64,000 bases of DNA, taken from assembly GCF_025370875.1 (NCBI RefSeq), contig NZ_JAMXFD010000011.1:90382-154381 (forward strand). Reading direction: 5' to 3'. Origin of the DNA: Laspinema palackyanum D2c (GTDB lineage Bacteria; Cyanobacteriota; Cyanobacteriia; Cyanobacteriales; Laspinemataceae). This document shows positions 1 to 64,000 of this stretch, in pieces. The notes under the pieces are model-generated. The model was given only the letters and a program-made list of their open reading frames with translations. It made no database searches and was not told where the DNA came from. The position numbers and the translations under genes are program-made. Each line of letters begins with the position of its first letter. Within the stretch, counting starts at the first letter, position 1.

Positions 1-2
1 TA

Positions 3-1535
3 GAAAAGGAAAATTGGAACCAAGCTCTGGGCTATATGCGACAACTGCTTTCCGTGGAAAATACTTACTGGGAAACGGTGCGCTATGATAGCCTGAATGA
101 ACTGATCCGGGTGACTCAGCAAGAAGGTCAAACCTTGAACAAAGCCCGCAGTTTAGCGGAACAAGGAGAACTCAAAAATATCACCGAAGCGATCGCCCTG
201 GTCGATAAAATTGAACCCCAGAGCAAGTTATATAAAAAATCTCGGTCTTTAGCCACTGACTTTTCCAAGCAAATGCTGGCATTAGCTCGCAAAAATGGTG
301 AGGAGCAAAAGTGGGAAGATGCCATTTACATTGCTCGCCAAGTTCCCGGCAACAGTTCGGTTAAAAAAGAAGCAGAAGATTTCATCGAACTGACTCGGGC
401 AAGATCCATTGCTACTCGGGTAACGGTCCGCTCTTTGGAAGATGCGATCGCTAAAGCCCAAGTGATTGGCCCCGATCGCCCTCTGCACTTGGAAGCCAAA
501 CGGTTAATCTCTCAGTGGCAAGATAGCATCAAAGATGTGGCCTACCTAGAACAGGCACGGAATCTGGCGATGGCGGGGAATGTTAACAATTTGCGCTCGG
601 CGATCGCGCAAGCTCAACTGGTCAGTCGCACCAATCTGGTCTGGGATCGAGCGCAGGAAGAAATTAACGATTGGCAAAGTCGGATTGAGGAGACCGAAGA
701 CGGGCCCTATCTACGACAGGCTGACCAACTTGCCAGTTATGGCGATCGGGCTTCGTTGCAAGCCGCGATTGATACCGCTAGGAAGGTGGGGTCAGGGCGG
801 GCCTTGTATGATGAAGCCCAGGAGAAAATTCAGGAGTGGAATCAGGAAATTCAACGACTTGAAGACCAGCCTATCTTAGACCGCGCCTGGAATTTGGCAC
901 AATGGGGAAATATCAATGGGGCGATCGCTACAGCCCAAGGCATTCGTCCCGGTCGATTGCTGTACAGTGAGGCCCAGTCGGCGATTCAAACCTGGCAGCA
1001 GGAAGGTCGCGATCGCCAACTCCTGGACCGCGCCTATCAGCTTGGAGATGTTTCTCAAAGCCCGGAACGGTTGATTCAGGCAATGGATTTGGCAAATCAA
1101 GTCTCTTCTAAGTCTAATTTACGCTTTAGCGCCGATGCAGCGATTCAAGACTGGAGTCAACGGATTTTGGCCCTGGCTCAACAACGGTCTTTGGAGAATC
1201 TTCCGCAGGCGATCGAAATGGCTCGGATGATTCCATTTTATTCCAATCTATATAACCAGGCACGGCGAGAAGTTGAGGCATGGGAAACCATTCTGAATCC
1301 GCCTCCGGTGCAAGTCCAGGAACCGAGTCCGGCGGCGACGGGCCCCAGTCCCACTCCTACGCCCTTCCCCCAAGAAAGGCCGACAGATTCGGTAAATCCG
1401 CCCGTCTCCCCCTCGGAACCTACAACGACCCCAAATGGTTTCCCGGCCACTTCTGCGCCACCTATACCCATCGAACCCATTGAGGCCCTGGGGAGAGATT
1501 CTCAGAATCCGCCCCTAATCCAACGAATAGAGTAA
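3..1535 (+). CDS. Repeat-rich helical protein, 5' end outside window
   Basis: The frame is open from base 3, so the first ATG (36) is not shown to be the start and the gene is truncated on the left. About 510 residues are visible. Most of them are copies of a helical unit of roughly 45 residues with the pattern AR-x-LA, then L-x-x-AI-x-x-A, then LY-x-EAQ-x-x-I-x-x-W. From about residue 430 the protein becomes a Pro/Ser/Thr-rich tail. Such repeats occur in large cyanobacterial proteins often labelled chromosome segregation ATPase. No Walker motif is visible here, so that label is not supported by this part. Function unknown; a scaffold or interaction role is only a guess. Confidence 0.7.
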   Translation, partial: EKENWNQALGYMRQLLSVENTYWETVRYDSLNELIRVTQQEGQTLNKARSLAEQGELKNITEAIALVDKIEPQSKLYKKSRSLATDFSKQMLALARKNGEEQKWEDAIYIARQVPGNSSVKKEAEDFIELTRARSIATRVTVRSLEDAIAKAQVIGPDRPLHLEAKRLISQWQDSIKDVAYLEQARNLAMAGNVNNLRSAIAQAQLVSRTNLVWDRAQEEINDWQSRIEETEDGPYLRQADQLASYGDRASLQAAIDTARKVGSGRALYDEAQEKIQEWNQEIQRLEDQPILDRAWNLAQWGNINGAIATAQGIRPGRLLYSEAQSAIQTWQQEGRDRQLLDRAYQLGDVSQSPERLIQAMDLANQVSSKSNLRFSADAAIQDWSQRILALAQQRSLENLPQAIEMARMIPFYSNLYNQARREVEAWETILNPPPVQVQEPSPAATGPSPTPTPFPQERPTDSVNPPVSPSEPTTTPNGFPATSAPPIPIEPIEALGRDSQNPPLIQRIE

Positions 1536-2527
1536 TTAATCCATGAGGATGGGGTTACTTGTGGTCCTCTTCCCCCTATACAGGGGAGAGGAGCGCAAGT
1601 TGTTCGGGGCAGAAAAACCCACACCCATCCCGGGTGGAGGCTCAGAGGACTTCCTTCGTCCCACGGAGGCGATCGGGCGCTCTCCTGCCTCAGTGGGGGA
1701 ATAGGGGTTTTCAATGCTTCCGGAGCTTTAAAAATTCTTTACAATAAAATTGAGAGTTAAATCGGTAAACTCGGGTATAATATTAAGATTATAGATAGCA
1801 AATTTACGGTTAAAATCTCACCTAAAAATCATAATGCCGCAGGTTGAATCAGTTAGAAAGCCTGCGGATTTTGCGATATAAAAAATAGGGGTGCTTCCGG
1901 TGGTGATACAGGGAGAGAAATCTAGTCCAGCTTAGGGGGATGTCGCTCATGTTGCAGCAGTTGGATAATAACGGTCTGGGGCTTTTCCACGGAAGAAGGC
2001 CCCTCTGTTGTCTGCGTGAATGAAACTCCTACTCACAGAGCAGAACAGAGTAGAGGGGAAGTAGGGAAGCGGGTGCAGCCCGGTTGAGGAAGGGTAGGGA
2101 TGAGAGTCCTCAATCCACCGCGCGATCGCCATCTGGGTTGGAGAAGAGTGCAGTCGGCCTAAATCTCTCGCTATTTTCAGGCGCAACCGCTACCCTAGAA
2201 TAATGAAGCACCGCTTTAGACCATTCTTGCCCATCGACCTCGTTGAGTCTTGCACGGCGCTGTTGGTGCTTTTTTCAATCCGCGATCGGGGAGTTCATGT
2301 TAGCCAAAATAACAGTTTATGCAGAATCATCCTGAGTACCATTCCAATGGTAAATCTTTCCCGCTGTGAATGTAGTGGCCACTCAACATACACCCTAAAG
2401 AGTAATGCATCGTCTGATGAGAAAATTCGCATCCGAAAGGAATTTCCTAAAGCGGTTCTTCCTGAAAATTAGCCAGAGTTTCAAGACATTTGTTTTGCTG
2501 CATTTCCCGTCAAACGGGAAGCAGAAA
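1536..2527. other. Long intergenic region with weak RNA-like signals
   Basis: No convincing gene is seen in these ~990 bases; short frames in it have no recognisable motif. A TATAAT hexamer lies at 1776-1781. About 60 bp further on is an inverted repeat, CCGCAGG (1837-1843) with CCTGCGG (1861-1867), followed by ATTTTGCG. Together these could bound a small transcript of about 80 nt, but no good -35 box is present. A second short inverted repeat lies near 1569-1590 (CCCCT/AGGGG). Confidence 0.3.
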
Positions 2528-5389
2528 ATGTCAAAAACTAAGCGATTATTGATTTTGTTTTTGGCATTTTTCATATTGCCTGTAAGCTTCGGACTATTTT
2601 CGGGTCAAGCCAATAGTCAAATGCCCGACACGAGATATTACAGCCAAAACATACCCGTACCGATACCCAATGAGTGGGGAGATGAAAACGGTAACAACGA
2701 GGACACCGAGAACAACGAGGAGAGTGAGGTAGACGAGGACAGCGATTCCCTGCAACCGTTTGATGAAGCGGTGAAAGATGCTGAAAAACTGCCCGGACTT
2801 TTCACCCTTTACCACAATAAGAAAACTGGCAAAGTTTACCTGGAGATTCAGCCGGAACAACTGGACCAAAACTTCTTATGCGTGATGACTCTAGCATCCG
2901 GGATTGGAGAAGGAGGATTGTTTCGCGGAATGCCCCTCCAGGATTTTCTGTTTTTCTTTAAACGGGTGAACAAAAACATCCATTTTGGGGTTAGAAATGT
3001 TTATTTCCGTGCAAATCCGGGAGATCCCATTGAGCGATCGCTCAACCGTTCCTTTAGTGATTCTGTTCTAGCTTCTTTACCCATCGAAAGCATTCATCCC
3101 GACCGGGAAAGCCTGCTGATTGACCTGAATAAACTCCTAATTGAGCGCCAGGATATTAGTGGGTTAACGTCCATTTTACCTTGGTTATTAGGAAGCGCCT
3201 ACATTCGAGATACGGATAAATCCTATTTTGGGCGAGTTCAAACCTTCCCCGCCAATGTAGAAATTGAGTCCGTCTATGGGTTCAGTGGCGGCGATGATTT
3301 ATTCGCCAATGTCGAGAGTTTGCCTGATAGTCGGGGGTTTTCCTTAAACGTGAATTATAGCCTTTCCGCACTGCCGGTTAACAATGGCTTTCGTCCCCGA
3401 TTAGCAGATAACCGAGTCGGCTATTTTATCACTGCCTATCAAGATTTGTCCGACACTCGCAGTAAAGAACCGTTCCAGCGTTATATTAACCGCTGGAATT
3501 TGGAAAAAGAAAACCCCGATGCGCCCCTTTCTCCCCCGAAACAGCCGATTGTTTTCTGGATTGAAAACAACGTTCCGGTAGAATATCGGGATGCCCTGCG
3601 TGAAGGCATCGAAGTCTGGAATCAGGCATTTGAGAAAGCTGGGTTTATTAATGCGATCGAAGCGCGACAGATGCCCGATAATGCGGTTTGGGATCCGTCA
3701 GATGTTCGCTACAACACCATTCGCTGGTCCAGTTCCTTTGAATCCTGGTTTGCCGGAGTTGGTCCCTCTCGCGTCAACCCCCTCACCGGGGAAATTTTAG
3801 ATGCGGATATTCTCATTGATGGGAATATCGTGCGAACTATCAAAAATGAATATCGCACCCTGATTCAACAACAACCCAATGCCTCAGAAATGACCTTCTT
3901 GGGCAAAATGTTACAAGGGACTCCCTGCTTCCCCGGGATGAGTGGCAACTCTGGCATGGGTAACGGGGAAGCAATGACGGGGAATTCCGGTGCCCCGGTA
4001 CAGCAACCGCCCCAGGTGCACAGCTTCGTCCGCAAGATGATGGAAAGATACGACCTCTGCTATGGCATGGAAGCGCCACAACAGTTGGCGATCGGGGCAA
4101 TGGGTTTGTCCATGCTTCATAATGCCTTTCCCAGTGGGGAGGAAATGACACAATATATCAATCAGTATCTAACATTTCTCACAGCCCATGAAGTTGGTCA
4201 TACCTTGGGACTGCGCCATAACTTCCACGGCAGTACCATGTTATCACCGGAGGAGTTGCATAATACAGAGCTTACTCGCACAGAAGGTATGGTTGCTTCT
4301 GTCATGGACTATGTACCCGTGAACTTGGCACCCAAGGATCACAAACAGGGTGACTTTTTCCCGATGTTAGTCGGTCCTTATGATGAATGGGCGATCCAAT
4401 ATGGGTATAAACCGATGCCTGAGATGCTACCTCAACAAGAACAGCGGGAACTGGAACGAATTGCCGCTGAAAGTAGCACTAACCCCGATTTAGCTTATGC
4501 CCCTGATGAGGATTCGATGGATATTCTCAACCCAGCGGCGAATATGTTCGACCTCAGTGGCGATATGCTGCAATACTCCGAGTGGCAGTTGGAAAATGCC
4601 CGGGAAATGTGGGAACGCCTGGATACACGCTATCCCGTCAGTGGAGAAAGTTTCACAGAAGTTCGGCGGATGTTTGATACCGTGTTTTCCTATTATTTCC
4701 GACAGGCAATGAATGCGACTCTCTATATTGGGGGTCAATGGTTTAATCGCAATCATGCTGATGGCAATGGACGCTTACCCTTTGAACCTGTATCCGTGGA
4801 GAAACAGCGTCAGAGTTTGGCATTGCTGCAAAAGTACATTTTTGATGAAACAGCATTACAATTTCCGCCGCAACTTCTGAATAAATTAGCCCCCGATCGC
4901 TGGTATCACTGGGGTGCAGTTCCCGTAGTTTATCCCTTGGATTATCCCATTCATCAACGGATTAATTTACTCCAACGGGTCGTTCTGCGCGAGTTGTTCT
5001 CCTATCTAAGGCTAATGCGCTTACAGGATTTAGAATTAAAAACTGAACCCGGTCAAGCGTTGACCATGCAGGAACTATTTGACACCCTAGAAAAGGGAAT
5101 TTGGACCGAGGTTGTTAATCGCCCCGATGATTTAAAAGTGATTTCCAGTGTCCGCCGAAGTCTACAACGGGAACATCTAGGGATGTTAATCAGTATGGTG
5201 TTGCGAACCTCTAATGTTCCTGATGAAGCCCGAACCCTTGCCCGATATAACTTAGGGCAACTCCGAGGGTCCGTGGACAATACCCTAAAACGGCGAGGAC
5301 GACATCTGGATACGGCCAGTAAAGCCCACCTAGAGGAAACTCGCGATCGCATCGATAAAACCCTAGAGGCACAGTTCCAATCCGGTTGA
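2528..5389 (+). CDS. Secreted zinc metalloprotease, Met-zincin type (DUF5117/DUF4953-like)
   Basis: Predicted exported zinc-dependent peptidase of 953 residues. The ATG at 2528 is chosen because it opens directly on a signal peptide (MSKTKR, a hydrophobic run, then a likely cut near SGQANSQ). The frame is open further upstream to 2405, but that would bury the signal sequence. An acidic low-complexity stretch (E/D/N-rich) follows the signal. The extended zinc site HEVGHTLGLRH is at residues 554-564, and the likely Met-turn SVMDYVP has its Met at about residue 593. These are the metzincin signatures, and the long flanking regions fit the DUF5117/DUF4953 family found in bacterial envelopes. The substrate is unknown. 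It stands alone on the plus strand. Confidence 0.85.
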   Translation: MSKTKRLLILFLAFFILPVSFGLFSGQANSQMPDTRYYSQNIPVPIPNEWGDENGNNEDTENNEESEVDEDSDSLQPFDEAVKDAEKLPGLFTLYHNKKTGKVYLEIQPEQLDQNFLCVMTLASGIGEGGLFRGMPLQDFLFFFKRVNKNIHFGVRNVYFRANPGDPIERSLNRSFSDSVLASLPIESIHPDRESLLIDLNKLLIERQDISGLTSILPWLLGSAYIRDTDKSYFGRVQTFPANVEIESVYGFSGGDDLFANVESLPDSRGFSLNVNYSLSALPVNNGFRPRLADNRVGYFITAYQDLSDTRSKEPFQRYINRWNLEKENPDAPLSPPKQPIVFWIENNVPVEYRDALREGIEVWNQAFEKAGFINAIEARQMPDNAVWDPSDVRYNTIRWSSSFESWFAGVGPSRVNPLTGEILDADILIDGNIVRTIKNEYRTLIQQQPNASEMTFLGKMLQGTPCFPGMSGNSGMGNGEAMTGNSGAPVQQPPQVHSFVRKMMERYDLCYGMEAPQQLAIGAMGLSMLHNAFPSGEEMTQYINQYLTFLTAHEVGHTLGLRHNFHGSTMLSPEELHNTELTRTEGMVASVMDYVPVNLAPKDHKQGDFFPMLVGPYDEWAIQYGYKPMPEMLPQQEQRELERIAAESSTNPDLAYAPDEDSMDILNPAANMFDLSGDMLQYSEWQLENAREMWERLDTRYPVSGESFTEVRRMFDTVFSYYFRQAMNATLYIGGQWFNRNHADGNGRLPFEPVSVEKQRQSLALLQKYIFDETALQFPPQLLNKLAPDRWYHWGAVPVVYPLDYPIHQRINLLQRVVLRELFSYLRLMRLQDLELKTEPGQALTMQELFDTLEKGIWTEVVNRPDDLKVISSVRRSLQREHLGMLISMVLRTSNVPDEARTLARYNLGQLRGSVDNTLKRRGRHLDTASKAHLEETRDRIDKTLEAQFQSG

Positions 5390-5396
5390 AATTGAG

Positions 5397-5452
5397 GAGA
5401 TAGGGAGGATGGGGGAGACGGGGAGGATCGGGAGGATCGGGAGGATCGGGGA
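5397..5452 (+). repeat. G-rich short tandem repeat (GGGAGGAT-like)
   Basis: A purine tract of imperfect GGGAGGAT(C) units lies just after the metalloprotease gene. Related tracts (AGATAGGGAGGATAGGGGAG) occur at 28386-28436, also next to the 24-bp interspersed repeat. Confidence 0.6.
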
Positions 5453-5479
5453 GATTTCGACATAAATTCCTTCTTCCTG

Positions 5480-5576
5480 TTCGTAGTAACGACTTCAGTC
5501 GTTATCCCCTCCCCGTTCCTAGTAACGACTTCAGTCGTTATCCCCTCCGGTGTTCGTAGTAACGACTTCAGTCGTT
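5480..5576 (+). repeat. Three copies of the 24-bp interspersed repeat
   Basis: Copies lie at 5480-5503, 5516-5539 and 5553-5576, with start-to-start distances of 36 and 37 bp. The unit is TTCGTAGT followed by the palindromic core AACGACTTCAGTCGTT (arms AACGACT/AGTCGTT around TC). The gaps are short, pyrimidine-rich and similar to each other, so this is not a CRISPR array. Confidence 0.9.
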
Positions 5577-5699
5577 CCCCCCTTCCCGAGTAGAGACAAT
5601 GGAGTACAATTCTCTAAAAGCATCTGGAATTCCAGTGCTTTTGGTGAATCTTCCTTTCCTCCAACTCCTCCTAACCCTTTCTTCTATATAGACTGGCAC

Positions 5700-7217
5700 A
5701 TGACATTTATCTCGATTGTCTACGCCCTCTTTCTCCTAAGCATCCTGGGTATCTACTGGACCGTTAATAAACAGCGATCTCGCCTGTGGATTCTGTTAAT
5801 CGCCAGCTTAGTCTTTTACACCTCCCTCCAGGTGGAGTACATTCCCCTGTTGCTGCTAGGGACTTGGATTAACTACCGCATCGGACGGGCGATCGCCAAA
5901 ACCTCCGAACGTCAACCCAATCCCCAAACCTGGCAACTTGTCACCGACGACTGGCAAACCCAATTTGCCGCCTGGGAACGCCGCCGCCTCATCGGATTAT
6001 GGGGCGGTATCCTCTTCAACATCCTGGTACTCGCCGGATTCAAATACATTCCCTTCATCTTCAACAGCCTAGGGACCTGGTTTGGCTTACCCGCCGCCCA
6101 AGAAACCGCCACTTGGTTTCAACAAAACATTCTCCCCCCATTAGGACTGAGTTTTTTCGTCTTTGAATGCATCGCCTACCTCATCGACGTTTATCGCGGT
6201 TCCCCCGCCTCCGCCCAATTTCTGCGCTTTGCCTCCTATAAACTCTTTTTCCCCAAACTCATCTCCGGACCCATCACCCGGTATCATCATTTCCAACGAC
6301 AACTCAAAACCCTCATTTTTCCCTCCTCTCATGACTGGGTAGAAGGACTTTGGTTGATTGCCTGTGGCGCATTCAAAAAAGGAGTCGTAGCCGATCGCCT
6401 AGGAATCTTCGTCACCCTCAGCTTTGAAAACGTCCAACGCGCAGGCAGCGGTGACCTTTGGTTAGCTACCATAGCCTATGGATTACAACTATTTCTCGAC
6501 TTTAGCGGTTATGTCGATATCGCCCGAGGCAGCGCCATCCTCCTCGGATTCAACCTCCCCAAAAACTTCAACTTCCCCTACTTCAGTACCAGCATTGCCG
6601 ACTTTTGGCGACGCTGGCATATCACCTTGGGAGATTGGTTGCGAAACTATTTATACTTTCCCCTAGGCGGGTCGCGAGTTGGATTAGCCCGCACCTGCCT
6701 CAACCTCATCATCGTCATGTTAATCGCCGGAATTTGGCATGGTGCCGCCTGGGGATTCATCCTCTGGGGTGCAGTCCACGGCATCGCCTTGGCAGTCCAT
6801 CGCCTCACCGACATCCTCTCCAAACGAGTCGAGGGGTTAAAACTCCTCTGGAAAAGCATTCCCGGCATTCTCTTCAGTTGGTTTCTCACTCAAACCTTCG
6901 TCTTTTTAGCCTGGATTCCGTTCCGCCTCCCCAACCTCAGAGAAGCCGGATGGGTGATGCAGCACTTCTGGGGACATACCGGAGACATCCAATTCACCGA
7001 GAAAGTCTATCTGGAAAGCCTTGGGTTACAGCGCATTGAAGTCACCTTATTGTTGGTGTTAATTTGGCTAATCATGACCCTAAGTTACGCCATGAATCGG
7101 GGATTGAAATTGCAGCTAAACTGGCCGATTAAAATTGCCTTAGTTCCCCTTTGTTTGTACGCCGTGTGGATTTTTGCTCCAGAAGGGGGTTTACCCTATA
7201 TCTACTTTGATTTTTAA
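5700..7217 (+). CDS. MBOAT family O-acyltransferase (AlgI-like), copy 1
   Basis: Polytopic membrane enzyme of 505 residues that probably moves acyl groups across the membrane onto a surface polymer. The ATG at 5700 (MTFISIVYALF) is taken as the start, because the frame further upstream runs through the 24-bp repeats and is not protein-like. Family hallmarks are WHITLGDWLRNYLYFPLGGS and, in the next helix, AGIWHGAAWGFILWG, which carries the likely catalytic His. Many hydrophobic helices are visible. Unlike the second MBOAT gene (49097-50569), it has no SGNH partner beside it. The acceptor is unknown. Confidence 0.88.
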   Translation: MTFISIVYALFLLSILGIYWTVNKQRSRLWILLIASLVFYTSLQVEYIPLLLLGTWINYRIGRAIAKTSERQPNPQTWQLVTDDWQTQFAAWERRRLIGLWGGILFNILVLAGFKYIPFIFNSLGTWFGLPAAQETATWFQQNILPPLGLSFFVFECIAYLIDVYRGSPASAQFLRFASYKLFFPKLISGPITRYHHFQRQLKTLIFPSSHDWVEGLWLIACGAFKKGVVADRLGIFVTLSFENVQRAGSGDLWLATIAYGLQLFLDFSGYVDIARGSAILLGFNLPKNFNFPYFSTSIADFWRRWHITLGDWLRNYLYFPLGGSRVGLARTCLNLIIVMLIAGIWHGAAWGFILWGAVHGIALAVHRLTDILSKRVEGLKLLWKSIPGILFSWFLTQTFVFLAWIPFRLPNLREAGWVMQHFWGHTGDIQFTEKVYLESLGLQRIEVTLLLVLIWLIMTLSYAMNRGLKLQLNWPIKIALVPLCLYAVWIFAPEGGLPYIYFDF

Positions 7218-7242
7218 ACCGCACCGCAAATCAGCAAGACCC

Positions 7243-7292
7243 GGCGGGGGATAAATCCCCCGCCTAACAGCTAAAGTCGTCTAAAGACGACT
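7243..7292 (+). terminator. Two hairpins after the MBOAT gene
   Basis: GGCGGGGGAT-AA-ATCCCCCGCC (7243-7264) is a near-perfect GC-rich hairpin 25 bp after the stop codon. It lacks a clean T-run. A second perfect inverted repeat, AGTCGTCT-AA-AGACGACT, follows at 7275-7292. Either could end transcription or process the mRNA. Confidence 0.45.
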
Positions 7293-7364
7293 GATCGTCT
7301 TATCCAGCAGTGTTTTTAGTCGGTTAAAACCCTTAGCGGTTGTTACCTCTGCTGCAAGATGTCA

Positions 7365-7456
7365 GTAGTAACGACTTCAGGCGTTATCTTCTCTTAGTTC
7401 GTAGTAACGACTTCAGTCGTTCTCTTCTTAAGTTCGTAGTAACGACTTCAGTCGTT
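7365..7456 (+). repeat. Three copies of the 24-bp interspersed repeat
   Basis: Copies start at about 7365 (5' end and palindrome degenerate, ...TTCAGGCGTT), 7398-7421 and 7433-7456. The last one overlaps the 3' end of the minus-strand remnant at 7448: read in reverse, its AACGACTGA supplies the final codons Asn-Asp-stop. Confidence 0.88.
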
Positions 7457-7848
7457 TCTTACTCCTATCAAATAAGCTTTAAATAAACGATGAACTACCA
7501 AAAGAGACAATCCATTCCCGGTAATTTTTTCAATTAATCCCCGTTTTTTTAAAGACTGCACGACTTTCAAAAACTCAGCATCAGACAACGCCAACTCAGT
7601 CGGGTTTTGAAAAATATCTGCTGCTTCCTGGTTTGCCAACCACCGAATCACCAGTTTTTCCGACGCCGACAACCGTTGATAATACCCTTGCAAGCGGGAT
7701 TCTAAATCTCCGAGAAAGAGACTGGGATAGGATAAGAAGCGATCGATACTACCATTAAATAAATCTTGAATCGTAGAAGCAATGATATTTAACCAGGAAG
7801 GGTTGCCGCCATAAATCTGGATGAGTTCCCCCCATTTATCCGGCTCAG
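7448..7848 (-). pseudogene. Fragment of an NB-ARC/NACHT-type ATPase, fused to a vapC 5' end
   Basis: The minus-strand frame from about 7848 reads EPDKWGELIQIYGGNP...IIASTIQDLF...LSASEKLVIRWLANQ. This resembles the segment after the ATPase core in cyanobacterial NB-ARC/WD40 proteins. No P-loop and no WD40 repeats are present, so only an internal piece of ~130 residues survives. Upstream the frame runs into out-of-frame vapC sequence. Downstream it ends in a copy of the 24-bp repeat. An ATG exists at 7921 in this frame, but it lies inside the antitoxin gene and is unlikely to be used. Called a remnant with good confidence; the parent family is less certain. Confidence 0.6.
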
Positions 7849-7881
7849 TATAAAAGTATGAGTATCTAATAAAACTTTCAT
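7789..7881 (-). pseudogene. Truncated vapC (PIN toxin) 5' end, fragment 1
   Basis: The ATG at 7881 overlaps the antitoxin stop codon as ATGA, the usual coupling in type II toxin-antitoxin operons. It encodes MKVLLDTHTFIL, the typical start of a VapC PIN domain with its first catalytic Asp. After about 12 codons the similarity ends. The DNA becomes the NB-ARC-like fragment in another frame, with a stop after 30 residues. The toxin is therefore almost entirely deleted. Confidence 0.72.
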
Positions 7882-8111
7882 AGCCCCCAAAAATCATCCG
7901 GTAAAGGCTCATCAAAATCATTACTCATCACCATTGCCCCATAATTTAATCCGACTTTCGGTATCATAGGTTGCTGACTGGGCAAGGGCAGCACTTTGGC
8001 AAAAGGTACTCCCTCAGAAGTTAACAGGATCTCGGTCTGATTCTGAAGATCCGCCAATAATTCGATTAAGTTCTCCGGTAAGCTAGTAATCTCAAAGGTT
8101 TTCGGCGACAT
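7878..8111 (-). CDS. Antitoxin of a former VapC-type module (Phd/VapB-like)
   Basis: A 77-residue protein beginning MSPKTFEITSLPENL and ending ...DEPLPDDFWGL, with a middle segment EILLTSEGVPFAKVLPL. Small cyanobacterial antitoxins of this pattern pair with PIN toxins, and the ATGA overlap with a vapC start (7881) confirms the pairing. The toxin is now truncated, so this is an orphan antitoxin. A plausible promoter lies upstream (TATACT near 8148-8153 in minus-strand sense, with GTGAAA 16 bp before it). It may still bind its operator or neutralise related toxins elsewhere in the genome. Confidence 0.75.
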   Translation of the reverse strand: MSPKTFEITSLPENLIELLADLQNQTEILLTSEGVPFAKVLPLPSQQPMIPKVGLNYGAMVMSNDFDEPLPDDFWGL

Positions 8112-8236
8112 AGTTTCATCGGCGTTAACTTTCCCAGTTTTGTCTAGTATAATGCTATTTTTCTAACTTTCACAGTCCTAGAGCCGGATGTTTGTATCCA
8201 CGACTCCCTCCTACTGCGCGCCTCCCTGCCTAGCCC

Positions 8237-8302
8237 CTATCGAGTCTGAATGCTGACGACCCACCTTTTCAGCACAATATGGGTATCAAGCAGGTATTTC
8301 AT
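8237..8302 (-). pseudogene. Truncated vapC (PIN toxin) 5' end, fragment 2
   Basis: Starting with ATG at 8302, the frame reads MKYLLDTHIVLKRWV and stops after 21 codons. MKYLLDTHI is a standard VapC N-terminus. The ATG again overlaps an upstream stop as ATGA (frame ending ...EVQNWE). The rest of the toxin is missing. The different codons show that this is not a copy of fragment 1. Confidence 0.6.
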
Positions 8303-8339
8303 TCCCAATTTTGAACTTCCGCCTTATCGCCTTGCTTAT

Positions 8340-8460
8340 TCATAACTTAATCTCGAATAAAGAGCGAGGCAAACCAGACTGGCGAATAATTGACTGCAAC
8401 GTGCCAATTTTTATTTTTTTATAGTTAGGCACTGGAACGGTAACAGTTGATTCCAAATTA
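8340..8460 (-). pseudogene. hicA toxin remnant (C-terminal part only)
   Basis: The minus-strand frame encodes STVTVPVPNYKKIKIGTL then QSIIRQSGLPRSLFE and stops at 8340. This matches the conserved C-terminal half of HicA mRNA interferases (TVPVP..., IGTL.SIIRQ.GL). No start codon or N-terminal half remains. The frame is continuous with the alternative (-1) end of hicB, so a deletion seems to have joined hicB to the tail of hicA. Confidence 0.65.
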
Positions 8461-8461
8461 T

Positions 8462-8668
8462 TTAAGCGGCACTCAATTTCGGAAGCCCTAGCCGTCTCAA
8501 AAAAAGTTCTAAGGCTTCAATTAAATTAGAACGGGCTTGTTCAACTGTGTCACCTTGACTAGCCAGAGCTAGTTCTGAACATAAAGAAACATATCCATTC
8601 CCTTCTCGTTCAATGATTGCGGTGAGTTGTTGAGTGTGGTTAATATGCTTTTTTGGGGAAAAATTCAA
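8462..8668 (-). CDS. hicB: HicB-like antitoxin with frameshifted C-terminus
   Basis: A 68-residue HicB-type partial RNase-H-fold antitoxin: TAIIEREGNGYVSLCSELALASQGDTVEQ followed by ARSNLIEALELF is the family core. The usual ...ALELFFETAS..EI..RL ending is broken. After a run of seven T (minus strand, near 8505) the annotated frame ends LRRLGLPKLSAA. The neighbouring frame continues FFETARASEIECRL into the hicA remnant, which suggests a one-base frameshift. The pair is probably non-functional as a toxin-antitoxin system. An antitoxin-only role is possible. Confidence 0.7.
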   Translation of the reverse strand: MNFSPKKHINHTQQLTAIIEREGNGYVSLCSELALASQGDTVEQARSNLIEALELFLRRLGLPKLSAA

Positions 8669-9303
8669 GGAATTATGTCCTGATTTTAGCCTATTTTATT
8701 TTGAAATCATAGCACGATTAAGATTAACGATTAATAGAGTAAAAGGTGAACCGAGGTTGTGCATTTGCAAAGCAGTAGGTTAGGAGACTCAAGCCGATCG
8801 CCTATGATACCCGAAACATATCCCTTTCTTAATTCCCCATTGCCCGGGACTGGATAAACCAAGCCCCGTTGACTTCTGCCATCGGGTCTAGGAGCTGTAC
8901 AGCAGAGGCTGGTAGAATGGCCTAAGCCTTGCAGAATCAAGTTTTTGGGGATTTTTCCTGGAATCTCCATCGGGAGGGTTTTTGTGGGGAGGTTTCATGG
9001 TATGGTTTGGATCAGCAAAATAAGCGTACCCAGTTTAAACGGCCTACCCATTCTCAAGAGTTAATCATGTCCCTGTTCGTCAGTGTTTCTCGGTCTAGGT
9101 TTCAGCTAACTTGTCCACCGTAAGCGGTGGAGATGCTCTGCAATGGATGCTCGAACCCAGACGGTTAAGGCACTGTGGGATATGCATTAATGGGATTTGA
9201 GGCTAAAAATTATGCAGATTAAACCGATTGAGTCAGTTTGATTCTGGCTATATTTACGGCCTTATTGTGCCGCAATTTTTGTGATGATGTTAGGGGAGGA
9301 AAT
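8669..9303. other. Intergenic region, no gene supported
   Basis: Two short overlapping frames (minus 8731-8970, plus 8929-9123) carry no recognised motif. The end of this region holds the Shine-Dalgarno sequence of the SulP gene. No further structure is seen with confidence. Confidence 0.3.
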
Positions 9304-10827
9304 TTGAACAGTCGCAGACTCAGACAAGAGTGGTTTTCCAATGTGCGCGCGGATTTGTTGGCGGGTGCAGTGGTGGGTTTGGCGTTGATTCCCGAGGCGA
9401 TCGCCTTTTCAATTATTGCTGGAGTTGATCCCAAAGTTGGACTCTATGCCTCTTTTATTATTGCCGTAATGACTGCCTTTTTAGGAGGTAGACCCGGGTC
9501 GATTTCGGCAGCGACGGGGGCGATGGCGTTGCTGATGATTGATTTGGTCCAGGATCATGGATTGTCCTATTTATTTGCAGCAACCTTGTTGACGGGAATT
9601 ATCCAAGTTGTGTTTGGGTTTCTCAAACTGGGACGGCAGATGAAATACGTTCCCCGGGCGGTGACTATTGGCTATATTAATGCGTTGGCGGTGTTAATTT
9701 TTCTGGCCCAGTTGCCACAATTGACGGATGTTCCTCTGGCAGTTTATGTGCTTACAGGTCTGTCTTTGGCGATTATTTATATTTTGCCTCGGTTTACGAA
9801 AGCGGTGCCATCTCCGTTGGTGGCATTGGCGGTGATGACGATCGCCGCGATCGCCCTCAAATTAGAAGTCCCCAGGGTCGGTGATATGGGCGAATTACCC
9901 ACTGCCTTACCCTTCTTTGCCTTGCCACAAGTTCCGCTGACTTTAGAAACCTTACAGATTATTTTTCCCTATTCTCTAACCTTGGCAATTGTCGGGTTAT
10001 TGGCCTCATTTCTCACCGCTTCCTTGGTGGATGAACTAACGGATACGCCGAGTGATAAAAACCAAGAAGCTAAAGGACAAGGAATTGCCAATATTGTGAC
10101 GGGGTTTTTTGGTGGCATGGCCGGATGTGGGATGATTGGACAATCGGTGATTAATGTCCAATCCGGGGGACGAGGACGGTTATCAACCCTCGCTTCTGGG
10201 GTGTTTCTCTTATTTGCAATTCTGGTGTTGCAAGATTGGGTGAAGCAAATGCCGATGGCGACTTTGGTTGCCGTGATGATTATGGTCTCTATTGGGACAT
10301 TTCGTTGGTCCTCGTTTAAAAATATTCCCCGGATTCCTCGCAGTGAAACCTTGGTCATGTTAACTACCATGTTCGTGACCATTTTTACGCGAAATTTTGC
10401 CTTGGGTGTGGTGACAGGAATTGTCATGAGTACGGTGTTCTTCTCCCGCAAAATTGCCGATTTGGTGTTTGTGGATAAGGTTCTGAGCACCGATGGAACA
10501 CACCGGATTTATAAGGTGACAGGACAGATTTTCTTCTTATCTAAGGAAGACTTTCTGGCGTCATTTGATTTTACTGAACTGGTCGATCGCGTCACCGTAG
10601 ATTTAACTCACGCCCATCTTTGGGACCAAGGGTCTGTGGAAATGCTGGATAAGATTGTGATTAAATTCCGCCGCAATGGAACTGACGTAGAATTAATCGG
10701 TTTAAATCAAGCCAGTGCAACGTTGTACGACAAATTGGCCACCTACAAACAACCGGATCTCTCCCCTAAATCTGACCTGGGGAAAGAACAGAACGAAGCC
10801 GAATATCTATCCCATCATTCCCAGTAA
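9304..10827 (+). CDS. SulP family inorganic anion transporter with STAS domain
   Basis: A 507-residue membrane transporter. The TTG at 9304 is chosen as start because AGGGGAGG lies 5-6 bases before it; the frame is open to another TTG at 9238. The SulP signature is clear: [20 protein letters not shown], then GLYASF and [17 protein letters not shown], with about 11-12 hydrophobic segments. A C-terminal STAS domain follows (about residues 415-490, [17 protein letters not shown]). The substrate may be bicarbonate or sulfate. The position upstream of bicA and rca favours bicarbonate, but this is inference. The stop codon is one base from the next gene, so the two are almost certainly co-transcribed. 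Confidence 0.88.
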
Positions 10828-10828
10828 C

Positions 10829-11692
10829 ATGAAAAAGATTTTGATTTGCACTGATGGATCGCCCTTTGCGGAAACTAGCTATCGGTATGGCGCTTATTTT
10901 GCCAGAAAACTAGAGGCAGAAATTGATGTATTGTCTGTGACGGATATTCGCAGTCAGCAGGCTGTTTCGACGGGAAATTTAAGCGGCAGTATTGGGATTG
11001 ATGCCTCGGAAAATTTGCTGAATCGGTTGGTGGAGTTGGAACATGAAAAAGCCAAAATTAACCACCAACGGGCCAAACTTATTTTACAAACTGCTGCGAG
11101 TTGTCTCAAATCGGAAGGAGTCGATCGCATCAATCTGATCCATAAAACCGGCTTTTTGGTGGATTGCTTGGATGAGTTTGAGGCGAGTTCTGATTTAATT
11201 GTCCTAGGGAAACGAGGGGAATCGGCGAGTTTTGCTTCGAGTCATTTAGGGGCGAATTTAGAACGGATTGTCCGAAGTAGCCGGAAGCCTTGCTTGGTAG
11301 TTCCGCTGGAATATCAACCGATTGACCGTGTATTGTTGGCTTATGATGGCAGTCCTACGGGGCAGAAAATGCTGCAATTTATTCGGGAATCCCCGTTATT
11401 TAAGGGGGTGGACCTGCATATTGTGAAGGTGGCTACAAGTAAGGACAGTCCCACGGCAAATCCCAGATTGCAGGAAGCAGAACAAGCTTTGCAAGGGTCT
11501 GGATTTAAGCCGGTGATTTGCCGTTTAGAAGGGGAACCAGAAAAGGCGATCGCCTCCTATATTACCGAACAAAATATCGGTTTTTTACTCATGGGTGCCT
11601 ATGGTCATAGTCGGATTCGTCATTTAGTCATCGGCAGTACCACTGCCCAAATGTTGAGAAGTAGCAATATTCCGGTATTATTATTTCGTTAG
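10829..11692 (+). CDS. Tandem universal stress protein (UspA family)
   Basis: A 287-residue cytoplasmic protein made of two Usp domains. The first starts MKKILICTDGSPFAETSYRYG. The second starts near residue 164 (DRVLLAYDGSPTGQ) and ends with the ATP-binding-type motif GAYGHSRIRHLVIGST. It begins one base after the SulP stop codon. Usp proteins are often found beside or fused to SulP transporters and may sense nucleotide or stress state for them. A regulatory partnership with the SulP or BicA transporter is inferred from position only. Confidence 0.9.
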   Translation: MKKILICTDGSPFAETSYRYGAYFARKLEAEIDVLSVTDIRSQQAVSTGNLSGSIGIDASENLLNRLVELEHEKAKINHQRAKLILQTAASCLKSEGVDRINLIHKTGFLVDCLDEFEASSDLIVLGKRGESASFASSHLGANLERIVRSSRKPCLVVPLEYQPIDRVLLAYDGSPTGQKMLQFIRESPLFKGVDLHIVKVATSKDSPTANPRLQEAEQALQGSGFKPVICRLEGEPEKAIASYITEQNIGFLLMGAYGHSRIRHLVIGSTTAQMLRSSNIPVLLFR

Positions 11693-11741
11693 TCCAAGTG
11701 GAATAAATTTAGCATCATTGTTTAATTGAGGAAACGCTTTC

Positions 11742-13454
11742 ATGCAGATGATCAATACGATTCATTTTGGTAACGTCAAAGGCGATCTTTTTGGAGGGTT
11801 AACGGCAGCAGTTGTCGCCTTACCGATGTCCCTTGCGTTTGGGATTGCTTCAGGGGCCGGTGCTTCTGCTGGGTTATGGGGGGCGATATTAGTCGGCTTT
11901 TTCGCCGCTGTATTTGGCGGGACTCCCAGTCTGATTTCTGAACCCACAGGACCGATGACGGTTATTGTGACCGCAGTCATTGCCGAATTGATGGCCAAGA
12001 ACCCAGAAAATGGGCTGGCGATGGCATTTACGGTGGTGATGATGGGGGGGGTTTTCCAAATTCTCTTTGGTGTGTTGCGATTAGGGAAGTATATTACCAT
12101 GCTTCCTTATAACGTAATTTCCGGCTTTATGACGGGAATTGGCGTGATTCTAATTTTCCTGCAACTTGCTCCCTTTATTGGTCAAAAAACGCCTGCGGGG
12201 GGGGTGATTGGTGTTCTCAAGAATTTCCCGAATCTCATTGCAAATATTAATCCTTTGGAAACGATTTTAGGGATAATAACTCTCGCGATTCTATTCCTTT
12301 ACCCGGCTAAACTGAAACGGTTTATGCCTCCGCAACTGGTGGCTTTAGTGATTGGAACGGGAATTTCTTTGATTTTCTTTCGCGGCATGGAGATTCGCAC
12401 CATTGCCACGATTGGAGAAATCACACCGGGGTTACCCACACTCCAGATCCCGACATTTACTGCGGACAATTTGCGGTTAATGTTTGTGAATGCGATGGTT
12501 TTGGGGATTGTAGGTTCGATTGATTGTCTGTTAACTTGTTTGGTGGCTGACAGTTTGACCCGGACCGAACATAAATCGAATAAAGAATTAATTGGTCAAG
12601 GGATTGCGAATTTAATTACTGGTTTATGCGGTGGGATTGCTGGTTCTGGGGCAACGACAGCAACGGTAGTGAGTATTCAAGCGGGGGGAAGAACCGCATT
12701 AGCCGGGATTACTCGGGCTTTAGTATTGTTGATTGTTGTTTTGTGGGCGGCCCCTTTAACTTCGGTGATTCCCTTGGCGGTGTTAGCGGGAATTGTTCTC
12801 AAGGTCGGGATTAATATTATTGATTGGGGGTTCTTGAAACGGGTTCATAAAATTTCTTGGAAAGCTGCGGGGATTGTTTATAGTGTCGTGTTACTCACGG
12901 TGTTTGTCGATTTAATGGTCGCGGTGGCCGTGGGGGTATTTATTGCGAATATTTTGACGATTGAGCGTTTGGATGAACTGCAATCTAAATCAGTGAAAGC
13001 GATTACTGATGCGGATGACCAAATTGTGTTGACGGAAGAGGAAAAACAGGTTTTAGATTTAGCGAATGGGCGGGTTTTACTGTTCCATTTGAGTGGACCG
13101 ATGATTTTTGGGGTGGCGAAAGCGATCGCCCGGGAACATAATGCGATCGCCAATTATGATGTGCTAATTGTGGATTTGGGTGAAGTGCCGATTTTAGGCG
13201 TGACTTCTTCCCTGGCGATTGAAAATGCCATCCAAGAGGCGATCGATGCCGGACGGGATGTGATTGTTGTCGGTGCAACGGGTAAAGTAAAACGACGCTT
13301 AGAAAAATTGGGGATTGCCGGGTTAATTCCCGGGAACCACTGGATGGGCGATCGCCTAACGGCCCTCAAAGAAGGGTTATCGATGGTTCGAGAGAAACAA
13401 AGCGTTAGCTATAATGAACTTCAGCAACCCTTTTCACCCATTTCTGAGTCTTAA
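11742..13454 (+). CDS. bicA: Na+-dependent bicarbonate transporter BicA
   Basis: A 570-residue SulP-family protein matching BicA in start and length: HFGNVKGDLFGGLTAAVVAL, then FGIASGAGASAGLWGAI and FFAAVFGGTPSLISEPTGP. BicA is the high-flux, low-affinity Na+/HCO3- symporter of the cyanobacterial CO2-concentrating mechanism, in the plasma membrane. A cytoplasmic STAS domain occupies about residues 430-550 (LLFHLSGPMIFGVAKAIA...DLGEVPILGVTSSLAIENA). The gene lies 49 bp after the Usp gene and 29 bp before prfC, all on one strand. A weak TGAGGAA ribosome site precedes the ATG. Confidence 0.93.
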   Translation: MQMINTIHFGNVKGDLFGGLTAAVVALPMSLAFGIASGAGASAGLWGAILVGFFAAVFGGTPSLISEPTGPMTVIVTAVIAELMAKNPENGLAMAFTVVMMGGVFQILFGVLRLGKYITMLPYNVISGFMTGIGVILIFLQLAPFIGQKTPAGGVIGVLKNFPNLIANINPLETILGIITLAILFLYPAKLKRFMPPQLVALVIGTGISLIFFRGMEIRTIATIGEITPGLPTLQIPTFTADNLRLMFVNAMVLGIVGSIDCLLTCLVADSLTRTEHKSNKELIGQGIANLITGLCGGIAGSGATTATVVSIQAGGRTALAGITRALVLLIVVLWAAPLTSVIPLAVLAGIVLKVGINIIDWGFLKRVHKISWKAAGIVYSVVLLTVFVDLMVAVAVGVFIANILTIERLDELQSKSVKAITDADDQIVLTEEEKQVLDLANGRVLLFHLSGPMIFGVAKAIAREHNAIANYDVLIVDLGEVPILGVTSSLAIENAIQEAIDAGRDVIVVGATGKVKRRLEKLGIAGLIPGNHWMGDRLTALKEGLSMVREKQSVSYNELQQPFSPISES

Positions 13455-13483
13455 CCCTGAATGCCCTTTGAGGAACGAATGTC

Positions 13484-15124
13484 ATGCAACTAGAGATGCA
13501 ACCTGAACAAACCCAGAGTAATTCCCCAGACGATCGCCTCAATTGGGAAGTGAATCGTCGCCGGAATTTTGCCATCATTTCTCACCCCGACGCTGGTAAA
13601 ACCACCCTGACAGAAAAACTCTTGCTGTATGGAGGGGCAATCCAAGAAGCAGGGGCAGTTAAAGCAAAACGGGCGCAACGTAGCGCCACCTCAGACTGGA
13701 TGGCAATGGAACAACAGCGGGGGATTTCGATTACTTCCACGGTTCTACAATTTCAGTATCAAGAACATTTACTGAATCTGTTAGATACCCCCGGACACCA
13801 AGATTTTAGTGAAGATACTTATCGGACTTTGGCAGCAGCAGATAATGCGGTGATGCTCATTGATGCGGCCAAAGGTTTAGAAACTCAAACTCGAAAACTG
13901 TTTGAAGTCTGCCGAATGCGGCAACTTCCGATTTTTACCTTCATTAATAAACTTGATCGCCCGAGTTTATCACCTCTGGAGTTGATTGATGAAATTGAGC
14001 AGGAATTAGGGTTAAGCACCTATGTGGTGAATTGGCCGATCGGGACGGGGGATCAGTTTCGGGGTGTGGTCGATCGCCGCCAACAAAAAATTCACCTGTT
14101 TGAAAAAAGTGCTTCCCACGGTAGCAAGAAAGCGACGGATACAGTCATTCCCATCGGTGACCCTCGCCTAGAATCCTTGATAGAACCGGAGTTGTATCAG
14201 CAACTTCAGGATGATTTAGAATTGCTGGATGGAGTCAGTCCGGAACTGGATTTAGGGGCGATTCATCAAGGCCAATTAACCCCGGTGTTCTTTGGTAGCG
14301 CCATGAATAACTTTGGGGTAGAGTTATTTTTGGAAGCCTTTTTAGACTATGCGATCGCCCCGGCCCCCCATGACAGTGACCAGGGAGAAATTCCCCCAAC
14401 CTATCCAGAATTTTCCGGATTTGTGTTCAAATTGCAGGCGAACATGGACCCGAAACATCGCGATCGCGTCGCCTTTTTGCGCGTCTGTTCCGGTCAGTTT
14501 GAAAAAGACATGGTGGTAACCCATACCCGTACCGGCAAGACCATTCGCCTCTCCCGTCCGCAGAAATTATTTGCCCAGGACCGGGAAACCGTAGAAGTCG
14601 CCTATGCTGGGGATGTAGTCGGATTAAATAATCCAGGTAGCTTTGCGATCGGGGACACAGTTTGCATGGGGAAACCAATTCGCTATCCGGAAATTCCCTC
14701 CTTTTCTCCAGAACTGTTTGCCTTCCTCAAAAATGCTGACCCGACGAAGTATAAAAACTTCAACAAAGGCGTGTCAGAATTGCAAGAAGAAGGGGCTGTA
14801 CAAATCCTCAACTCCACCGATGAAAGTAAGCGCGATCCGATTTTAGCCGCCGTGGGACAACTCCAATTTGAAGTCGTCCAATTCCGGTTAATCAATGAAT
14901 ATGGGGTAGAAACTCGACTAGAAATTTTACCCTATTCCGTTGCCCGATGGGTCGTGGGAGGTTGGGAAACCTTAGAAAAAGTCGGTCGCCTCTTTAACAC
15001 CTTTATCGCCAAAGACCGCTGGGACCGTCCTGTTTTATTGTTCAACAATCAATGGAATTTGGACCAAAACTTGGCCGACCATCCTGAACTCAAAGTTAGC
15101 CCGATCGCCCTACCTCCCACCTAA
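13484..15124 (+). CDS. prfC: Peptide chain release factor 3 (GTPase)
   Basis: A 546-residue translation GTPase. G1 is [13 protein letters not shown]. The switch region includes [18 protein letters not shown]3 is [16 protein letters not shown] and G4 is FINKLDRP. The EQQRGISI segment and overall length fit RF3 rather than EF-G. RF3 recycles RF1/RF2 from the ribosome after peptide release. The gene sits between bicA and rca in a same-strand run. A functional link to carbon uptake is not obvious. Confidence 0.93.
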
Positions 15125-15144
15125 TAGTTTACAGGGGAGTTAAA

Positions 15145-15211
15145 ATGTTTGACGGTGCGTCAGATGTTCAGGGGATTGCTTTAATTAAAGCAGGATCGGG
15201 CTGACGCAACC
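15145..15211 (+). promoter_or_regulatory. Possible leader ORF and stem-loop before rca
   Basis: In the 122-bp gap before rca, GGTGCGTCAG (15154-15163) can pair with CTGACGCAACC (15201-15211). Between them lies the perfect palindrome GCTTTAATTAAAGC (15178-15191). A 19-codon frame starts at ATG 15145, 8 bases after AGGGGAG, and its TGA (15202) lies in the 3' arm. This could be a translated leader that controls rca, a transcription factor site or a processing hairpin. No family is recognised. Confidence 0.3.
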
Positions 15212-15246
15212 GTTATCTAGCCTTTTGTCCAATTCATTCTAATCTC

Positions 15247-16557
15247 ATGACTTACTATATTGCTCCCAGATTCCTCAACAAATTAGCGGTTCATATTACC
15301 AAGAATTTCCTGGATTTACCGGGTATTAACGCCCCACTAATTTTAGGAATTCATGGTCACAAAGGAGAAGGAAAATCCTTCCAATGTGAATTAGTTTTCA
15401 AACGGATGAAAGTCCAAGCGATTCATCTATCCGCTGGGGAATTAGAAAGCCCGGATGCCGGGGACCCTTCTAGGTTGGTGCGTTTTCGGTATCGAGAAGC
15501 AGCGGATATTATTAGCAAACATGGCAAATTAGCCGTCTTAATGATTAATGATATTGATGCCGGTGCCGGACGAGTGGATAGCGGAACCCAATACACCGTT
15601 AATACGCAATTAGTCAATGCCACATTGATGAATATTGCCGATAATCCCACCAATGTTCAACTTCCAGGTAGCTACGATAGTGAACCCTTGCCTCGGGTGC
15701 CGATTATTGTAACTGGGAATGACTTTGGAACCCTGTATGCACCCTTGGTCCGCGATGGACGCATGGACAAATTTTATTGGGAACCCAATCGCGAGGACCG
15801 ATTAGAAATTGTCAATGGAATTTTCACCCCCGATGGACTGACCCGAGGGCAAATTGAACAACTGGTGGCTAAATTTGAAGGTCAATCTATTGACTTTTTT
15901 AGTGCTTTGCGCGCCAGTATTTATGACGAGCAGATTTTGGCTTTTATTGAACAAACCGGCTTTGATAAAATTGGCCTAAAAGTTGCCAATAGCACGGAAA
16001 AACATAGCTTTATTAAACCTGATTTCCGTCTGGAACACCTGATGGAGAAAGGGGAACAAATGGTGAAGGAACAGCAACATATTCAAGAGTTGCGATTGGT
16101 TGCGGCTTATAACCGTTCTTTGGCAGAAAGTAACACCGCACAACGCTATGGATTTATGCCGGGACAACCCCCTGCCTCGGGGAATGGAATCCGTCAGGAA
16201 AATCGGGGTTCTAACACTCAACCAACAGCATCCAACGGTTCTCCCTCTGCGGAGTTGTCTCGTCCCCAAAACAAACCTCAATCGGCTACTGCCGCCTTAG
16301 ATTCGGATGCGGTGCAACAAATCCGACAGTTAGTGTCACAAGGTTATCCCATTGGTATCGAACACGTCGATCGCCGTCGGTTTAGAACCGGGTCCTGGCA
16401 AAGTTGTGGATGCATTCAAACCGGAAATGAATCCGAGGCGATCGCCGCCTTAGAATCCTGTTTAGGAAACTATGCCGGGGAATATGTGCGCCTATTTGGG
16501 ATTGATGGAAATAAGCATCGAGTAATGGAAACCATCGTTCAACGTCCTAATTCCTAA
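15247..16557 (+). CDS. rca: Cyanobacterial Rubisco activase with SSU-like C-terminal domain
   Basis: A 436-residue AAA+ protein. The Walker A motif is GHKGEGKS (residues 37-44) and the Walker B segment is AVLMINDIDAG. After the AAA+ core and a Pro/Gln/Asn-rich linker (about residues 305-350), the C-terminus from about residue 357 is a Rubisco small-subunit-like domain (LVSQGYPIGIEHVDRRRFRTGSW... then GEYVRLFGID). Cys387 and Cys405 align with the redox-active pair of CcmM SSUL modules, with an extra Cys389. In beta-cyanobacteria such proteins remodel inhibited Rubisco and are recruited to carboxysomes through the SSU-like domain. The anion transporter begins one base after its stop codon. Confidence 0.93.
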   Translation: MTYYIAPRFLNKLAVHITKNFLDLPGINAPLILGIHGHKGEGKSFQCELVFKRMKVQAIHLSAGELESPDAGDPSRLVRFRYREAADIISKHGKLAVLMINDIDAGAGRVDSGTQYTVNTQLVNATLMNIADNPTNVQLPGSYDSEPLPRVPIIVTGNDFGTLYAPLVRDGRMDKFYWEPNREDRLEIVNGIFTPDGLTRGQIEQLVAKFEGQSIDFFSALRASIYDEQILAFIEQTGFDKIGLKVANSTEKHSFIKPDFRLEHLMEKGEQMVKEQQHIQELRLVAAYNRSLAESNTAQRYGFMPGQPPASGNGIRQENRGSNTQPTASNGSPSAELSRPQNKPQSATAALDSDAVQQIRQLVSQGYPIGIEHVDRRRFRTGSWQSCGCIQTGNESEAIAALESCLGNYAGEYVRLFGIDGNKHRVMETIVQRPNS

Positions 16558-16558
16558 C

Positions 16559-17767
16559 ATGATTGAGGGGATAGTAACCGGAATTCAAGGATTAGTAATT
16601 GGGTTAAGTTACTTAGGATTGGGATTGGGTTATGTCCCCGGTTTCCGGATGAATCGCGCTACCCTTGCCTTAATTAGTTCTGCTGTCTTAATTGCCTTGG
16701 GGACATTAAGTTTGGAACAGGCATGGGAGGCGATCGACCCAGGAACCATTGTCTTTTTATTAAGCATGATGGTGATTAATGCATACCTGTCCTATTCCGG
16801 GTTTTTCAACCTCGCCTTACTCTACCTATTGCGCTTGACTCGCAGTCCTTTTGGGTTATTGGTGTTACTAACTGGGGGAACGGGGGTATTATCCGCCTTT
16901 TTTCTGAATGATACTTTGGCCCTAGTTAGCACTCCCTTAACCTTGCAGTTAGCGCGGAATTTGGGATTAAATCCCATTCCTTACTTGTTGGCGATCGCCG
17001 GTGCCACTAATATTGGATCCCTCGCCACCCTGAGTGGCAATCCTCAGAATATCCTCGTCGGTTCCTTTTCCGGTATTAGCTACCTCGATTTTGCCACCGC
17101 TTTAACCCCCATTGCGATCGCGGGAATGGGGGTACAAATTGGGCTATTATGGTTATTATATCCCGAAGTGAGGTCTCTGGCACCTTGTCCCCCTAATCCT
17201 CTCCCCCGGTTACGCCTCCATCGACCCTTACTCATCAAAACCCTAATTGTTACCAGCTTCCTGCTGATAGCATTTGCCGTTGGACTCCCTCTAGCTGAGT
17301 CGGCATTTCTCGCCGCAGCAGTCTTATTAATTACCCGACGCATCAAACCAAAACGAGTGTTAATGCAGGTAGATTGGTCTTTATTGGTGATGTTTTCAGG
17401 GTTGTTTATCCTCACCCGTTGCGTTCAATCTCTGCAATTATTAGAGGGATTTTCCGGTTGGGTCGTTCATCCTGCCGGATTGTTAGCCGTAACCGCAGTG
17501 CTTTCTAATTTAATTTCCAATGTACCCGCCGTATTGCTGCTACAATCGTTGATTAACCCTGATGCTACCGAAAGTTGGTTACTCTTAGCCGCAGGCGCTA
17601 CCTTGGCGGGAAATTTGACTCTATTCGGTTCCGTTGCTAATCTAATTATGGTAGAAGCATCGGCGGGTTTGGGATATCGCCTCTCTTTTGGAGAACACCT
17701 GCGATTTGGATTACCCTTAACTTTAATTCTGCTTGTTTTCACCTATCTCTGGATTGGAGGGCGGTAG
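16559..17767 (+). CDS. ArsB/NhaD-superfamily anion transporter
   Basis: A 402-residue integral membrane protein with about 10-11 hydrophobic segments. The motifs FFLNDTLALVSTPLTLQLAR and GATNIGSLATLSGNPQNIL belong to the ion-transporter superfamily that includes ArsB, NhaD and SLC13-type carriers. The substrate (dicarboxylate, arsenite, sulfate or cation) cannot be told from sequence alone. It starts one base after rca, so it is probably in the same transcript. That suggests a role in ion balance around carbon uptake, which is inference. Confidence 0.82.
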   Translation: MIEGIVTGIQGLVIGLSYLGLGLGYVPGFRMNRATLALISSAVLIALGTLSLEQAWEAIDPGTIVFLLSMMVINAYLSYSGFFNLALLYLLRLTRSPFGLLVLLTGGTGVLSAFFLNDTLALVSTPLTLQLARNLGLNPIPYLLAIAGATNIGSLATLSGNPQNILVGSFSGISYLDFATALTPIAIAGMGVQIGLLWLLYPEVRSLAPCPPNPLPRLRLHRPLLIKTLIVTSFLLIAFAVGLPLAESAFLAAAVLLITRRIKPKRVLMQVDWSLLVMFSGLFILTRCVQSLQLLEGFSGWVVHPAGLLAVTAVLSNLISNVPAVLLLQSLINPDATESWLLLAAGATLAGNLTLFGSVANLIMVEASAGLGYRLSFGEHLRFGLPLTLILLVFTYLWIGGR

Positions 17768-17843
17768 AATTGTAAATATCCAGAATATTTAAGCGGAAAT
17801 TAAGCAGTTAAAACGTAGAAAATGGGTCTAAAAAATGTCAGGA

Positions 17844-17882
17844 TATGGAAAGATGAAAAACCTATTTTCTTATCTTTCCATA
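17844..17882. terminator. Hairpin between convergent genes
   Basis: TATGGAAAGAT (17844-17854) and ATCTTTCCATA (17872-17882) form a perfect 11-bp stem with an A/T-rich loop. It is positioned to end both the rca-side transcript (plus) and the glycosyltransferase transcript (minus). Confidence 0.6.
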
Positions 17883-17918
17883 CCGGGGCTAAGACTTAAA
17901 TTATAGGGTTTTCACCGA

Positions 17919-19160
17919 TTAACCCGTGAAACTTTTGTTATTTAACACCCCACTGGCGACATCTTCAATCAGTTGAATATGGCGCTTGAGTAAGGTAGGC
18001 ATGGCATAGCGTTCGATCGCCGTTTCTCGGGCTTTTTTGCGAATCTCTGCCATACGAGTGGGATGATTGAACACTTCATCCACGCGATCGGCGATTTGTT
18101 TGGGGGAGAAGAAGTCTACCAGTAATCCATTTTCCCCATCGGTAATCACTTCTCGTACAGGTTGAGTATCGGAACCCAAGACTAAGCAACCTGTGGAGAG
18201 GGATTCAATCATGGACCAAGATAAAACAAAGGGTCGCGTGAGATAGATATGGACGTCCGATGCTTGAATGACTTTTAAATATAATCCATAAGGCAAGGAA
18301 CCGACAAAGTGAACCCGGGTTAAATCGAGGGGGACTTTTTTGAGCATATAGTCTTTGTAGGTTTCCCCATTGGGGAGGGATTTGCCATAGCAAACGCGAT
18401 CGGAACCGACAACGACAACATGACAATTGGGACGACGTTCCTGAATGTAACCCACTGCTTCGATAAATTCAGGAAATCCGCGATAGGGTTCCATGCCTCG
18501 GGCGACATAAGTCACGAGTTCATCTACATGGGATAAATCCAGGTTGGGAAGAACTAATTTTACACCCGGGTCAGGTTTGAAAAATTCCGTATCAACGCCA
18601 TCATGAACAACGGAGATTTTGCTATGAAATTCCGGGGGAAATTGCGATCGCTGCCAATAAGTTGGAGAAACGCCCCAATCGCAAGAGGCTAAGTCAATTA
18701 AAATGGGCGCATTTTTCACGCGAATTCGAGCCACATCATCCGCATTTAAGGGGTCGTTGGGGTCGAAGTTGGCATCGGACCCGTAGGCATGATAATACCA
18801 TTCAAAGTAACACATTAAGGGAGTTTCCGGATAGATATCCTTGGCAAATGTCGTCGGACCCCAACCGGAATGACCATAAATTACATCGGGGACAAATCCT
18901 TGGTTTTTCAGTTGTTCCGCCATGCGATAAACCGCTTGTCCATAAATCACGGCACTTTCTAGGGGACGAACATAATGGTGAGTGCCAGGATGGGGGTCGC
19001 GACTGGGAGAAAATAAGGCTTTTTTGACCCCGGGAATCACCCATTCAGGGCGTTCATTTTTGGTGCCAAACACAACTTGATTGTTCGGATTGCTGCCTAA
19101 TACGGTGGCTAAATGACGAAACTGGGCCGGAAAGTTAGGATGCAGAAACAGAATTCGCAT
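17919..19160 (-). CDS. Glycosyltransferase family 4
   Basis: A 413-residue GT-B enzyme. It starts MRILFLHPNFPAQFRHLA and carries the C-terminal donor-site region YLTRPFVLSWSMIESLSTGCL, then SDTQPVREVITDGENGLLVDFF. The E of the SxxIES segment and the ExxGLLV motif are typical of family GT4 retaining transferases using nucleotide sugars. It is the most downstream gene of the minus-strand surface-polysaccharide locus. Sugar and acceptor are unknown. Confidence 0.88.
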   Translation of the reverse strand: MRILFLHPNFPAQFRHLATVLGSNPNNQVVFGTKNERPEWVIPGVKKALFSPSRDPHPGTHHYVRPLESAVIYGQAVYRMAEQLKNQGFVPDVIYGHSGWGPTTFAKDIYPETPLMCYFEWYYHAYGSDANFDPNDPLNADDVARIRVKNAPILIDLASCDWGVSPTYWQRSQFPPEFHSKISVVHDGVDTEFFKPDPGVKLVLPNLDLSHVDELVTYVARGMEPYRGFPEFIEAVGYIQERRPNCHVVVVGSDRVCYGKSLPNGETYKDYMLKKVPLDLTRVHFVGSLPYGLYLKVIQASDVHIYLTRPFVLSWSMIESLSTGCLVLGSDTQPVREVITDGENGLLVDFFSPKQIADRVDEVFNHPTRMAEIRKKARETAIERYAMPTLLKRHIQLIEDVASGVLNNKSFTG

Positions 19161-19210
19161 GAGCTAGAGTTACAACGGTTATGGTAAACAATAAGGAGGC
19201 AAAAATTAAA

Positions 19211-19247
19211 ATTAGGAACAAAAAGTTAACCACCTTTTGTTCCTAAT
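19211..19247 (-). terminator. Intrinsic terminator after the methyltransferase gene
   Basis: ATTAGGAACAAAA (19211-19223) and TTTTGTTCCTAAT (19235-19247) form a perfect 13-bp stem. In the minus-strand sense it is followed by a T-rich tract (TTTAATTTTTG). It would separate the methyltransferase from the downstream GT4 gene. Confidence 0.7.
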
Positions 19248-19263
19248 CTTTAGGGCGGAGAAA

Positions 19264-20031
19264 TTAAACGGCTGGGGCTTTGCAGACCCAAACGCAATCT
19301 CGGGGAACCGACTGAGTGTCTTTGACTAGAATTTCATAATTGAGATGGGTGAGAAATTTTTCCATGATGTGATCGCTCATCACGGAAAAGGCTGAACCAT
19401 GCCGTTGTCCTTTTAAATTGAGATGCCATTCACTCAAAAACTTTTGCCAACCTAACTCGCTGAGAATGTTGGTATGGTGAAAGACACAGAGACGATCGCC
19501 TCGGAGTAAGGCCGGAATTTGAGTCAAATAATTGAAAATATCGCGCGGTTCTAAATGCACCATCGTATCGTAACAGAAACAGACATCAACGGAGTGGGCT
19601 TCGATCGCACTGAGAGTCAGTCCATCGAGTTTGAGATAGGTGACGCGATCGTCCCCGAGGTGCGATCGCGTGGCCTCTAGCATTTTACTAGAAATGTCCG
19701 CACAGATGAGCGTTTTGCAGTGTTTAAGCAACAATGCGCCGGTTTTACCACCCCCCACACCGATTTCTAAAACCCGATGTTCCCGCCCGATATAAGGCTG
19801 AATGAAGCGCCGTTCAATCAGGGTTTCATATTCGGCTAGGGTACGGGCCGCGCCTGCCCCTTTGCCAATCCATTCATCGCCAATGCGATCGAGTTTGGGA
19901 TGCAACTCTTGCCACATTTCAGCGTAAGCATCCCAGGTCCCTTCATAGTCAATGCCGTGATTGGTTTTTTCCATTGCGGTGGCATACACCTCCGTTATGA
20001 GACAACATTCAAGCGAACTTTGATGATTCAT
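19264..20031 (-). CDS. Class I SAM-dependent methyltransferase
   Basis: A 255-residue protein with motif I VLEIGVGGGKTGALL, the post-I acidic end LICADIS, and the later segments VDVCFCYDTMVHLE and LRGDRLCVFHH. This is the Rossmann-fold methyltransferase arrangement. ATG 20031 is used; an internal ATG at 19974 (MEKTNHGIDY) gives a more typical N-terminus and could be the real start. It lies between sulfotransferase and glycosyltransferase genes, so the likely substrate is a sugar or lipid-linked glycan. Confidence 0.82.
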   Translation of the reverse strand: MNHQSSLECCLITEVYATAMEKTNHGIDYEGTWDAYAEMWQELHPKLDRIGDEWIGKGAGAARTLAEYETLIERRFIQPYIGREHRVLEIGVGGGKTGALLLKHCKTLICADISSKMLEATRSHLGDDRVTYLKLDGLTLSAIEAHSVDVCFCYDTMVHLEPRDIFNYLTQIPALLRGDRLCVFHHTNILSELGWQKFLSEWHLNLKGQRHGSAFSVMSDHIMEKFLTHLNYEILVKDTQSVPRDCVWVCKAPAV

Positions 20032-20095
20032 CCTTCACCCCGGTGTTCTACCGGGATGACCATCCCCCCGCATTCTTTTACCACAGTATGCTGAT

Positions 20096-20842
20096 TTAAT
20101 CCCAAGAAAAATTGAGGGAAAATTCATCCACAAGCTGCTGGTTGTGGGGCTGAAAATATTGATTCAAGGTGGATTTGAGTCCCTCCGGCAGGGTGGCATA
20201 CTCTCCCGCATTGTATTTGGGATAGTCGGCAATTTCCATCGGGGTTAACCCTAAAAATGCCAAAGTTTCAGCAAGGATGGCCGCAGGATTGGCATAAAAG
20301 GCTTCGCTTGAAAGAATTAAGAATTGCTCTTTGGGGAAAAGTTCCATCCAACTTTTGAGTTGATTCGCATACATTCCCCGGGATAAATAGGTATAATGTT
20401 GATGATTGTAACTATAATAGTTAGGGTCAGCCCACATTTTGTCCACTTCCCCGGCGAGTCTTGCGGGTTCTTGGGCGATCGCCTCGGCAAAAGAAAGGGT
20501 CTCAAATCCCCAGCGCACTTCATGATTATAATGAGACCAGGCTCTTTCTACAGGATTTCTAAGCAACACAATCAGCTTAACCTGGGGAAATAAATCCTTA
20601 ACCCGGTGGGGAACTAAGGGATGAAATAAATAATAAGGACTCGCTTCTCCCGTCAGCATCAAGGGTTCCGATTCTCGGGGCGGAAATTGTGCCTGATACC
20701 ATTCAATTCCCTGATGAAAATTGAGGTCAAAAAAATGGACTTCTTTTTGAGCAGCGGGGAGAATTTGCGGATGTTGCGTTAAGTAATGATAGAGAGAAGT
20801 TGTCCCTCCTTTTTGGGTTCCAATAATCAGAAAATCTGGCAT
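20096..20842 (-). CDS. Sulfotransferase domain protein 1
   Basis: A 248-residue PAPS-dependent sulfotransferase. The 5'-phosphosulfate loop is IIGTQKGGTTSLYHYL near the N-terminus, and the 3'-phosphate site is LIVLLRNPVERAWSHY near residue 90. The length fits the small bacterial carbohydrate (heparan-like) sulfotransferase family. With the second sulfotransferase at 25763-26809 it suggests that the exported polysaccharide is sulfated. Confidence 0.88.
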   Translation of the reverse strand: MPDFLIIGTQKGGTTSLYHYLTQHPQILPAAQKEVHFFDLNFHQGIEWYQAQFPPRESEPLMLTGEASPYYLFHPLVPHRVKDLFPQVKLIVLLRNPVERAWSHYNHEVRWGFETLSFAEAIAQEPARLAGEVDKMWADPNYYSYNHQHYTYLSRGMYANQLKSWMELFPKEQFLILSSEAFYANPAAILAETLAFLGLTPMEIADYPKYNAGEYATLPEGLKSTLNQYFQPHNQQLVDEFSLNFSWD

Positions 20843-20908
20843 AATTGAATTTAGGTGCGATCGTCAATGACATCGTTTCAGGACTAGGACGCCGGTAGAG
20901 TCGGGTTA

Positions 20909-20972
20909 GAAACCGGGTTTTTCACCGAATTGTTGCCACTTAGAACTGAATCGGGACTAAAAACCCGGTTTC
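20909..20972. repeat. 14-bp inverted repeat (GAAACCGGGTTTTT)
   Basis: GAAACCGGGTTTTT (20909-20922) is followed after 36 bases by its exact complement AAAAACCCGGTTTC (20959-20972). It lies upstream of the minus-strand sulfotransferase and downstream of the next methyltransferase gene. It looks like a small REP-type element and may also act as a terminator. Confidence 0.65.
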
Positions 20973-21042
20973 TTATGCCTGGGATCTCCAACTGTACCCC
21001 GGATCTAGGGCGTCGGTGAGGTTTAGAAATTACCGGGATAAA

Positions 21043-22296
21043 TTATAAGGGTTTCTTCGCCAGCAAATAGTTACAAGAGGCTAACTCTTCATTGCTTTGG
21101 GGTTGTAGAAACGTGACAAAATCTCGGTCCATATAACTGTTGGGATGCGCCAACAAATCCCCAATTTTCATTTTTTTGAACGATTCTGCAATGGGTTGAG
21201 GTAACCCTTTAACATAAGAGTTGAGAAACCAAGTTAAAGCCGCAATGGGTAATCCAGGCAGTTGGACGGTGCAATCTAGGTCTTCTAATTCGCTAAATAG
21301 ATTTTTGAGACCACTGCTGGTCATATTATAGTAATGATCCGGATAGCCATGAAAAGGCTGGAGAAAAGGCACGACGGCATAAAGCGTCCCTCCGGGTTTG
21401 AGAACGCGCGTAATTTCTTTGGCGCATTCAAAGGGGTTTTTAACGTGTTCTAATACCGCCAGGGAAAATACGGCATCAAATGAATTAGATTTAAACGGAA
21501 GTTTTTCCCCGATACTAATGACATCGGTGGTGGGATAATCTACAATATCTAAATTAACCACATTGGGGTAATAGAAATTTCTCAACCCGCAGCCATTATC
21601 TAAAATTAATCCATTAGTAAGCTGTTCGATTAACTGGAGGCTAATCGGGTCATAATCATTAGCGGAAATAGAAGCGGTTGATTTAACGTTGCCATATTCT
21701 GTTAATTGGCAATTCAAAAAGTTATAGTGGTTGGAACTCAGTTGAAATTCTGAACCACAGTCCGGACAAGAGAGAACGGGTTCCTGAATAAGTAGGCGAT
21801 CGCTTTCGCAAACTGGACATTGCAAAATCGGTCGAATTTGGGCTAATTTTGCTTGTTTTTGCTGCAAAAACTCCTCGCATAATTCCCCAGAGACAAACAA
21901 ATCAATGGGAAAGCGATAAACTTCCTCATCCATCCAAAACTGAATAAACCAAGAGGTTCCCAGGGTAATCTGGCTGGTTAAAATAAACTTTTGGAAGCCG
22001 ACTGCAGTCCGATTGGGATAAGCGGATTCCACATCCGGGCGATCGACCACCGGCAGGGGGTGAACTTCATGGGTTTCATTACAGAGAAGGACATCTTTAA
22101 TCTGACTGGATTTATTCCCCACAATCCACCCACTGACAATCACAAAAGCCGCCGATATAGTTTCTTTAGGTTGAGGAGAATCAATGCAGTATAAAAAAGG
22201 CTCAGAAGGCGTTTCTATCTCAGGTAGGGGCAAATCTTTTCTACCCAATAAGGCATTGGTAAAAGACTTTAATTTTGAAGCATTAAACGTTTTCAT
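21043..22296 (-). CDS. SAM-dependent methyltransferase with zinc-ribbon insert
   Basis: A 417-residue protein. An N-terminal domain of unknown type (about residues 1-150) precedes a zinc ribbon with two CPxC pairs (CPVC and CPDC, near residues 155-180). The methyltransferase domain follows: LILDNGCGLRNFY, VNLDIVDYPTTDVI, FDAVFSLAVLEHVKNP and LKPGGTLYAVVPF. The DxxEH-type segment is typical of methyltransferase family 11. In this locus it probably modifies a glycan or its precursor. The N-terminal domain is not recognised. Confidence 0.82.
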   Translation of the reverse strand: MKTFNASKLKSFTNALLGRKDLPLPEIETPSEPFLYCIDSPQPKETISAAFVIVSGWIVGNKSSQIKDVLLCNETHEVHPLPVVDRPDVESAYPNRTAVGFQKFILTSQITLGTSWFIQFWMDEEVYRFPIDLFVSGELCEEFLQQKQAKLAQIRPILQCPVCESDRLLIQEPVLSCPDCGSEFQLSSNHYNFLNCQLTEYGNVKSTASISANDYDPISLQLIEQLTNGLILDNGCGLRNFYYPNVVNLDIVDYPTTDVISIGEKLPFKSNSFDAVFSLAVLEHVKNPFECAKEITRVLKPGGTLYAVVPFLQPFHGYPDHYYNMTSSGLKNLFSELEDLDCTVQLPGLPIAALTWFLNSYVKGLPQPIAESFKKMKIGDLLAHPNSYMDRDFVTFLQPQSNEELASCNYLLAKKPL

Positions 22297-22349
22297 CGGT
22301 AAGGCTATATCCTGATGCTCATGGGTTTCCTAACTCAAACAAAACTGGA

Positions 22350-24227
22350 TTAAATCCAGATACTATAATCTTCGCGATCGCGAGTTAAATTGGGACTATA
22401 GCAGGGATCGTGGTCAATGATGGTTTTCCAGCGATGCCGCATATAGTCAATCTCTTTAGAAAACCGAGCAATTTTTTCCGGCGTATCCTCAAATCCCCGA
22501 CTTTTTGATTCATAGTGATACAGAACCACATGAGGCAAGTAGAGATTGCGATACCCTTGTTCCCCCATTTTCAAACATAAATCCACATCATTAAAGGCGA
22601 TACTTAAATCTTCCTCATTAAACCCTCCCACGGATTCAAAAACTTCCCGCCGACACATCAGACAGGCGGCAGTGACAGCCGAATAATTATTCACCGTCTT
22701 CAATTGATAGTAATATCCGGGAACCTGGGATGGGAAATGTTTATGACTATGACCCGCGACGCCTCCTAATCCAATCACTACTCCGGCGTGTTGAATCGTA
22801 TCATCCGGGTACAATAACAACGCCCCAACTGCACCAATACTGGGGCGTTGGACCTGTTCGACCATTGCCGTCATCCATTCCCCATCCAGCACTTCGGTAT
22901 CGTTATTTAAAAATAGCAAATACTGGCTTTCTGTTTGGGTGACGGCATAGTTATTAATTTTAGAAAAATTAAAGGGAACGTCGTAGGTAATGCAGCGAAA
23001 TCGGTCCGGTTCTTTCGCTTGCCACTTACTGAATAACTCCAGAGTTTCCGGTTCATCACTGCCATTATCGATGACCAATACTTCATAATTAGGATAGGTG
23101 GTTTTCTCAAAAATTGAGGTGAGGCAAGTGTTGAGAATTGACCCTAAATTGCGAGTGGGAATAATCACCGTAACCCGCTGATAATCCTGAATATGATAGC
23201 GAACAATCCAGTGTCCTCCAGGAGTGGGGAGGACTCGTCCCGGTTCTCCGCGACGGACTAATGCTTCCGTGAGGGCTTTTTCGGCAGCATCAACGGCATA
23301 GTTTTTATTTTCTAACTCGCTGGCGGTGGATTGCGGATGAATGCGCCAGTGGTAGAGAATTTTGGGAATATGATAAATTTTATCGGTTTTTTCCGTAAAT
23401 CTTAAGACAAAATCGTAGTCTTGGGAGCCTTCATAACCGATTCTAAATCCACCAATTTCCTCAACGATCGCCCGCCGATATAATCCCAAGTGGCAGGTGT
23501 ACATTCGCGAGAGAAAAGAATCAGGACACCAGTCCGGTTTAAAAAACGGGTCCCGCAGCATATTGCTATCATCCACTTTATCTTCATCGCTATAAATCAT
23601 ATCCGCATCGGGATGTAGATTCAGCCATAAAGCCATTTCATATAAAGCATCGGCATTGAGCATATCATCATGGTCCAACAGGGCAATATAATCCCCGGTT
23701 GCCAAGGCGATCGCTGAATTAGAAGCTGCCGAAATATGACCATTTTTCTCGCGAAACACTAACTTAATCCGCGCATCTCGTTCCGCATATTCTTTTAAAA
23801 TAGAGCGCACATGATCATCGGTCGAAGCATCATCGGCGATGCAGAGTTCCCAATGGGGATAAATTTGAGAACTCACGGATTCCAGTGCCATTCTCAAATA
23901 GAACTCCGGGGTATTATAAACCGGCATCACAATACTAATTAACGGCTGATATTGAAATACCTGTAATGTTTGTGCTTTGTGCCGCAAATCTGCTGCCCGA
24001 GATGAATTTTGCCCTAGCCAAAAATGATAATCGGCATAAGGATGAGTGACTTCCGGCGCGCCGGGACCCGGAAGCGGATTATCATCGAGTTTAAAATAAA
24101 GTTTACGAAATAATCGCGCCAGGGCATAGCGGACCCCTTGGGTTTTTACTTTTTCATAAAACCGCTTAGATAACCGCTGGGTGCGGGATAAGTTGTCGAG
24201 GGTTCGGGACAGAGGATGGTTTCGCAT
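22350..24227 (-). CDS. Two-domain glycosyltransferase family 2 (GT-A/GT-A)
   Basis: A 625-residue protein with two family GT2 domains. The first (about residues 95-310) shows ISIVMPVYNTPEFYLRMALE, LCIADDASTDD and the DXD-type MIYSDEDK. The second (about residues 350-600) shows VTVIIPTRNLGSILNTC, VLVIDNGSDEPET and LFLNNDTEVL. Such tandem enzymes can add two alternating sugars, as in rhamnan or chain-elongating synthases. The ~60-residue basic N-terminus may touch the membrane. Donor sugars are not predictable here. Confidence 0.88.
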   Translation of the reverse strand: MRNHPLSRTLDNLSRTQRLSKRFYEKVKTQGVRYALARLFRKLYFKLDDNPLPGPGAPEVTHPYADYHFWLGQNSSRAADLRHKAQTLQVFQYQPLISIVMPVYNTPEFYLRMALESVSSQIYPHWELCIADDASTDDHVRSILKEYAERDARIKLVFREKNGHISAASNSAIALATGDYIALLDHDDMLNADALYEMALWLNLHPDADMIYSDEDKVDDSNMLRDPFFKPDWCPDSFLSRMYTCHLGLYRRAIVEEIGGFRIGYEGSQDYDFVLRFTEKTDKIYHIPKILYHWRIHPQSTASELENKNYAVDAAEKALTEALVRRGEPGRVLPTPGGHWIVRYHIQDYQRVTVIIPTRNLGSILNTCLTSIFEKTTYPNYEVLVIDNGSDEPETLELFSKWQAKEPDRFRCITYDVPFNFSKINNYAVTQTESQYLLFLNNDTEVLDGEWMTAMVEQVQRPSIGAVGALLLYPDDTIQHAGVVIGLGGVAGHSHKHFPSQVPGYYYQLKTVNNYSAVTAACLMCRREVFESVGGFNEEDLSIAFNDVDLCLKMGEQGYRNLYLPHVVLYHYESKSRGFEDTPEKIARFSKEIDYMRHRWKTIIDHDPCYSPNLTRDREDYSIWI

Positions 24228-24361
24228 TCGTTCTCGATTTGATCAGGGTGCAGGGGTTTTCAGAAATCGGGGTGGGAGAGGGAAACGGATTAAAATTTCC
24301 CGCTAAAATTGACCAACACTTTTATGAATTCATGTTCCATCTCTGCGGTTTGAACTAACAT

Positions 24362-25750
24362 TCATGATCCCTTAACCGGATTTGTCATCCGGAAAGCTTG
24401 TTTTAGCTTAAACCATTGGGTCCGTAATTTCCAGAATTTACTGGTGTGCATCGCTGCAATTTCCAGTTGAGCTTGTTCCAGGGTGGCCTGAGTCTGTAAC
24501 ATCTGGGATTGGAGTTGATGGTGGAGGCGATCGCGCTCATGGAGTTGGCCCTCCCACTCTGCCTGGATTTGGGCGATCTGCTGCTGGGACTGGTGGGTGA
24601 GTTCATCCAATTGTGCTTGCATCTGGGTCCGGGTTTGTTCCAGTTCCTGCTGTTGCCGTTGCGGCGATCGCAATGCTTCCTCCCGTTCCACCTCAAAATC
24701 AGCGCGAGTTTGCGCCAACTGCTGCTGTAAATCCTGGATTTGAGACGCTAACGATTGCTTTTCTCCTTGCGATCGCCCCAGTTCCCCTTGCAAGTCCTGA
24801 ATTTCTTCCTCCAACTCGGCTATTTTTGCCCTCGGGTCCAATGCCTCAGTTTCTTGGACTCGGGCTCTGAGGACTTGCAACTCGCTTTCTGCTGCTTCCA
24901 ATTGCGATCGCAAAACCTCTAATTTCACCTCAGTTTTGTTCAGAGTTGTGGCAATTTCCTCGTTTTTCTCCTGTTCTGCTAACCGTTCGCACTCTTTCTG
25001 CGCGAAAATATTCGCAAAATTCGTCGCATATAATCCAATATGCTTGCTACAAATATAGCGAAATAATTCCCGGCGATTCTCTGGAATATTACAAGCACTC
25101 ACCATTGAATTTGACCGAGAGCGATACTCATACATCACTTCAGCAATATGGTGAAATTGCCAGCCTTTCTCCGCCACCCCTAACCAAAAATCCCAATCTT
25201 CATAGCCTAACTTTTGGGGAATATGGGAATCATATCCTCCACAGTCCTGCCAAACCGTTCTTCTAAATACTGCACAGGCATCAATATAATTTCCCGCCAC
25301 CAGGCGATTGATATCAAACTCTGGAACCTCGACAATCCCGGTTTTTTCTCCAAATAATTCCGCATTGCCATAGACCACCCCCACCTCCGGCTGTTCATCT
25401 AAAATAGCCACGGCTTCAGTGATATAAGCCGGTTTAATTCTATTATCAGCATCTAAAGGTAAAATATAGCGACCCCGGGCCTTTTTAATGCCGGTATTGC
25501 GGGCAGCAGCGAGTCCTTGATTGGATTGATGAAACACCTGATAGCCCTTGTCTTGGAGATAAGTCAGCACCTTTTGGGTGACTGGGGAGGTGGAACCATC
25601 ATTAATAATTAAAATTTCATAAACCTGCTCTTGACAGCTTTCGACACTGGCGATCGCCTCTAAAACAAACTCTCCTTGGTTGTAACAAGGAATAATCACC
25701 GATACCGCTATCTTGGATATTGCATTGTAGTCTGCTGCCGATTCCGACAT
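24362..25750 (-). CDS. Glycosyltransferase family 2 with long coiled-coil tail
   Basis: A 462-residue protein. The GT2 catalytic domain spans about residues 10-250 (VSVIIPCYNQGEFVLEAIAS, YEILIINDGSTSP, YILPLDADNR). It is followed by about 180 residues of Glu/Gln/Arg/Leu heptad coiled coil and a basic end, MHTSKFWKLRTQWFKLKQAF. The same terminal motif ends the neighbouring sulfotransferase. The coiled coil may dimerise the enzyme or hold it in a synthesis complex. The gene ends 12 bases before the sulfotransferase gene begins to be read, so translation is probably coupled. Confidence 0.87.
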   Translation of the reverse strand: MSESAADYNAISKIAVSVIIPCYNQGEFVLEAIASVESCQEQVYEILIINDGSTSPVTQKVLTYLQDKGYQVFHQSNQGLAAARNTGIKKARGRYILPLDADNRIKPAYITEAVAILDEQPEVGVVYGNAELFGEKTGIVEVPEFDINRLVAGNYIDACAVFRRTVWQDCGGYDSHIPQKLGYEDWDFWLGVAEKGWQFHHIAEVMYEYRSRSNSMVSACNIPENRRELFRYICSKHIGLYATNFANIFAQKECERLAEQEKNEEIATTLNKTEVKLEVLRSQLEAAESELQVLRARVQETEALDPRAKIAELEEEIQDLQGELGRSQGEKQSLASQIQDLQQQLAQTRADFEVEREEALRSPQRQQQELEQTRTQMQAQLDELTHQSQQQIAQIQAEWEGQLHERDRLHHQLQSQMLQTQATLEQAQLEIAAMHTSKFWKLRTQWFKLKQAFRMTNPVKGS

Positions 25751-25762
25751 ATTACCCTGGTC

Positions 25763-26809
25763 CTATAATTGGCTTGATTTGAGATTGATAGTGCGGGCAA
25801 ATGCCCCTTTCAATTCAGACCATTTTACCTTGAGTTTCCAGAACTTCGAGGTTTCCATCCAAGCGATGTGGGTTCGGAGGCGATCGCATTCAGCCTGAAT
25901 CTCACCCACCCCAGAAGCCGAATTTGCCAGGATTTCTAGCTGAATTTTGGCCTGGACCGCTTCATGATGTAACCAGAGGGGATAAATTTCTAAAGGTAAA
26001 GAATCCGAATGAGGCTGTGGAGTAAAATGACTGGGCAGATCCGCCGTCCAATCCAGTTCTTCTAAAATAGAAAGATAGGGCAGTTCCGGATGTTGGAGAA
26101 ACCGCACCAAGGGGCGGTCAATGGGCAATTGCTGGAACAAATTCGGGTCATAAATGGTTTGGAATGCCCGGTCATCTAACCCTGATTTGACCGAAAGATT
26201 TAACTTGGTTTCTAAAAGCTTGACTAATTGAGTCGGTTGTGATAGTAACGCATTAATATTCACCAACAAACAGCGATCGGGATAGCGGCGATAGAAGTCC
26301 AAAATATGGCGATTATAATAGGCCCAACTGCGGATCGCATAATCGGGACGCTGGGAAAAAATCCCACTATTTAAACGCAGAATGGAATCCACCACATCCC
26401 AGGGGAGACGATACACGAATAGATAACGCGCCTCGGGGAGTAACTCCTGCCAAAAATCGAGCATCAGGGAGGTCCGGGGGTCCTTCCAACCCCAGAGTCC
26501 TCCCTGAGCTTTTCGCGAGTCAATTAACCCTTGTGCCGTTGCCAAACCCGTTTGAAAGTGGTCAACATTGAGGGATTCCTGTTCAGTCCAACCCCAATCC
26601 GGCCAACCGGGGTCCCCTGGGGGACAACTCTCTTGGAGAAGCGATCGCTGAAACTCCAGAAAATCCAGGTCCTCGAAATACCCCTTCACATTAAAACAGT
26701 CCGCTTGATAGAGGCGATCGCCAAGTTCCACGCCGATGACTTTCATCAACGAAGCGATTAGAGAAGTTCCCGAACGGTGCATTCCGGTTACGATCAGGGG
26801 CAACGACAT
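25763..26809 (-). CDS. Sulfotransferase family protein 2 with TSKFWKLK tail
   Basis: A 348-residue protein. The ATG at 26809 (MSLPLIVTGMHRSGTSLIAS) is preferred, with AAGGAA before it, over the in-frame TTG at 26830. GMHRSGTS is the 5'-phosphosulfate loop of the large sulfotransferase family, and YLFVYRLPWDVVDSIL is the likely 3'-phosphate site. The C-terminus is a short helical segment ending METSKFWKLKVKWSELKGAF, shared with the upstream GT2 protein. It probably sulfates the polymer made by this locus. Confidence 0.85.
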   Translation of the reverse strand: MSLPLIVTGMHRSGTSLIASLMKVIGVELGDRLYQADCFNVKGYFEDLDFLEFQRSLLQESCPPGDPGWPDWGWTEQESLNVDHFQTGLATAQGLIDSRKAQGGLWGWKDPRTSLMLDFWQELLPEARYLFVYRLPWDVVDSILRLNSGIFSQRPDYAIRSWAYYNRHILDFYRRYPDRCLLVNINALLSQPTQLVKLLETKLNLSVKSGLDDRAFQTIYDPNLFQQLPIDRPLVRFLQHPELPYLSILEELDWTADLPSHFTPQPHSDSLPLEIYPLWLHHEAVQAKIQLEILANSASGVGEIQAECDRLRTHIAWMETSKFWKLKVKWSELKGAFARTINLKSSQL

Positions 26810-26936
26810 GATTCCTTGTATCCGTATCAATTAAAGGACATTTCCCCAGTCCCATCCTCCCCCTCGAATCCGGGTTAACTAGGAGAGTTGGGTGGAAATT
26901 GTGGGGTCATTCAGCCAAAAGTCAAATCAAATTGAA

Positions 26937-28340
26937 TCAAATCAATTCAATTTCTTTGACCATTTCCGGGACCTCTGCATCAACCGTCACGCTGGGTTTA
27001 ACCAGTAAATCGACAATGCCGGTGGCGGATAAGCTTTGTTCCTGTTGAACCCGAAACATTGCCACATCAATACAACGGGCTAAATAGGTAAAATCTCCAT
27101 TGACAATTCCTGAAACCCCAGCATTTAAAAAATAGACTCCCGGATTGAGCAAACATTTAAACCGGAATTTTACAACAACTTTGCTCCCCGGTTCAACTGT
27201 TTGCAGAGAATGTTCCGAAAATGAATGAGACGCCCCGCCCAGTTCCAAACCGCTAATCGTTTTCACCAACATTCCACAGCGGATTTGAGAAGCAGCCTCC
27301 AAAAATTCCACCGTATAAGTGTAGATATATTCGTGACGACCCACCAGATGGTTAACTTTTTTTCCCGTCGGAGTCATGATCTGCGGATCGATAATCTTCG
27401 CCCCCCGGGATTCATAATGTAGGGTATTGCTCGGTTGCAGGTCTTCATCGTAATAAGCCCGCGCTGCCTGTTCTACTGGACCCGAGGAGGGAATGGCAAA
27501 TTCAGTGGAAGTGGGGGTAAAGAACGGCAATTTTGGCGCGTCTTCTGGCTCATCTTTTTCCTGATTGAGCTTGCGAATTTCGTCGCATAATGCCTCTACT
27601 TTATGAGGGGGAGAGTAAATCAGTTTTTGATATTTATCCACCACAATTTTTGGCGTATGATAGAGCAGCAATTCCCCATCATGCATGAAAATTGCGGAAT
27701 CACATAACTCAATAACCATCGCAGCAGCGTGGGAGACAAATAAAATCGTCCCGCCTCGTTCTTGGATAGTTTCAATCCGCGCAAAACACTTGCGTTGAAA
27801 AGCTTCATCTCCGACGGACAGGGCTTCATCCACGATCAGAATATCCGGGTCAACGCTGGTGGCGACGGCAAAGGCTAACCGGACAAACATCCCGCTGGAG
27901 TAGGTTTTGACGGGTTGGTCCAGGAAATCGCCGATATCTGCAAAGGCGACAATTTCATCGAATCGATTCTCGACTTCTTGTTGAGAAAGCCCGAGTAATT
28001 GCGCGTTAAAGAAGACATTTTGCCGTCCGGTAAATTCGGGATTAAACCCACTGCCGAGTTCGAGAAGGGCGGAAATTCTGCCTTTGACTTCGACTTCGCC
28101 GCTGGTGGGAGAGAGAGTCCCCACAATGGTTTGGAGGAGGGTACTTTTTCCAGATCCATTGCGACCGACAACGCCGAGGGTTTTGCCTTTAGGAAGTTCT
28201 AGGGAGATATCGCGTAAAGCCCAGAATTCATCGGATCGGACTTTGCCGGGGAGGAGAATTTCTTTGAGGCGATCGGCGGGATGCCGATAGCGTTTGAAGC
28301 ATTTGGAAACATTTTTTAGCGAAATTGCAATTTCACCCAT
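26937..28340 (-). CDS. Polysaccharide ABC exporter ATPase with cargo-binding domain (Wzt-like)
   Basis: A 467-residue protein. The ATPase domain (about residues 1-245) has Walker A GRNGSGKS, signature YSSGMFVRLAFAVA, Walker B ILIVDEAL and switch VSHAA. The C-terminal domain (about 290-465) matches the beta-sandwich that binds the glycan cargo in Wzt O-antigen exporters. Together with the permease gene just upstream it forms an ABC-2 exporter that moves a finished polysaccharide across the inner membrane. The C-terminal domain implies recognition of a modified chain end. Confidence 0.92.
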   Translation of the reverse strand: MGEIAISLKNVSKCFKRYRHPADRLKEILLPGKVRSDEFWALRDISLELPKGKTLGVVGRNGSGKSTLLQTIVGTLSPTSGEVEVKGRISALLELGSGFNPEFTGRQNVFFNAQLLGLSQQEVENRFDEIVAFADIGDFLDQPVKTYSSGMFVRLAFAVATSVDPDILIVDEALSVGDEAFQRKCFARIETIQERGGTILFVSHAAAMVIELCDSAIFMHDGELLLYHTPKIVVDKYQKLIYSPPHKVEALCDEIRKLNQEKDEPEDAPKLPFFTPTSTEFAIPSSGPVEQAARAYYDEDLQPSNTLHYESRGAKIIDPQIMTPTGKKVNHLVGRHEYIYTYTVEFLEAASQIRCGMLVKTISGLELGGASHSFSEHSLQTVEPGSKVVVKFRFKCLLNPGVYFLNAGVSGIVNGDFTYLARCIDVAMFRVQQEQSLSATGIVDLLVKPSVTVDAEVPEMVKEIELI

Positions 28341-28385
28341 GAGTTTACTGGTGTATGAAACGTCCTAGCAATTTGTGGAGAAGGG

Positions 28386-28522
28386 AAAAATAGGGATGGG
28401 GGAGATAGGGAGGATAGGGGAGATGGGGTGGAGAAATTAGTAACAACAGTTTGTAGTAACGACTTCAGTCGTTATTTCCCCCATCCTTCATCCTTCATCC
28501 TTCACCCTTCATCCTTCATCCT
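28386..28522 (+). repeat. Composite repeat: G-rich tract, 24-bp repeat, CATCCTT tandem
   Basis: A purine tract (AGATAGGGAGGATAGGGGAG, within 28386-28436) is followed by one copy of the 24-bp repeat at 28450-28473. A run of CATCCTT heptamers (about 28484-28522) follows directly. The same order is seen at 32585-32759. It fills the gap between the exporter permease and ATPase genes. Confidence 0.75.
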
Positions 28523-28526
28523 TAAC

Positions 28527-29384
28527 TTAAATGACATCAGCAAAGGCGGGGCGTAAGCGCCGGTAGGACCAGAAACCGAGTGCGAAGATGACTAAAGAAA
28601 TCAAGGTAGCAACGGCCCATTCTCCGGGGTGGTTGATTTCTCCAACGAGGACAATATCTCGATAGGTTTCAGCGATCGCCGCCATTGGATTCAACCAAAA
28701 TACTAATTCCCGCCATTGTTCAGGAATCACCGTTGCTGGATAGCAAATGGGAGTCAAATAAAACCACAAATTTACCAGCACAATTAAGGATTGAGGAATG
28801 TCTCTCAAAAACACGGTGAATCCCGAGGTTAAATATCCTAATCCAGCGGTAAACAGTAGCTGGGTCGCCCACACCAAGGGGAGGAGGAACAGAGTGGGAT
28901 GGAGGGTATCCGAAGAAATCGCCAACATCACAATCAGTGCCATTAGTCCAAAGGTACTTTCAATAAACGCGGAAAGGACGGGTACTAAAGGCAGTAAACT
29001 CAGGGGGAAAACCACTTTTTTGACTAAATTGGGTTGTCCCACCACTACATTAGCCGCTTGCATAAAGCCAGTGGTAAAAGCAATCCAGGGAACCAATCCG
29101 GCAAACAACCATAAACCAAAGGTAAAGCTATTTTCCGGTAAGTTATTGGCCGGAAGCTTGACCTTTAAGATAACCGAGAAGACATAGGTGTAAATCAGCA
29201 GTTGGGAAAGCTGATTGAGTAAGGGCCATAAATTGCCCAAAACGGATCCTTTATAACGAGCGGCTAAGTCTCGTTGGACCAGGGTTTTGAGCAGGTTGAG
29301 CTTGATTAACAGTTGTTCATCGAGCAGTGACCTTTGGGAAATGGAGTTTGCCTTGTGAAAGGCTCCTTTGATTGTTCTGACCAA
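28527..29384 (-). CDS. Polysaccharide ABC exporter permease (Wzm-like, ABC-2 type)
   Basis: A 285-residue membrane protein with about six hydrophobic helices. The N-terminal cytoplasmic segment LKTLVQRDLAARYKGSVLGNLWPLLNQL is a hallmark of ABC-2 polysaccharide permeases. The C-terminal part contains NPMAAIAETYRDIVL. It pairs with the Wzt-like ATPase downstream, separated from it by a repeat-rich gap of 186 bp. It is the first gene of the minus-strand locus. Confidence 0.92.
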   Translation of the reverse strand: MVRTIKGAFHKANSISQRSLLDEQLLIKLNLLKTLVQRDLAARYKGSVLGNLWPLLNQLSQLLIYTYVFSVILKVKLPANNLPENSFTFGLWLFAGLVPWIAFTTGFMQAANVVVGQPNLVKKVVFPLSLLPLVPVLSAFIESTFGLMALIVMLAISSDTLHPTLFLLPLVWATQLLFTAGLGYLTSGFTVFLRDIPQSLIVLVNLWFYLTPICYPATVIPEQWRELVFWLNPMAAIAETYRDIVLVGEINHPGEWAVATLISLVIFALGFWSYRRLRPAFADVI

Positions 29385-29844
29385 TTTTCACATCCTCACC
29401 CACAACTACAAATAGGGGGCTACATGGCGGCGATTGCGAGGGCAACGCTCAGGCGATCGCTCCCATTGAGGATCATCTGACACCATGAGCCGGGAATTCA
29501 CTAGACTTAGAGGCGATCGCCGGAATGGAGGGTTCCCCTCTCCAATGGCGATCGCGCTTAGAGCTTAGGATAACCAATCCCCAGTCAGAATATCCCAACG
29601 GGGAGAGTTATAAGCATATTTTCTTAGTCTTTTTGCAAAAACAGTATATCCTGATAGCTTGTCAGATACGGGCCTCCACACCATCCGCCATAATATTTCC
29701 CCAGGACACTAAATCCGCTTTTGGAGCTCCACTCTAACAGCAGTCCCTTTCATTTTTAATGATTAGAGCAACGATCGCAGCGCGGTCCAGATAGCCCCGA
29801 GTCGGGTCAATGTCGGTTCATTTCATCAAAAGTGGTGCTTTTTC
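29385..29844. other. Intergenic region, HIP1-rich, no gene supported
   Basis: Several HIP1-type GCGATCGC or AGGCGATCGC sites cluster at 29450-29560. It separates the divergent/convergent blocks and should hold the promoter of the polysaccharide locus (just above 29384). No reliable promoter box or gene is seen. Confidence 0.3.
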
Positions 29845-30381
29845 CTATAAAACAGCTTGCAACGCAGTGGCGATCGCCGCTTTTTGCTCGGCATCGTACT
29901 TCCATCGCTCTAAAAATGACTGATAACTTCCCGTTCCAGTGCGGATGGTTTCTAACAAAGATGCAATTTTAGCTTGCATTGTCGGCAAGGCTAGAGTTTG
30001 AATGATCACTGTACTGCGATCGCGCACTCGTTCGGATCCTTGAGCCGTTGTCTCATCCCCAGAACGGCGGTGAGCAATCACCATTGCCGAAGACATGGCG
30101 AGATTTTTTACCATTAGTTCCGAAACAATCTCCTCAGACGACCCTAATCCTTGGAAAATTCCGGGAGAGGGGCGATCGGGCAAAGTCCCCTCATCGCTTA
30201 AATAGGTCACAAAAAACCCCCGCGCCCCATTTTGAGTCCGCACTAGATTTTCCGTTACCTGAGCAATCTGAGCTTCTGAAAGCGCCCCTGTAGCCATTTG
30301 CTCTAAGAACGATTCAGTTAGGGCGATCGCCTCCGCGAAGCTGACCGAATCCGGTACGGTTAAAGAAGATAAATTAGTCAT
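29845..30381 (-). CDS. Conserved hypothetical protein
   Basis: A 178-residue soluble protein with no signal peptide or membrane helix. It begins MTNLSSLTVPDSVSFAEAIAL and is mostly helical, with the segment GARGFFVTYLSDEGTLPD and a later VIAHRRSG. It is divergent from ruvB with 101 bp between starts, so the two may share a promoter region. I do not recognise the family; a cyanobacteria-restricted protein is likely from its style. Confidence 0.65.
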   Translation of the reverse strand: MTNLSSLTVPDSVSFAEAIALTESFLEQMATGALSEAQIAQVTENLVRTQNGARGFFVTYLSDEGTLPDRPSPGIFQGLGSSEEIVSELMVKNLAMSSAMVIAHRRSGDETTAQGSERVRDRSTVIIQTLALPTMQAKIASLLETIRTGTGSYQSFLERWKYDAEQKAAIATALQAVL

Positions 30382-30482
30382 AACTCATAAAATAGCCTGT
30401 TTAAATCCGTTGCAGCATCCTGACTAAAAATGGCACTTCGCGCCATTCACATTCGCACTATTGTCTACGAACAAAGGCACTC

Positions 30483-31595
30483 ATGGCAATCATCTCTTCC
30501 CATAACCCCACCGATCCACCGAAGAAAGAGGGCAAAACTGCTGAAAAAGCTGCAACCTACAATCCCTCAAACCCCGGACTGCTCGAACCTCAAGCCACCC
30601 CGGAAGAACAAACCAACATTCAGCAGGAAGAAAGCATTCGCCCCCACCGATTGGCGGATTATATCGGACAAAAAGACTTGAAAGAAGTCCTGGATATTGC
30701 CATCAAAGCGGCCCAATCGCGATCGGAAGCCCTGGATCATTTATTACTCTATGGTCCCCCCGGTTTGGGCAAAACCACAATGGCTTTAATTTTATCCAGT
30801 GAAATGAAAGTTGGCTGTAAAATTACCTCAGCCCCCGCTTTAGAACGCCCCCGAGATATCGTCGGGTTACTGGTGAATCTGCAACCGGGGGATGTGCTGT
30901 TCATCGATGAAATTCATCGCCTGAGTCGGATGAGTGAAGAAATTCTCTATCCGGCATTGGAAGATTTTCGCGTAGATATTACCATCGGCAAAGGACAAAG
31001 TGCCAGAACTCGGAGTATTCCCCTGCAACGGTTTACCCTGGTAGGAGCCACCACCCGCATTGGTAATCTCTCCTCCCCCCTGCGCGATCGCTTCGGATTG
31101 ATTCAACGGTTACGCTTCTATGAGGTAGATGAACTAACGGCGATCGTTCAGCGTACTGCCGAACTCCTGCAAACCCCAATCACCCCCGATGGTTGCGAAG
31201 AAATTGCCCGTCGTTCTAGGGGAACCCCCCGCATCGCCAACCGCCTCCTCAAACGAGTCCGCGACTACGCCCAAGTCAAGGAATGCGGAGATATTAACGC
31301 CTACGTCGCCAATCAAGCCTTAGAATTGTTTAACGTAGACCCGATCGGTCTGGATTGGACCGACCAACGCTTATTAAAAATGTTGATTGAAAACTTCAAC
31401 GGCGGCCCAGTCGGATTAGAAACCCTCGCTGCCGCTGCTGGAGAGGATTCTCAAACCATTGAGGAGGTTTATGAGCCTTATTTATTACAAATCGGCTATT
31501 TGAATCGCACCCATCGCGGCAGAACCGCTACCCCAGCGGCTTGGAGGCATTTCGGCTACAACCCACCCCCGGAACAATTGTCTTTGAGGATTTAG
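30483..31595 (+). CDS. ruvB: Holliday junction branch migration helicase RuvB
   Basis: A 370-residue AAA+ motor. A low-complexity N-terminal extension of ~50 residues comes before [20 protein letters not shown]. The Walker A motif is [14 protein letters not shown], Walker B is [10 protein letters not shown] and the sensor/arginine-finger region is [16 protein letters not shown]. The C-terminal winged helix includes [18 protein letters not shown]. RuvB hexamers drive branch migration with RuvA during recombination repair. The N-terminal extension is longer than in enterobacterial RuvB. Confidence 0.95.
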
Positions 31596-31637
31596 ATTTA
31601 ATCGCCCGCAGGCTGAAGCCTGGGGATACACGGACAA

Positions 31638-31655
31638 AGCCTGCCTCCGCAGGCT
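31638..31655 (+). terminator. Hairpin after ruvB
   Basis: AGCCTGC-CTCC-GCAGGCT is a perfect 7-bp stem, 42 bp after the ruvB stop codon. It is followed by AAGAAAG rather than a T-run. A related GCCCGCAGGC motif lies just before it (31603-31613). It may be a REP-type unit. Confidence 0.4.
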
Positions 31656-31720
31656 AAGAAAGAAAAGTGACTTTTGACAACTGGATTTGGTGTCAATCTA
31701 ATTTTTTAACAAAATACCCA

Positions 31721-32584
31721 ATGGAGAAACGATTGAGAACAACAGCGAACCCTTGGCAACGGCAGGTAATCAGAATCGCATTGCTTTGTTTAGTCTGTTT
31801 ATTCACTTGGATCGGAACTCTTACCCCAGCTTACGCCCAATCGGAGGAAGTTGAGACCCGAGGATTGGGGACCGAAGCCCTCTTACAATTGGAAGAACTG
31901 GGAACTCAAGCCTTTGCGGCGATGAATGCAGGGGATTTAGAGGGGGCCGAAAAATACTGGACGCAGTTTTTAGAACAGGTGCCGGATAATGCGGCTGCCT
32001 GGAGTAATCGCGGGAATATCAAGGTGAGTTTGAATAAACTTGAAGAGGCGATCGCGGACTATAATCAGGCGATCGCACTCGCACCGGATGCTCCCGATCC
32101 TTACCTCAATCGCGGCACCGCCTATGAAGGGTTAAAACGCTGGGACGATGCGATCGCCGATTACAATCATGTCCTCGAACTCGACCCCGAAGACCCCGCT
32201 GCCTACAATAATCGCGGCAATGCCGAAGCGGGACGAGGAAACTGGACAGAGGCGATCGCCAACTATCAAAAAGCCAGCGAACTCGCCCCAGACTACGCCT
32301 TCGCCCGCGCCAATTATACCCTCGCCCTCTATCAAACCGGGGAAGAAACAGCCGCCATCCAGTCCATGAAAAATATCCTCCGCAAATATCCCAAATTTGC
32401 CGATATGCGCGCCGCCCTCACCGCCGCCCTCTGGACCCAAGGACATCGCGGCGAAGCCGAAAGCAATTGGGTTGCCGCCGTCGGTTTAGACACCCGCTAC
32501 AAAGATTTAGACTGGGTTGCCCACACCCGCCGCTGGCCCCCGGCAATGGTCAGCGCCCTGGAGAAGTTTCTCAAAATTGAGTGA
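31721..32584 (+). CDS. Exported TPR-repeat protein
   Basis: A 287-residue protein. ATG 31721 (MEKRLRTT) is preferred because it opens a signal peptide with a clear AYAQ cleavage end; a GTG at 31667 is also in frame. Three or four TPR units follow (AAWSNRGNIKVSLNKLEEAI, PYLNRGTAYEGLKRWDDAI, AAYNNRGNAEAGRGNWTEAI, and one further copy). It is probably periplasmic or thylakoid-lumenal and acts as an assembly or interaction factor. No partner can be named. Confidence 0.82.
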   Translation: MEKRLRTTANPWQRQVIRIALLCLVCLFTWIGTLTPAYAQSEEVETRGLGTEALLQLEELGTQAFAAMNAGDLEGAEKYWTQFLEQVPDNAAAWSNRGNIKVSLNKLEEAIADYNQAIALAPDAPDPYLNRGTAYEGLKRWDDAIADYNHVLELDPEDPAAYNNRGNAEAGRGNWTEAIANYQKASELAPDYAFARANYTLALYQTGEETAAIQSMKNILRKYPKFADMRAALTAALWTQGHRGEAESNWVAAVGLDTRYKDLDWVAHTRRWPPAMVSALEKFLKIE

Positions 32585-32759
32585 GGGGTCATTGGTCATT
32601 GGTCTTTGGTCATTGGTCTTTGGGGGAGATGTTCGTAGTAACGACTTCAGTCGTTTCTTCAGTTCGTAGTAACGACTTCAGTCGTTTCCCCTCCCATCCT
32701 TCATCCTTCATCCTTCATCCTTCATCCTTCATCCTTCATCCTTCATCCTTCATCCTTCA
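32585..32759 (+). repeat. Composite repeat: two 24-bp copies and (CATCCTT)n
   Basis: Short CATTGGTCTTTGGT-like repeats (32588-32622) are followed by 24-bp repeat copies at 32632-32655 and 32663-32686. Then come about nine tandem CATCCTT heptamers (32695-32759). The heptamer tract enters the 3' end of the minus-strand HAD gene, whose last residues KDEG and stop are encoded by heptamer units. Confidence 0.88.
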
Positions 32760-33552
32760 CCAACTCCCCAATCAACCCCGGTGTCAACTCCTTAACATTC
32801 CCTAAAACGATCGCCGCCCCTGCTTTTTTCAAACTGGCACTATAGGCGTTCTTTCTCTCTTCACTCTCTTGCACATGAGGTGGTAAAACCCCCACCCCAA
32901 TCCAGGTACGGTTCGGCTGCTGTTCTTTAGCTTGACTAACCGTGTACAAATCCGCCACCGTATCGCCCACATACACCACCGGAGCATTTTCAGCACTGGA
33001 ATATCGAGTTTCTAATTCCTTCAAAGTGGCAAAAAGCCCAGTCGGGTCGGGCTTCCCCGGCGCATCTTCCATCGCAATCACCACCGGATCCGCTAATCCC
33101 AAGGCACCTTCTAAGACATAAGCCGCTTCCGCTCTCATGGCTCCACTAAAAAAGCCCCAGGGAATTCCCGCCTGGGTCAAACTGTCCAAATAGGCTGGAT
33201 TCACCAACAATGGCTCTTGACAAATGTAGCCAGTCATGGTATTGGGGTCGGGACCCCGATAGCGGGATTGAAAAAACTCAACCAGGGTATCGTAATCCAA
33301 AGACAGGCGATCGCGGCTTTGACCCTGACTCTCTAAATACCGACAAACTAACTCAAACGAGGCATCCCAGTCATTATTCCAGACCCCTTCGGACTTGAGA
33401 CTGTCAATGTCTGCCGACGAGGGCCGATAGGCAGTTTGGGTAAAGTGTTCCACCGTATCCGCGATCGCCCTGCGGTAAGAACCACTGACATCCCGAATCA
33501 CCCCATCAATATCAAAAACTGCGATCGCCATCGTTGTCATGTTCCTATCCAT
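32743..33552 (-). CDS. HAD-superfamily hydrolase, TIGR01548-like
   Basis: A 269-residue phosphatase-like protein. HAD motif I is FDIDGVIRDVSG, motif II is FFSGAM, the motif III Lys lies in APGKPDPTGL and motif IV is VVYVGDTVADLYT. The cyanobacterial subfamily has no firmly known substrate. ATG 33552 has GGAGGGGAG nine bases before it; ATGs at 33540 and 33531 are alternatives. The C-terminus (VKDEG) is encoded by a CATCCTT tandem repeat and may vary between strains. Confidence 0.82.
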   Translation of the reverse strand: MDRNMTTMAIAVFDIDGVIRDVSGSYRRAIADTVEHFTQTAYRPSSADIDSLKSEGVWNNDWDASFELVCRYLESQGQSRDRLSLDYDTLVEFFQSRYRGPDPNTMTGYICQEPLLVNPAYLDSLTQAGIPWGFFSGAMRAEAAYVLEGALGLADPVVIAMEDAPGKPDPTGLFATLKELETRYSSAENAPVVYVGDTVADLYTVSQAKEQQPNRTWIGVGVLPPHVQESEERKNAYSASLKKAGAAIVLGNVKELTPGLIGELVKDEG

Positions 33553-33830
33553 CGTAAATAGCTCCCCTCCATAACCGCTTGAAAGTGCTGTTATTCAGAA
33601 TATAGGCCCTAGAGCATCGATAGTCCCAAAAGAAAAAAGATTGCGATCGCCTTTCGTCAAACATCAGCTATAATTAAAAACTGGCCTATTCCCAAAAAAT
33701 AGGACCCGGAAAAATTGAGATTTTATTTGAGCCTTTATTTTTCCAATCCTCGCCCAAGTAGCCCAAAGATGCGCTACAATAAAGCGTTGTACCATTACCA
33801 GAAGATTACACAAACCTCAAGGAGGTGTGA

Positions 33831-34130
33831 TTGTCAAAGTTCATTTTAAAAGTTCTCTGGTTAGAGGACAACGTCGCGATCGCAGTTGATCAAGTTGTGG
33901 GTAAGGGAACCAGCCCATTAACCCGTTACTTCTTCTGGCCTCGGAATGATGCCTGGGAAGAACTAAAAAATGAGTTAGAAGCGAAGCACTGGATCTCCGA
34001 AACTGACCGCGTAGAGTTGCTCAACAAAGCCACTGAAGTCATTAATTACTGGCAAGAAGAAGGCAGAAGGCAGCCAATGATGGAAGCTCAGTCCAAATTT
34101 CCGGAAGTCGCCTTTACAGGTAGCAGCTGA
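33831..34130 (+). CDS. Ribosomal protein PSRP-3/Ycf65 of the 30S subunit
   Basis: A 99-residue protein ([21 protein letters not shown], then [14 protein letters not shown] and [10 protein letters not shown]). This is the cyanobacterial homologue of plastid-specific ribosomal protein 3, a component of the small ribosomal subunit. The start is TTG at 33831, supported by a strong Shine-Dalgarno AAGGAGGTG only a few bases upstream and by the family's usual beginning. It has its own terminator at 34157. Confidence 0.92.
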
Positions 34131-34156
34131 AGCCCTGAGTTATCAAGCCTTCAAAG

Positions 34157-34195
34157 CAGCGGATATCTCCACAAAGATATCCGCTGATTGTTTTT
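34157..34195 (+). terminator. Intrinsic terminator after psrp3
   Basis: CAGCGGATATCT (34157-34168) and AGATATCCGCTG (34175-34186) form a perfect 12-bp stem with loop CCACAA, followed by ATTGTTTTTG. Confidence 0.88.
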
Positions 34196-34305
34196 GACTA
34201 ACCCCGGTGATCAAAATCACCCGAGATCAGCCAAACAATCAACCCCATCCCAAAAAGAACAGTTACCATAGAATTGAGCACTTACACTCAACAGGTTGAC
34301 AGTTT

Positions 34306-35025
34306 ATGACTGGTGTTGTTCAATCTCCTCTAAATGCCGAGCAAGTTTATGTCTGGCTGAGGGGACTATTAACCATTGCCTGGGCAGATGGTCACTTCGA
34401 CCAAGAAGAAAAAGACTTAATTGCGGAACTGACTCAGGAAGAATTAGAACCCTCAATTAACTTGGGTGAACTCCAACCCATCAAACCCCAAGAGTTAGCG
34501 GCAGTTTTAGGCAACGAACCCATCATTGCCGAAAACTTCTTAAGAACGGCGGTTATGGTTGCCATAGCTGATGGAGTTTATTCCCCCAGTGAAGAGGAAA
34601 AATTATATGAGTTTTGCCACGCACTCGGACAAAACTCTAAAGTTTTAGAAGCCCTCCGCCATACCCTCTGGGATGGAAGAAATGCCCAAGTCCAAGATTT
34701 CGAGGCGATTGCTTCTCCCCAGGGGAACGGGGCAGTCGGTCTGCACCCGGGTCCCAAACAGCAGGGGGATGTCCTCTCCCCAGTGCGCCATTGGCTGGAT
34801 GATTTGGAAATCCATGACCCCCGACTGGCTAGATTTCTCTGCAAAATGATTCCACCGCAATGCCCATTTGAACGAGATATCCATTTATTCGGCAATAAGG
34901 TGGTCCATATTCCCCCCCTGTGCCATATCAACCCACTCTATGAGCAAATGGTGGGTTTACGCTTCCGCGCTTTATCCTACTTAGCCGATGAGTGCGGGGA
35001 AGATGTCACCCCCTATTGCCAATAA
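34306..35025 (+). CDS. TerB-like domain fused to Mo-dependent nitrogenase C-terminal domain
   Basis: A 239-residue protein. The N-terminal half resembles TerB/DjlA-type helical domains, with two acidic EF-like turns (AWADGHFDQEEKDLI and AIADGVYSPSEEEKLYEF). The C-terminal half (about residues 155-235) is the Mo-nitro_C domain: DPRLARFLCKMIPPQCPFERD, then PPLCHINPLYEQMVGLRFRAL. The domain is named from nitrogenase-linked proteins but is widespread in cyanobacteria that do not fix nitrogen. No nif gene is nearby. Function unknown. Confidence 0.85.
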   Translation: MTGVVQSPLNAEQVYVWLRGLLTIAWADGHFDQEEKDLIAELTQEELEPSINLGELQPIKPQELAAVLGNEPIIAENFLRTAVMVAIADGVYSPSEEEKLYEFCHALGQNSKVLEALRHTLWDGRNAQVQDFEAIASPQGNGAVGLHPGPKQQGDVLSPVRHWLDDLEIHDPRLARFLCKMIPPQCPFERDIHLFGNKVVHIPPLCHINPLYEQMVGLRFRALSYLADECGEDVTPYCQ

Positions 35026-35116
35026 TCCCGACCACTCGCCAATGGCTCCAGAGTCCTTTGTTGAGGGGTTCAGGATGTAGAACGAACTTACTTTTAACAA
35101 AGGACCAAGGACAATC

Positions 35117-36157
35117 ATGCAATTTATCGATCGCGTAGAAATAGAAGTCGCTGGTGGTAAGGGTGGCGATGGCATCGTCGCTTTCCGCCGGGAAAAATAT
35201 GTCCCGGCGGGTGGCCCCGCTGGAGGCAATGGGGGTAAGGGCGGTTCCGTCATTCTCCGGGCTGTAGAACATCTGCAAACCCTGTTAGATTTTAGATACA
35301 ACCGCCGAATTGAAGGAGAAAACGGACAAAGAGGCGGTCCCAATAATCGGACTGGGGCTTCGGGAGGCGATCGCATCGTTCAAGTCCCCGTCGGCACAAT
35401 GGTTTATGACGCCACCACGGAAGAAGTCATCGGGGACCTCATCGAACCCGAGCAAACCTTAGTCGTTGCCGCAGGCGGAAAAGGCGGACTCGGAAACAAA
35501 CATTTTCTCAGCAACAGCAACCGTGCTCCCGAATATGCCTTACCCGGACTGGAAGGGGAACAGCGGTTTTTGCGCCTAGAACTCAAACTCCTAGCTGAAG
35601 TTGGCATCGTCGGTAAACCCAATGCAGGCAAATCCACCTTAATTTCCGCCCTCTCTGCCTCCCGTCCCAAAATTGCCGATTATCCCTTTACGACGTTAGT
35701 CCCTAACTTAGGAGTCGTCAGAAAACCCAGTGGAGACGGCACCGTATTCGCTGATATTCCCGGATTAATTGAAGGGGCGCATTTAGGGGCCGGTTTGGGC
35801 CATGAGTTCTTACGCCATATCGAACGCACCCGAGTGTTGCTGCATCTGGTGGATATCACGGCAGAGGATCCGATTGAAGACTATGAGATGATTCAGCAGG
35901 AGTTAGCCGCCTATGGCCGGGATTTGCTGAATCGGCCCCAAATTGTGGCGTTAAATAAGATGGACGCTTGCGATCGCACGGAAGAAGAAATCGAGGCGAT
36001 CTCGACTCGTCTAAGTGAACTCTCCGAGTCCACCACCCCAATTTTTCAAATCTCCGCCGTCTCCCGCCTAGGACTCGACCCCCTCCTCCAAGAAATCTGG
36101 ACCACCATCGATCGCCTAAAAGAAGAACGCGACCTCATCCAGAATCTCATTTCGTAG
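35117..36157 (+). CDS. obgE: GTPase Obg/CgtA
   Basis: A 346-residue protein. The glycine-rich Obg fold comes first ([35 protein letters not shown]). The G domain follows: G1 [11 protein letters not shown]3 [15 protein letters not shown]4 NKMD. Obg acts in late 50S assembly and stress control. The last codon and stop, TCG-TAG, lie inside a copy of the 24-bp repeat (36151-36174). The repeat has therefore set the protein's C-terminus. Confidence 0.96.
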
Positions 36158-36210
36158 TAACGACTTCAGTCGTTCTCTTATCTTAGTTCAACGTCCCGAC
36201 TTCAGTCGTT
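36151..36210 (+). repeat. Two copies of the 24-bp interspersed repeat
   Basis: The standard copy at 36151-36174 overlaps the end of obgE. A variant with the 5' half TTCAACGTCC instead of TTCGTAGTAA lies at 36187-36210, 36 bp further. The same variant recurs twice at 57317-57376. Confidence 0.9.
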
Positions 36211-36219
36211 AACCCCTTC

Positions 36220-36247
36220 GTAGAGACGCCCCCTTTCGCGTCTCTAC
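36220..36247. repeat. 10-bp inverted repeat (REP-like)
   Basis: GTAGAGACGC and GCGTCTCTAC flank an 8-base loop, a perfect hairpin in the obgE-clpR gap. It may serve as a terminator for obgE, although a T-run is missing. Confidence 0.6.
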
Positions 36248-36462
36248 AATCATTTCCGGCTATTTAACCGTCCCCACTTGCTGAGGGAAACCCAATTCCC
36301 ACCCTAATCCAAAGACCTACACCCCACAGACCCAGGCCCCTACTCCAAACCTCCCCACTCGTAAAATTACGAATCAATAATCGAGAATCTACCCCCGTGC
36401 CCCGTCCTGCAACACGCTACTATTGATAGAGAAACCGCCATGAATTCGAGCTGAAACTTGAC

Positions 36463-37116
36463 ATGAACTCACCCATACAGGCAGTTCAATCTCCCTACTA
36501 CGGAGATGGATATCAACGGACACCCCCCCCAGATTTACCCTCCTTGTTACTCAAGGAGCGAATTGTCTATCTGGGTATGCCCCTAGTGCCGCAGGTTACT
36601 GAACTCATCATCTCCGAACTGCTGTATTTGCAGTATGATGACCCAGAAAAACCCATCAACATCTATATCAACTCCACCGGCACCTCAAATGAAAGCGGCC
36701 AACCCGTAGCCTTTGAAACCGAAGCCTTTGCCATCTGCGACACCATCAAATACATCAAGCCGCCAGTCAACACGATCTGCATCGGCATGGCAGTGGGAAT
36801 GTCAGCAATGCTGCTCTCGGCGGGGACCAAAGGATGCCGCACCAGTTTACCCAATGCCACAATCGTGCTGCATCAACCCAAGAGTTATACTCGGGGTCAA
36901 GCCTCAGATATTCAAATTCGAGCCAAGGAAGTCCTGGCCAACCGCCAGACCATGATCGATATCCTCGCCGAAAATACGGGTCAGCCCCACGAGAAAATTA
37001 TCAAAGATATGGATCGGGTGTTCTATCTCAACCCGCACGAAGCGGTAGAATACGGACTCATCGATCGCGTCTTAGAAGCAAAAGACTTAGCGCATCCCAT
37101 ACCCGCCATCGTCTAA
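36463..37116 (+). CDS. clpR: ClpR, inactive ClpP-like subunit
   Basis: A 217-residue ClpP-fold protein. At the nucleophile position the sequence is GMAVGMSAMLLS, with Gly112 where active ClpP has Ser. It is therefore the catalytically inactive ClpR type known from cyanobacteria and chloroplasts. The extended segment STGTSNESGQPVAFETEA in place of the usual GG-x-V loop also fits ClpR. It forms a mixed core with an active ClpP, here encoded 77 bp downstream. The order clpR-clpP is the usual cyanobacterial pair. Confidence 0.92.
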   Translation: MNSPIQAVQSPYYGDGYQRTPPPDLPSLLLKERIVYLGMPLVPQVTELIISELLYLQYDDPEKPINIYINSTGTSNESGQPVAFETEAFAICDTIKYIKPPVNTICIGMAVGMSAMLLSAGTKGCRTSLPNATIVLHQPKSYTRGQASDIQIRAKEVLANRQTMIDILAENTGQPHEKIIKDMDRVFYLNPHEAVEYGLIDRVLEAKDLAHPIPAIV

Positions 37117-37193
37117 TCCATTCAGAGTTTAGATTTTGAGAACTCTAAACTCTCACCACTTAACTCTCACATCTAACATCGGAGTCTCACATC

Positions 37194-37787
37194 ATGCCTA
37201 TCGGTTACCCAAAAGTTCCCTATCGTCTGCCGGGAGATTCTTATACACAGTGGATTGATTTAGAAACCCGGTTGTATCAAGAACGTATTATTTTCCTGGG
37301 TAGCGAAGTCGAAGATCAACTGGCAAATAAAATCATTGCCATCATGCTTTATCTGGATTCTGAGGAAGCAGGCAAAGATATCATTCTTTATATCAACTCT
37401 CCTGGGGGTTCCGTCACTGCGGGTATGGCGATTTACGATACCATGCAGCACATTAAATCGGATGTGGTCACCATTTGCGTCGGTCTAGCCGCTTCGATGG
37501 GTTCCTTCCTCTTAGCGGCAGGAGCACCGGGCAAACGGCTGGCCCTCCCCCACTCCCGAATCATGATCCACCAACCCTCTGGCGGAGTCAGGGGTCAAGC
37601 CTCGGATATTGAAATCGAGGCCAGGGAAATTGTGCGAATTCGTCGTCAGCTTAACCAAATCTACGCCAATCGCACCAATCAAAACCTGGAAAAAATTGAG
37701 AAAGACATGGACCGCGACTTTTTCATGTCCGCACAGGAAGCCAAAGACTATGGCCTGATTGACCGCGTGATTGAAGAACGTCCGTAA
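37194..37787 (+). CDS. clpP: ATP-dependent Clp protease proteolytic subunit ClpP
   Basis: A 197-residue serine peptidase. Nucleophile Ser101 lies in [11 protein letters not shown] and His126 in [10 protein letters not shown]; the catalytic Asp is in the [10 protein letters not shown] region. The gene follows clpR on the same strand, so by analogy with other cyanobacteria it is probably the ClpP3-type partner of ClpR. A strong hairpin follows the gene. Confidence 0.95.
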
Positions 37788-37808
37788 CTGCGAGTGTAGG
37801 GATTTCCA

Positions 37809-37844
37809 GAGGGGACAAGGGGAAAATTTGCTCCTTGTCCCCTC
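37809..37844 (+). terminator. Terminator-like hairpin after clpP
   Basis: GAGGGGACAAGG (37809-37820) pairs exactly with CCTTGTCCCCTC (37833-37844) around a 12-base loop, followed by CTCCTT. It should end the clpR-clpP transcript. Confidence 0.7.
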
Positions 37845-37934
37845 CTCCTTACTCCAAATTGGGTAATATCCTAACTATCCTAACTTGTGGAACAATGGCA
37901 GAATTTCTATGCGAATCTGCCATTTTTAATCAGA

Positions 37935-38540
37935 ATGACTATCGAAGAATGCTATAGCGTATTAGGTTTGAAAGTAGGTGCGACCCTAGAAGAGGTCAAG
38001 ACGTCGTACCGCATATTGGCGCGGCAATATCATCCGGATGTGAATCCCGGGGACGGGCGATCGCATGAGAGATTTATCCAGCTTAATCAAGCCTATCACC
38101 GCCTGCTAGAAGTTGCCAAACCTGCGGCCCAAGTTAAACAACCCAGCACCCCCTCCACCCCCGCAACGGCCCCAGAAACCACGGTCAAAACCCGAGTCAC
38201 TCCCAAAGAACCCGAGTTTCGGAATAATCCCCGGTTAACGGACCTGGAACAACTCCTCAAACAGCGGGGGTATTTACAATTACAGGGGTTTTTAAAAGCA
38301 CAACGCTTCCCCCGCGCCGTAGCATTAGTCGATGCCCTCGCACAACGGCTACCCCAAGACCCGGAAGTGAGACAATGGCACGCGATCGCCTATCAACGCT
38401 GGGGACGCCATGCGATCGCCGCCGGAGACCTAGATAAAGCCAGAATCTACTTAAAAAAAGCCCTCCGCATCGACCCCCACAACCGATCGCTCTGGATGGA
38501 AGTCGAACGAGATTTTCGGCGTCTGGAGCAAATTTTCTAG
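37935..38540 (+). CDS. J-domain protein with TPR-like C-terminus
   Basis: A 201-residue protein. The N-terminal J domain (MTIEECYSVLGLKVGATLEE, then RQYHPDVNPGDGRSHERF) has the HPD triad needed to stimulate DnaK. A Pro/Thr linker leads to a C-terminal helical region with a TPR-like unit (GDLDKARIYLKKALRIDPHN). ATG 37935 is used, as it starts right at the J domain; a GTG 48 bases earlier is in frame. It probably delivers substrates to an Hsp70 partner. Confidence 0.85.
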   Translation: MTIEECYSVLGLKVGATLEEVKTSYRILARQYHPDVNPGDGRSHERFIQLNQAYHRLLEVAKPAAQVKQPSTPSTPATAPETTVKTRVTPKEPEFRNNPRLTDLEQLLKQRGYLQLQGFLKAQRFPRAVALVDALAQRLPQDPEVRQWHAIAYQRWGRHAIAAGDLDKARIYLKKALRIDPHNRSLWMEVERDFRRLEQIF

Positions 38541-38570
38541 GGCCATACGGGTCTTCTACTTGAGTTGAGA

Positions 38571-38591
38571 GAGAACCCCTTTGCGGTTCTC
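38571..38591 (+). terminator. Hairpin after the J-domain gene
   Basis: GAGAACC (38571-38577) pairs with GGTTCTC (38585-38591). It lies between the J-domain gene and the kinase-FGE gene. No T-run follows, so this is a weak call. Confidence 0.45.
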
Positions 38592-38683
38592 CCCCGTTAG
38601 GATCAAACAGCCCTACCTTGGAAAAAGAGGTTCCCAGAGGGGAGTTGCTGTAAACTAGGGAGGTAGTCTCTCCTCCTGTCATC

Positions 38684-40435
38684 ATGGTTTGGCAACCGGG
38701 TACGAAAATTTTTGGAAACCGCTACACTATTCAAAAGAAGCTCAAACAGGGCGGTTTTGGCATCACCTACTTGGTCAAAGACAATAAGGGTCAACAGTGG
38801 GTGCTAAAAACCCTGAACGATAAGGTGATGACCGACCCGGAGTACATCCCCTATCGGGATAAGTTTATGCGGGACTTTGACCGGGAAACCGCTAAAATCG
38901 CCATCTGTCGCCATCGCCACATTGTCCAGGTGGTCAATCACTTCTCCCATGAAGGGCAGCCTTGTATGGTGATGGAATATATTCAGGGGCAGGATTTAAA
39001 AGACCTTGTGGTGCACAGGGGGGCCTTGTCCGAGGCGGTGGCGTTACGCTATATCCGGCAGGTGGGGGAAGCGTTGAGCATCTTGCATGATAAGGGTTTG
39101 CTCCATCGGGATATTAAGCCTGATAACATTATGGTCCGGTTGCCTGCGGATGAGGCGGTGCTGATTGATTTTGGCATTGCGCGGGAGTTTATCCCCGATT
39201 TGACCCAAACCCACACCTCTACCCTTACGCAGCATTATGCGCCGGTTGAGCAGTACGACGAACGGGAACACCGGGGGGAATTTACCGATGTGTATGCCTT
39301 GGCGGCAACCCTGTACTACTTGCTGACGGGCATTTTACCCCCGATTTCCTGGATGCGGGTGTTGCGCGAGAGCCTGAATATTCCCAGCCATTGGTCCCCA
39401 GAACTACAAAATGCGATTAAGCAGGGGATGGCAGTGAAGCCAGAAGACCGCCCCCAAACCGTGGCCGAGTGGTTGGCCCTATTGCCTAATAGTGGGGGGG
39501 GTTTACCATCCTTTAGTTTTGAAACCGTGCGGGTCAACCGTCAGGGGAAAATTATTGAGAAAATCCCGGGTCAGGCGCGGTTTTATCCCCAGGATTTGGG
39601 TCAGGGGGTGCGGTTGGACATGGTGCAAATCCCCGGGGGAACATTTTGGATGGGGACAGAGGAGGCGGAAATTGAGCGCCTGTGTAAACAGTATGAGTGG
39701 GAAGGGTTTAGGCGAGAAAGTCCTCAGCATTGTGTGCAGGTTTCTTCTTTTTTCATGGGCAGAACCCCCGTCACCCAAGACCAATGGCGCACGGTAGTGG
39801 CACAAGTGGGAACCCTTCTCCGAGACCTTGACCCGGACCCCTCTGCCTTCAAAGGCGGGAATCGTCCCGTTGAATGCGTATCTTGGTATGATGCGGTAGA
39901 GTGGTGCGCTCGACTAAGCAATCTGACGGGGAAGGAATATCGCCTCCCCAGCGAAGCAGAATGGGAATATGCTTGCCGTTGCGGGACGATGACTCCCTTT
40001 GCCTTTGGGGAAGCAATTACCACTGACCTGGCTAATTATGATGGCAACTACACCGTTGCTGAGGAAGCTGAGGGGGAGTATCGAGCAGAAACCACCCCAG
40101 TAGCGAGCTTTCCCCCCAATGGCTTTGGGTTGTATGATTTACATGGTAATGTTTGGGAGTGGTGTTTCGACCCCTTTCATGAGAATTATCAGGGTGCGCC
40201 TAGGGATGGTAAGGTATGGGATGAGACTCTAAAAGAGAATGAGAATCGTTATCAAAATCCTTTGGCAAATCTGAAGGTTTTGTTAGAGGAAAGTGATAAA
40301 AGCTATGTGCTGCGGGGCGGTTCTTGGGGCCACCTCCCGATTATCTGCCGTTCCGCCCGCCGCCTCGCCTACGCGCGCGTCCTCCTCATCGGCCTGGGGT
40401 TTCGGGTCTGTCTCGTTGGCGCAGGACTCTTATAG
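38684..40435 (+). CDS. DGR variable protein: Ser/Thr kinase fused to FGE/C-type-lectin-fold domain
   Basis: A 583-residue protein. The Hanks-type kinase domain (about residues 1-275) looks active: glycine loop LKQGGFGITY, Lys42, catalytic HRDIKPDN (from His141) and DFG (Asp162). After a short linker, residues ~314-583 form a formylglycine-generating-enzyme/sulfatase-modifying domain (MVQIPGGTFWMGT, PVECVSWYDAVEWC, YRLPSEAEWEYACR, LHGNVWEWC, LRGGSW), the fold used by many DGR targets. The C-terminal ~40 residues are the variable repeat; residues 549-570 differ from the template. It is the presumed target of the adjacent avd/RT, giving a sensor kinase whose recognition surface can be diversified. 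Confidence 0.93.
   Translation: MVWQPGTKIFGNRYTIQKKLKQGGFGITYLVKDNKGQQWVLKTLNDKVMTDPEYIPYRDKFMRDFDRETAKIAICRHRHIVQVVNHFSHEGQPCMVMEYIQGQDLKDLVVHRGALSEAVALRYIRQVGEALSILHDKGLLHRDIKPDNIMVRLPADEAVLIDFGIAREFIPDLTQTHTSTLTQHYAPVEQYDEREHRGEFTDVYALAATLYYLLTGILPPISWMRVLRESLNIPSHWSPELQNAIKQGMAVKPEDRPQTVAEWLALLPNSGGGLPSFSFETVRVNRQGKIIEKIPGQARFYPQDLGQGVRLDMVQIPGGTFWMGTEEAEIERLCKQYEWEGFRRESPQHCVQVSSFFMGRTPVTQDQWRTVVAQVGTLLRDLDPDPSAFKGGNRPVECVSWYDAVEWCARLSNLTGKEYRLPSEAEWEYACRCGTMTPFAFGEAITTDLANYDGNYTVAEEAEGEYRAETTPVASFPPNGFGLYDLHGNVWEWCFDPFHENYQGAPRDGKVWDETLKENENRYQNPLANLKVLLEESDKSYVLRGGSWGHLPIICRSARRLAYARVLLIGLGFRVCLVGAGLL
40310..40424 (+). repeat. DGR variable repeat (VR), 115 bp
   Basis: Matches the template repeat at 41946-42063. 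It begins CTGCGGGGCGGTTCTTGGG, identical in both, and ends with a 32-bp identical GC-rich block (40393-40424) that would be the initiation-of-mutagenic-homology region. In between, 17 bases differ from the TR, every one at a TR adenine (to T 7, C 5, G 5). One AAC triplet of the TR is missing. Just past the block, VR G40425 faces TR C42064, the kind of difference that separates IMH from IMH*. Confidence 0.95.
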
Positions 40436-40489
40436 CCCTTTACCCTTTAGCCCTCTTGCCCTCTGCTCTTTTTTCCCCTTTACCCTCTT

Positions 40490-40524
40490 AAAAAGCGACC
40501 GCAGGGAGCTTTTTTTTATTTTTT
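40490..40524 (+). terminator. Hairpin and T-run between VR gene and avd
   Basis: AAAAAGC (40490-40496) pairs with GCTTTTT (40508-40514) around GACCGCAGGGA, where CC and GG can pair too. Long T-runs follow. It would end the target-gene transcript. DGRs often carry a hairpin just after the VR that assists retrohoming; this one is 65 bp past the VR and could do both. Confidence 0.65.
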
Positions 40525-40535
40525 TTTGCTGTTTG

Positions 40536-40910
40536 ATGAAAGAACTACCGATTATCCAGAAAACCTACGACTTGATTCAGTGGTATGTCCCCATTTTAAA
40601 CCGATTGCCCAAAACACATAAGTTTACATTAGGCGATAGAATCATCTCCAATCTCTATGATATCCTAGAAATGCTCATTCGGGCAAGATATGCTCACGAA
40701 AAGTTGAAAATTTTAGAGGAAATTAACACTCAACTCGATATTTTACGTTACCAAACCCGCCTTCTCCTAGATTTTCAGCTCATTTCCGTAGACCGTTACC
40801 AATACATCAGCCAACTCCTGCAAGACATCGGCAATAACCTAGGAGGCTGGATTAAACAACAAAAAAATGAAACGCCACGGCCATCTTTATCCCCAAATCA
40901 CAAACTTTGA
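40536..40910 (+). CDS. avd: DGR accessory variability determinant (Avd)
   Basis: A 124-residue, mostly helical basic protein ([20 protein letters not shown], then [14 protein letters not shown] and [11 protein letters not shown]). Segments PKTHKFTLG and the four-helix pattern match the Avd/bAvd and 23S-intervening-sequence protein family, which binds the DGR reverse transcriptase and TR RNA. The start is ATG 40536; the frame upstream runs through the VR out of frame and is not coding. It overlaps the RT gene by 44 bp, so the two are translated together. Confidence 0.9.
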
Positions 40911-41925
40911 AAATCTTCTCCTCGCTGCCCGCAAAGCCCAAAAAGGCAAGCGATATCGGGATAATGTGCTGGAATTTAACTACAACCTGGAATCAGAATT
41001 ACTGCAAATTCAACAATCTTTAATTGACAAAACTTATCAACCCGGGGAATACCGGACTTTCTACATCAAAGAACCCAAAACCCGCATGATTTCCGCCGCT
41101 CCCTACCGCGATAGAGTGGTTCACCATGCCTTATGCGCCATCATTAACCCTATCTTTGAGCGGACTTTTATCACCGATTCCTACGCCAATCGGATCGGAT
41201 ACGGAACCCATCGCGCCTTAAAAAGATTCACCCATTTTTTACGGTCCTCTCCCTACGTTCTCCAGTGCGATATTGAGAAATATTTCCCCAGCATTGACCA
41301 CGAAATCTTAAAATCCCTCATTTGCCGGAAAATCAAATGTCCCGATACTCTCTGGCTAATCAACACCATCATCGACAACAGTAACCCTCAATTCCCGGCG
41401 ATTCATCACTTCCCGGACGATGACCTGTTAACCCCCCTCGGACGTAAACGTGGCCTCCCCATTGGCAACTTAACCAGTCAATTTTTTGCCAATATTTATC
41501 TGAATAGCCTAGACCATTTTATCAAAGAAACGCTCAAAATTAAAAAATATTTACGATATGTGGATGACTTTGCTCTATTCGCCGATGATCGCGAGATTCT
41601 CGTCGATGCCAGACCCGCCCTTGAAAACCATTTAGCCCAAATCCGCTTAAAAATTCATCCGATTAAAAGCCAACTATTCAGCACTCGCCAGGGCGCAAAC
41701 TTTGTGGGATTTCGGGTGTTTCAGACTCACATTCGCGTTCGGACCGCCAATCTGCGGCGAGGAAGACGTAGGCTCAAACAATTGCAAAATGATTTGGCCC
41801 AGGGTAAAATAACTCAGGAGCAAGTGAATCAATCCTTGCAAAGCTGGCAAGCTCATCTGAATCACGGTGATACTTGGCAGCTACAACAACAGCTATTCAG
41901 TTCCCTTGCTCAGTCAAGGCATTGA
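40867..41925 (+). CDS. DGR-type reverse transcriptase
   Basis: A 352-residue RT without maturase, endonuclease or RNase H domains. It carries the polymerase motifs [49 protein letters not shown] and [15 protein letters not shown]. The catalytic YVDD is at residues 231-234. IGNLTSQ (199-205) is the DGR form of motif 4, where group II intron RTs have QGxxxSP. Such RTs copy TR RNA with Avd and misincorporate opposite adenines. It starts inside avd, and the TR follows its stop codon by 20 bp. Confidence 0.95.
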
Positions 41926-41945
41926 AGAAGGGACAGGCAACCCGA

Positions 41946-42063
41946 CTGCGGGGCGGTTCTTGGGACAACAACCCGATTAACTGCCGTTCCGCCCACCGCA
42001 ACGACAACACGCGCGACAACCTCAACAACAACCTGGGGTTTCGGGTCTGTCTCGTTGGCGCAG
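41946..42063 (+). repeat. DGR template repeat (TR), 118 bp
   Basis: Noncoding template for VR mutagenesis, located directly after the RT gene. It holds 24 adenines in its 5' 87 bases, mostly in AAC and GAC codons (in VR frame it reads DNNPINCRSAHRNDNTRDN, then LNNN). AAC codons are those whose adenine randomisation gives the widest residue choice without stops. The shared 3' block is 42032-42063. The frame 41874-42074 that passes through it is not regarded as a gene. Confidence 0.95.
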
Positions 42064-42081
42064 CACTCTTCTGAGTCAGAG

Positions 42082-42103
42082 TTGAGCAATGGGAATTGCT
42101 CAA
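42082..42103 (+). other. Hairpin just downstream of TR
   Basis: TTGAGCAAT-GGGA-ATTGCTCAA is a perfect 9-bp stem with a 4-base loop, 18 bp after the TR. It may stabilise or end the avd-RT-TR transcript. Confidence 0.7.
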
Positions 42104-42167
42104 GGGTATTTTGAAGAGTCCAGTCCTGTTCCTGCGATCCGGGTAACCGTCTCCAAAAATCAACCCC

Positions 42168-42210
42168 AGCCAGGTAGCTTAGTAAGGTTTTCCTGAACCG
42201 TTACCTGGCT
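42168..42210 (+). other. Second, two-tier hairpin downstream of TR
   Basis: AGCCAGGTA (42168-42176) pairs with TACCTGGCT (42202-42210), and inside the loop GGTT can pair with AACC. Together with the previous hairpin this gives the TR RNA a structured 3' flank. Confidence 0.55.
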
Positions 42211-42247
42211 TACTCTCCAAGATGATCAGCACCATTGTGGTCGGTAA

Positions 42248-42382
42248 AAGCTGTCAGATAAAGTCGGGAGTCTGACAGATTGCGTTTCTTTTAAAATAAT
42301 GGAAGAATACTCAATTACAGAAGCCCTCGCCTACGATCAACATTTTGAGCAAGCGGGTTTTATTCCTTTATTACGCGATTGA
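42248..42382 (+). pseudogene. vapC (PIN toxin) C-terminal remnant
   Basis: The frame after a stop at 42245 reads KLSDKVGSLTDCVSFKIMEE, then YSITEALAYDQHFEQAGF and IPLLRD before a TGA. SLTDCVSF...ITEAL..D.HFEQAGF is the conserved C-terminal third of a common VapC subfamily. Nothing of the N-terminal two thirds is present. It is a fragment, not an expressed gene. Confidence 0.75.
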
Positions 42383-42394
42383 GTCCGGATTTCA

Positions 42395-42817
42395 TCAACT
42401 CAGCGAATCTGGAATTCGGAGGGGAATTTGTTGATTCCGGTGTTTGCGATAGATGTGGAAGTCACTATCTAACGTGAGGATTTGAGCGGTTGGATACAAT
42501 TCGGACATTCTCACTAAGCAAGCATCAGCCAAGGACATGGGTACAGATTCATATCGTTCTAAGAGTTGCTGAATAGCTTGATATTCCAGGCTGAGAGAGA
42601 AATCTAGCCGCAAAATATTTCTAGCCAATAACTGCATAATGGCATTGCGGCCCCCGTAAATGTTTCGCAGCAAAAAACAGGCTTCTGTGATCACGGGTTC
42701 ACAGGTAAGCAATGGAGGGTGAACGGTTTGCCATTGATCTAATACCCATCCATGCCACGAATCACGAACATTGAGGAATGCGACCAAGGGACCCGTATCA
42801 ATGATGGTTTGGGTCAT
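42395..42817 (-). CDS. PIN-domain toxin (VapC-like), apparently intact
   Basis: A 140-residue PIN ribonuclease. Acidic residues expected at the metal site are seen in TIIDTGPLVAF (Asp7), CEPVITEACFLL (Glu), MSLADACLVRM (Asp) and ILTLDSDFHIYRKH (Asp). Its start codon overlaps the antitoxin stop by four bases (42814-42817), which implies translational coupling. It would cleave RNA when released from its antitoxin. Confidence 0.88.
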   Translation of the reverse strand: MTQTIIDTGPLVAFLNVRDSWHGWVLDQWQTVHPPLLTCEPVITEACFLLRNIYGGRNAIMQLLARNILRLDFSLSLEYQAIQQLLERYESVPMSLADACLVRMSELYPTAQILTLDSDFHIYRKHRNQQIPLRIPDSLS

Positions 42818-43077
42818 TTGCCAAAGTCCTCAAAGTATTGGGGGTTGGTTGAGAGATCTGGGGGCCCATTGAGGCAGCCAGCCAGATCCCTAGCCAGGTC
42901 GAAGGCAGAGGGGGAAGGGTCTGGGGCAGGATGGTCGGTGGGGGTTAGGAGTTCTTGGAGTTGCGGGGTGAGGTGAGTTGGATCGGTACGGAGGGGAGGA
43001 ATCAGTTGGAGTAAAAGGTTCACCAATGAATCCGGGGCCAGGAGAATTTCTTGTATGAGTTGTTCGCGGGGGGTCAT
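42814..43077 (-). CDS. Antitoxin partner of the PIN toxin
   Basis: An 87-residue protein directly upstream of, and overlapping, the PIN toxin gene. The N-terminal part is helical (MTPREQLIQEILLAPDSLVN). A Pro-rich middle leads to FDLARDLAGCLNGPPDLSTN, a C-terminal pattern (GCLxGPPDLSTN) common in antitoxins paired with cyanobacterial PIN toxins. It probably also represses its own operon. Confidence 0.82.
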   Translation of the reverse strand: MTPREQLIQEILLAPDSLVNLLLQLIPPLRTDPTHLTPQLQELLTPTDHPAPDPSPSAFDLARDLAGCLNGPPDLSTNPQYFEDFGK

Positions 43078-43119
43078 GGTTGGTAGGAGGGTAAGATTTT
43101 GTTTTTATTTTAGCAGTGG

Positions 43120-43302
43120 GTGAGTGGGCGTGCGGTTGTGGTGCAGGATGCGGACAGCTATCAAAATTTGCTCGATCGCGTGGCACTTTTTGAGTCTCTG
43201 GCAGGGATTCGTAAGAGTATAGCGGAGTTTGAGCAGGGCCAAGGGATGCCACTTGATGAGGCGTTTACTCAGTTGCGAAAGAAGCATGACCTACCGGATT
43301 GA
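43120..43302 (+). pseudogene. Phd/YefM-type antitoxin, N-terminus missing
   Basis: From GTG 43120 the frame encodes GRAVVVQDADSYQNLLDRVA, then FESLAGIRKSIAEFEQGQGM, the C-terminal two thirds of a Phd/YefM antitoxin. The usual DNA-binding N-terminus (about 25-30 residues) is absent and no frame for it exists upstream. The toxin start codon at 43286 lies inside its 3' end, as in intact modules. Confidence 0.65.
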
Positions 43303-43351
43303 GATTTTTCCAACAGCGATCGCAGAGGTTGAGGCAATCTTCATCCGGTGA
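43286..43351 (+). pseudogene. ParE/RelE-type toxin, first 21 codons only
   Basis: ATG 43286 overlaps the preceding antitoxin and encodes MTYRIEIFPTAIAEVEAIF, the standard beginning of a ParE/RelE-fold toxin. A TGA follows after two more codons. No downstream frame restores the rest of the toxin. It is a dead toxin fragment. Confidence 0.65.
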
Positions 43352-43385
43352 TTCATGCTGCACAGGAGCCATTACAAGAGATTGA

Positions 43386-44399
43386 TCAATTGTTGGGGGA
43401 TGAGGGTTCGGAGTTGTCCTCCACTCCTGGCGAAGAGAACCAATTGATAATACTTTGGCGGATATCTTGACCAAAAATCGTCACAATAATTGTCACAAAA
43501 ATCGCCAGAATCGCTACAAAGAGCATATAGAGATTTAGCCGAAAATTCGGATCACGAGGGGGCTGCGGTGGCAAGGGTTTGACCCCTTGGGGAACCGGCA
43601 ACAAGGCTAAAAACTCCTCAATGGTTTGAGGGCGATCGCCATAATCCAACTCCATCCCCTGACGAATTGCCCAATTCGTTTCAGCACTCACCCCGGGGAT
43701 GTCCGGCAACTTCTGATCCTTTCGCTGCAAATTCACCCGCTTTTGGGCATTAGGGGGGACATCCCCCGATAACAGATTGTAGAGAGTCGCCGCCAAACCA
43801 TAGACATCGGAATAAGGTTTCGCCTGCTCATTGGGATCATAAAGCTCGGGTGGGCTAAACCCATCGGTATTACTGGAATCAATCGAGGTTAGGGTCTCAT
43901 CAAACCCTTTCGTCACGCCAAAATCAATCAGCACTGCCTCGAATTTTCCCGCCCGAAGCATGATATTGGCGGGCTTAATATCCCGATGCACCCACCCCTC
44001 CCGATGCACCACCGTTAACGCCTCTCCCACTTGGCGGATATAGGTCAACGCCTCCTCCTCCGGCAGGGTTTTCGTCGGCAAGCTGGCTAAATCATCCCCT
44101 GCCACAAACTCCATGACAATAAACGGCTGACCCCGTTCCAGAAATGAATCGAAACACCGGACAATGTGGGGATGATGGCAACGCGCCAACCGCACCGCCT
44201 CTTTTAGCAGCTTGTTATTTAACTTGTCCCGTTTGTCTAGGGTCAGTTGCGCCAAAACGTCATCCCGCAAGGTTTTGATCACGACGCGATCGCCTCCTTT
44301 GCGCTGCGCCAGATAACTAATCCCCACCCGCCCTTGATTGAGCGATCGCAGCACCTGATAGTCTCCCCCGTGCAGAGTCTCACCCGCTTGCAAACTCAT
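43386..44399 (-). CDS. Membrane-anchored Ser/Thr protein kinase
   Basis: A 337-residue Hanks-type kinase with Lys42 in VVIKTLRDD, catalytic VHRDIKPANIML and DFGVTKGF. Its glycine loop is less canonical (LNQGRVGISY). After the kinase core come a Pro-rich linker and one hydrophobic helix (about residues 286-308, LYMLFVAILAIFVTIIV), then a short acidic tail. It resembles the kinase half of the DGR target (same spacing from start to Lys42) but has no FGE domain. It could be a paralogue or a signalling partner. Confidence 0.88.
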   Translation of the reverse strand: MSLQAGETLHGGDYQVLRSLNQGRVGISYLAQRKGGDRVVIKTLRDDVLAQLTLDKRDKLNNKLLKEAVRLARCHHPHIVRCFDSFLERGQPFIVMEFVAGDDLASLPTKTLPEEEALTYIRQVGEALTVVHREGWVHRDIKPANIMLRAGKFEAVLIDFGVTKGFDETLTSIDSSNTDGFSPPELYDPNEQAKPYSDVYGLAATLYNLLSGDVPPNAQKRVNLQRKDQKLPDIPGVSAETNWAIRQGMELDYGDRPQTIEEFLALLPVPQGVKPLPPQPPRDPNFRLNLYMLFVAILAIFVTIIVTIFGQDIRQSIINWFSSPGVEDNSEPSSPNN

Positions 44400-44739
44400 G
44401 AATTCTCCTCGACCTGACTCACCTCCTCTATGTTAATCGGAAGTTGGAGCATCGGAGCCAATCAATTCGTGGAGTTGGCGGCTGATTCGTTATCACTGGG
44501 GGAACCGCTATATAGCTGTTAAATGCCGAGAGGTTTTACAGACTCTCGCCAAGTATCTTAACCTGATGGCTCTGCCTTTAAAATTTTGTGAGATTTTAAA
44601 TCGTGGATGAAGCAGTTGGATGGGGGGGAGTGCTATATAAACTTTGTCTAAAATGAAGCTTTGCTATTTATACTGACAACATTGTATCTAATTTAAAATA
44701 TAATTAATACCAAACTAATGGCCTGAGTCTCAACTCATG
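44400..44739. other. Intergenic region, no gene supported
   Basis: A/T-rich in its second half. It holds the 5' flank of the kinase gene near 44400 and the 3' flank of the RusA-fusion gene. No clear hairpin, promoter box or repeat is seen. Confidence 0.3.
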
Positions 44740-45711
44740 TCATGCGGACATTAGGTGTTCCATAGCCTCGATTTGAATTTTGACGCCGGTTTCTCCGTCG
44801 GGGATGTGCCGCCAACTGCCGAAGGGAATCTGTTTGAGGCTGTCGGATGAGAAGATTCCGGCACCGACTAAGGCATCGCACACACTGCCGATCGCATTGT
44901 CGCCATCCCCCCGATGTTTACCCCGTAAGATAATCCGCACGGCTGCTCTTTCAATGGGTAACTGCGGTAACGGATTCATCTGATGCACTTGCATGAGAAT
45001 CTCACCTTCTGCACGAAGTCTCCATTCCCGATATCGTTTGGGTAAAAATGTTCCATTGGAGGTCACCCGAGGACGCGCTTTGGGGGTGACTGACCCGGGA
45101 ATCCATAAGGTTAGAGTTCTCACGGTCCGTTGAGCATCGGGTTCCGTGGGTTGCGGTGTCTCTTGGGGTTTGGCTTTGCGCGGTTCGGTTCGCACAATTC
45201 GCGATCGCGGTTCAGCTTTGGGTCGTTGGAGGAGGGACACAAAGGTGAGTCGCTGTGCTGACTCGGACAGGAGTTGAGCATTCACAACTAAAGGCGGTTC
45301 TAACTCCTCTTGCCTCAATTCGGTCCAGGTGGGCGAATCTTCGGTTTCCTGAGTTTCCTGTCTTGGACCGATCGCCGCGTCTTGTTTGACTGAGGGCCAT
45401 CCCTGCGCCATTTCCATATAGGTTTGTGCGGTGGCCTCGGGAACGTTACAATAACCGGCTAACCATACGCGCCATTTTTGCGCGGGGACGCGCTGTTTCG
45501 CCTGGATCAGTAGTTTTCCCGCTGTGCAAGCGTGCAGGAGTCCGATCGCCACCGACTGTTGACAGCGTTCGTGTTCGCGATGAATTTGGGCCGCTAGTTC
45601 GGTCAAGGGGACCATTCCTGGGGTGGATTGTCCCTGGCGATCGCCTTCTAAGGGCAGCGTTTGGCGGGTTTGCGAATCGATCGGGTGGAAGATGGAGGTC
45701 GTCGGTGGCAT
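44740..45711 (-). CDS. DUF3102-like domain fused to RusA-type Holliday junction resolvase
   Basis: A 323-residue protein with two parts. Residues ~35-110 resemble DUF3102 (LAAQIHREHERCQQSVAIGL, then AGKLLIQAKQRVPAQKWRVW and AQTYMEMAQGW), a domain common in phages and plasmids. Residues ~205-320 are RusA-like (PGSVTPKARPRVTSNGTFLP, RGKHRGDGDNAIGSVCDALV, GIFSSDSLKQI), including the GDxDN metal-binding motif of these resolvases. A Pro/Arg-rich linker joins them. Probably phage- or plasmid-derived. Confidence 0.8.
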   Translation of the reverse strand: MPPTTSIFHPIDSQTRQTLPLEGDRQGQSTPGMVPLTELAAQIHREHERCQQSVAIGLLHACTAGKLLIQAKQRVPAQKWRVWLAGYCNVPEATAQTYMEMAQGWPSVKQDAAIGPRQETQETEDSPTWTELRQEELEPPLVVNAQLLSESAQRLTFVSLLQRPKAEPRSRIVRTEPRKAKPQETPQPTEPDAQRTVRTLTLWIPGSVTPKARPRVTSNGTFLPKRYREWRLRAEGEILMQVHQMNPLPQLPIERAAVRIILRGKHRGDGDNAIGSVCDALVGAGIFSSDSLKQIPFGSWRHIPDGETGVKIQIEAMEHLMSA

Positions 45712-45977
45712 GAGGAACTAGCTTGGGTGGTTAGGGGCATCGGTTTCCAGACGCATCCGGATATCTTAACCTAGAGTTGAGATTCCTTCCAGAATTTAAC
45801 CCTAGAATCAGGGCGATCGTCCGGGGGACTCTCCTGAATTGACCGGATAGACTCTGGTTTTTCCGGAGTCGTTCCATAGAAGTCTTCCACAGTTAACCCC
45901 AGAAATCCGCACATTCTTTAGGACTTATGGAGATTTCAAGAATCCACCCTATTCTTTTGTCATTGGTCCTTTGTCTT

Positions 45978-46036
45978 TTAGCCCGCGTAGGCGGGCTTCG
46001 TTTGTATAGCCCCATCCTTTAGTGTGCGGGGTTTTA
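45978..46036 (+). repeat. REP/MITE-like element beside the IS
   Basis: TAGCCCGCGTAGGCGGGCTT (hairpin GCCCGC/GCGGGC) is followed by TGTATAGCCCCATCCT and GTGCGGGGTTTTA. The same blocks in the same order occur, in reverse orientation, at 55338-55425 downstream of the rhomboid gene. Confidence 0.65.
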
Positions 46037-46037
46037 C

Positions 46038-47724
46038 CCTACATTCCGCAGGTAAAATAAGACAGTTCGGAATATTCTAAAACCATGACAGACATAGCAT
46101 CTGATATCATAGTACAAGATATTGACCACTGTGGCATAGTCTCCGGCATCATTGATGAGATAGGGCTCGTCGAGCTGATTAACCGAGAACTGGAGCCTCA
46201 CCCCCTGACGCTGGTGAGTCCAGGAATCGTTGTCAAAGCAATGATTCTCAATGGTTTAGGGTTGGTGAGCGCCCCATTGTACTTATTTCCCCAATTCTTT
46301 GTCGGCAAAGCCACAGAACATCTTCTGGGAGAAGGGATAACGCCAGAGCTGCTCAATGATGACCGATTAGGTAGAGTCCTAGATGAACTCTATAAAGTAG
46401 GCATCACCCAACTATTTGTCAAAGTGGCCTTGGCTGCGGCTAAAAAGTTCCGAGTAAATACCCAGAGCAAGCACCTTGATTCAACATCGTTTCATGTTCA
46501 TGGGCAATATCTGAGGGAACCTAACCTCACAGGAGAACCCCTTCCGATTGAGATTACTTATGGATACTCAAGAGACCACCGTCCAGACTTAAAGCAATTT
46601 ATCGTCGATTTGATTTGTAGTTCAGATGGAGATATTCCGCTCTATTTAAGAGTAGCCTCGGGCAATGAATCCGACTCAGCTATTTTTGCAAAATTGATGA
46701 AAGATTTTAGAGAAAACTGGGACATGGACGGATTATTCGTAGCCGATGCCGCCCTTTATAATCAAGAAAATTTAAGACAAATTAATCATTTGAAATGGGT
46801 GTCCCGAGTTCCGGCTTCTTTAAAAGCAGCTAAAGAATTGTTGAACGAACCCGCCGAATTAGACCTGCAAAATTGTCAATTGGATGGATATCAGATAAAA
46901 AGTTGTGAAATCACTTATGAAGAAATTAAACAACGATGGGTGCTAGTCGGAAGTGAAAAAAGGAAAGAGTCTGACTTAAAACAATTAAAGAAAAAAATTA
47001 AAAATTTGGAAGGGAAAGCCCGCTCCGAACTTAAAAGCTTAAGCCAACAGAAATTCGCTTGTCAACCTGATGCAGAGCAAGCAGTTGAGCAATTCAATAA
47101 GAAGCTGCGCTATCATACAATCACCGGGGTTAAAATATTAACAGTTCCCTATTATACCCAACCCGGAAGACCACCAAAGGGAGCCAAGCCCGCTGGGTAT
47201 TCTTATCAAATCCAAGCCGATTTTGTCGAGAATGAGTCAGCCATAGAACAAGAGAAAATCCGAGCCGGAAGATTTATCCTGGCTACGAACGTCTTGGATG
47301 TTAATGAACTGAGTGATGAACAGGTATTACAAGAATACAAAAACCAACAATCGACAGAAAGAGGATTTCGGTTTTTAAAAGACCCGATGTTTTTTACCGA
47401 TAGTGTTTTTCTAAAAAATCCGGAACGAATAGAAGCCCTAGCAATGGTGATGGGATTGTGTTTGTTAGTGTATAGTTTAGGTCAAAGAGCATTAAGAGAG
47501 GCTCTGGCTAAAGCAAAAAAGTCGATTAAGAATCAAGTAGGTAAACCCACCACTACCCCAACTCTACGATGGGTTTTTCAATGTTTTCAATCCATTCATT
47601 TGCTGACGGTTGATGGAGTCAAGAAAATCACCTATTTAACGGATGAGCGGCGATGGATCCTTCAGTTCCTAGGGGCCTCCTGCCAGAAATATTATTTACT
47701 GACTTGATTCAACCTGCGGAATGT
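46038..47724 (+). mobile_element. IS1634-like insertion sequence
   Basis: About 1.69 kb with one transposase gene. The ends carry an inverted repeat: ACATTCCGCAGGT on the left (46041-46053) and ACCTGCGGAATGT on the right (47712-47724). Directly outside, GGGTTTTAC occurs on both sides in the same orientation (46029-46037 and 47725-47733), a likely target duplication, although some of these bases could belong to the element tips. The copy looks complete and recent. Confidence 0.72.
46085..47707 (+). CDS. IS1634-family transposase (DDE, IS4-like)
   Basis: A 540-residue transposase. The N-terminal DUF4277-like domain reads IVSGIIDEIGLVELINRELE. The DDE core has HLDSTSFHVHGQY (first Asp), GLFVADAALYNQENL (second Asp) and YKNQQSTERGFRFLKDPMFF (Glu, YREK-like region). 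The frame is intact, without stops. It fills almost all of the element between the terminal inverted repeats. Confidence 0.88.
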   Translation: MTDIASDIIVQDIDHCGIVSGIIDEIGLVELINRELEPHPLTLVSPGIVVKAMILNGLGLVSAPLYLFPQFFVGKATEHLLGEGITPELLNDDRLGRVLDELYKVGITQLFVKVALAAAKKFRVNTQSKHLDSTSFHVHGQYLREPNLTGEPLPIEITYGYSRDHRPDLKQFIVDLICSSDGDIPLYLRVASGNESDSAIFAKLMKDFRENWDMDGLFVADAALYNQENLRQINHLKWVSRVPASLKAAKELLNEPAELDLQNCQLDGYQIKSCEITYEEIKQRWVLVGSEKRKESDLKQLKKKIKNLEGKARSELKSLSQQKFACQPDAEQAVEQFNKKLRYHTITGVKILTVPYYTQPGRPPKGAKPAGYSYQIQADFVENESAIEQEKIRAGRFILATNVLDVNELSDEQVLQEYKNQQSTERGFRFLKDPMFFTDSVFLKNPERIEALAMVMGLCLLVYSLGQRALREALAKAKKSIKNQVGKPTTTPTLRWVFQCFQSIHLLTVDGVKKITYLTDERRWILQFLGASCQKYYLLT

Positions 47725-47776
47725 GGGTTTTACTACAACACCCAATTTGTATATAAAACTAAGTATATAAGTAATA

Positions 47777-47806
47777 GAAAAAACCAGCATTTTGCTGGCT
47801 TTTTCT
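47777..47806. terminator. Bidirectional intrinsic terminator
   Basis: AGAAAAAA-CCAGCA-TTT-TGCTGG-CTTTTTCT: a 6-bp GC stem flanked by A-run and T-run, able to act in both directions between the IS and the minus-strand SGNH gene. Confidence 0.85.
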
Positions 47807-47953
47807 ATAAAAAACTCCTCCAAAACTGGTTATATATACTTGGGCTACTTTGGTATGGGCGGAGGACCAGGGACCTGGATGCAGGATTGCCAGCCGATCG
47901 CCCTTTTCCAGGCTCACAGTCTTCTGTCCAGGTTCCCCCAAATCCAGCTATTC

Positions 47954-49081
47954 TCAAGGTTTTAACTCCTCTACGAAGGCGATCGCCTCTGCATTGGCAT
48001 TGGCCCAGGATTCGCGATCGCCCCGGATTTGGACGAGGTGTTCTTCTATGGTTTCAGGAGTCATTAGGACGCCGAAATCTGGGGGAACTGAGGCGGTTTC
48101 ATAGTCAAATAGGCGATTGAGGATGAGATTGCCGACTTCTTGTCGATAATGGGAACTGTCCCAATAATAGGTCATCTTCTCGCTGATGGGTTCGCTAGAA
48201 ATGGAATGATAGCCGGAAAAGTCCCAAACTGGGGCAATGGCAACCAGTTCCCGTTTCCATTGTTCAAACTCCTCCCAATGTCCTGCCATCCGTAATGCTT
48301 CCCATTGCGTAGCATGAGAGGGAGAAATAAAGATTTGTAATTCAATATTTCGACTGCGACAAATCTCTACTAACTCTCGAAAATCATTTAAAAAACTTTG
48401 GGATAATTGGTAGCGGGGATAATAGCCTTCTTCTCGGAAAAACCCATGAATCATGTTTTTAAATTCCTGGGGTAGGGGATGCTCCGCTTCGTTATTATGA
48501 ACGTATCGAAAGCCATTGTCATGGTAGAGAAAATTGGCTTGCGATCGCCAGCTATTTTTGATTGTGCCTAAACTCGATCGCGTTACTCCAAGGGAAAGGG
48601 TAACATTCAGCCATTCTTGGGGGGTGAGGCTATCTCGTTCTAAGCGAGCTTCTTCAAAGTCCGCAGGATTGGTTTTATATTCATTGAACATAAAGAAATC
48701 CACCCCGAGGACGACGGTTTTTAAATTGGGTTGGTTGGCGATCGCATGGTCAAAATATCGTCTGACTTCATACATATTCGGACCCACCAGCCCTAAATTG
48801 TAGGTGGGTTTACCGTCAGCCAAGGCGGGATGTTTCGGGTCCAGTCCTAAATCGGTGCGGGATGAGCCTAATAACACGGTTTTCGGGGCGATGCGCTTGA
48901 CTGAACTGGCTTTAAACAGGCGAACATGATTAAATTGTTCGGTTCTTAAGCGATTCAGTCGCCATTGCGGGCTATTCATTACCCCGTAGGGATCAATGCC
49001 AATATTGAATAAGCCCACGGCTAATAATCCGGGTATGGTGAGGCCAAAAAAGGCGCGGTTAAATTGACGATAATTTTTCAT
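47954..49081 (-). CDS. SGNH-like membrane-anchored partner of MBOAT (AlgJ/AlgX/DltD-like)
   Basis: A 375-residue protein with one N-terminal hydrophobic helix (FFGLTIPGLLAVGLFNIG), so the rest probably lies outside the inner membrane. The motif LLGSSRTDLGLDP resembles the nucleophile block, and YYWDSSHYRQEVG near the C-terminus supplies an Asp/His pair, as in SGNH-type O-acetyltransferases. The MBOAT gene 15 bp upstream is read first on the same strand. Such pairs acetylate extracellular polysaccharides. The exact family is not certain. Confidence 0.75.
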   Translation of the reverse strand: MKNYRQFNRAFFGLTIPGLLAVGLFNIGIDPYGVMNSPQWRLNRLRTEQFNHVRLFKASSVKRIAPKTVLLGSSRTDLGLDPKHPALADGKPTYNLGLVGPNMYEVRRYFDHAIANQPNLKTVVLGVDFFMFNEYKTNPADFEEARLERDSLTPQEWLNVTLSLGVTRSSLGTIKNSWRSQANFLYHDNGFRYVHNNEAEHPLPQEFKNMIHGFFREEGYYPRYQLSQSFLNDFRELVEICRSRNIELQIFISPSHATQWEALRMAGHWEEFEQWKRELVAIAPVWDFSGYHSISSEPISEKMTYYWDSSHYRQEVGNLILNRLFDYETASVPPDFGVLMTPETIEEHLVQIRGDRESWANANAEAIAFVEELKP

Positions 49082-49096
49082 GAGAAGCCCCCTGGA

Positions 49097-50569
49097 TTAA
49101 AACTGGAAGTAGAGAAATTCAGAAATTCTGTTGAGGGAAAGTAGACAGGCGATCGCCACTGCACTGAGTCCCACAGCCCATGCGGTGGTCGGTTTAAAGC
49201 GTTCGACTATTTGTTGGGTATTGGGTAATAAAACCGCTCCCATTAATACCACTGCCAAAATCACAAAACTTTTGCGGTAATTCGGAGGGAGAGCAGGGAG
49301 TTGAGCCACTTCTCGAAACTGCACAAAGGATTGGGGTAACCAGCCTAATAAGGGTTGAAAATCAGGGGTTAAAACAATGCCTTTTAAGCCCACAGCGGCT
49401 TGGATAATTTGTCCGGCTTGGGTGATATTTTCGGCGCGAAAGACGACCCAACTCAAGACGACGGCGAGAAAGGTAATGACCCAGGCGATCGCCCCGGGCA
49501 TTTTCAATCCCAAGCGTCGCCACCCGTGATTGATGACCAGGAAAGTGCCATGCAACCATCCCCACAAAATATAGGTCCATCCCGCTCCATGCCACAATCC
49601 CCCGAGTAGCATGGTAATCAGCAGATTGAAGTATCGGCGCACTTGTCCCCGACGACTGCCCCCAAGGGCAATGTAGAGGTAATCTCGCAGAAAGAAAGAT
49701 AAGGTAATGTGCCACCGTCGCCAGAAGTCTACAATGGAGGTGGATTTATAGGGAGAATCAAAGTTGATCGGCAGGCGGAAGTTAAACATCCATCCTAAAC
49801 CGATCGCCATATCGGAATAGCCAGAAAAATCAAAATACAGTTGGAGAGTATAGGCGATCGCTCCCACCCAAGCTTCGATAAAGGTGACGGAATCCGCCTG
49901 TTCAAATACTGCCCCCACCCAAGGGGAGACGGTATCCGCAATTAGCACTTTTTTACCCAATCCTAGGATAAAAAAGCTTAAGCCAATGGCGACATTTTTA
50001 TGAGAAAAAACGAACTTACGAAGCTGGGTAAATTGCGGAATCAGTTCGTCATGGCGTAAAATCGGCCCTGCAATCAGTTGAGGAAAGAAGGTGACAAATA
50101 GGCTATAGGACACCAAGTCATATTGATAATCTTTGGTTTGTCCGCGATAAGCATCGACCAAATAAGCAATTTGAGTGAAGCTATAGAAGGAAATTCCTAA
50201 CGGCAGTTCGATGGCAGGAACGGGAAACTGGGTTTGAAAGAGTCCATTGATAGAGGCAATCAAAAACCCTGCATATTTGTAATACCCCAGAATTCCTAAA
50301 TTAAAGAGAACCCCGGCCCATAATAAAGTTTTGGCCTTTTTTGTTCCGGGTTGCACCCCATCTATCCACCGCCCAAAGTAATAGTTACCCAGGATAGAAA
50401 TGAGCAAGAGGGGAATGTAACTGATTCGCCAGTATCCATAAAAGACGAGGGAGGCTAATAGGAGCCATAAGGTTGCAGCCTTGACCTGACGATAGGCGCT
50501 TAAACCGAAGAAAACAATCAGGGCAAGGGGTAAAAAGATAAAGATGAATTCGTAAGAGTTGAATAACAA
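49097..50569 (-). CDS. MBOAT family O-acyltransferase (AlgI-like), copy 2
   Basis: A 490-residue polytopic membrane protein starting MLFNSYEFIFIFLPLALIVF, the usual AlgI-type opening. Hallmarks are WRRWHITLSFFLRDYLYIAL, GGSRRG and LGGLWHGAGWTYILWGWLHG, with the probable catalytic His in WHG. With the SGNH-like gene downstream it forms an O-acylation module: MBOAT brings the acyl group across and the SGNH protein transfers it. Confidence 0.92.
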   Translation of the reverse strand: MLFNSYEFIFIFLPLALIVFFGLSAYRQVKAATLWLLLASLVFYGYWRISYIPLLLISILGNYYFGRWIDGVQPGTKKAKTLLWAGVLFNLGILGYYKYAGFLIASINGLFQTQFPVPAIELPLGISFYSFTQIAYLVDAYRGQTKDYQYDLVSYSLFVTFFPQLIAGPILRHDELIPQFTQLRKFVFSHKNVAIGLSFFILGLGKKVLIADTVSPWVGAVFEQADSVTFIEAWVGAIAYTLQLYFDFSGYSDMAIGLGWMFNFRLPINFDSPYKSTSIVDFWRRWHITLSFFLRDYLYIALGGSRRGQVRRYFNLLITMLLGGLWHGAGWTYILWGWLHGTFLVINHGWRRLGLKMPGAIAWVITFLAVVLSWVVFRAENITQAGQIIQAAVGLKGIVLTPDFQPLLGWLPQSFVQFREVAQLPALPPNYRKSFVILAVVLMGAVLLPNTQQIVERFKPTTAWAVGLSAVAIACLLSLNRISEFLYFQF

Positions 50570-50943
50570 GGTCTTTTCCGATGTTTTATTTCAACAGGTT
50601 TAGTGTGCCGGAAACTTTTTAGATCGTCATCTGCTCTCAGGGGTTGTTTAATGGGTAAATTTGGAGTAAAATTTCACTTTTGTGGCTTTAAAGTTATATA
50701 TAAGAATCCTTAATCAATTGTGTTAGGTATCCCAGGTCAAAACCCTCATCTATGCCTTCGCGTAGGGTGCCGTCGGAGCATCACATCTGGCTCCCTGGGT
50801 TGGTTACAACTCATTTAGGATTGCGATCGCACGCCTATGAGCAGTAGGGAGCAAGATGCTCCCAACCCCTCCATGAGAAATTATCCAATTCATTTAGATT
50901 CCCTATGGTTTGTCTGTGAAGTGACAAAACACCAGGGTATTGA
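50570..50943. other. Intergenic region with one short hairpin
   Basis: GGGAGCA-AGA-TGCTCCC (50847-50863) is a perfect hairpin about 80 bp after the RTX gene in minus-strand sense and could terminate it. Otherwise no gene or motif is evident. Confidence 0.4.
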
Positions 50944-53880
50944 TTAAACGAGGATAAAATCATCCGCGTTAATCATGCTGGCATCGATGCCGAGAAGGAG
51001 GGCTAAGGATTCCCCGGTATCGGCGATCGCAATCTGAGTCTGAGTCGTCTCACTGCCGGAAGAAATCACAAGCTGCTCAAACTCTAATCCGTCTGTGAGT
51101 CCGATGCGATCGATGCCGCTTTGAAAATCGGCGATCGTATTTGTTCCTTCCCCGGAAGCTAAAATAAAGGTATCTTCACCCGCACCCCCGCTCAGCCAGT
51201 CATTCCCCTCACCGCCTCGGATCTCGTTCGACTCATCATTTCCTATCAGAGTATCATCATAAGCGGAACCAACAATATTGTGAACATCCGTCAGGGTCTC
51301 TTCACCACTGGGTAACATCCGGATCTGGGAATACCATTCATCCGCTAATTTATCATAGCCACTCGCCGTGAGGTGAATGCCATCATTATCATAGTCTCCG
51401 GTGACAAACGGCAGATTAAACATATCGACAAATCGGATATTGGGGTTATTATTGGCGCGCGGTTCAACAACAATTTCCTCAACTTTTTCACTAAACTCAG
51501 TGGTCCGTTGTTGCCGAATTTGATACTTCGATTTATTGGGAATAATCGAACTGACTAGCACTTGGGTATTGGGCAAGGTTGCGACAATCCGATCCACCAT
51601 AATTCCCAAATCGGTGAGGGCTGTTCCTACAGGTTTGTCCTGAAGAATGTCATTAGTACCCGCCATCAATAACACCGCATCGGGTTGAGCATAATTTAAG
51701 GCATCTTCTATGGTGGTATAAAGAGGGTCTGTTGGCTGATTAAACCCAGTAAAAGGATTGGTCCTATTGTCAATGAGTTGAGTGATAGTAAATCCTCCCC
51801 TGCCTTCATGGTTTCTATCCATGTTTGCTGGACCACTGTTGGCCTGACCTACAAAATCAATATTAAATCCATTATTTTCCACTAATCTTTCCCACAACCG
51901 AGTTCGATATCCACCCAGACTCGCCTGATTCGGATAGCCCCTTGTATTGGAATCTCCTAAAGGCAAAATCTTAAAAGGAACATCCTCATCAGTGGTAAAT
52001 AAACGGGTCACACTCTCTTCTGATAGGTCCGCAATAATTCCACTCGTGGCATCGGAATAATTGGCGGTGACGCGGATTTGACTGTCCTCCCCACTACTAT
52101 CATCCGCGTCCTCATCCACAGGTTCATCCTCTATTTCGCCACTGGTATCATCCCCCTCTTCATCCTCAATAGGGGGAATTTCATCCTCATCAGGGATGGG
52201 TTCCTCCTCTTCTTCTTCTTCAGTTTCGGCAGGAACATCCGGTTCTAAATCAGTATTATCTTCCTCTTCTATTTCTGAGGAAACATCCGGTTCTAAATCA
52301 GTATCCTCCTCCTCTTCTATTTCGGAAGGAACAACGACTTCTAAATCAGTATCCTCCTCCTCTTCTATTTCGGAAGGAACATTGGCTTCTAAATCCGAGG
52401 GTTCCTCTTTTTCTATTTCCGAGGAAATATCTGGTTCCAAATCTGATATTTCCTGCTCTTCTATTTCGCTCAAATTCTCGTCTGTCAAGATAATTGAGTC
52501 GGGTTTTTGTTGTTCGGGGAGGGTGACAACAACGGGATAAGGTATCTTGATTGTGGCTTCTCCAGTTGGGTCGCTTAAAATTATAGAAAAGGTATTTTCC
52601 CGTTCTATACTGTTATTTTTACCCAGGGGAATTGCAATAGTTTTCTTGGGTTCTCCATCGGCAAATTTGACAATAATAGAAGTAGTTTCAGGATTCCCAG
52701 AATCTGTGGTTGTGCCATTGTGGAGAGTAACCGTAACGCTGACTTCTCCCTGAACATCATTCTCGCGAATTAGGGTGATTTCTCGGGCGGGGGTATTATC
52801 GTCTAGGACGGTATAGCGAATCGTACTGAAGGCAATTGTCGCCGAAGACTGATTGGGTTCAACGGGAGAAACTTCTTCTTCTTCAACGGGAGAAACTTCT
52901 TCTTCAACAGGAGAAACTTCTTCTTCAACAGGAGAAACCACATCGGCAGGAGAAACTTCTTCTTCAACAGGAGAAACCACATCGGCAGGAGAAACTTCTT
53001 CTTCAACAGGAGAAACCACATCGGCAGGAGAAACTTCTTCAACAGGAGAAACTTCTTCTTCAACGGGAGAAACCACATCGGCAGGGACAGGGGGGTTTAT
53101 CGGCGGATTCTGAGGGGGTGATGATGGCAGGGGTGGTTGAGAAGTTGGCCAAAAATTATCTTGAACGATCGCCTCGGGAGAGATATTTTTGAGGATGGCT
53201 AAATACTCTTGAGTAATTGTATCTTGAATGATAGCATCCCCTGCATTTTCCCCGGTTCCTGCAAAAATATTTAACTCATCAAAGGTCAGTCCCCCCAGCA
53301 GTGCAATTAAGTCTTGACCCGGGGTAAAATCCATAATCCAGTCTGCATCATCCAGGGTCGGTCCTCCGGTACTGAGAAATCCGGGAACATCAAAACGCCT
53401 GCCGATTTGAAAGCGATTTTGTCCTTCACCTCCCCAGAGGGTATCGCTTCCTAAGTCACCAAATAGGAGATCATTTCCGCGATTGCCATACAAGCGATCG
53501 CTATCTTTACCGCCATACAGGGTATCGTTTCCGTCACCGCCATAAAGGGTGTCATCCGCTTGATTTCCAAAGATTAAATCCTCTCCCGGTCCCCCTACTA
53601 ATAAGTCCTGTCCTTCCCAGTCTTCGACACTCAGATGACCCGTTCCTCCAAACAGGGTGTTATTTCCGGTCCCCCCATAAATGGTATCGTTGCCGAGATC
53701 ACCAATTAATAGGTCATCCTCGGGATCTCCCAATAGCAAATCGTTGTTTGAGTCACCGGCGATCGCATCCTCGCTTTCCACTGTGACTGGGGTATTGTTC
53801 CCTACGAGCGATCGCCGGATATCTGCTTCAGACAGTCCCGCTAGAATTTCATAAATTGATGAGTCGATACTCCATACCAT
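50944..53880 (-). CDS. RTX / Calx-beta / SGNH-hydrolase surface or secreted protein
   Basis: A 978-residue modular protein without an N-terminal signal peptide, as usual for type I secretion. Order: RTX calcium-binding nonapeptides (about 40-160, GGxGxDxLxG); a repeat of SPVEEEV and SPADVV units (about 265-345); a Calx-beta-like domain (about 345-460); five 16-residue acidic repeats (DLExxxxSEIEEEExT, about 470-560); an SGNH/GDSL hydrolase (about 635-855) with GDSN (Ser644), AGTND and DGIHLTASG blocks; and C-terminal RTX repeats (NEIRGGEGNDWLSGGAGEDTF). Probably exported and calcium-stabilised, with esterase activity on a surface polymer. Confidence 0.88.
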   Translation of the reverse strand: MVWSIDSSIYEILAGLSEADIRRSLVGNNTPVTVESEDAIAGDSNNDLLLGDPEDDLLIGDLGNDTIYGGTGNNTLFGGTGHLSVEDWEGQDLLVGGPGEDLIFGNQADDTLYGGDGNDTLYGGKDSDRLYGNRGNDLLFGDLGSDTLWGGEGQNRFQIGRRFDVPGFLSTGGPTLDDADWIMDFTPGQDLIALLGGLTFDELNIFAGTGENAGDAIIQDTITQEYLAILKNISPEAIVQDNFWPTSQPPLPSSPPQNPPINPPVPADVVSPVEEEVSPVEEVSPADVVSPVEEEVSPADVVSPVEEEVSPADVVSPVEEEVSPVEEEVSPVEEEEVSPVEPNQSSATIAFSTIRYTVLDDNTPAREITLIRENDVQGEVSVTVTLHNGTTTDSGNPETTSIIVKFADGEPKKTIAIPLGKNNSIERENTFSIILSDPTGEATIKIPYPVVVTLPEQQKPDSIILTDENLSEIEEQEISDLEPDISSEIEKEEPSDLEANVPSEIEEEEDTDLEVVVPSEIEEEEDTDLEPDVSSEIEEEDNTDLEPDVPAETEEEEEEEPIPDEDEIPPIEDEEGDDTSGEIEDEPVDEDADDSSGEDSQIRVTANYSDATSGIIADLSEESVTRLFTTDEDVPFKILPLGDSNTRGYPNQASLGGYRTRLWERLVENNGFNIDFVGQANSGPANMDRNHEGRGGFTITQLIDNRTNPFTGFNQPTDPLYTTIEDALNYAQPDAVLLMAGTNDILQDKPVGTALTDLGIMVDRIVATLPNTQVLVSSIIPNKSKYQIRQQRTTEFSEKVEEIVVEPRANNNPNIRFVDMFNLPFVTGDYDNDGIHLTASGYDKLADEWYSQIRMLPSGEETLTDVHNIVGSAYDDTLIGNDESNEIRGGEGNDWLSGGAGEDTFILASGEGTNTIADFQSGIDRIGLTDGLEFEQLVISSGSETTQTQIAIADTGESLALLLGIDASMINADDFILV
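52860..53085 (-). repeat. In-frame minisatellite (21- and 18-bp units)
   Basis: On the plus strand, units AGGAGAAACTTCTTCTTCAA(C) (21 bp) alternate with AGGAGAAACCACATCGGC (18 bp), giving a 39-bp higher-order repeat seen about three times. Units are multiples of three, so gain or loss keeps the RTX gene in frame. A second in-frame repeat of 48 bp lies at about 52215-52480. Confidence 0.85.
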
Positions 53881-54608
53881 ACGGATTTGCTCCTTGATGT
53901 TTAAGAAGGGTCGTTGAAAAAAGAATTGTAAATTTATGGCAATAAACCCTGAATCGGGGTAAAGTGTTTTTTTGAGTAAGGTCTAAATATGTCAACCGGC
54001 TAGACTGTCTTTAGTGAGAGGGAAATTAAATTTCCTGGGGGTTCACTCAGAAATCTATTGCTTTATATTTATCCTTTGCTGGGTGGAAAGTCTATCTATC
54101 TATCGAATGATTGTAAGAAATAACCTCAAACCCCTTCTCTCAAAATCTGTAGGAAGTAGATTGGCTCACCCGAAAAGAAAGAGTGCTATCACTCACCCGA
54201 ATCGGCATTTAAGTCATTATCAAACTTTGATAATTTTTATATAAACTTTTGATAAAGATGTAGATTAAATCTTTAAATTTTTCGTAAATGAAGTAAAATC
54301 AGTCCCGATAGTGGGGAACAATATTTTTTTTTGTACAGAGTTTAAAAGAAAGGCGGCAGTCCAAAACCAGGGAACAGAGAGAGGAGGTCCGAGGAAGAAA
54401 CAGGGAAATTCGCGGTTCAGGGCCGATCGCCAGCCTGACTTATCCTCACAAAGGGGGGTAAGGCATCTATCCAAAGGAGTAAATTTTTAACCAAGTGAGA
54501 CGATCGCCCCGGGGTCACAAACCAGAAAGCGTCACCCTCGGATATCGCTCTCCTGTTTTTGCGTCCATAATAGGGAGTCAAGATTGAGAAAAATCATAAT
54601 ATTTAGCA
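53881..54608. other. Long intergenic region, no gene supported
   Basis: Divergent spacer between the RTX gene and the rhomboid-like gene, A/T-rich in the centre (54060-54310). Short frames at 54014-54244 (plus) and 54265-54474 (minus) have no motif. It should hold two promoters, but no convincing -10/-35 pair or operator is seen. Confidence 0.3.
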
Positions 54609-55337
54609 ATGATACCTATTGATGATAATCTCCCCAATCGTTATCCCCCCTTCGCAACATACGGCCTGATTGGGTTCAATGTGGCCCTGTTTGTGATGGA
54701 ACTCAAATTAGAGGCCACGGGCCAACTCGGGGCCTTTTTGCAAAGCTGGGGCGTTGTCAGCGATCGCATGACTTCGGTTGTCACCGATGCGGTCCGCAAT
54801 CCCAGTCCTGCCGCCTGGGTTGCCTTAATGGTTATGTCTGCCGGTCCCTTACTGTTTTCGATGTTTCTCCACAGCAGTTTTAGTCAAATTTTGGGGAATA
54901 TGCTGTTTTTATGGGTGTTTGGCAAGCGGATTGAAGAGATTCTCGGACATGGCCGGTTTTTCCTGTTTTACCTGGTTTGTGGCATCCTCACCGCGATCGC
55001 TCAGGTGGCGATCGCCCCCAATTTAGCAGTCCCCATCGTCGGGGCGAATGGCGCAGTTTCTGCCATTCTGGGCGCTTATTTCCTGAACTTTCCTAAAGCT
55101 AAAATCGAAACCCTCTTACCCTTACTCATCCTGTTTATTCCCATCGAAGTGCCCGCCTTGTTTTATCTAATGTGGTGGTTTATTCAACAGGCATTTTATG
55201 GAATTGGTCAACTCACTGTTCTAAGAATGGTCAACCCCACTAGCTTAGGTTATTGGGCAAATGGAGTCGGATTATTCATCGGGGCCGGATTAGTTTCTCT
55301 GTTGGTTAAATATAAACCCAAGACCGCTATTTATTAA
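54609..55337 (+). CDS. Rhomboid-like membrane protein, catalytic dyad replaced
   Basis: A 242-residue membrane protein with the rhomboid layout: NRYPPFATYGLIGFNVALFV, the HSSFSQILGNMLFLWVFGKR loop, and GANGAVSAILGAYFLNFPKA. The catalytic Ser position (GxSG in active enzymes) is Asn147, and the catalytic His position in the last helix (WAHxGG) is Asn218 (YWANGVGLFIGAG). Both codons are AAT. It is therefore predicted to be proteolytically inactive, like iRhom or derlin proteins, and may bind rather than cut membrane proteins. Confidence 0.85.
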   Translation: MIPIDDNLPNRYPPFATYGLIGFNVALFVMELKLEATGQLGAFLQSWGVVSDRMTSVVTDAVRNPSPAAWVALMVMSAGPLLFSMFLHSSFSQILGNMLFLWVFGKRIEEILGHGRFFLFYLVCGILTAIAQVAIAPNLAVPIVGANGAVSAILGAYFLNFPKAKIETLLPLLILFIPIEVPALFYLMWWFIQQAFYGIGQLTVLRMVNPTSLGYWANGVGLFIGAGLVSLLVKYKPKTAIY

Positions 55338-55425
55338 AAACCCCCGCACATCATCAGGGTGGGGCTATACAGATTGAGCGAAGTCCGGGGCGTTAGGGCT
55401 ATACCCCGCCTGCGCGGGCTAAGAT
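55338..55425 (-). repeat. REP/MITE-like element after the rhomboid gene
   Basis: Read on the minus strand it has TAGCCCGCGCAGGCGGGG, then TATAGCCC...CTTCGCTCAATCTGTATAGC, CCCACCCT and GTGCGGGGGTTTTTA. The same blocks appear shortened at 45978-46036. The hairpin may double as a terminator for the rhomboid gene. Confidence 0.65.
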
Positions 55426-55484
55426 AGAGCAAAGAATTGTAGGGTGGGCAATGTCCACCCTACTTTTTTAAGATATAAAACCCT

Positions 55485-55778
55485 TTAAAAATTGGAAAAT
55501 TTATGGCTTTTTAAAGCTTGCTGATTAACAGGTTTCGTCTGAAGATTTAACCGGAAATCCGGGCAACCTTCCGCATTTGGACCCTGGGGATGTACGGCAC
55601 AGAGTAAGTGGGGATCTCCGGAGTAAAAGTGACAGCGATCGCACTCGCCGAGGTTCTCTGATAAATCCCCTTGTTGGAACTGCCAAAACTTACCCCGATA
55701 GGTTCCGGAAATTACCCCCGGCGGTGTTTTCACGGGAGGAGTTAAATCATAGCTGACACCACGATAATAAAGTTTCAT
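55485..55778 (-). CDS. DUF4278-like small protein with Cys-rich C-terminus
   Basis: A 97-residue protein. ATG 55778 (MKLYYRGVSYDLTPP) has AGGTGAG at good distance; an in-frame GTG lies nine bases upstream. The N-terminal LYYRGVSYDL is the DUF4278 pattern common in cyanobacteria. The C-terminal half has CDRCHFYSGDPHLLCAVHPQ, then GCPDFR, four Cys that could bind a metal. Function unknown. Confidence 0.75.
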   Translation of the reverse strand: MKLYYRGVSYDLTPPVKTPPGVISGTYRGKFWQFQQGDLSENLGECDRCHFYSGDPHLLCAVHPQGPNAEGCPDFRLNLQTKPVNQQALKSHKFSNF

Positions 55779-56083
55779 CAATCTCACCTGTTAGCGATCG
55801 AGCATTTCATGAATTCCTAGGCCAATGATTCTTTACCCCAACTCTACCCAATGGTAGATGTCAAACAATTGGAATTAAGGTAGAGTGCCTAAATCTGCAA
55901 CTCATTTCTTCACTTACTTGATCCTGACATCAGGAAAGCCGCGATCGCACCAATCCTCAGTATGAGTTCCAGTCAACTTTTGGGAAAATTTGCCACCGAC
56001 TCCCCGGATTTCTGAGCATCCGGGGTGCGATCGGTCCGTCTGTGCATTCTCAACCCTGCACACCCCGAATCAGCGACTCTCCC
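55779..56083. other. Intergenic region, no gene supported
   Basis: About 305 bases between two minus-strand genes. The HIP1-like GCGATCGC occurs near 55940. No repeat, strong hairpin or promoter box is evident. Confidence 0.3.
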
Positions 56084-56905
56084 TCAAAATAGAACCGTCA
56101 TTAAATTCCGTCGATAACCCTTCGTCAGAGGATGGTCATTTCCTAGTAAGTCAAAAATAGCCAGCATTGCTTTTCTTCCCCCATCCTGTTTATAACTGCG
56201 ATCGCTTTCCACAATCTTGAGGAAAAGTTGCAATGCCTCCTCATAGTCCCCCGCCACCGTCAAACAAGATGCCTTAGAAAACATTCGGTCCAGTTCACCC
56301 TCTCCTGAAGGATGATTGCATTCCATCTTAAACTGAAGTAACGCCTTCACTGCTTGCGCTTGTGCAAAAAATTGGGGTTCATCGGCTTGAATGACCGCTA
56401 AAAGTTCCTCAACTTTTCCCAACTCATCTTTACTGATATAGAACTTGGCTGCCTCTAACCGCAACCGTCTATTCTCTGGATAGTTGGTTAACAAGGATGC
56501 AAACATCGCCCCCGCTTTGTTACGATTCTCCCCTAAAAGTACCTGACGAATCGCCTCCAACCCTTCCTCTAAACCCGACTTAATATCACAATTTGCCAAA
56601 AATTCTCGCAATTGCGGTTCCGGTAACACTCCCACAAACCCATCCAACACTTCCCCATTCCGGATAATTTTCACATCGGGAACCCCTTCCACCCGAAATG
56701 CTTGTGCTAAATATTGATTTTCATCAATATTCACCTTTGCTACTACACAATCATATTCTTGGGCGACCTTTTCCAACATGGGCTTTAACATCTGACAAGG
56801 ACCACACCAAACCGCATAAAAGTCCACGATCGCCGGAATTTCGTAAGACTTTTCTAAAACTTCTTGCTCAAAGTTGTGGTCATAGACCTCAATCGAATAT
56901 CCCAT
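56084..56905 (-). CDS. Thioredoxin-TPR protein (YbbN/CnoX-like)
   Basis: A 273-residue protein. ATG 56905 (MGYSIEVYDHNFEQEV) starts at the thioredoxin fold; the open frame upstream is not protein-like. The active site WCGPC (Cys34, Cys37) is intact, followed by the cis-Pro segment VEGVPDVKI. Residues ~115-273 are TPR-like helices (PENRRLRLEAAKFYISKDEL, GDYEEALQLFLKIVESD). YbbN/CnoX proteins act as redox-linked chaperones that hand clients to GroEL or DnaK. The intact CxxC suggests reductase or chaperedoxin activity. Confidence 0.88.
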   Translation of the reverse strand: MGYSIEVYDHNFEQEVLEKSYEIPAIVDFYAVWCGPCQMLKPMLEKVAQEYDCVVAKVNIDENQYLAQAFRVEGVPDVKIIRNGEVLDGFVGVLPEPQLREFLANCDIKSGLEEGLEAIRQVLLGENRNKAGAMFASLLTNYPENRRLRLEAAKFYISKDELGKVEELLAVIQADEPQFFAQAQAVKALLQFKMECNHPSGEGELDRMFSKASCLTVAGDYEEALQLFLKIVESDRSYKQDGGRKAMLAIFDLLGNDHPLTKGYRRNLMTVLF

Positions 56906-57017
56906 CGTTTCTTCTGAGTTACTAAACTGCCAATCCTCCCATTGTAATAAAACCCGGGAACGCAGCAAAGCCACTCGCAACCGTAGGCACAAGCCCTAAC
57001 ATTGAGCCAAACAAAAA

Positions 57018-57088
57018 GCGGGCGATGGGACTCGAACCCACGACGTTCAGCTTGGGAAGCTGACATTCTACCACTGAATTACGCCCGC
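57018..57088 (-). tRNA. tRNA-Gly (anticodon CCC)
   Basis: The 71-nt minus-strand sequence folds as a cloverleaf: acceptor GCGGGCG/CGCCCGC, D arm with AGTGGTAGA, anticodon stem TCAGC/GCTGA with loop TTCCCAA (anticodon CCC), and T arm GTGGG-TTCGAGT-CCCAT. CCA is not encoded. It reads GGG codons. Confidence 0.93.
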
Positions 57089-58040
57089 ATCTAGTCCTCG
57101 TTACAACCCGTTGCCCTTGGGCACTGAAGTTATAACTTTAGACTAGAGAACCATTATATCGCCATTGCCCCCAGGTTTGTCAAGGGGTCAGTTAAATTTT
57201 CCCTCCCAAACACCGCCCAGTCCAGCCAGAGGCCCCCCAAAGTTCGGAGTAACCACTTCAGCCGTTATCTCTTCTCATGTTCGTAGTAACGACTTCAGTC
57301 GTTATCTTTTCTTAAGTTCAACGTCCCGACTTCAGTCGTTCTCCCTCTTAAGTTCAACGTCCCGACTTCAGTCGTTCTCCCTCTAAAATCAAGGGTAATC
57401 GGGGTATTTTTTCTAATAAAGTTAAGAATTAAGAGCTACCACTTCAGATGCCTCCTCTCTTGGTCCCTAAATATAGAAAATCATCCAATTTATTCCGGTT
57501 AAATTCCCCTTCAGGAAGGGCAAAAAATCCCCAATCTCTATCCTGATCCGGGGGGATTCATACCATCCCTAATTAATCAACTCTAAAAGCGTAAAATTAG
57601 GAAATTTCCCCTTTGGGAATGCTCCGGATCATCGGTGTGCGCTCACTTGATCCGGGTCGATCGCCTCCATGAAGGAAGGGACATGACCGCCAACTTTGGG
57701 GAATTCCCCAGGAACGGCATCCCTCTTCCGGTCTCCCCCATCCCCTCAATTGTGGCATCTCCACCCCCATTTATGATCCCCCGAATCAGTCCTTTTCTGA
57801 TTAAAAAGGGAGATGAAAGTGGGTGAGGAGTGGCCATCCCAATCCCTAAATGAGGTAGAAACTTTTTTTCAAAAAATGCGAATCCCTCTCTAAAATTAAA
57901 AAGCCTAATCCTTTTTTTGAGTGAATCCTTCCTTTGGTAGAGGTAAAATTTCCTAAAAAAATGTACACCAAAGATGAGTAGATAAACGATAATTAGCAAG
58001 TGAGCGAATCTGAACACCCAAACAACCAGGACCTCGGTAG
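57089..58040. other. Repeat-bearing intergenic region upstream of the hybrid kinase
   Basis: About 950 bases without a supported gene. It holds four copies of the 24-bp repeat (57243-57376) and otherwise non-distinct sequence. Promoter elements for the histidine kinase should lie near 57950-58030 but none is clear. Confidence 0.35.
57243..57376 (+). repeat. Four copies of the 24-bp interspersed repeat
   Basis: Copies at 57243-57266 (degenerate, AACCACTTCAGCCGTT), 57280-57303 (standard), 57317-57340 and 57353-57376 (variant with TTCAACGTCC). Start-to-start distances are 37, 37 and 36 bp. The inner palindrome CGACTTCAGTCG is kept in the last three. Confidence 0.9.
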
Positions 58041-61000
58041 ATGATGGAACAGCAGCCAGCCAAGCGGAAGACAAGGAGAGAACAATTGGGATGGACAGAT
58101 ATCGCTGATCTGAAGCGCCTAAACAAGGTTCGTGACTGGTCCAGCACAGCCCTGGGAGCAATGGAAACTTGGCATCCCAGTTGGCGGACAGCGGTGAGTT
58201 TGGGTCTATCGTCCCAATTTCCGACCCTGCTCTGGTGGGGTCCAGAGCGACGGCTCATCTACAACAAAGCGGCCCTGGGGTGGGTGGGGGACGCCAATCA
58301 TCCCGATTTCCTCGGTCAACCGGGACGGGAGGTCTTTCCCCGGGAAACCTGGGAGCTGCTCTGCCCAATGTTAGAACAAGTGTTCAACAGTGGAGAAGGC
58401 ATAGGAACAGAGAGTTGCCGTTTGGTGTTCGATTGCCCGGGGTCGGAGGTGGTGGGGTGGTTCAATCTGTCTCACAGTCCAGTCTATACGGAAGACAATC
58501 AAGTTTGTGGGGTCTTGACGACAGCGATCGCCCTGCCTACCCCCAGCAATGAACCCCCTGAGAACGAGGAAAACCTCCCCGAATCATTAGAGGGACGCCA
58601 AGAGGAAGCTGCACCCTCTGCCCGGATCTTGCTGGTGGATCATAACTCGGTTCGCCGAGACTATGTAGAGTCCCAATTGGTCCGTCAAGGATATCAAGTC
58701 AAAACCGCAGGCGATCGCACAACGGCCCTGGATGTCGCCCGGGAGTTCTCCCCTGCGGCGATTCTCACTGATCAGATCGCCCCGGAAATCTTAGATTGGC
58801 TACAGGAACTAGGGACCGGAGTCAACGGAAAACAGATCCCCGTGATCCAGTTTCCCCTAGGAGTGATCGAAGGGAAACCGATGGAGTCTACCGCCCAAAT
58901 CGAGCGGGGGCCAGAGTTTCTTAACGGTTCAGGGTGTATCCATGAATTGCTGACTCGGGTCAACACTCACTTAACAAACCCTAACCCTAGCCAAAATCCA
59001 GAACGCCGGGACCTGACTCAACGGGACTTGACCGATGGACGGAAGGAAGACCCTCTAACTTTCCTGGACAGCATCACCGATGGGTTTGCCTGTTTTGACC
59101 GAGAGGGGCGCTATACTTATATTAATCCAGCCGGGGCGAAACTGCTGAATCACCGGGCAGAAAACCTGGTGGGACAGTATGTGTGGGATGTCTTTCCCGA
59201 AAGCCTCGGGAGTTCCTTTTATCGAGGGTTTCATCGAGCCTTAGCAGAGGGAAGAACCATCGAACTCGAAGAGGATTATCCCCCGTTACAAAAGCGGTTT
59301 GAAGTGCGATTTTATTCTCAGGCCGAAGGGCTTTGTGCGTATTTCCGAGACAAGGGTGAGGGCGCGGAATCAGCCAGCATGGAACTCCACCAAGAACGGG
59401 ATTTTTTGGCGGCGGTGGTGAATGCGATTCCTAATTTAGTGGTGATTCTCGATCGCCAAGGTCGGATTGTGGGTTTTAACCAAGCTTGCGAAACCACCAC
59501 GGGTTATACCTTTGCAGAAGTGCAAGGGCTGTATATTTGGGATCGATTGGTGGTTCCCGAGGAAATCGAGTCCATCAAAGGAGTGATCGAGAACCTGCGC
59601 TCAACGGCGGTGCCCCAGGAGTATATCAACGACTGGGTAACGAAAAATGGGGACCGACGAGCGATCTCCTGGTCAAACACGATCCTATGTGATAGCAAAG
59701 GAGAGATGGAATATGTCATTGGCACCGGCATTGATATCAGCGATCGCTACGCTACAGAAGCGGCCCTGCGTCAATCTACGGAACGCTTTCGGATTGCAGC
59801 GGAAAATACCAGCGATCTCATCTATGAATGGGAGATTGCTACAGGACGAGTGGAATGGTTTGGGAACATTGACGAACAACTCGGATATGAGGCGGGAGGA
59901 TTTGAGCGCACTTGCCAAGCTTGGATGGATCGCATCCATCCGAGCGATCGGGAGCGAGTCGAAAATGCCATAGACCGGCATTTACAGACCCGAGAACCCT
60001 TTGATGAAGAGTATCAAATTCAAAGGGCCGATGGGATTTATCTCTATTGGAGCGATCGGGGAACGGCCCTGTGGGATGAGCAGGGACAACCCTATAAATG
60101 GATCGGAGCCACAACCGATATCACGTTGCGTCAGTGGGCGCAGAGCGAAATTCTCAAGCTGAATCGCACCCTAAAGCGCCGGGTTAAAGAGTTACAAACC
60201 CTCGTCAAGTTTATCCCCATTGGCATTGCCATTTCCGAAGATCCGCACTGTGAACAGATCCAGTTTAACTCAGTTTTGGCTCACAATTTGGGAATTGCCT
60301 CCCCGATTGTTACCCATTATCACCCCCAACCTGAAGCAACCGCCCATGGATTTAAGCTCTATCACAATGGCCAGGAACTGGCTCCCGAAGAGTTTCCCAT
60401 GCGCTATGCGGCCACACATCAGGTCGAAGTGCTAGAGTTTGAAGTGGATGCTATGCATGAAGATGGGAGAGTGATTGAGTTTCTGACTTATGCCGCGCCG
60501 ATCCTTGATGAAGATGGGCAAACGCGAGGCGCGGTGGGAGCTTTTGTGGATATTACCCACCGGAAACAGATCGAAGAAGCCCTCCGCAACAGCGAAGAAC
60601 TGTATCGATCGCTGGCGGAAGCTCTCCCCCAAATGATATTTTTGTTTACGCTGCAAGGAAAACTGGAATATTGCAATCCCAGTGGGGTGAATTATATTGG
60701 GCTGAGTTTAGAACAAATTCTGCAACGATCAGCCCTAGACTGGATTCATCCGAGCGATCGCCCCGAAGCTCTCGCCCATTGGCGCAAGGCGAGCAACTCG
60801 GCAACCGCCTACGAAATAGAAGTGCGCTTGCGGAGGTTGGATGGAGTTTACCGTTGGCACAATCTCCGCTTGAATCCGATTACCGGAGTGGGCGATCGCC
60901 TCCTCAAGTGGTTAGGAACAGCCACCGATATTGATGATCGCAAGCGATCGCAGCAGCAAGAGCAGTTTTTAGCCACGGCGAGCAGCGTTCTAGCCAATTC

Positions 61001-62648
61001 CCTCGACTACCAAACGACCTTGGATAGTGTGGCTCATCTCACCGTCCCTACTCTGGCGGACTGGTGTGCGATCGATGTGGTGGAAAAAGATGGCACGATT
61101 GAGCGGCTGGCGGTAGCTCACATCGACCCAGCTAAAGAACAACTCGCCCAAGAACTGTTTCGCCGCTACCCCCCGAAAAAAGACATGGCAACGGGGCAAC
61201 TTAACGTCCTTCGCACGGGAGAATCGGAACTGTATCCGCATATTCCTGAATCGCTGTTAATTGAGGCGGCATTGGATGCAGAACATTTGCGAATTTTGCG
61301 CGAGTTGCGCCTCCATAGCGGAATGTGTGTACCGCTCAAAGCACGCGGAAAAACCCTGGGGACAATCACGTTTGTGTTAGAGGCAGGCAGTCGTTCTTAT
61401 GATCGCACTGACCTGATTATGGCAGAAAAGCTGGCTCATCGAGCGGCGATCGCCTTAGATAATGCCCGTCTCTATCGGGAAGCTCAAGATGCCAACCGAC
61501 TCAAAGATGAGTTTCTGGCAACTCTCTCTCACGAGTTGCGAACCCCCCTCAACTCCATTCTGGGATGGGCGCAAATTTTACGCCATCGCAAACTGTCTGA
61601 GGAAAAAATGGGATTAGCCCTGGAAACCCTCGAACGCAACGCCCGATTACAGTTTCAATTGATCGAGGACCTGCTGGATGTATCTCGGATTATTACCGGG
61701 AAATTACGTCTGAATGTGGCTTCGGTTTCCCTGAACCAAGCCATCAAAGAGGCGATCGAGTCGGTTCGTCCCGCTGCGGAGGCTAAACATATTCAACTGA
61801 GGACTCAACTGGATCGCCATGCGGGTCCCGTTTCGGGCGATCGCGATCGCTTGCAGCAAATTGTCTGGAACTTACTCTCCAATGCCATTAAATTTACCCC
61901 CCCGGAGGGCTGCGTCACGGCTATTTTGGAGCAGTTCCAGACTTCTATACAAATCCGGATTGTGGATACAGGACAAGGGATTAAACCCGAATTTCTGCCC
62001 TATGTTTTTGATCGCTTTCGGCAGGCGGATAGTTCTAGCACTCGCGCCTATAATGGACTCGGGCTCGGACTGGCGATTGTGCGACACCTCACCGAACTCC
62101 ACGGGGGTACAGTGTCGGCGGATAGTCCTGGATTGGGTCAAGGGGCGATGTTTACCGTGGAACTGCCTCTGATGCCTCGGTGTGAGATTTCGGAACGGAC
62201 CGAATCTCAAGTTCTGAGTGTAGAGTCTCCCCCGGAGTTAAATCCGACCCATTCGCTGGAGGGTGTGAGAGTGCTGGTGGTGGATGATGAAGCCGATGCT
62301 CGGGGTTTACTCACTCTCGTCCTGGAAGAGTGCGGTGCACAGGTCCAGACAGCAGCCTCGGTCCGCCAAGCCCTGATTGCTATTCCCCAATTTTACCCCC
62401 AAGTGCTAATTTCTGATATTGCTATGCCGGAAGAAGATGGATATACTCTGATTCATCAGATCAGAAGGATGGAATTATCGGAAGGGGGATATTTACCCGC
62501 AGCCGCAGTCACAGCGTATGCACGTTCAGAAGACCGCACCCGCGCCCTCAAAGCGGGATATGATATCCACCTCCCGAAACCTGTGGATACAGCGGAGTTA
62601 ATCGCCGTAGTCGAACGCCTTGCGGCGCGATCGCGTCATACCCCCTAA
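58041..62648 (+). CDS. Multi-PAS/GAF hybrid histidine kinase with two receiver domains
   Basis: A 1535-residue soluble sensor kinase. Order: an N-terminal PAS-like domain (about 20-165); a receiver-like domain (about 195-315, Asp200 in ILLVDHN, divergent later); five or so PAS/PAC domains (about 335-950, with repeated W-x-G-x-x-x-DI(T/S)-x-R ends); GAF (about 975-1145); HisKA with His1164 in LSHELRTPLNSILGW; HATPase (NLLSNAIKFTPP, DTGQGI, GLGLGLAIVRHL); and a C-terminal receiver with phospho-acceptor Asp1459 in LISDIAMPEEDGY. No membrane helix is seen, so signals are probably cytoplasmic (redox, light or small ligands). The next gene is convergent, 28 bp away. Confidence 0.93.
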   Translation: MMEQQPAKRKTRREQLGWTDIADLKRLNKVRDWSSTALGAMETWHPSWRTAVSLGLSSQFPTLLWWGPERRLIYNKAALGWVGDANHPDFLGQPGREVFPRETWELLCPMLEQVFNSGEGIGTESCRLVFDCPGSEVVGWFNLSHSPVYTEDNQVCGVLTTAIALPTPSNEPPENEENLPESLEGRQEEAAPSARILLVDHNSVRRDYVESQLVRQGYQVKTAGDRTTALDVAREFSPAAILTDQIAPEILDWLQELGTGVNGKQIPVIQFPLGVIEGKPMESTAQIERGPEFLNGSGCIHELLTRVNTHLTNPNPSQNPERRDLTQRDLTDGRKEDPLTFLDSITDGFACFDREGRYTYINPAGAKLLNHRAENLVGQYVWDVFPESLGSSFYRGFHRALAEGRTIELEEDYPPLQKRFEVRFYSQAEGLCAYFRDKGEGAESASMELHQERDFLAAVVNAIPNLVVILDRQGRIVGFNQACETTTGYTFAEVQGLYIWDRLVVPEEIESIKGVIENLRSTAVPQEYINDWVTKNGDRRAISWSNTILCDSKGEMEYVIGTGIDISDRYATEAALRQSTERFRIAAENTSDLIYEWEIATGRVEWFGNIDEQLGYEAGGFERTCQAWMDRIHPSDRERVENAIDRHLQTREPFDEEYQIQRADGIYLYWSDRGTALWDEQGQPYKWIGATTDITLRQWAQSEILKLNRTLKRRVKELQTLVKFIPIGIAISEDPHCEQIQFNSVLAHNLGIASPIVTHYHPQPEATAHGFKLYHNGQELAPEEFPMRYAATHQVEVLEFEVDAMHEDGRVIEFLTYAAPILDEDGQTRGAVGAFVDITHRKQIEEALRNSEELYRSLAEALPQMIFLFTLQGKLEYCNPSGVNYIGLSLEQILQRSALDWIHPSDRPEALAHWRKASNSATAYEIEVRLRRLDGVYRWHNLRLNPITGVGDRLLKWLGTATDIDDRKRSQQQEQFLATASSVLANSLDYQTTLDSVAHLTVPTLADWCAIDVVEKDGTIERLAVAHIDPAKEQLAQELFRRYPPKKDMATGQLNVLRTGESELYPHIPESLLIEAALDAEHLRILRELRLHSGMCVPLKARGKTLGTITFVLEAGSRSYDRTDLIMAEKLAHRAAIALDNARLYREAQDANRLKDEFLATLSHELRTPLNSILGWAQILRHRKLSEEKMGLALETLERNARLQFQLIEDLLDVSRIITGKLRLNVASVSLNQAIKEAIESVRPAAEAKHIQLRTQLDRHAGPVSGDRDRLQQIVWNLLSNAIKFTPPEGCVTAILEQFQTSIQIRIVDTGQGIKPEFLPYVFDRFRQADSSSTRAYNGLGLGLAIVRHLTELHGGTVSADSPGLGQGAMFTVELPLMPRCEISERTESQVLSVESPPELNPTHSLEGVRVLVVDDEADARGLLTLVLEECGAQVQTAASVRQALIAIPQFYPQVLISDIAMPEEDGYTLIHQIRRMELSEGGYLPAAAVTAYARSEDRTRALKAGYDIHLPKPVDTAELIAVVERLAARSRHTP

Positions 62649-62676
62649 TCCGGGGAGAGGCGATCGCCGTCAAGAG

Positions 62677-64000
62677 TTACCGATAGCAGGCTAACCGCTG
62701 TTGCACTTGGTTTTGCAGGGTCGGACTTTGCAGCGATCGCACCACCTGCATGGCCGCGTTATAGTCCCCCAATTGCCCATATCGAATGGCGATTTCTTCA
62801 TACAAACTCCCCCGATCCATCGGGTCTTCTACTTCGGTGTAACCAAACCAATTCCCCTGGTCATCGTACTGTCCCCCAAATCTCATCACATTAGATTCTT
62901 CCCCCGGAACTGTCCTGGCCATATCAAAGGCTTTGGCTAAGGCTTCCCGGGCAATATCTCGCTCTCCCGCCTTCAAATTTTTATCGGCTAGGAGGATTAA
63001 GTTACTAACTTTTTCTGCCGGGGATTTTAACAATTCTATCACCTGATAGGCTTCAGCAATTTTTCCTTCTTGGATGAACGTCTCCATCAGCCGTTTAATT
63101 AAGGTGCTTTGGAAATATTCATCTTTTATGCTGCGGACTAGCTGCAAGGCAAAGTCATAACGTTTACCCTCGATCAGCCGATCAAACACTGTGACCCAGG
63201 CATAGGAATTTTCTTGAACCTGGTTGCTGATTAAGAGCACTTGGGCAAATAACTCTTCAGCCTTAGCCTGTTGTCCCGCTTTGGCATATTCTACCGCAAC
63301 CGAGGCCAACATTTCAAATTTTAGCTCGTTACTTTCTAGGGATTCAACCGCCTTCATGCCTCGGCTTAACAGTTCAGTCGCCCGTTCAGTTTTGCCAAGA
63401 TTTTGATAGACAAAAGCGACGGCCACTAAGTTAATCGGCATAATTTCAGCAGCCTTAATCGCAATTTCATCATCTCCTCGGGTTGCGGCTTCCCTTGCCA
63501 ATTCTAACAAAAGATCCTGTTTTTTTTCGGGATAAGGAATTTGTTGGGCCGCTTGAATCGCCACTTCATACAGTCCCAACCGAGTATAATCTTCAACCAT
63601 ATCCGGGAGAAGCAGTTGTTGTTCAAAATTGTCAGGAATTGTGCGGACCGTTTCTAAAGCTTGGTTGGCAATAGTAGAGGCTTTTTCCCGTTGTCCTTGG
63701 GTCGCATATTCCAGCGCAATGGCACTGAGGACTTTCGCTTTAATTTCCGGCCTTTCGAGGGGAGCAATTTCCTGTAAAGCTCGGTCCGGATATCCCGCTT
63801 CCGCATAATGGATTAAAATCGGGGAAAGGGCGACCATGCGACCGTTTGGATCTAAGATTAAATTGGCTTGACGCAAAGCCTCTGTAAATAAAGGAATCAC
63901 GCGATCGGTTTGTCCCTGTTTAGCCGATCGCAACCCAATTTCTGCTAAACCCCGGGCTTTAATTTCCGTGTCACTGACGTGATCCCAAACAATTTTATGG
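62677..64000 (-). CDS. TPR-like repeat protein, 5' end outside window
   Basis: The frame is open to the right edge (it reads ...HKIVWDHVSDTEIKARGLAE before residue LRSAKQGQ), so the gene is truncated and the TTG at 63933 is not a real start. About 440 residues are visible, made of helical hairpins of 30-36 residues with the pattern A-x-x-YA-x-x-G-x-x-x-xA (IALEYATQGQREKASTIANQ, VAVEYAKAGQQAKAEELFAQ, IAIRYGQLGDYNAAMQVVRS). It is a TPR/Sel1-like scaffold; function unknown. Confidence 0.75.
   Translation of the reverse strand, partial: HKIVWDHVSDTEIKARGLAEIGLRSAKQGQTDRVIPLFTEALRQANLILDPNGRMVALSPILIHYAEAGYPDRALQEIAPLERPEIKAKVLSAIALEYATQGQREKASTIANQALETVRTIPDNFEQQLLLPDMVEDYTRLGLYEVAIQAAQQIPYPEKKQDLLLELAREAATRGDDEIAIKAAEIMPINLVAVAFVYQNLGKTERATELLSRGMKAVESLESNELKFEMLASVAVEYAKAGQQAKAEELFAQVLLISNQVQENSYAWVTVFDRLIEGKRYDFALQLVRSIKDEYFQSTLIKRLMETFIQEGKIAEAYQVIELLKSPAEKVSNLILLADKNLKAGERDIAREALAKAFDMARTVPGEESNVMRFGGQYDDQGNWFGYTEVEDPMDRGSLYEEIAIRYGQLGDYNAAMQVVRSLQSPTLQNQVQQRLACYR

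Follow-up and report, generated by a model that had tools for sequence, protein, structure and literature searches.

A complete diversity-generating retroelement with a kinase-lectin target and a structured RNA after its template repeat in the cyanobacterium Laspinema palackyanum D2c

The closest described systems are cyanobacterial diversity-generating retroelements (DGRs) with kinase-C-type-lectin (kinase-CLec) targets, treated in a study of 58 DGRs (Vallota-Eastman et al. 2020; PMC7517822). As far as the accessible text of that study goes, they resemble our locus in the clade of the reverse transcriptase (RT), in a target that joins a Ser/Thr kinase (STK) to a CLec part, in remote paralogues bearing a variable repeat (VR), and in a filamentous host. 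Laspinema was not seen in that text, to which our locus adds stepwise decay in sister species and strain-specific co-variation of template repeat (TR) and VR. The DGR of Bordetella phage BPP-1/BIP-1 (AY526909; 8ub7) likewise has an RT, a TR, a VR, adenine mutagenesis and a structured RNA directly 3′ of the TR, but the order of parts differs: target-avd-RT-TR-spacer (sp) in our locus and VR, TR-sp, RT in the phage. The phage spacer scored 104.7 bits against Rfam Phage_DGR (RF03022), whereas ours is RT-14-like. TvpA of Treponema denticola (2y3c), which we take to be a DGR variable protein, shares the FGE-type C-type lectin fold and the variable C-terminus of our target; the N-terminal kinase sets our target apart from it.

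Positions 38684-42070 of the window, as we call the whole 64,000-nt stretch of L. palackyanum D2c DNA that was analyzed, are a complete DGR. A sequence-only reading had placed a target, VR, avd, RT and TR here on one strand with the coordinates listed below, and all are present, in the order target with VR, avd, RT, TR and sp RNA:

38684..40435, + strand: target gene, 583 aa (Pfam Pkinase 128.9 bits, FGE-sulfatase 177.4 bits)
aa 14-258 of the target: Ser/Thr protein kinase domain (Pfam Pkinase)
aa 312-575 of the target: FGE-sulfatase/C-type-lectin-fold domain (Pfam FGE-sulfatase)
40310..40424, + strand: VR, the diversified stretch, 115 nt (adenine-only alignment with TR)
40425..40431, + strand: proposed IMH edge of the VR, G at 40425 and then ACTCTT
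40490..40514, + strand: inverted repeat AAAAAGC/GCTTTTT with a T-run, between target and avd
40536..40910, + strand: avd, accessory variability determinant, 124 aa (NCBIfam NF033474, Pfam bAvd)
40867..41925, + strand: DGR reverse transcriptase of 352 aa with the motifs IGNLTSQ and YVDD (Pfam RVT_1 83.5 bits)
41946..42070, + strand: TR, copied part 41946-42063
42057..42222, + strand: structured sp RNA 3′ of the TR, RT-14-like part 42064-42211

The avd and RT reading frames overlap by 44 nt. With an RT in the cyanobacterial clade and a kinase-CLec target, the element belongs to an already known kind, the cyanobacterial STK-CLec DGRs, and we are highly confident that it is a complete cellular DGR of this type with the mechanism proposed below.

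In a tree of 28 RT rows, a DGR side of 24 rows was split at 100/100 support from the other four, of which three are RTs of group II and one is of retron type (long branches were warned of by the program). The window RT grouped with the DGR RTs of BIP-1, VP58.5 and ANMV-1, and lay inside a 13-row clade (99/99) in which 12 rows are cyanobacterial and one comes from an Acidobacteria MAG. At E=3.1e-52, its best PDB match was 'Reverse transcriptase' of the 8ub7 series, which we take to be the BPP-1 DGR RT. The tree split and this match bear out the earlier assignment of a DGR-type RT. The avd call held as well, with scores above the cut-offs of both NCBIfam DivGenRetAVD (141 bits, cut-off 80) and Pfam bAvd (78.2 bits, cut-off 40). 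Avd is common, though not universal, among DGRs, and the BPP-1/BIP-1 element also has it. The VR occupies the 3′ end of the C-type-lectin-fold target: the best of five AF2 models of the FGE part reached pLDDT 82.0 and pTM 0.86 (the remaining four, pLDDT 66.5-72.5), and its Foldseek matches included PvdO, TvpA and FGEs. FGE paralogues on contigs C8 and C16 were rejected as targets, since their protein matches (query 2-549 and 274-514 of 583) stop before or inside the VR.

When TR 41946-42063 and VR 40310-40424 were aligned computationally, as the sequence-only reading had proposed, 17 of the 23 compared TR adenines were substituted and none of the 92 non-adenines (Fisher p=1.2e-15). Its by-eye count of 17 substitutions, all at TR adenines, stood; the 3-nt gap that the alignment needs had been overlooked, the VR being shorter than the TR by the deletion of one AAC unit (115 vs 118 nt). 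The bases opposite TR adenines were near-uniform (A6 T7 G5 C5). Up to 15 target codons are open to change through TR adenines, and none of the randomized codons is able to turn into a stop. A search of the 7.03-Mb genome with the TR gave just two partners (130 and 123 bits), which excludes a chance origin of the repeat; the next match was at 31.9 bits, and a third VR was rejected. The second, remote VR (VR2) lies on contig C1 in a kinase-deleted paralogue of the target. It has 8/93 non-adenine mismatches to the TR, so at present this remote target is out of step with it; the remote VR in strain D2d has 6/92.

Of the 37 TR/VR pairs that the window and 27 related loci provided, 29 had zero non-adenine mismatches, under an alignment that scores adenine mismatches cheaply and may favor gap placement in pairs of unequal length (gapped alignments were shown for these pairs only). 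The related loci number 56 in all; 35 were examined for a TR, which in 29 of them starts 24-107 nt past the end of the RT match, and 27 of the 35 provided pairs. L113, L115, L117, L121, L123, L124, L127 and L130 were left out, their TR being elsewhere, not found or not carried over. L107 and L112 are among the 29 over the compared part; their -21 nt length differences were segment-cutting artefacts, not counted as length changes, and L108@8015 was also cut.

The repeat continues for 7 nt beyond the aligned stretch, to 42070 in the TR and 40431 in the VR: one C/G difference (TR 42064, VR 40425) comes first, and both then read ACTCTT. Because the difference is common to all window-type repeats compared (C in 3/3 TRs, G in 6/6 VRs), we take it to mark the 3′ boundary of the copied part, a putative IMH/IMH* edge with a fixed TR/VR difference. 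The corresponding edge site in the different DGR of genome G002 is C/A. The IMH stem-loop, a BPP-1 feature, boosts retrohoming and is not strictly required, according to the accessible text of PMC12875486. No such stem-loop after the VR was found in the window among inverted repeats with arms of at least 7 nt in 40300-40560, the sole one of which begins at 40490, and the DNA fold was no better than shuffles (z=0.44). The inverted repeat at 40490..40514 looked terminator-like by eye and was unlisted by the terminator scan.

The related strain D2d (Laspinema sp.) had TR/VR changes at 11/26 adenines and 0/92 other sites; of the D2 and D3 Laspinema isolates (PMC9500459), it alone was recognized in the genomes searched. 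The loci of the window and D2d have diverged by 8.5%, and their orthologous VRs differ at 19/24 sites with an A in at least one of the two TRs, against 1/91 others (p=3.3e-16). Variation in a related strain was thus almost confined to TR adenines in the comparison proposed by the sequence-only reading, and agrees with the adenine signature in supporting its claim that the system has acted on this target. The lone non-adenine difference, at TR column 87, is C in the window and T in D2d, and matches each strain's own TR. This recurrence of a TR-specific base in the VR of the same strain shows, as far as sequence comparison reaches, that TR-to-VR copying followed the split of the two strains; the DGR was apparently used recently. 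The genomes of relatives show stepwise decay, from intact through RT lost to cassette lost. The G005 locus retains the TR, with Avd and most of the RT missing, and G002 retains the target alone. G005 serves as a natural control, with 7/93 non-adenine mismatches against 0/92 in the window.

A structured RNA, overlooked in the earlier reading, begins where TR/VR identity ends (42064-42211). Its helix P1, which pairs 42065-42071 with 42113-42119, is built from the last bases of the TR itself. The window matched the full-length Rfam RT-14 model (RF02921, 1-144) at 35.9 bits, below the gathering score of 48.1, and the Bacillus phage BalMu-1 matched it at the same place at 70.4 bits, above that score. 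The sp RNA starts at the identity edge in the window; in the phages VP58.5 and BalMu-1 its start lies no more than 3 nt from that edge. This holds for a TR on either side of the RT. In an alignment of 23 DGR sequences (A1), whose structure was derived from the alignment used for counting its pairs, 32 of 40 pairs had double changes and 96.2% of cells were paired; covariation against column shuffles gave z=-31. L106, L118 and L130 were omitted from A1 for insertions or divergence, and were later matched by model R1 (106.1, 53.6 and 126.5 bits), which had the window among its 23 training rows and scored it at 155.5 bits. In the 59 relatives, an RT reached E≤1e-60 in 13 genomes, and each of these also has the sp RNA.

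RT-14 reached its gathering score in 0/11 related loci. It had no match at E≤5 in D2d, G005, L158 and L154, none in L095, L099 and L103 of five loci searched, and none in ANMV-1 of four phage loci searched. The published model was a poor cyanobacterial detector: it found 1 of 117 phylum-sample genomes at E≤0.001, namely G182, which has no RT at E≤1e-40. R1 matched none of five phage loci, so kinship of the cyanobacterial and phage spacers is argued for solely by the RT-14 resemblance. The RT-n motifs, RT-14 included, were reportedly described in one earlier source paper. No paper stating that RT-14 is a DGR spacer was found in the literature searched, which is not proof of novelty. The structured RNA probably acts as the cDNA-priming spacer RNA.

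Could the repeat have arisen by gene conversion or duplication between similar sequences, with its adenine bias coming from A-rich AAC codons? One stretch of the TR is A-rich, and the entire repeat can be translated as an FGE C-terminus. The asymmetry between adenines and other bases already refutes an origin of the signature in gene conversion or in base composition, the many related pairs without non-adenine changes and the near-uniform outcomes at adenines point the same way, and we give this explanation practically no weight. It is also conceivable, if unlikely, that the DGR looks intact but is silent, its signature a relic of past retrohoming and its VR fixed in the present population. 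Such silence would fit the drift of the remote VR in both strains, the sister genome without Avd and most of the RT, and, in the accessible text of PMC12691664, a Nostoc punctiforme culture with very low VR diversity and a Trichodesmium culture in which adenine mutation was not detected. The proximal VR, however, has no non-adenine mismatch despite the divergence from D2d and bears the strain-specific TR base, and RT, Avd, TR and sp are all intact; we infer that the DGR is probably active at present.

As for the RNA after the TR, an independent small RNA or terminator outside the DGR template RNA seems very improbable. The Rfam entry is called merely 'RT-14 RNA' (sRNA), two single-sequence folds were mildly stabler than shuffles (z=-2.28 for the window, z=-2.22 for BIP-1), the P2 hairpin was terminator-like in a terminator scan whose sites were not in excess over shuffles, and 6 of 16 sp-positive genomes had no RT at E≤1e-40. 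An origin outside the DGR is countered by a first helix formed with the TR's own last bases, by the start at or beside the TR/VR edge, and by the presence of the RNA in every relative with an RT at the stricter threshold. We thus prefer a spacer RNA that belongs to the DGR.

In the mechanism that we propose, an RT-Avd complex would reverse transcribe a TR-containing RNA, erring at adenines. The structured RNA would position the RT through P1, whose pairing of 42065-42071 would make copying start at about G42063 and leave base 42064 untransferred. The invariant adenosine 42122, a candidate assigned by analogy with what we take to be the BPP-1 priming nucleotide, A56, would probably prime the cDNA. 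The cDNA would then take the place of the VR that ends the kinase-FGE target, so that codons of the lectin fold's binding surface change while stops never arise. The target may be a ligand-sensing kinase, as hypothesized in the accessible text of PMC7517822.

We lean slightly toward a joint reading in which TR and spacer form a self-contained module used in trans by Avd-RT, RT-14 is the DGR priming RNA of phages and cyanobacteria, and non-autonomous satellite DGRs exist, that is, compact target-TR-spacer units without avd or RT that would be kept diverse by machinery elsewhere. Genomes G069 and G182 appear to hold the clearest cases. In G069 the sole RT found is 1.4 Mb from the satellite, whose VR differs from the TR at 8/28 adenines and otherwise just at the C/G edge. 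The G182 satellite has an adenine-only signature, and a search of that genome gave no RT at E≤1e-40; the RT-less genomes may hold a divergent RT that matches more weakly than this. The G014 satellite gave 9 A, 2 C and 1 G (a second comparison, out of register, was disregarded). Among 11 satellite stretches, G132c, G147 and G064 had no VR match; G132d and G153 were rejected as examples, with 14 and 7 non-adenine mismatches. In the RT-less, spacer-positive G041, a target match was accompanied by a weak TR-like match coinciding with the target's own end. The spacer matches in G036 and G038 (43.8 and 36.1 bits) may be false hits, no Avd, RT, target or TR being matched in 10 kb. Incomplete DGR loci acting in trans have already been described for Thiohalocapsa (in the accessible text of PMC10907252), and among the matches listed for trans or solitary TRs there was nothing beyond known DGR papers.

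The locus is a well-documented cellular DGR diversifying a kinase with a lectin-fold sensor, and sister genomes that are intact, have lost the RT or have lost the cassette serve as its natural controls. Its sp RNA yields a precise prediction of the cDNA start site, and R1 is a sensitive model for finding such DGR templates, even without a nearby RT. The freshest lead is the RT-less target-TR-spacer units in other cyanobacteria.

The element is a genuine, complete DGR and a member of the cyanobacterial class whose targets join a Ser/Thr kinase to a C-type-lectin fold (STK-CLec). All the parts that the sequence-only reading had placed on one strand of the window, C11:90382-154381 in a 7.03 Mb genome (a target with its VR, avd, RT and TR) are present, with domain matches and coordinates in agreement:

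38684-40435, + strand: DGR target, 583 aa (Pkinase 128.9 bits, FGE-sulfatase 177.4 bits)
40536-40910, + strand: avd (DivGenRetAVD 141 bits, cut-off 80)
40867-41925, + strand: RT (motifs IGNLTSQ and YVDD)
41946-42070, + strand: TR

In a 28-row tree, for which the tree program flagged long branches, the RT clustered with those of BIP-1, VP58.5, ANMV-1 and bacterial DGR-type RTs, apart from four other RTs (three group II, one retron-type), with 100/100 support. Its best PDB relative was the 8ub7 reverse transcriptase (E=3.1e-52), which we take to be of BPP-1 origin, and the closest named relative by RT was the filamentous cyanobacterium Laspinema sp. D2d (94%).

Alignment of the TR (41946-42063) with the VR (40310-40424) took one 3-nt gap and showed changes at 17 of the 23 compared TR adenines and at none of 92 other bases (p=1.2e-15), bearing out the 17 adenine-only substitutions claimed earlier. 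The 23 adenines became A, T, G and C in 6, 7, 5 and 5 cases. The gap, of ambiguous placement, takes out one AAC-type unit. Since the TRs of D2d and of a second genus genome, G005, are full-length, the loss was probably on the VR side. Among 37 TR/VR pairs, from 27 of 56 related loci plus the window, 29 had no non-A mismatch, and 4 of these 29 clean pairs differed in length by whole codons of AAC type with no other non-A change (window, -3; L095, +6; L096, +3; L100, -6). These differences suggest that substitutions may be supplemented by variation in loop length, arising from slippage within AAC arrays. By computation, randomised TR adenines can alter 15 codons, giving about 1.6e14 proteins, and never create a stop codon.

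The window and D2d loci are 91.5% identical over 6064 bases. Their orthologous VRs differed at 19 of 24 sites with A in either TR and at 1 of 91 others (p=3.3e-16), and D2d's own TR/VR pair had changes at 11 of 26 adenines and 0 of 92 other sites. At the sole non-A difference, column 87, TR and VR were both C in the window and both T in D2d. Column 48 (C in the window TR and VR; A in the D2d TR and G in its VR) fits copying too; being an adenine site, it could be chance. The claim that the system has acted on this target is supported by the A-only signature and by column 87 following each strain's own TR, and the DGR was probably active recently.

Rfam RT-14 matched full-length at 42064-42211, beginning at the first non-A TR/VR difference, with 35.9 bits, below the gathering score of 48.1, which none of 11 related loci reached. 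At a lax threshold, two cyanobacterial loci out of five matched RT-14, both at one place (L109, 47.8; L096, 40.4); the remaining three did not match, nor did D2d, G005 and two more loci. In an alignment of 23 of these structured RNAs (spacers), 32 of 40 pairs had double changes, 96.2% of paired cells could pair (30-45% in a slid control, 82.1% after within-column shuffling), and consensus energy was 31 sd below column shuffles. In the first helix, P1, bases 42065-42071 of the TR are paired to 42113-42119. A42122, invariant in 23/23 spacers, has a context similar to that of A56, presumably the priming adenine of BPP-1. According to PMC12875486, the BPP-1 spacer recruits bRT-Avd, and an adenine inside this spacer serves as primer for cDNA at the 3′ junction of the TR. 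By analogy with that spacer, A42122 would prime cDNA, with G42063 as approximately the first template base.

Among phages, BIP-1 has a corresponding RNA, Rfam Phage_DGR (104.7 bits), directly after its TR; RT-14 matched VP58.5 from 1385 (37.4 bits; TR to 1386) and Bacillus phage BalMu-1 from 1334 (70.4 bits), where its TR (1217-1336) ends, and did not match ANMV-1. The BalMu-1 locus is an unlabelled phage DGR: TR and RNA (1217-1477), unannotated as such, lie just upstream of a 'retron-type' RT, and 10 of 11 TR/VR mismatches are at adenines.

R1, a model trained on the 23 spacers, scored 155.5 bits on the window, itself a training row. Over 56 sources it gave 17 matches at E<=1, 14 of them with at least 37 bits; it had no match in five phage loci, leaving RT-14 as the one link between the spacers of cyanobacteria and those of phages. 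The spacer was found in 18 of 59 relatives: every one of the 13 that have an RT at E<=1e-60, and 5 without such an RT. In a phylum sample, 16 of 117 genomes had it: all 10 whose RT is close (E<=1e-150), none of 8 with distant RTs (35-41%), and 6 without any RT at E<=1e-40.

We read 11 stretches. G069 combines a complete DGR with an FGE target-TR-spacer unit 1.4 Mb off (L247 4224-5555). Within 11 kb this unit showed neither an avd nor an RT match; 8 of 28 adenines are changed in its VR, and the sole other difference is the C/G edge. G182 carries a unit of this kind (L254 3217-5649) whose signature is A-only, and no RT was found in its genome (E<=1e-40); its target has, by eye, a caspase-like N-terminus. 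The G014, G153 and G132d units had more non-A mismatches, as relics would, and G132c, G147 and G064 had no VR nearby.

Complete window-type machinery was found in two of eight genus genomes searched, the window genome and D2d. G005 (L151 4407-8221) retains the orthologous target, TR and spacer, has at that place no avd and only about 65 aa of RT, and its VR has 7/93 non-A mismatches to its TR. By eye, a PIN-like toxin-antitoxin-like pair stands where avd and most of the RT were, and a CAP-like domain is inserted between kinase and FGE; a second DGR there consists of Avd and RT fragments only. G002 keeps a target with an A-type VR (15/25 A and 5/93 other sites against the window TR); avd, RT and TR were not found at this locus, part of which reads N, and a different DGR lies elsewhere (RT 62%). 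G001, G003, G004 and G006 had no TR/VR match at E<=1e-5. A separate protein kinase gene (43386-44399, -; 45% identity to the target's kinase) lies next to the window DGR, and in G005 and G002 it likewise adjoins the orthologue of the target. A transposase (DUF4277, DDE_Tnp_1) is also near the window DGR, at 46085-47707.

Besides the window VR, the TR found one further VR (VR2, contig C1, 577279-577403), in a target paralogue (6386-7408, within the stretch 6206-7408 of L042, C1:570000-585000). This paralogue has lost most of its kinase, with a break of the frame, so that what remains open codes for FGE only; in the D2d orthologue the kinase region is kept, within a 596-codon open frame. VR2 had 8/93 non-A mismatches to its own TR in the window genome and 6/92 in D2d, and between the two orthologous VR2s 19 of 26 A sites and 9 of 92 others differed. 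By these counts, the VR2s appear once diversified and now drifting, and look like they retain older TR states. By eye, a toxin-antitoxin-like module lies 3′ of this remote target, and a remnant at 42255-42380 shares 86.5% with its 3′ part; this remnant and the window's own target flank the DGR cassette.

For the FGE part of the window target, the best of five models reached pLDDT 82, and its fold is similar to those of PvdO, TvpA and FGEs; the kinase motifs HRDIKPDN and DFG seem intact by eye. A kinase-sensor role for such targets is hypothesized in PMC7517822, and the window target may act likewise. The class is known; this member adds an RNA element to it and is unusually well supported by comparison with relatives.
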